Part shown: positions 1 to 13,646 of the stretch, in pieces
Layout of the letters: each line of letters begins with the position of its first letter
How positions within the stretch are numbered: position 1 is the stretch's first letter
Origin: Candidatus Fermentibacterota bacterium
GTDB taxonomy: Bacteria; JAFGKV01
Assembly (NCBI GenBank): GCA_016928395.1
Contig: JAFGKV010000074.1
Span: forward strand, 1 to 13,646
Length of the DNA: 13,646 nt
Reading direction: 5' to 3'
Notes under the pieces: model-generated
Seen by the model: only the letters and a program-made list of their open reading frames with translations
Databases searched by the model: none
What the model was told of the DNA's origin: nothing
Translations under genes and position numbers: made by a program

Positions 1-16
1 GAGCCAACTGCCGGCT

Positions 17-29
17 GTACTCTCAACCC
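17..29 (+). repeat. 13-bp motif shared with the right-hand spacer
   Basis: GTACTCTCAACCC is found here and again, identical and in the same orientation, at 13623-13635. Its first ten bases also occur inverted at 13408-13417 (as TTGAGAGTAC). Three copies of the core, all in gene-free DNA, suggest a dispersed intergenic motif of this genome. Flanking bases do not match, so only the short core is shared. Confidence 0.55.
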
Positions 30-70
30 TGAGAATTCTGAGGGAGCCCGGCGTCCTCAGAGGCCGCACT

Positions 71-98
71 GAACCCTGAACCCTGGAACTTGAACCCT
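71..98 (+). repeat. Four-unit 7-bp tandem repeat (GAACCCT)
   Basis: Units at 71-77, 78-84 and 92-98 read GAACCCT exactly; the third unit (85-91) is the degenerate GGAACTT, which keeps the 7-bp register. This is a short simple-sequence array with no coding role visible. Confidence 0.75.
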
Positions 99-127
99 GC
101 TCGCGAAGCGAGCCCCCCTCCCCCCCC
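99..127. other. Perfect 6-bp hairpin plus C-rich run
   Basis: GCTCGC (99-104) and GCGAGC (108-113) pair perfectly around a GAA loop. The right arm runs into a 15-base run of C broken by one T (113-127). On the minus strand this is a G-run followed by a stable hairpin. It could act as a terminator for an unseen upstream gene, though it has no T-run, or be part of an intergenic repeat. The G-rich minus strand could also form a quadruplex; that is speculation. Confidence 0.45.
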
Positions 128-136
128 ACATCGTGG

Positions 137-165
137 TTGTCAGAACGGCCGGCGGGGCGTATCCT
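137..165 (+). promoter_or_regulatory. Putative sigma70-type promoter of the membrane cassette
   Basis: TTGTCA at 137-142 matches the -35 consensus at five of six bases. TATCCT at 160-165 matches the -10 consensus at four of six, and the spacer is exactly 17 bp. Transcription would start near 172, leaving a leader of about 58 bases before the start codon at 230. It is the only well-spaced pair I found before the first gene. Support is by pattern only. Confidence 0.4.
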
Positions 166-229
166 TGGCCCCACTCGGTTCTTGCGAGGTACAGCCTCGT
201 CGTGCCCGCCGGATGGAAGGAGGGTTTGG

Positions 230-1327
230 ATGATCCTATCCCCATGGTGTCTTCTCTTCATCGCACTCACCGCCCCGTCAGATCTCACCGTCAAAGATAC
301 TCCCAACGATGAGGGATCCAGCGTCACCCTCCGATGGGTCTTCAATGACGAAACCGAGAGCGCGACGGGATTGTCGATCCTGCGGGCCGGTCCCGGAGAG
401 GAATTCGCCGAGATTGAGCAGCTTCCGGTCGACGCCCGGGAGCACGCGGACGAGTCTGCGACCCGCGATACGCCCTATCGCTATCGCGTGGACGCGGTCT
501 ACCCCGACACCGTTCTGGCAGGGGCAACAAGCCGCGAGACCATGGCAAAGGCCCAGTGGTTCAACTGGGATCGTGCCAATATCCTCGTGGGTCTGTTGCT
601 TTTCACGGGGCTCGTCGTCTACTTCGTCACCAAGGCCCGCAGCGGAGTGCACCTCTTCGTGCGGCGTATCGCCGGGCTCGAAGCGGTGGACGAGGCGGTC
701 GGACGGGCCACTGAGATGGGCCGCGCCATCCTCTATATCCCGGGTACCGGGTATGTGGACAGCATCGCCACCATCGCCTCCATGAACATCCTGGGCGAAA
801 TCGCCAAGAAGGCGGCGGAATACGGCACCCACATCATGGTGCCCAACCGGGATCCCATCGTGTTCACCGTAACCCGGGAAATCGTCAAGGGCGCCTATCT
901 CCAGGTCGGCAAACCCGACGCCTTCGATCCGGATTGCGTCACGTTCGTCGTGGAGAATAGTCTGGCCTATGCCTCTGCCATCGACGGCATCATGGCCAGA
1001 GAAAGGCCGGCGACCATCTTCCTGCTGGGTTCGTTCGCTGCGGAAAGTCTCATCCTTGCGGAAACCGGCGCCTCGGTGGGCGCGATCCAGATCGCGGGTA
1101 CCGATGCGATCACGCAGCTTCCGTTCTTCGTTGTTGCGTGCGACTATACACTGCTGGGCGAGGAACTCTACGCGGCCAGCGCCTACCTCTCCCGCGAGCC
1201 TCTCATGTTGGGCGCGCTCAAAGGGCAAGATTGGGGGAAGGCAATCATCGCGGCGGTGCTGATCATCGCGTCCTTGCTGGCATTGGTCTTCAACGTGGAC
1301 GTCAGTCCCATCTTCCGCTCCCAGTAA
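230..1327 (+). CDS. Gene A: signal peptide, FnIII-like domain, TM and DUF6754-like domain
   Basis: Membrane protein of 365 residues, function unknown. Chosen start: ATG at 230, five bases after an ideal Shine-Dalgarno AAGGAGGG (217-224); it opens with a signal-peptide-like hydrophobic stretch (residues 1-16). Residues about 17-105 look like a fibronectin type III beta-sandwich (a VTLRW strand near the start, YRYRVDAV near the end). A TM segment lies at about 117-134 and is followed by the basic KARSGVHLFVRR, which by the positive-inside rule places the next domain in the cytoplasm. Residues about 140-335 resemble the DUF6754 family as I recall it (SMNILGEIAKKAAEYGTHIMV, later LMLGALKGQDW). 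A final TM segment is at about 338-356. The gene is first of four coupled genes; 12 bp separate it from the next. Sure of the architecture, moderately sure of the family name, no function known. Confidence 0.85.
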   Translation: MILSPWCLLFIALTAPSDLTVKDTPNDEGSSVTLRWVFNDETESATGLSILRAGPGEEFAEIEQLPVDAREHADESATRDTPYRYRVDAVYPDTVLAGATSRETMAKAQWFNWDRANILVGLLLFTGLVVYFVTKARSGVHLFVRRIAGLEAVDEAVGRATEMGRAILYIPGTGYVDSIATIASMNILGEIAKKAAEYGTHIMVPNRDPIVFTVTREIVKGAYLQVGKPDAFDPDCVTFVVENSLAYASAIDGIMARERPATIFLLGSFAAESLILAETGASVGAIQIAGTDAITQLPFFVVACDYTLLGEELYAASAYLSREPLMLGALKGQDWGKAIIAAVLIIASLLALVFNVDVSPIFRSQ

Positions 1328-1339
1328 GGAGGGTCTGCC

Positions 1340-2002
1340 ATGCAACGCAAGCTTCCGCTCGCCCTCCTGATCATCATGGGAATTCTCGGCTTCGCCCAGC
1401 TCTTCAGCCCTCATCCCAGGTGGCAGGATACGCACGACATACTGCGCAATGACATGCTGCGGATCATCGGCGCCTTCGCGTTGATTCTGGGCTTGGGCAA
1501 TCTCCTGCGCGCCCATGTCATGAAAATCCAGCGCCGCGCTCAAAACTGGCCCTACAGTATCGTCACTCTCGTCGGGTTTCTCATGGCCGCCACGATAGGC
1601 CTGTTTGGAGATGGACCTCGCCGAGTGGGCATGTTCAGGACCGAGATCAACGGGTTCAAGTTCGATGATATGACCATCTACTTCCAGATCATCGTACCCC
1701 TGGGCGCCACCATGTTTGCGCTCCTGGCCTTCTTCATGGCCTCGGCGGCATACCGATCCTTCAGGGCAAAGGGCTTCCTCGCGGTCCTTCTTTTGCTCTC
1801 GGCATTCGTGGTCATGCTGGGCCAGGTACCCGTCGGTGCGGCCATAAGCCGTCACTTCCCCGACATCGCCGACTTCATCATGCGCGTGCCCAATACCGCG
1901 AGCAAACGGGGCATCGAGATGGGTATCATTTTGGGGATGATCGCGACCATGCTCAAAATCATGGCGGGTATCGAGCGAAGCTGGATGGGAGGTGGCGAAT
2001 GA
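1340..2002 (+). CDS. Gene B: six-TM protein of the A-D cassette
   Basis: Polytopic inner-membrane protein of 220 residues that I do not recognise. Hydrophobic segments lie at about 6-22, 40-57, 72-90, 112-136, 145-163 and 190-209. The longest loops are at about 91-111 (GDGPRRVGMFR and following) and 164-189. No catalytic motif or known transporter signature is visible. The Shine-Dalgarno AAGGAGGG (1326-1333) overlaps the stop codon of gene A and sits six bases before ATG. The stop overlaps the next start as ATGA (1999-2002), so translation is probably coupled. Its place between two proteins with soluble domains suggests that it is a membrane scaffold or channel subunit of a complex; that is inference. 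Confidence 0.85.
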   Translation: MQRKLPLALLIIMGILGFAQLFSPHPRWQDTHDILRNDMLRIIGAFALILGLGNLLRAHVMKIQRRAQNWPYSIVTLVGFLMAATIGLFGDGPRRVGMFRTEINGFKFDDMTIYFQIIVPLGATMFALLAFFMASAAYRSFRAKGFLAVLLLLSAFVVMLGQVPVGAAISRHFPDIADFIMRVPNTASKRGIEMGIILGMIATMLKIMAGIERSWMGGGE

Positions 2003-2859
2003 ACCTTGCCAAGCTTCTCGTGCTGGATCGGAAGATTATCTTCCTGGTCATGGCCTTGGTCATCGGGATTCCAATCATCGTACCCTTCGGCCTTCCCATT
2101 ACCGTGACTGAGCGTACCCAGAAACTGTTCGACGTGGTTGACGCCACGCCCCCCGACAAGGCGGTGCTGATCTCGACCGACTACGCTCCCCAGACGGAAC
2201 CCGAGCTCCACCCCATGATGTTCTCGCTGCTTAGGCACTGCCTCGCGCGAAAGATCAGGGTCCTGGTGGTAACCCTCTATGTCGAAGCCGGCGGGCTGGC
2301 GGAACAGGCGGTGGAGACCGTCATCAAGGAGTTCAACTCCCGCGCCACGTCCAATGCTGACAGTATCATTTATGGCAGGGACATCGTCTATCTGGGGTGG
2401 CAGCCGCCGCCCATCATTCCCATCTTAGGCATGGGGCGCAGCATTACCGATGTCTACCCCGTCGACTGGTACAAGCAGCCAGTGCCCAGTATGCCCGTGA
2501 TGAATGGCATCAATACCTATGACGACATCAGTATCGTGGTGGCGTTCTCGGGCGGCAGCTCCCCGATCTGGTATGTGCAATTCGCGCAAACCAGATATGG
2601 CGTCAAGGTGGGTGGCGGCGTTACCGCGGTTAGCGTTCCTGACTTCTACCCCTATCTGGAGTCAGGCCAGTTGAGCGGCCTTCTCGCCGGCATGAAGGGA
2701 GCCTCGGAGTACGAGGAACTGGTCGCCACCGTGACCGGAGTGCCCGGGCGACGAAAGGCGACGGAGGGCATGAGTTCGCAATCCGCCGCGCACTTGGCGA
2801 TTATGGCCTTCATCGTCTTCGGCAATATCGGCTACTTCGCCACCAAGAGGAGGCGGTAA
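1999..2859 (+). CDS. Gene C: soluble domain held between two TM segments
   Basis: Membrane-anchored protein of 286 residues, function unknown. TM segments lie at about 12-33 and 263-281; the N-terminus (RK before the TM) and the C-terminus (KRRR) are basic, so by the positive-inside rule the large middle domain may lie outside the cytoplasm. That domain alternates predicted strands and helices in a Rossmann-like manner: KAVLIST (54-60), a helix, then KIRVLVVTLY (85-94), later DISIVVAFSGG (176-186). Its end, PYLESGQLSGLLAGMKGAS, resembles the AYLSREPLMLGALKGQD end of gene A's domain, so the two may be distant paralogues. The gene overlaps B by four bases (ATGA) and D by one (TAATG); the RBS is GGGAGGTGG (1986-1994). 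No catalytic residues can be assigned. Confidence 0.85.
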   Translation: MNLAKLLVLDRKIIFLVMALVIGIPIIVPFGLPITVTERTQKLFDVVDATPPDKAVLISTDYAPQTEPELHPMMFSLLRHCLARKIRVLVVTLYVEAGGLAEQAVETVIKEFNSRATSNADSIIYGRDIVYLGWQPPPIIPILGMGRSITDVYPVDWYKQPVPSMPVMNGINTYDDISIVVAFSGGSSPIWYVQFAQTRYGVKVGGGVTAVSVPDFYPYLESGQLSGLLAGMKGASEYEELVATVTGVPGRRKATEGMSSQSAAHLAIMAFIVFGNIGYFATKRRR

Positions 2860-3545
2860 TGAATATCAGCACAGATCCCTGGGTCTGGGTTGGGGTGTTC
2901 CTGACCCTCTCCATCTTCTCCTTCCTCTGGAAAGAGAACGGGTTCTACCGCTTCGGCGAGCATCTCTTCGTCGGCGTCTCCAATGGTTGGAGCCTGGCCT
3001 TCATGTGGAACAATGTCATCAAGCCCGTGCTCATCGACCGGGTCCACATGACGTTCAAGACCGCGGGCAGCGAAGGCCTCTCATGGAAGCTGTTCGATCC
3101 GTACCAGGATACGAACTTCCTCCTTATCCTCTGGGGCATCATCGGATGCCTCTACTTCACGCGCTTCATCCCCAAGGTCTCCTGGCTCGTGAGAATCCCC
3201 ATCGGCATCTTCATGGGCTACTACACGGGGCTCTCCGTGCCCGCATACTTTCAGGGTTCGATCTTGCCCCAGATGGGCGCGACGGTGCTGACAAGGAACA
3301 GCTTCGCCTCCACCGGCACCGCTGCCGTAGCCGTGCTGGTCTTGATCGGCGTGTTGTGCACCCTGAGCTATTTCTTCTTCTCCAAGGAGCACAAGGGATT
3401 CCTCAAGGGCACTTCCTACATCGGCATCATCTTCATCATGGTGGGCTTCGGCGCATCATTCGGGTTCACCGTGATGGCGCGTATGTCGTTGGCCATCGGG
3501 CGCTTCACGTTCCTCCTGAGGGACTGGCTCGGGCTGGTGCAGTAG
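2859..3545 (+). CDS. Gene D: polytopic membrane protein of the A-D cassette
   Basis: Integral membrane protein of 228 residues, not recognised. Hydrophobic segments are at about 9-25, 35-55, 86-104, 108-128, 153-173 and 184-204. The C-terminal stretch MARMSLAIGRFTFLLRDWLG (207-226) is amphipathic and reads like an interfacial or protein-contact helix. Polar loops include VHMTFKTAGSEGLSWKLFDP (62-81) and the 129-150 region. No transporter or enzyme motif is visible. The start is fixed by the strong Shine-Dalgarno GAGGAGG (2847-2853) and the one-base TAATG overlap with gene C. It is the last gene of the coupled set; a large hairpin follows 19 bp downstream. Confidence 0.84.
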   Translation: MNISTDPWVWVGVFLTLSIFSFLWKENGFYRFGEHLFVGVSNGWSLAFMWNNVIKPVLIDRVHMTFKTAGSEGLSWKLFDPYQDTNFLLILWGIIGCLYFTRFIPKVSWLVRIPIGIFMGYYTGLSVPAYFQGSILPQMGATVLTRNSFASTGTAAVAVLVLIGVLCTLSYFFFSKEHKGFLKGTSYIGIIFIMVGFGASFGFTVMARMSLAIGRFTFLLRDWLGLVQ

Positions 3546-3564
3546 CCCGAAGCCGAAGGTAGAC

Positions 3565-3610
3565 CGGGCCGTGCATCGTGATGCGTTCGTCGCACACGAT
3601 GCACGGCCCG
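3565..3610 (+). terminator. Strong hairpin between the cassette and the phosphatase gene
   Basis: The 16-base arm at 3565-3580 is perfectly complementary to 3595-3610. Inside it, after a single unpaired A, TGCG (3582-3585) pairs with CGCA (3591-3594) around the loop TTCGT, giving 20 base pairs in all. Only a weak T-rich stretch (TGTGTTCTAT) follows, so it may be a partial terminator, an attenuator or a transcript-stabilising structure rather than a full intrinsic terminator. It begins 19 bp after the stop of gene D. Confidence 0.65.
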
Positions 3611-3641
3611 TGTGTTCTATCCCGCGGGGAGAGATAGAGAC

Positions 3642-6248
3642 GTGAGCACGCGGAACACGGGGCCGAATAGGCGTCGGCCATGGGTAGTGGTGATGGTGGC
3701 CCTGTTTCTACTGCCTACCTTCCTCGCCCCAAGTGAAGTCCGCCTCGAGCTGGCGGCCGTCGGCTTGGCCGTGGGGCTGCTCGCAGCCGTGGTGCGCCGC
3801 AAGGATGTGACCGGCGAAACCTGGCGCTTCATCGCCGGGCCGCCCGTGTTTCTCGTGGCCGTAGTAGTGAGCGATCTGCTTTCCGGTGTGCTGGGCGGGA
3901 GGATTCCGCCTCTTCTGCAGGTAGTCGAGCTGGGGCTGAAGTCCCTCGGCCTCGGATGGTCGGTCCTGGCTCTGCTCCGGCTCGGCAAGGGCAGTTGGAC
4001 TACCGCATCATGGCGGGCCGCGGTCCCGGCGCTGATCGCGTATCTTCTGATCTCGGTGAATGCCGGCTCAGCCTCCATCGCGGTGTTCCTGGGCGCGCTG
4101 GCGCTGTGGGGCATTCCCACTCACTGGCTGCACGAGCTGCGAGGCCGCACGGGGAGATGGCAGAAATGGCTCCTCGTGTTGATGACTCCCCTGGCCTTCA
4201 TCTTCGGCTCCTCGATCCGTGCCGCCGGGGATGAGATAAATATCTCCGGTGGAGAACAGACGGCCTCCGGCATTTTGGGAGGTGTTCAGACTCTCCTGCT
4301 CTTCGTCTGGTTGACCCTTCCTGCCCGGCTCCTGCTTCGAAGCTTCCGGCATCTCATGCTGGGGCTTTCCATCAGGATGCGGCTGGTGCTCACCTACGTG
4401 TTCAGCACGCTCCTGCCGGGGTTTCTTGCGTTGGTCCTGGTCGGCGTCGTGGTGTTCGCGGGCATAGGCACCTTGCGGGCGCGCGTGGCCAGCAACCTGA
4501 TCGTGCGTGATCTCGAGACCCTGGCATCGCAGCTTGATCATGGGGTGCCTGGTGCATCCGACCAGCTGGATAGTCTGACCGCCGGTCTCTATGCCCGCGG
4601 CAGAGCGGACACGACGGCAGCAACAGCCGTCGCCGTGCCTTTCGGTCTCGCATCCATTGCTGATTCCCTCCTGAGGAGAGACTTAGGGCCCCTGAACGTG
4701 AACGTAGCAGCCTCCCGGACGGTGGCCGCCACGCCAGAGACATGGATCAAGTTGGCCCAGCGTGGTTCGTGGATCCTGCCCGACACGCTGATGGTTGACC
4801 ACGAAATGCTTTCCGCATCGGGTCGTGGCGCCGCCATCGTTGCCGTCGGTAATGGTGGGGCTGCGTTTGTTGCCGCCGAATCCCTGGAAGCGTCAGATAT
4901 GGTCCACGTGTTGGCACGGCCCCTCAACGAACGGGTGGCGGAAGGTTACAAGAGGATCGTCGGCGCCGATCTCATGATCAGTCCGACCGCCTCCATGCTG
5001 TTCACCCCTGAGGGATCGGAAGTGACCATCAGTCAGAGGGATCAGAAAGGCCCCGCGGCTTCCATATCGACCAGGGCTTCGGTGGGAGGCGGTCTCTTCC
5101 ACCGGCCAATCAGGCAAGGCATCTGCGAACTGCGAGCGACCCAGGATTCCGATCAGGTGAGTCATCTGCGCGGCGTGGTCGTGGTGCGCACCAGCCTCGC
5201 CGGGCTGGTGGGCAGCCTGTTCTCGACCAGGGGCCTCAACCTAGTAGTTGTGGTCGTCGAGGGTGTGCTGGCAGCCCTCATCTTGATAGCCTTGGTGTTC
5301 ACCACCATCATCGGGTTTTCCCTCAATGGCACCATCACCTCGTCCATGGCGGCCCTGAAGCATGGCGCACAACGGCTCAGTCAGGGCGATCTTGATGTTC
5401 GCGTCGAGATACCGGCCCGCGGAGAGATGGGCCGGCTGGCCGAGAGCTTCAATCGCCTTGCCCATGATCTGAAGCGACTCGTACGGCAGGTAGCGGAGAA
5501 GGAACGCCTTGACCGGGAGCTGCAGATCGCGCGGGAGATTCAGGTCAACCTCCAGCCGGGCGTGCTACCGGAGGTAGGAGGCATCGAACTCGCGGCCATA
5601 AGCCGACCCGCTAAGGAAGTCGCCGGCGACTACTACGATGCGATCATGGTGGAGCCCGGAAGGCTGGTCATGGTTGTGGCCGATGCCAGCGGCAAGGGCG
5701 TCGCGGCTGCCATGCTGGTGAGCAACCTTCAATCCGCGTTGCATGTGCTTTTGAGCCAGGATCTTCCTCTGGACACAATCGTTCGTCGCCTCAATAGCGT
5801 CGTGTGCAAGAACTCGCCCGCCGAGATGTTCATTACATTCTTTATCGGCGTGATTGACGCCCAGCGCCTCCGGATCGACTATGTCAATGCGGGCCACGAT
5901 GAGCCGCTTATCATCCGCGGTAACGACACGGTACGGCTCGGTCCCGGCGGATTGCTGTTGGGCATGTTTCCCGAGGCCAGACATGCCATCGGCCACTTCG
6001 ATCTAAAGGTAGGCGACGTACTCACCCTGTACTCAGACGGCGTGACGGAGGCGATGAACGCTTCAGAGGAGGAGTTCGGCGTGGATCGGCTGGAATCCGC
6101 GATCCGGGATGCCCCTGACGCCGATTCGCCCGCCATCCTCTCGTTCGTGTTGGACCGGGTACGGGCCCATACGGGAGATCAGGCCGCCCCCGCCGACGAT
6201 CTCACCATGCTCATCGCCCGGGTGAAGAGTTCCTCGAACGCCTCCTGA
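3642..6248 (+). CDS. Polytopic HAMP-PP2C (RsbU/SpoIIE-type) protein phosphatase
   Basis: Membrane-bound serine/threonine phosphatase of 868 residues. The N-terminal part (about 14-275) has several hydrophobic segments. A large, probably extracytoplasmic, region (about 280-530) of unrecognised fold follows, then a TM (about 531-560), a HAMP linker (about 561-615, MAALKHGAQRLSQGDLDVRV) and a helical signalling segment (LDRELQIAREIQVNLQP). The PP2C catalytic domain spans about 635-865. Its metal-binding acidic motifs are intact: GDYYD (662-666), DASGKG (681-686), YSDGVTEA (797-804) and DDLTML (852-857). This family usually dephosphorylates a STAS-domain anti-sigma antagonist, but none is encoded here. 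Start: GTG at 3642 with GGGGAGAG (3626-3633) eight bases ahead; an in-frame GTG at 3612 abuts the hairpin and lacks such a site. It lies 96 bp after gene D and has no obvious promoter of its own. The family is certain; the substrate is unknown. Confidence 0.93.
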   Translation: MSTRNTGPNRRRPWVVVMVALFLLPTFLAPSEVRLELAAVGLAVGLLAAVVRRKDVTGETWRFIAGPPVFLVAVVVSDLLSGVLGGRIPPLLQVVELGLKSLGLGWSVLALLRLGKGSWTTASWRAAVPALIAYLLISVNAGSASIAVFLGALALWGIPTHWLHELRGRTGRWQKWLLVLMTPLAFIFGSSIRAAGDEINISGGEQTASGILGGVQTLLLFVWLTLPARLLLRSFRHLMLGLSIRMRLVLTYVFSTLLPGFLALVLVGVVVFAGIGTLRARVASNLIVRDLETLASQLDHGVPGASDQLDSLTAGLYARGRADTTAATAVAVPFGLASIADSLLRRDLGPLNVNVAASRTVAATPETWIKLAQRGSWILPDTLMVDHEMLSASGRGAAIVAVGNGGAAFVAAESLEASDMVHVLARPLNERVAEGYKRIVGADLMISPTASMLFTPEGSEVTISQRDQKGPAASISTRASVGGGLFHRPIRQGICELRATQDSDQVSHLRGVVVVRTSLAGLVGSLFSTRGLNLVVVVVEGVLAALILIALVFTTIIGFSLNGTITSSMAALKHGAQRLSQGDLDVRVEIPARGEMGRLAESFNRLAHDLKRLVRQVAEKERLDRELQIAREIQVNLQPGVLPEVGGIELAAISRPAKEVAGDYYDAIMVEPGRLVMVVADASGKGVAAAMLVSNLQSALHVLLSQDLPLDTIVRRLNSVVCKNSPAEMFITFFIGVIDAQRLRIDYVNAGHDEPLIIRGNDTVRLGPGGLLLGMFPEARHAIGHFDLKVGDVLTLYSDGVTEAMNASEEEFGVDRLESAIRDAPDADSPAILSFVLDRVRAHTGDQAAPADDLTMLIARVKSSSNAS

Positions 6249-6261
6249 GCCCGTGCTCAGG
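6244..6261. terminator. Hairpin holding both convergent stop codons
   Basis: CCTGAGC (6244-6250) pairs perfectly with GCTCAGG (6255-6261) around the loop CCGT. The TGA of the phosphatase (6246-6248) lies in the left arm, and the TGA of the minus-strand lipoprotein gene (6257-6259) in the right arm. A shared bidirectional terminator is plausible, but no T-run follows on either side, so intrinsic termination would be weak. Confidence 0.45.
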
Positions 6262-6571
6262 GAACCCCCGTGTGCGTCTCTGTCGTGTTGAAGGTGGAGG
6301 AGACCAAGACACCGCGGTCATCGAACCGGGCCACCAGGTCGGTGGCCGACGAGCCCGAGAAGAGGCTCCACCTGTAGCGCGCATAGGTCCACGTCACCAG
6401 CCCATTGTCGAGCCCGGTGCGCCATGGCTGCCCGAGCATGTTGATCACATCCGCCTGGGTGGTGACCCCCGGTGTCAGATCCGCTACACGGTCCACGGCG
6501 AACCGCCGACCCACACCGGCGCAGGCCATGACCACCACAAGAGTCAGCAATACCCGGATTCTCGTTTTCAT
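6257..6571 (-). CDS. BamE/SmpA-like small lipoprotein
   Basis: Predicted lipoprotein of 104 residues. The N-terminus MKTRIRVLLTLVVVMAC is a signal sequence with a lipobox ending at Cys17, so the mature protein is probably lipid-anchored in the envelope. The rest resembles the SmpA/OmlA (BamE) fold: the DLTPGVTTQADVINMLGQPW signature (31-50), then the strands LVTWTYARYRW and a closing strand DLVARFDDRGVLVSSTF. In BamE such a domain supports outer membrane protein assembly; many stand-alone relatives are uncharacterised, and no other Bam component is near, so the role is open. Start supported by AGGAGG (6580-6585) eight bases ahead of ATG. It is convergent with the phosphatase gene and lies 126 bp downstream of the efflux operon on the same strand, so it may be its distal gene. 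Confidence 0.78.
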   Translation of the reverse strand: MKTRIRVLLTLVVVMACAGVGRRFAVDRVADLTPGVTTQADVINMLGQPWRTGLDNGLVTWTYARYRWSLFSGSSATDLVARFDDRGVLVSSTFNTTETHTGVP

Positions 6572-6697
6572 GCCCGTATCCTCCTGACCAAGGGAGCCGG
6601 GATGCCCCGTGCGCCTATCTCCAAGAAGAAGCCCACCGTGCGCCGATCGCGCCCCGGCCTCCTCTTCACCTCTTTCCTTCTTTGCCTCTTCACTCCC
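6572..6697. other. Spacer between the efflux operon and the lipoprotein gene
   Basis: The 126-bp gap holds no gene. Next to the permease stop, 6657-6697 is almost pure pyrimidine on the plus strand (polypurine on the transcribed minus strand). CCGTGCGCC occurs twice (near 6607 and 6639). I find no clear terminator or promoter, so read-through from the permease gene into the lipoprotein gene is possible. Confidence 0.5.
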
Positions 6698-9600
6698 CTA
6701 CCCCTTCCTTCGCGCCCTGAGCCGCTCGACCCAGGTCTCAAAGGATGCGTAGAGCGCCGGGATCAGGAACAAAGTAAACACCGCGCTGATCAGCACGCCG
6801 CCGATGGTCACCACGGCCATGGCCACCCGGAACTCCGATCCCGCGCCGCCGAGAGCCTGGGGGATCATGCCCACCGCGATGGCGAGATTGGTCATGACGA
6901 TGGGCCGCAGCTTCACCGGGCACGCATCCAGAATGGCTTCGTTCATACTCAGCCCGTCCCGGCGCCGCACCGCCACATAGTCCAGCAGGAGGATGGCGTT
7001 GTTCACCACGATGCCCACCAGCATGATCATGGCCATGAGACTCAGGATATTCACCGTCTGTCCCCCGAAAAACAGGGCGATCGCGGCGCCGATGAGCCCC
7101 AGCGGCAAGGTGATCATGACCGTCACCGGATGGATGAACGACTCCAGGATCATGGCGAGCACGACATAGGTGAGGATGACGGCCATGCCCATGGTCTCGA
7201 ACAGCGATGCGAAACTCTCTTCCTGCATCTCGTAGGAGCCGGCGAAACGAATCCGGTAGCCGGCGGGCAGGGAGAGCGCGTCGGTTCGGGCCTGGATGGC
7301 ACGCACGGCCTCGCTCACGGTCCCGCCGGCTAGGTTGGCGGCAACGGTGATGCGGCGCTGCCTGTCGCGGCGCTGGATCTCCGATTCGCCTCGCCGTTCT
7401 TGGATCTCCCCGAGTTGCGTGAGCGGGAGCCGGTCTGGCCCCAACGGAAGGCGGAGGGCCGAGAGCCCCGCCACATCACCGCGATCCGCATCGTCATACT
7501 GCACGCGGATGGCATACTCCTCTCCCGCGTCGCGGAAGACCGCCTGATCGTCACCCTCATAGGCATTTCTCAGGAGCATGGCGACCGCCGCGGTGGAGAG
7601 CCCTCGACGGGAAAGCTCCTCCCGATTCGGAATGAACCGCAACTCCTGGGCTCCGGGCTCCCAACTTGATTGCACATCCACCACGCCCGGTGTCGCCGCC
7701 ACGATGAGCTCGACCTCAGCTGCCACAGCACGCAGCGGCTCGGTTTCCCACCCCAACACTTCGATCTCCAGATCCGAGGTCGAGTGGCCGACTCCCTGCG
7801 AGCTTGACACAGACACCGTGGCGCCCGGCAGCCCCGCAAAGGTGGCGCGAAGCTGATTGGCCAGCCCATGGTCCGAGATGCGGCGCTTCGAGGCGGGTAC
7901 TAGCTTGCCCAGGACAACCGCCTCGTTGACGCCCTTGTCTGATCCTCCAACGGTGCTCAACACCGAGGCCACATTCGGTTCCTCGGCAAGCCTTGCCTCC
8001 ACCTCGGCGACCAATCGGTCCGTCTGCGCCAACGAGGTTCCGGCCGGGAGCTTCAGGTTGATGGTGACGGTGCCCTGATCCATCCTGGGCATGAACTCGC
8101 CGCCGGAGAACGCCAGGAGCACGAAGCTGAACACCAGCATCAGAATGGTGACCGCGCCGAGAATGACGCGGTTGCGCCCTCTCGCCAGAGCCCAGGCCAG
8201 GGCCGTTCGATACTGACTCGCCAAGTGCACCATCATACGGTCCACCAATCGGGCGGCCATGTGCAAGTCGCCCTTGTCACCTTGCGGCGAGTGTCCTTCG
8301 CCTGGCCTTCGGACCCGTTTCAGCACGATGGAGGCCAGCATGGGAGTCAGGGTGAATGAGACCACCACAGAGAACAGCGTGGCGTATACGACGGTCATGC
8401 CGAACTGGAGGAAGAATCTGCCGATGATTCCCCGCATGAACGCCACCGGCACGAATACCACGATGTTGGTCATCACCGAGGCGAACACCGCCAGGGCGAT
8501 CTCGTCCGTACCCTTGATGGCGGCCTCATCCGGAGGCTCACCCAGATCCAGATGGCGGATGATGTTCTCGAGCACCACGATGGAGTTGGTGACAAGAATG
8601 CCTACTGAGATACCCAAGGCCATGAGCGTCAGGATGTTGAGGGTGAAGCCAGATGCTTCGACGAGCAGGAAGGTTGCCACGATGGCGGCTGGCATGACGA
8701 TGGCCGCGACCACGGTGACGCGCACATTGCGCAGGAACAGATAGAGGAGAATCGAAGTCAACACAATGCCGATGAGCATGTTCTGCTGCACATCCTTGAC
8801 GGCATCGCGGATGAAGGTCGAGTTGTCATCGGCATACTCGATTTCGAAGCCTTCGGGAAGCTCGCGGCGCAGGTCGTCCACTGCCTTGTAGATCCCGTCG
8901 GCGGTGGCAACGGTGTTGGCGCCTGACTGCTTGATGATGTCAACCTGGACCGCGGGCGTGCCGTTGAACCGCGCCACCGAGCGACACTCCTCGTAGGTAT
9001 CGCGGATATCCGCCAGGTCCCGTAGCGGGATGAACCCATGCTCACCCAAGGGGATCTTGATCGTGCCGATCTCCTCCAGTGACGCGAACTCGCCGACGGT
9101 CCTGACCATGTACTCCCGCTCGCGCTGCACGATTCTTCCCTGGGGAATGTTCAGGTTCTCGGCGGCGATGGCCCCGGTGATCGCCGAGATGGGGAGGCCG
9201 TAGTGTTCCAGTTTTCGCCGATCCGCCGCCACCTGAATCTCGCGACGCTGGCCGCCGATGATGTCGACGTTCGCCACGCCTGAGACCTGCACCAGCCGGT
9301 CACGAATGAGGCGGTCGGCCACCGCGTAGGTCTCATTGACGGGGCGATCGCTGGACACCGAGAGAGAGACGATGGGGAACGCGCCGATCTCGAACTTCTG
9401 GACTTTGGGTTTCTCCACCCCGGAGGGCAGGCCGCTGAGAATTGCGTCGACCTTGGCGCGCACGTCATTGGCCGCTTCGTTGGCATTCACCTCCAACTTG
9501 AACTGCACGATCACGAAGGAAACACTCTCCCGCGAGTATGACTCGATGCGGTCGATATCCGACATGGTGCTTACCGCATCTTCGATCTTCTGCGTGACCT

Positions 9601-9784
9601 GTGTCTCCATCTCTTCAGGGCCTGCGCCGGGGTAGATCGAGGTGATCATCACCACGGGGAACTCCACGTTCGGCATGAGGTCGATCACCAGCCGGCGGTA
9701 GGAGTAGGCCCCCAGCAAGACGAACGCCGCGGTCAGCATGGTCATAAAGACCGGGCGCCGGACAGAAAGCCTGGATATGAGCAT
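6698..9784 (-). CDS. RND efflux permease (HAE1/AcrB-like) with altered proton relay
   Basis: Inner-membrane pump subunit of 1028 residues, the normal size for AcrB-type permeases. It has the family plan: TM1 (about 10-28), a porter-domain half, a TM2-6 block (about 335-485), TM7 (about 540-560), the second porter half, and TM8-12 (about 865-1015). Family motifs include FPVVMITSIYPGAGPEEMET (42-61) and SFTLTPMLAS (476-485). TM4 reads GILVTNSIVVLEN where AcrB has GLLVDDAIVVVEN, so the paired aspartates (D407, D408) are Thr399 and Asn400. TM10 reads VGIVVNNAILLLD, so the lysine (K940) is Asn928. The pump would carry drugs, lipids or other hydrophobic substrates; which one cannot be read. It starts six bases after the adaptor stop, with AAGAGG nine bases ahead of ATG. 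The family is certain; the energy-coupling residues are unusual. Confidence 0.96.
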   Translation of the reverse strand: MLISRLSVRRPVFMTMLTAAFVLLGAYSYRRLVIDLMPNVEFPVVMITSIYPGAGPEEMETQVTQKIEDAVSTMSDIDRIESYSRESVSFVIVQFKLEVNANEAANDVRAKVDAILSGLPSGVEKPKVQKFEIGAFPIVSLSVSSDRPVNETYAVADRLIRDRLVQVSGVANVDIIGGQRREIQVAADRRKLEHYGLPISAITGAIAAENLNIPQGRIVQREREYMVRTVGEFASLEEIGTIKIPLGEHGFIPLRDLADIRDTYEECRSVARFNGTPAVQVDIIKQSGANTVATADGIYKAVDDLRRELPEGFEIEYADDNSTFIRDAVKDVQQNMLIGIVLTSILLYLFLRNVRVTVVAAIVMPAAIVATFLLVEASGFTLNILTLMALGISVGILVTNSIVVLENIIRHLDLGEPPDEAAIKGTDEIALAVFASVMTNIVVFVPVAFMRGIIGRFFLQFGMTVVYATLFSVVVSFTLTPMLASIVLKRVRRPGEGHSPQGDKGDLHMAARLVDRMMVHLASQYRTALAWALARGRNRVILGAVTILMLVFSFVLLAFSGGEFMPRMDQGTVTINLKLPAGTSLAQTDRLVAEVEARLAEEPNVASVLSTVGGSDKGVNEAVVLGKLVPASKRRISDHGLANQLRATFAGLPGATVSVSSSQGVGHSTSDLEIEVLGWETEPLRAVAAEVELIVAATPGVVDVQSSWEPGAQELRFIPNREELSRRGLSTAAVAMLLRNAYEGDDQAVFRDAGEEYAIRVQYDDADRGDVAGLSALRLPLGPDRLPLTQLGEIQERRGESEIQRRDRQRRITVAANLAGGTVSEAVRAIQARTDALSLPAGYRIRFAGSYEMQEESFASLFETMGMAVILTYVVLAMILESFIHPVTVMITLPLGLIGAAIALFFGGQTVNILSLMAMIMLVGIVVNNAILLLDYVAVRRRDGLSMNEAILDACPVKLRPIVMTNLAIAVGMIPQALGGAGSEFRVAMAVVTIGGVLISAVFTLFLIPALYASFETWVERLRARRKG

Positions 9785-9789
9785 GGAAA

Positions 9790-10971
9790 TCAGCCTCTTG
9801 TGCCCGCAGGCGTGTAGTACTCTGCTGTCATATCCTTGTGGATGGCGAGCTTCACGCCGTCTTCAAGCTTGTTCTGGCCAACTACCACGACCCGTTCGCC
9901 GGGAGCGATACCCCTGGCAACGGACACCAATCGGCCATTCCTGACCCCGGTGGTCACGGTGCGAAGGGCCGCCTTCAGAGAGTCGCCATGGGAGGTGACA
10001 ACGTAGGCAAGCTGATCACCGTTGCGCTGAAACAGAGCAATCGGCGGGACTGCGGGGAGATCCTGTGACGCTGCGACCAGTATCTCCGGCGAGACCAGCA
10101 TGCCGGGTTTCAGACGCCGATCGGTGTTCTGGACCACGACCTCCACACTGAAGAGCCGGGAGGAGGCGTCAGTGCTGAGCGCGGCCTTGGTCACCGTGCC
10201 TGTAAGTGTCACCTCGTCATTGACGGCGGCTGAATCCACGGCCATGCTCCCAGGGCTACACGAACGGTTCACAAGCCCCGGGCCGCGCAGCCTGATTCTC
10301 ACCGGTTGGCCGGCCTCGATGGATGTCCTCTCCGATGCGCTGACAGTGAGGGGGACTCTGATACGGTCAAATGAAGCCACCGTAGCCACCACTTGCCCGG
10401 CATCAGCGTAGTCGCCGGGGTTGACATAGGTTGCGGTGACGACGCCGCTGATGGGAGTATCCAGACGCACTGCCCTTCCCGACATGACATAGGCGGAACG
10501 AGCCGCTTGGGTGGCGGTTCGTACCCGATCCAGATCCTGCACCGAGACCGCCCCGGTCTTGTAGAGCTCCTCGATGCGGATGCTGTCGTTTCGCGCCGTA
10601 CGGTAGGAAGCCTCGAGGGTCTGGAGGTTGGTGCCAAAACGCACGGGGTCCAAGGGGTCCAAGGAGACGATGATCGCGCCCTTGCGTACCTCGGCGCCAA
10701 CCTGGGCGCGCACCTCGGTGACCCTGCTCCGATAATCGGATATGAGATCGACCTGCTCTATGCCCTGGGCAATCCCCGTGAACTCCCGCCAATCCTCCAC
10801 CACGGCAACCCGTGCCGTCACAACATCCACCGGCACTCCCAGCCTCTCCTGGATCTGCGCAATGCTCTCGACGGTTTCCCGACGCAGCCGGCGGGTTCCC
10901 GTGATCACGAATGCGATCACCAGGACACCTGCCGCCACCGCCCATAGTACTGTCTTCGTAGACTTGCTCAT
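9790..10971 (-). CDS. RND efflux periplasmic adaptor (membrane fusion protein)
   Basis: Adaptor of 393 residues linking the permease to the outer membrane factor. An N-terminal TM anchor (about 8-24) with no lipobox holds it in the inner membrane. The split lipoyl-like domain is seen as VTEVRAQVGAEVRKGAIIVS (84-103) and LDTPISGVVTATYVNPGDYA (170-189), enclosing a short helical hairpin (about 110-165). A beta-barrel part (about 205-300, ending RRLKPGMLV) and a membrane-proximal part (about 305-375) follow. The start codon overlaps the stop of the TolC-like gene (ATGA), with AGGAG (10980-10984) as binding site, so the two are translationally coupled. The permease gene follows after five bases. 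Family assignment is firm. Confidence 0.95.
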   Translation of the reverse strand: MSKSTKTVLWAVAAGVLVIAFVITGTRRLRRETVESIAQIQERLGVPVDVVTARVAVVEDWREFTGIAQGIEQVDLISDYRSRVTEVRAQVGAEVRKGAIIVSLDPLDPVRFGTNLQTLEASYRTARNDSIRIEELYKTGAVSVQDLDRVRTATQAARSAYVMSGRAVRLDTPISGVVTATYVNPGDYADAGQVVATVASFDRIRVPLTVSASERTSIEAGQPVRIRLRGPGLVNRSCSPGSMAVDSAAVNDEVTLTGTVTKAALSTDASSRLFSVEVVVQNTDRRLKPGMLVSPEILVAASQDLPAVPPIALFQRNGDQLAYVVTSHGDSLKAALRTVTTGVRNGRLVSVARGIAPGERVVVVGQNKLEDGVKLAIHKDMTAEYYTPAGTRG

Positions 10972-12419
10972 TGGCCTTTCTCCTGTCCTCTGGGGCCACC
11001 CGATTCGATCGTCTCAGTAGCGGCGCCGGCGGTCCTGCCCAATGCCCGCTCCAGGGTGGCCACCGCCACATTGTACCGATAGAGAGTCTCCGCGTAGTTC
11101 GTCCTCGCGAGATTGAGGGCGAGCTCGGCATCGTTCAGCTCCAGTTGGGTCGAAATGCCGCTCTTGAACCGGGTTTCTGCGATCCTGAACATGTCCTCGG
11201 CCAACTCCACCGTGGCCCGCTGCGCCTCGTACTCCCTGGTCAATCCCTGCAGGTCCTGCACCGCACGGGTCACATCCAGTCGAATGGCCTTCCGTGCCTG
11301 AGCCTGCTCGAACCGGGCCTTGAGCAGCGCGGCGCGGGCCTGTTGAACCTTGCCTTTGGTCCGGAACCCATCGAAAATCGGGGCGCTGAACACGACTCCT
11401 GCGGAAATCGACACCTGGCTGTTTTCATCGAATGCCGCCATGAGATCATCCTTGTTCGCCTGGCCTTGAAGGCTGACCTGGCCGAATGCGCCCACTACCG
11501 GCAGCATGTTGGCCTTGTAGATGGCCAGCACCCGCTCTTGACCGAGGACATTGAGATCGAGAACCCGCATCTCCGGCCGGTTCTGCTCCGCCTCAGCCCA
11601 CGCGCCTTTCATTTCCGCGGTCATGGGCTCGTACCCCAGCGTGTCGACCAAAACCGGATTCTCTTCATCGATGATACCCACGATGCGCTTCAAATCCTGG
11701 AGGGCCAGAGCCATGGCGTTCTCGGCCCGGATCAGATCGGGTGCCCGATTCTTGGCTTCAACCTCGGCCCGCTGTAAGGCAAAACGGGATTCCATGCCCT
11801 GAGTGTGCTTTTCCTGGATATCATCGAAATGAGACCGGGCCTGCTCGAGGGCCTGGCGTTGGATCTGAACGAGCTTCTCGAGAAGCAAAACCCGGTAGTA
11901 CGCCTCGGTCACACCGAACACCACATCGCTTTGCGCCTTCTTGACACCCACTCCGGCCATTTTCCGGTAGATGCTCGCGAACTTGACCGCATTGCCCACG
12001 CGGCCGAAGGCGTACAGGGTCTGATCCAGGCGGAGGGCGCCGGCGAACTCCGTATCGGAGCCAATCTCGATCTTGACGGGGCCATTGCTGGAGTTCTCGC
12101 CATTCTCCCCACCGTTCGCCGAATCCTCCCCGCCTCCGAAGAACTCGGAGGGCAGGAAGAAGGCGGGCTTCTTGAAGTTGCCACTGTACTGCGCCTGCAG
12201 GGCAATGCTGGGTAGGGCGCCCGCATAGGCTTCGGTCACTGCGCCTGCGGCCTTTCGTTCGTCCTGCTCTGCGATGAGAATCTGCTCATTGCTGGCCAGG
12301 GCCAGAAGCCGGGCATCGTCCAGGGACAAAGTCCGCGCGGCAACATCGCCGGGGCGGGCAAAAGCCAGAGAGAGAAGCAAGAGCAGAAGCATCCGTCCAC
12401 ATCTCCAAACTCCCGGCAT
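10968..12419 (-). CDS. TolC-like outer membrane efflux protein
   Basis: Outer membrane channel of 483 residues. The signal peptide is MPGVWRCGRMLLLLLLSLAF with a likely cleavage near ARPGDVAA, then TLSLDDARLLAL, the usual start of the family. Two repeated outer-membrane-efflux (OEP) halves follow: long coiled helices (AYYRVLLLEKLVQIQRQALE; then AIRLDVTRAVQDLQGLTREY) and the strand signatures GALRLDQTLYAFGRV and VVFSAPIFDGFRTKG. A Gly/Asn/Glu-rich insert (95-113) sits in the first extracellular loop. I chose ATG at 12419, nine bases after GGAG; a longer frame from 12518 would overlap the regulator and hide the signal peptide. It lies 43 bp downstream of the regulator gene and overlaps the adaptor by four bases. 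Confidence 0.94.
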   Translation of the reverse strand: MPGVWRCGRMLLLLLLSLAFARPGDVAARTLSLDDARLLALASNEQILIAEQDERKAAGAVTEAYAGALPSIALQAQYSGNFKKPAFFLPSEFFGGGEDSANGGENGENSSNGPVKIEIGSDTEFAGALRLDQTLYAFGRVGNAVKFASIYRKMAGVGVKKAQSDVVFGVTEAYYRVLLLEKLVQIQRQALEQARSHFDDIQEKHTQGMESRFALQRAEVEAKNRAPDLIRAENAMALALQDLKRIVGIIDEENPVLVDTLGYEPMTAEMKGAWAEAEQNRPEMRVLDLNVLGQERVLAIYKANMLPVVGAFGQVSLQGQANKDDLMAAFDENSQVSISAGVVFSAPIFDGFRTKGKVQQARAALLKARFEQAQARKAIRLDVTRAVQDLQGLTREYEAQRATVELAEDMFRIAETRFKSGISTQLELNDAELALNLARTNYAETLYRYNVAVATLERALGRTAGAATETIESGGPRGQEKGQ

Positions 12420-12462
12420 CCAACATGTCTCCGCGGAAAGCCGTGTCTTCGCGGCAGAAGTC

Positions 12463-13110
12463 TTACGTATTCTCGGGCGCGAAGGCCCGAGTGATAGTCC
12501 GAACGATGGTCGGTGCATAGTCAGTCCACTTTTCCTTTTTGGCTGGATCGAACCAGCTCACGAGATTCCTGGCCACGAAACCCCACAGAAGTGCGCGGAG
12601 AGTTGCGGTGACGACGGACGGGTCGCCCCGCGCTAAGACTCCTTCATCCATCGCTTCCTGGAACAGGGCATTCAGCCTTTCCTGTAGGATGGCCTCATGT
12701 CGTGAGACGTCGGCCGCGATCGTCTCACGCGTACGGGCAAGGGTCAGTATGGCGCCTAAATAGTTGGATGCGAACGCCGGGTTGTTCTTGAACCAGGTAG
12801 ATACCCCACGGACCACGGCACTGATCCGGTCTTCCACCGAGCCACGTCGTGCAATGTGGGCCGTGACCAACTCCTCCAGCTCGTCGTACCGATGTTTCAG
12901 CAACGAGGCATAGATCTCTTCCTTGCCGGCGAACAGCTTGTACAGGTAGCCCACGCTGAACTCTGCGGAAGCCGCGATTTCCTGCACTGTGATGTCATGG
13001 TAGAGCCGGTGCTCCAAGAGCGACTCGGCGGCCTGCAGCGCCTCGAGTCGGTGCCGTTCCCGCTCCCGCTCCTTCCGCGGGAGGGCATGCATGGGATCCG
13101 AATATGTCAT
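12463..13110 (-). CDS. TetR-family transcriptional regulator of the efflux operon
   Basis: DNA-binding repressor of 215 residues. The TetR-type helix-turn-helix is at about 38-62 (ITVQEIAASAEFSVGYLYKLF, then GKEEIYASLL), preceded by a basic N-terminal arm (PRKERERERHR). The C-terminal, all-helical part (about 80-210) would bind the inducer and dimerise; its ligand is unknown. I prefer ATG at 13110, ten bases after GAAGG; an in-frame GTG at 13146 adds twelve residues and has no good binding site. The regulator is the first gene of the efflux operon, so it very likely represses itself and the pump together, with derepression by a pump substrate. The 8-2-8 palindrome at 13218-13235 is the natural operator candidate. 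Confidence 0.93.
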   Translation of the reverse strand: MTYSDPMHALPRKERERERHRLEALQAAESLLEHRLYHDITVQEIAASAEFSVGYLYKLFAGKEEIYASLLKHRYDELEELVTAHIARRGSVEDRISAVVRGVSTWFKNNPAFASNYLGAILTLARTRETIAADVSRHEAILQERLNALFQEAMDEGVLARGDPSVVTATLRALLWGFVARNLVSWFDPAKKEKWTDYAPTIVRTITRAFAPENT

Positions 13111-13217
13111 CAGGATGCCGCCTTCATTCAACTCCACGGGGCACACGAGGCCTAGCGAATCACTGCCTCCGCTGCCATAACCACACGGGGGGCGTCAACT
13201 GGAATGGGTGTTCGACA

Positions 13218-13235
13218 TGAGAACGAACGTTCTCA
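13218..13235. promoter_or_regulatory. Likely TetR operator palindrome
   Basis: TGAGAACGAACGTTCTCA is a perfect inverted repeat: 8-base arms TGAGAACG and CGTTCTCA separated by AA. It lies 108 bp upstream of the regulator's start codon in otherwise gene-free DNA. Length and symmetry fit TetR-type operators, which are often 8-10-bp arms with a short centre. Binding by the neighbouring regulator is inferred from position only. Confidence 0.6.
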
Positions 13236-13435
13236 GCATGAATGATGGTTCACAAGTAGCCACCAGAGTCAATGTCTGTCAAGGAAGAGAGGACATGCGG
13301 GCCAACGGTTCTCACCCCTGCGAGGGCAACTGCTGCGCGGCCCTCATTGGAGGCGCGAGGCCCTGCCCGCGAATGCCCGTCTATGAGAGCCCAGAGCCAC
13401 GATGCGTTTGAGAGTACGCAACAAAGCTCGTGCGC

Positions 13436-13500
13436 CTACGACTACGACAACAATGTCGACAACGATTACGACAACGATAGCGATACCGACCCCGATCCGG
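13436..13500 (+). repeat. Degenerate GAC/ACG trinucleotide-rich tract
   Basis: The tract repeats imperfect units such as TACGACAACGA, GTCGACAACGATTACGAC and CGATACCGACCCCGAT. In one frame it would encode an Asp/Asn/Tyr-rich peptide, but that frame has no start context or family, so I treat it as a low-complexity intergenic repeat. Confidence 0.6.
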
Positions 13501-13529
13501 CGGCGGGCGACGAGGGGTGTATGGACCAG

Positions 13530-13588
13530 TGTAGGAGGGCCTTCAGGCCCGACATGGGCGGCGTGTCGCGGCTGAAGCCGCTCCTACA
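13530..13588. repeat. REP doublet (REPIN-like inverted pair)
   Basis: The left unit begins TGTAGGAGGGCCTTCAGGCC; the right unit, read on the minus strand, begins TGTAGGAGCGGCTTCAGCCG. The two face each other with a short centre (ATGGGCGGCG), so the whole 59 bp folds as one long imperfect hairpin. Each unit also has its own small hairpin (GGGCC-TTCA-GGCCC and GCGGC-TGAA-GCCGC). The GTAGGAGCGGCTTCAGCCGCGAC motif class is a widespread REP-type sequence, normally spread by RAYT transposases; none is encoded in this window. Confidence 0.72.
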
Positions 13589-13646
13589 GAGAAGCCGCGG
13601 CACCGCCTACGTGCGATGCTGCGTACTCTCAACCCCAATAACCTGA

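Follow-up and report, generated by a model that had tools for sequence, protein, structure and literature searches.

A conserved DUF6754 membrane cassette and its MutL-like ATPase module: a candidate envelope system of bacteria

Four membrane-protein genes, A to D, that lie together on a contig of Candidatus Fermentibacterota bacterium belong to a system that also includes an ATPase module of three further genes, S, M and E, overlooked by an earlier note on this DNA. That all seven constitute one system we regard as very probable. For its role we favour, at a probability of roughly 45%, an envelope complex that M would power with ATP and that has variable extracytoplasmic parts. More tentatively, S-M-E and A-B-C-D could represent a so far unrecognised class of envelope-spanning machines powered by ATP, which spread among bacteria early on. 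In such machines a single MutL-type ATPase module would power several paralogous complexes of four membrane subunits, and these would differ mainly in their outer domains.

The cassette and its membrane proteins

In the window, by which we mean the whole stretch of 13,646 nucleotides that was analysed, A-D form one tightly coupled operon (Table 1). The earlier note had described four coupled reading frames at 230-3545, and all of them are present with these coordinates. Its account of the junctions, with a 12-bp gap, an ATGA and a TAATG overlap and strong Shine-Dalgarno sites, is borne out by the sequence, in which a GGAGG-type site precedes the start at each of the A-B, B-C and C-D junctions. 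The hairpin 3' of D has a minimum free energy of -45.8 kcal/mol (z -6.57). Because it stands after D, the HAMP/SpoIIE-type phosphatase gene downstream of it (3642-6248) is probably a separate unit. As a fifth member of the cassette this PP2C/SpoIIE gene was rejected, since the terminator-like hairpin lies before it and it is not recurrent beside other cassettes.

Table 1. Genes of the cassette, their junctions and flanking signals in the window
Feature	Position	Strand	Description or basis
Gene A	230..1327	+	DUF6754 with N-terminal FnIII; likely signal sequence
Gene B	1340..2002	+	six TM helices; conserved family alignment, no family match above cut-off
Gene C	1999..2859	+	Rossmann-like domain between two TM helices; no family match
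Gene D	2859..3545	+	six (perhaps seven) hydrophobic segments; aligned family, no match above cut-off
Shine-Dalgarno-like site of A (AAGGAGGG)	214..224	+	sequence
A-B junction, 12-nt gap with AGGAGGG site (TAA..AGGAGG..ATG)	1325..1339	+	sequence
B-C junction, ATGA overlap	1999..2002	+	sequence
C-D junction, TAATG overlap	2857..2861	+	sequence
Hairpin 3' of D, probably the terminator of the cassette	about 3562..3615	+	folding energy

Protein A comprises a likely signal sequence, an FnIII domain (residues ~13-111), a first TM helix (113-137), the DUF6754 domain (150-321) and a second TM helix (324-354). A DUF6754-like domain had been suggested for it, and it proved to be a clear member of that family (PF20539; 374 bits against a gathering cut-off of 27, E 3e-112 in Pfam). 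The FnIII domain, also proposed as likely, is confirmed by profile matches to titin FnIII in a PDB sequence search (E 1e-19) and by its fold (VIA-align Z 12.9, rmsd 2.0, 92 aligned residues). Among relatives the stretch before the first TM helix ranges from 0 to about 640 amino acids. The DUF6754 domain itself is six-stranded and Rossmann-like in an AlphaFold2 model (pLDDT 93), and invariant positions in its core, C304-D305, G310-E311-E312, E272 and R257, outline a putative pocket. In the fold search with A, FnIII matches filled the list, so that the DUF6754 domain was barely probed. The Pfam entry for DUF6754 covers the domain alone and gives no function, partners or system.

Protein C carries a TM helix at residues 11-27, a six-strand Rossmann-like domain at 55-246 and a second TM helix at 253-285 (AlphaFold2 model, pLDDT 95, pTM 0.90). 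Topology calls for all four proteins rest on the charge bias over their families. On this basis the FnIII domain of A is predicted to be extracytoplasmic and its DUF6754 domain cytoplasmic, while C probably has a cytoplasmic N-terminus and a periplasmic domain, which would place the two Rossmann-like domains on opposite sides of the membrane. Both contain six strands and helices in identical order; as profile comparison finds no homology between A and C (3% probability), a common origin is just a possibility. By the same charge-bias topology B is an N-in/C-in protein of six TM helices, whereas D starts outside and has six TM helices, its end perhaps adding a seventh hydrophobic segment. The two show no detectable relation in a profile comparison. 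This TM content (two in A plus the likely signal sequence, six in B, two in C, six to seven in D) agrees with what had been noticed from the sequence, as does the division into two proteins with a soluble domain between TM segments and two six-TM proteins that lack a transporter signature. Large inserts in all four proteins fall on predicted extracytoplasmic segments, in A before the first TM helix, between TM3 and TM4 in B, between TM4 and TM5 in D and just before the last TM helix in C. C of Chloroflexota has long WL-rich extensions, for which a cytoplasmic location is predicted because they come before TM1.

Searches of A-D against Pfam, NCBIfam, PHROGs and PADLOC returned DUF6754 as the sole match above cut-off, B, C and D matching nothing above cut-off in Pfam or NCBIfam. 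When profiles of A-D were searched against PDB sequences, only the FnIII of A was recovered, and for B and D no transporter profile from Pfam or NCBIfam and no PDB sequence matched above cut-off. The anti-phage profiles of PADLOC (2023 library) gave a single match, to D at E 0.1. The possibility that A-D belong to an already characterised complex, named in the earlier note as a result that would speak against novelty, was thus not borne out, since they match none.

Conservation of the cassette and its ATPase module

The home genome holds six DUF6754 genes and five complete A-B-C-D cassettes in the same order, the one at 230-3545 included; the sixth A runs off its contig, and another contig carries a further B-C-D set (C262). 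Over all loci read we found 89 complete cassettes in many candidate phyla, with B after A in 98/110 cases, C after B in 94/99 and D after C in 89/95, many of the exceptions lying at contig ends. Synteny across distant genomes, proposed earlier as a sign of a single machine, is therefore conserved. D is followed by another A in 22 cases, and cassettes often stand in tandem, two or three in a row. The distance matrices of A-D correlate with r 0.65-0.82 (permutation maximum 0.12 or less), and the cassettes therefore evolve as units.

At least 566 relatives were confirmed in named genomes, and the best 80 of these come from Eisenbacteria, WOR-3/Stahlbacteria, Latescibacterota, Edwardsbacteria, Poribacteria, Zixibacteria, Fermentibacteria, Armatimonadota and others. 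Between phyla the core subunits share roughly 45-70% identity. Co-occurrence was assessed in 145 bacterial genomes, nearly all from different families, of which 39 contain A, 41 B, 40 C and 41 D. All four are found in every one of the 39 A-positive genomes, even where unlinked, contrary to the alternative that the four genes do not co-occur elsewhere. In one genome assembled as a single contig (G138), A lies near 294 kb, D near 2,303 kb, B near 3,480 kb and C near 3,526 kb, so that co-occurrence is not merely linkage. One phylum has a single member in this sample, and A occurs in 10/10 of its genomes, an indication that sampling took roughly one genome from each phylum. None of the 14 well-known genomes searched as controls had the system, and plasmid and phage collections yielded no A homologue. 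In one further genome (G095), B, C and D appear, as read by eye, to stand beside divergent A-like and M-like genes. Neighbouring aroK-aroB genes in Poribacteria were weighed as a functional clue and are limited to that lineage.

Three genes recur upstream of A: S (~100-130 amino acids), M (~620) and E (~375). The notion of a four-gene cassette therefore stands as far as A-D are coupled and conserved, but it is incomplete, as S, M and E belong to the system as well. E occurs in 36/39 A-positive and 0/106 A-negative genomes of the 145 sampled (Fisher p 6e-31). A second sample of 199 genomes from one large phylum gave A in 49, E in 47 and both in 44 (Fisher p 9e-35). Long MutL matches are distributed over genomes almost as A is, most other genomes having none or only distant MutL relatives. 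The exceptions among A-positive members of the 145-genome sample are G032, G060 and G079 for E and G009 for a long M match. Shared operons were found in many phyla, in the orders S-M-E-A-B-C-D, A-B-C-D-S-M-E, S-A-B-C-D-M-E, E-A and C-D-M; the order S-A-B-C-D occurs as well. M and E are fused into proteins of ~1000 amino acids in several genomes, and two such fusions occur in the home genome. There, S-M-E lies on a different contig (C93), directly behind gcvT-gcvH-gcvPA-gcvPB; gcv genes also adjoin the module in several other lineages and are missing in many. M is often encoded away from A-D, the home genome included. Where a genome carries 1-7 A-D cassettes, full-length M and E number about one each.

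M belongs to the MutL superfamily (PF13941; 430 bits against 27, E 1e-128 in Pfam). The ASKHA nucleotide motifs DCGSTTTK, DIGGATTD and GSGG are kept in nearly all M proteins, and in most sampled genomes M is 60-72% identical to the home copy. Some Chloroflexota have M proteins with degenerate phosphate motifs (G062), which would fit a structural role there. M scores below the cut-offs of TIGR01319 (192.7 against 204.05) and of the GlmL equivalog NF040745 (242.6 against 475 bits), and because of the latter it counts as related to the glutamate mutase accessory proteins but not as one of that family. A PDB sequence search with the M profile gave no match. Weak similarity to the RnfC barrel-sandwich domain (PF13375) was detected in 16/20 members of E, the home protein among the weak ones (E 1.8e-4, 21.9 bits against a gathering cut-off of 25.6), and the C-terminus of E is KOW-like, with PDB profile matches at E 0.008. 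S matched no family and contains a conserved hydrophobic stretch, PAIMFLESxKPLSFLGSQ.

Two hosts are available in culture. In the genomes matched to published Chloroflexus aurantiacus J-10-fl (PMC3150298) and Herpetosiphon aurantiacus 114-95 (PMC3368417), S-A-B-C-D-M lie in one gene run.

A possible mechanism and competing readings

In the model that we favour, the products of A-D would associate physically in a fixed stoichiometry, forming one inner-membrane complex of about 16 TM helices. Its cytosolic partners would be the small protein S, the MutL-like ASKHA ATPase M and E as an adaptor made of a barrel-sandwich and a KOW-like part. M may bind and hydrolyse ATP, as its intact nucleotide-binding motifs suggest. 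S and E could dock it on the cytoplasmic face, at the domain of A and the N-terminal end of C that are predicted to lie there. A conformational change caused by the ATP cycle would then pass across B and D, reaching the periplasmic domain of C and the FnIII part of A, which is variable. The output would most likely be ATP-driven work in the envelope, either transport or assembly, with the extracytoplasmic parts selecting the targets and a single shared ATPase module serving the 1-7 paralogous cassettes of a cell. Speaking for the model are the conserved gene order, the co-occurrence and joint operons of the genes, the repeated fusion of M to E, the nucleotide-binding motifs of M and the extracytoplasmic position of the large inserts. 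Counting against it are the A-positive genomes that lack E or a long M match, the frequent separation of M from A-D, the degenerate phosphate motifs of some Chloroflexota M proteins and the lack of a match above cut-off between B or D and known transporters.

The main rival to an ATP-driven envelope mechanism is a membrane-bound enzyme maintained by M, in which the conserved Rossmann-like pockets of A (cytoplasmic) and C (periplasmic) would hold a cofactor or metabolite and M would be an ATPase that maintains or reactivates the enzyme. GlmL is thought to maintain or reactivate B12-dependent glutamate mutase, and the superfamily membership of M, the invariant putative pocket residues of A and the gcvT-H-PA-PB genes adjoining S-M-E in some lineages would all suit such an enzyme. 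We nevertheless consider it rather unlikely, as M stays well below the GlmL equivalog cut-off, no B12-dependent mutase subunits were seen beside S-M-E in the neighbourhoods read, the fold matches do not point to any class of enzyme and many lineages lack the gcv link. Improbable to a greater degree is envelope sensing or signalling, by which the FnIII part and the periplasmic domain of C would sense the outside and A would relay to M and E. A variable N-terminus on a conserved cytoplasmic core, together with several paralogous cassettes per genome, does recall a receptor family, but no recurrent regulator, kinase or cyclase accompanies the cassettes in the neighbourhoods read, and two six-TM subunits plus an ATPase exceed what a relay needs.

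For a surface or gliding-motility machine speak the combination of an ATPase, TM subunits and extracytoplasmic domains in the system and its presence in gliding Chloroflexota (Chloroflexus and Herpetosiphon). Gliding is not known to us to be general in two other phyla that carry the system, one large (49/199 genomes) and one small (all genomes), and we judge this reading very improbable. The gliding genes of gliding Chloroflexota have been described as unidentified (PMC3368417). That four independent membrane genes are together by chance or hitchhiking has a negligible probability: coupled junctions by themselves are no proof of a complex, but full co-occurrence when unlinked, gene order kept across phyla and correlated evolution contradict it. 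The ATP-driven envelope complex remains our preferred reading.

Significance and comparison with known systems

The folds involved (FnIII, ASKHA, Rossmann-like and barrel-sandwich) are known singly, and the whole system apparently matches no known kind that we found. The suggestion that the cassette belongs to an undescribed system has held up in the open-access literature, in which we found no published description and no paper that names DUF6754, although subscription journals or preprints could hold one. Found in roughly one in four of 145 widely spread bacterial genomes, a conserved set with its own ATPase family likely has a basic role. This role was likely missed because the system occurs mainly in uncultured lineages and is lacking in well-known controls. 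Long MutL proteins, which are likely annotated as glutamate mutase accessories, are reassigned here to a membrane system. With a defined gene set (S, M, E and A-D) and cultured hosts, its function becomes directly testable.

Several known systems resemble single parts. The domain of C matches Rossmann families generically, with Z up to 9.2 and many families equal; TrkA/RCK (Z 9.0, rmsd 3.5 over 134 residues) is tied with unrelated families and differs from C, whose domain is predicted to be periplasmic. RnfC and NqrA have a barrel-sandwich domain to which E shows a weak, RnfC_N-like similarity, but E has a KOW-like C-terminus. Membrane subunits of Rnf or Nqr were not recognised; B and D are unrelated to the known ones. 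GlmL/MutL proteins (PF13941, TIGR01319, NF040745) have the ASKHA core and nucleotide-binding motifs in common with M. GlmL has ~460 amino acids against ~620 in M, and M, unlike GlmL, accompanies a membrane complex and in some genomes forms one protein with E. No MutL-like protein tied to such a complex was found in the open-access literature. For the way of working, the PilM-PilN-PilO system, like other assemblies of an ASKHA protein with membrane subunits, offers an analogy. No sequence relation to it was found, nor was any expected, and the subunit make-up differs, yet it likewise joins a cytoplasmic protein of the actin-fold ATPase family to membrane subunits with soluble domains.

Partner genes S, M and E

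The genes encoding the small protein S, the MutL-like ATPase M and the barrel-sandwich/KOW protein E lie behind a complete glycine cleavage operon in the source genome, and this linkage recurs in Fermentibacteria and in other lineages (L043, L045, L054, L056, L063, L079, L081, L088, L089, L139, L140). Besides one separate M gene and one separate E gene, the same genome carries two M-E fusions. Comparable fusions are found in G001, G002, G083 and G117, and particular A-D cassettes may be their partners. In the very divergent locus of G095, the profile search no longer detects A or M.

Variation in gene C

In Chloroflexota, the C protein reaches up to 1480 aa through a very long, repetitive N-terminus, predicted to be cytoplasmic and rich in PDWL/AWL motifs; this stretch resembles a series of short binding motifs. 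Gene C is also multiplied: L154 (G123:C38) holds one copy each of A, B and D versus four of C, three of them consecutive behind D, and L055 has one additional copy. Homologous hetero-oligomers of the C products may form.

Surroundings of the cassette in the window

Nothing ties the phosphatase gene following the cassette to the A-D system. The efflux operon beyond it and the small BamE-like lipoprotein gene look ordinary; the latter scores below the cut-off for PF04355. The short degenerate repeats near the contig ends occur also close to the end of L008, and the end of contig C187 gives a similar D/Y/S-rich translation. They may be repeats scattered between genes, at which the assembly breaks off.

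Coordinates of the features discussed
Feature	Location	Strand	Remark
S-(MutL-like n485)-(A-like n243)-B-C-D	L161:7148-12656 (G095)		very divergent
C with long N-terminus, Chloroflexota	L171:3395-7837; L172:4123-7194; L177:9070-13410; L151:10079-12199		
M-E fusion	G000:C331:567-3386 (L142)	-	~950-1010 aa
M-E fusion	G000:C20:16834-19638 (L143)	-	~950-1010 aa
gcvT, gcvH, gcvPA, gcvPB, then S-M-E	L141:2500-11140 (G000:C93)		complete gcv operon
Multi-TM HAMP/SpoIIE (PP2C) phosphatase	window 3642-6248	+	behind cassette, strong hairpin between
TetR - TolC-like - HlyD-like - RND efflux operon, then small BamE-like lipoprotein gene	window 6257-13146	-	efflux operon from ORF reading
7- and 12-nt degenerate repeats (CTGAACC; ACGATTACGACA)	window 69-99 and 13438-13478		near contig ends
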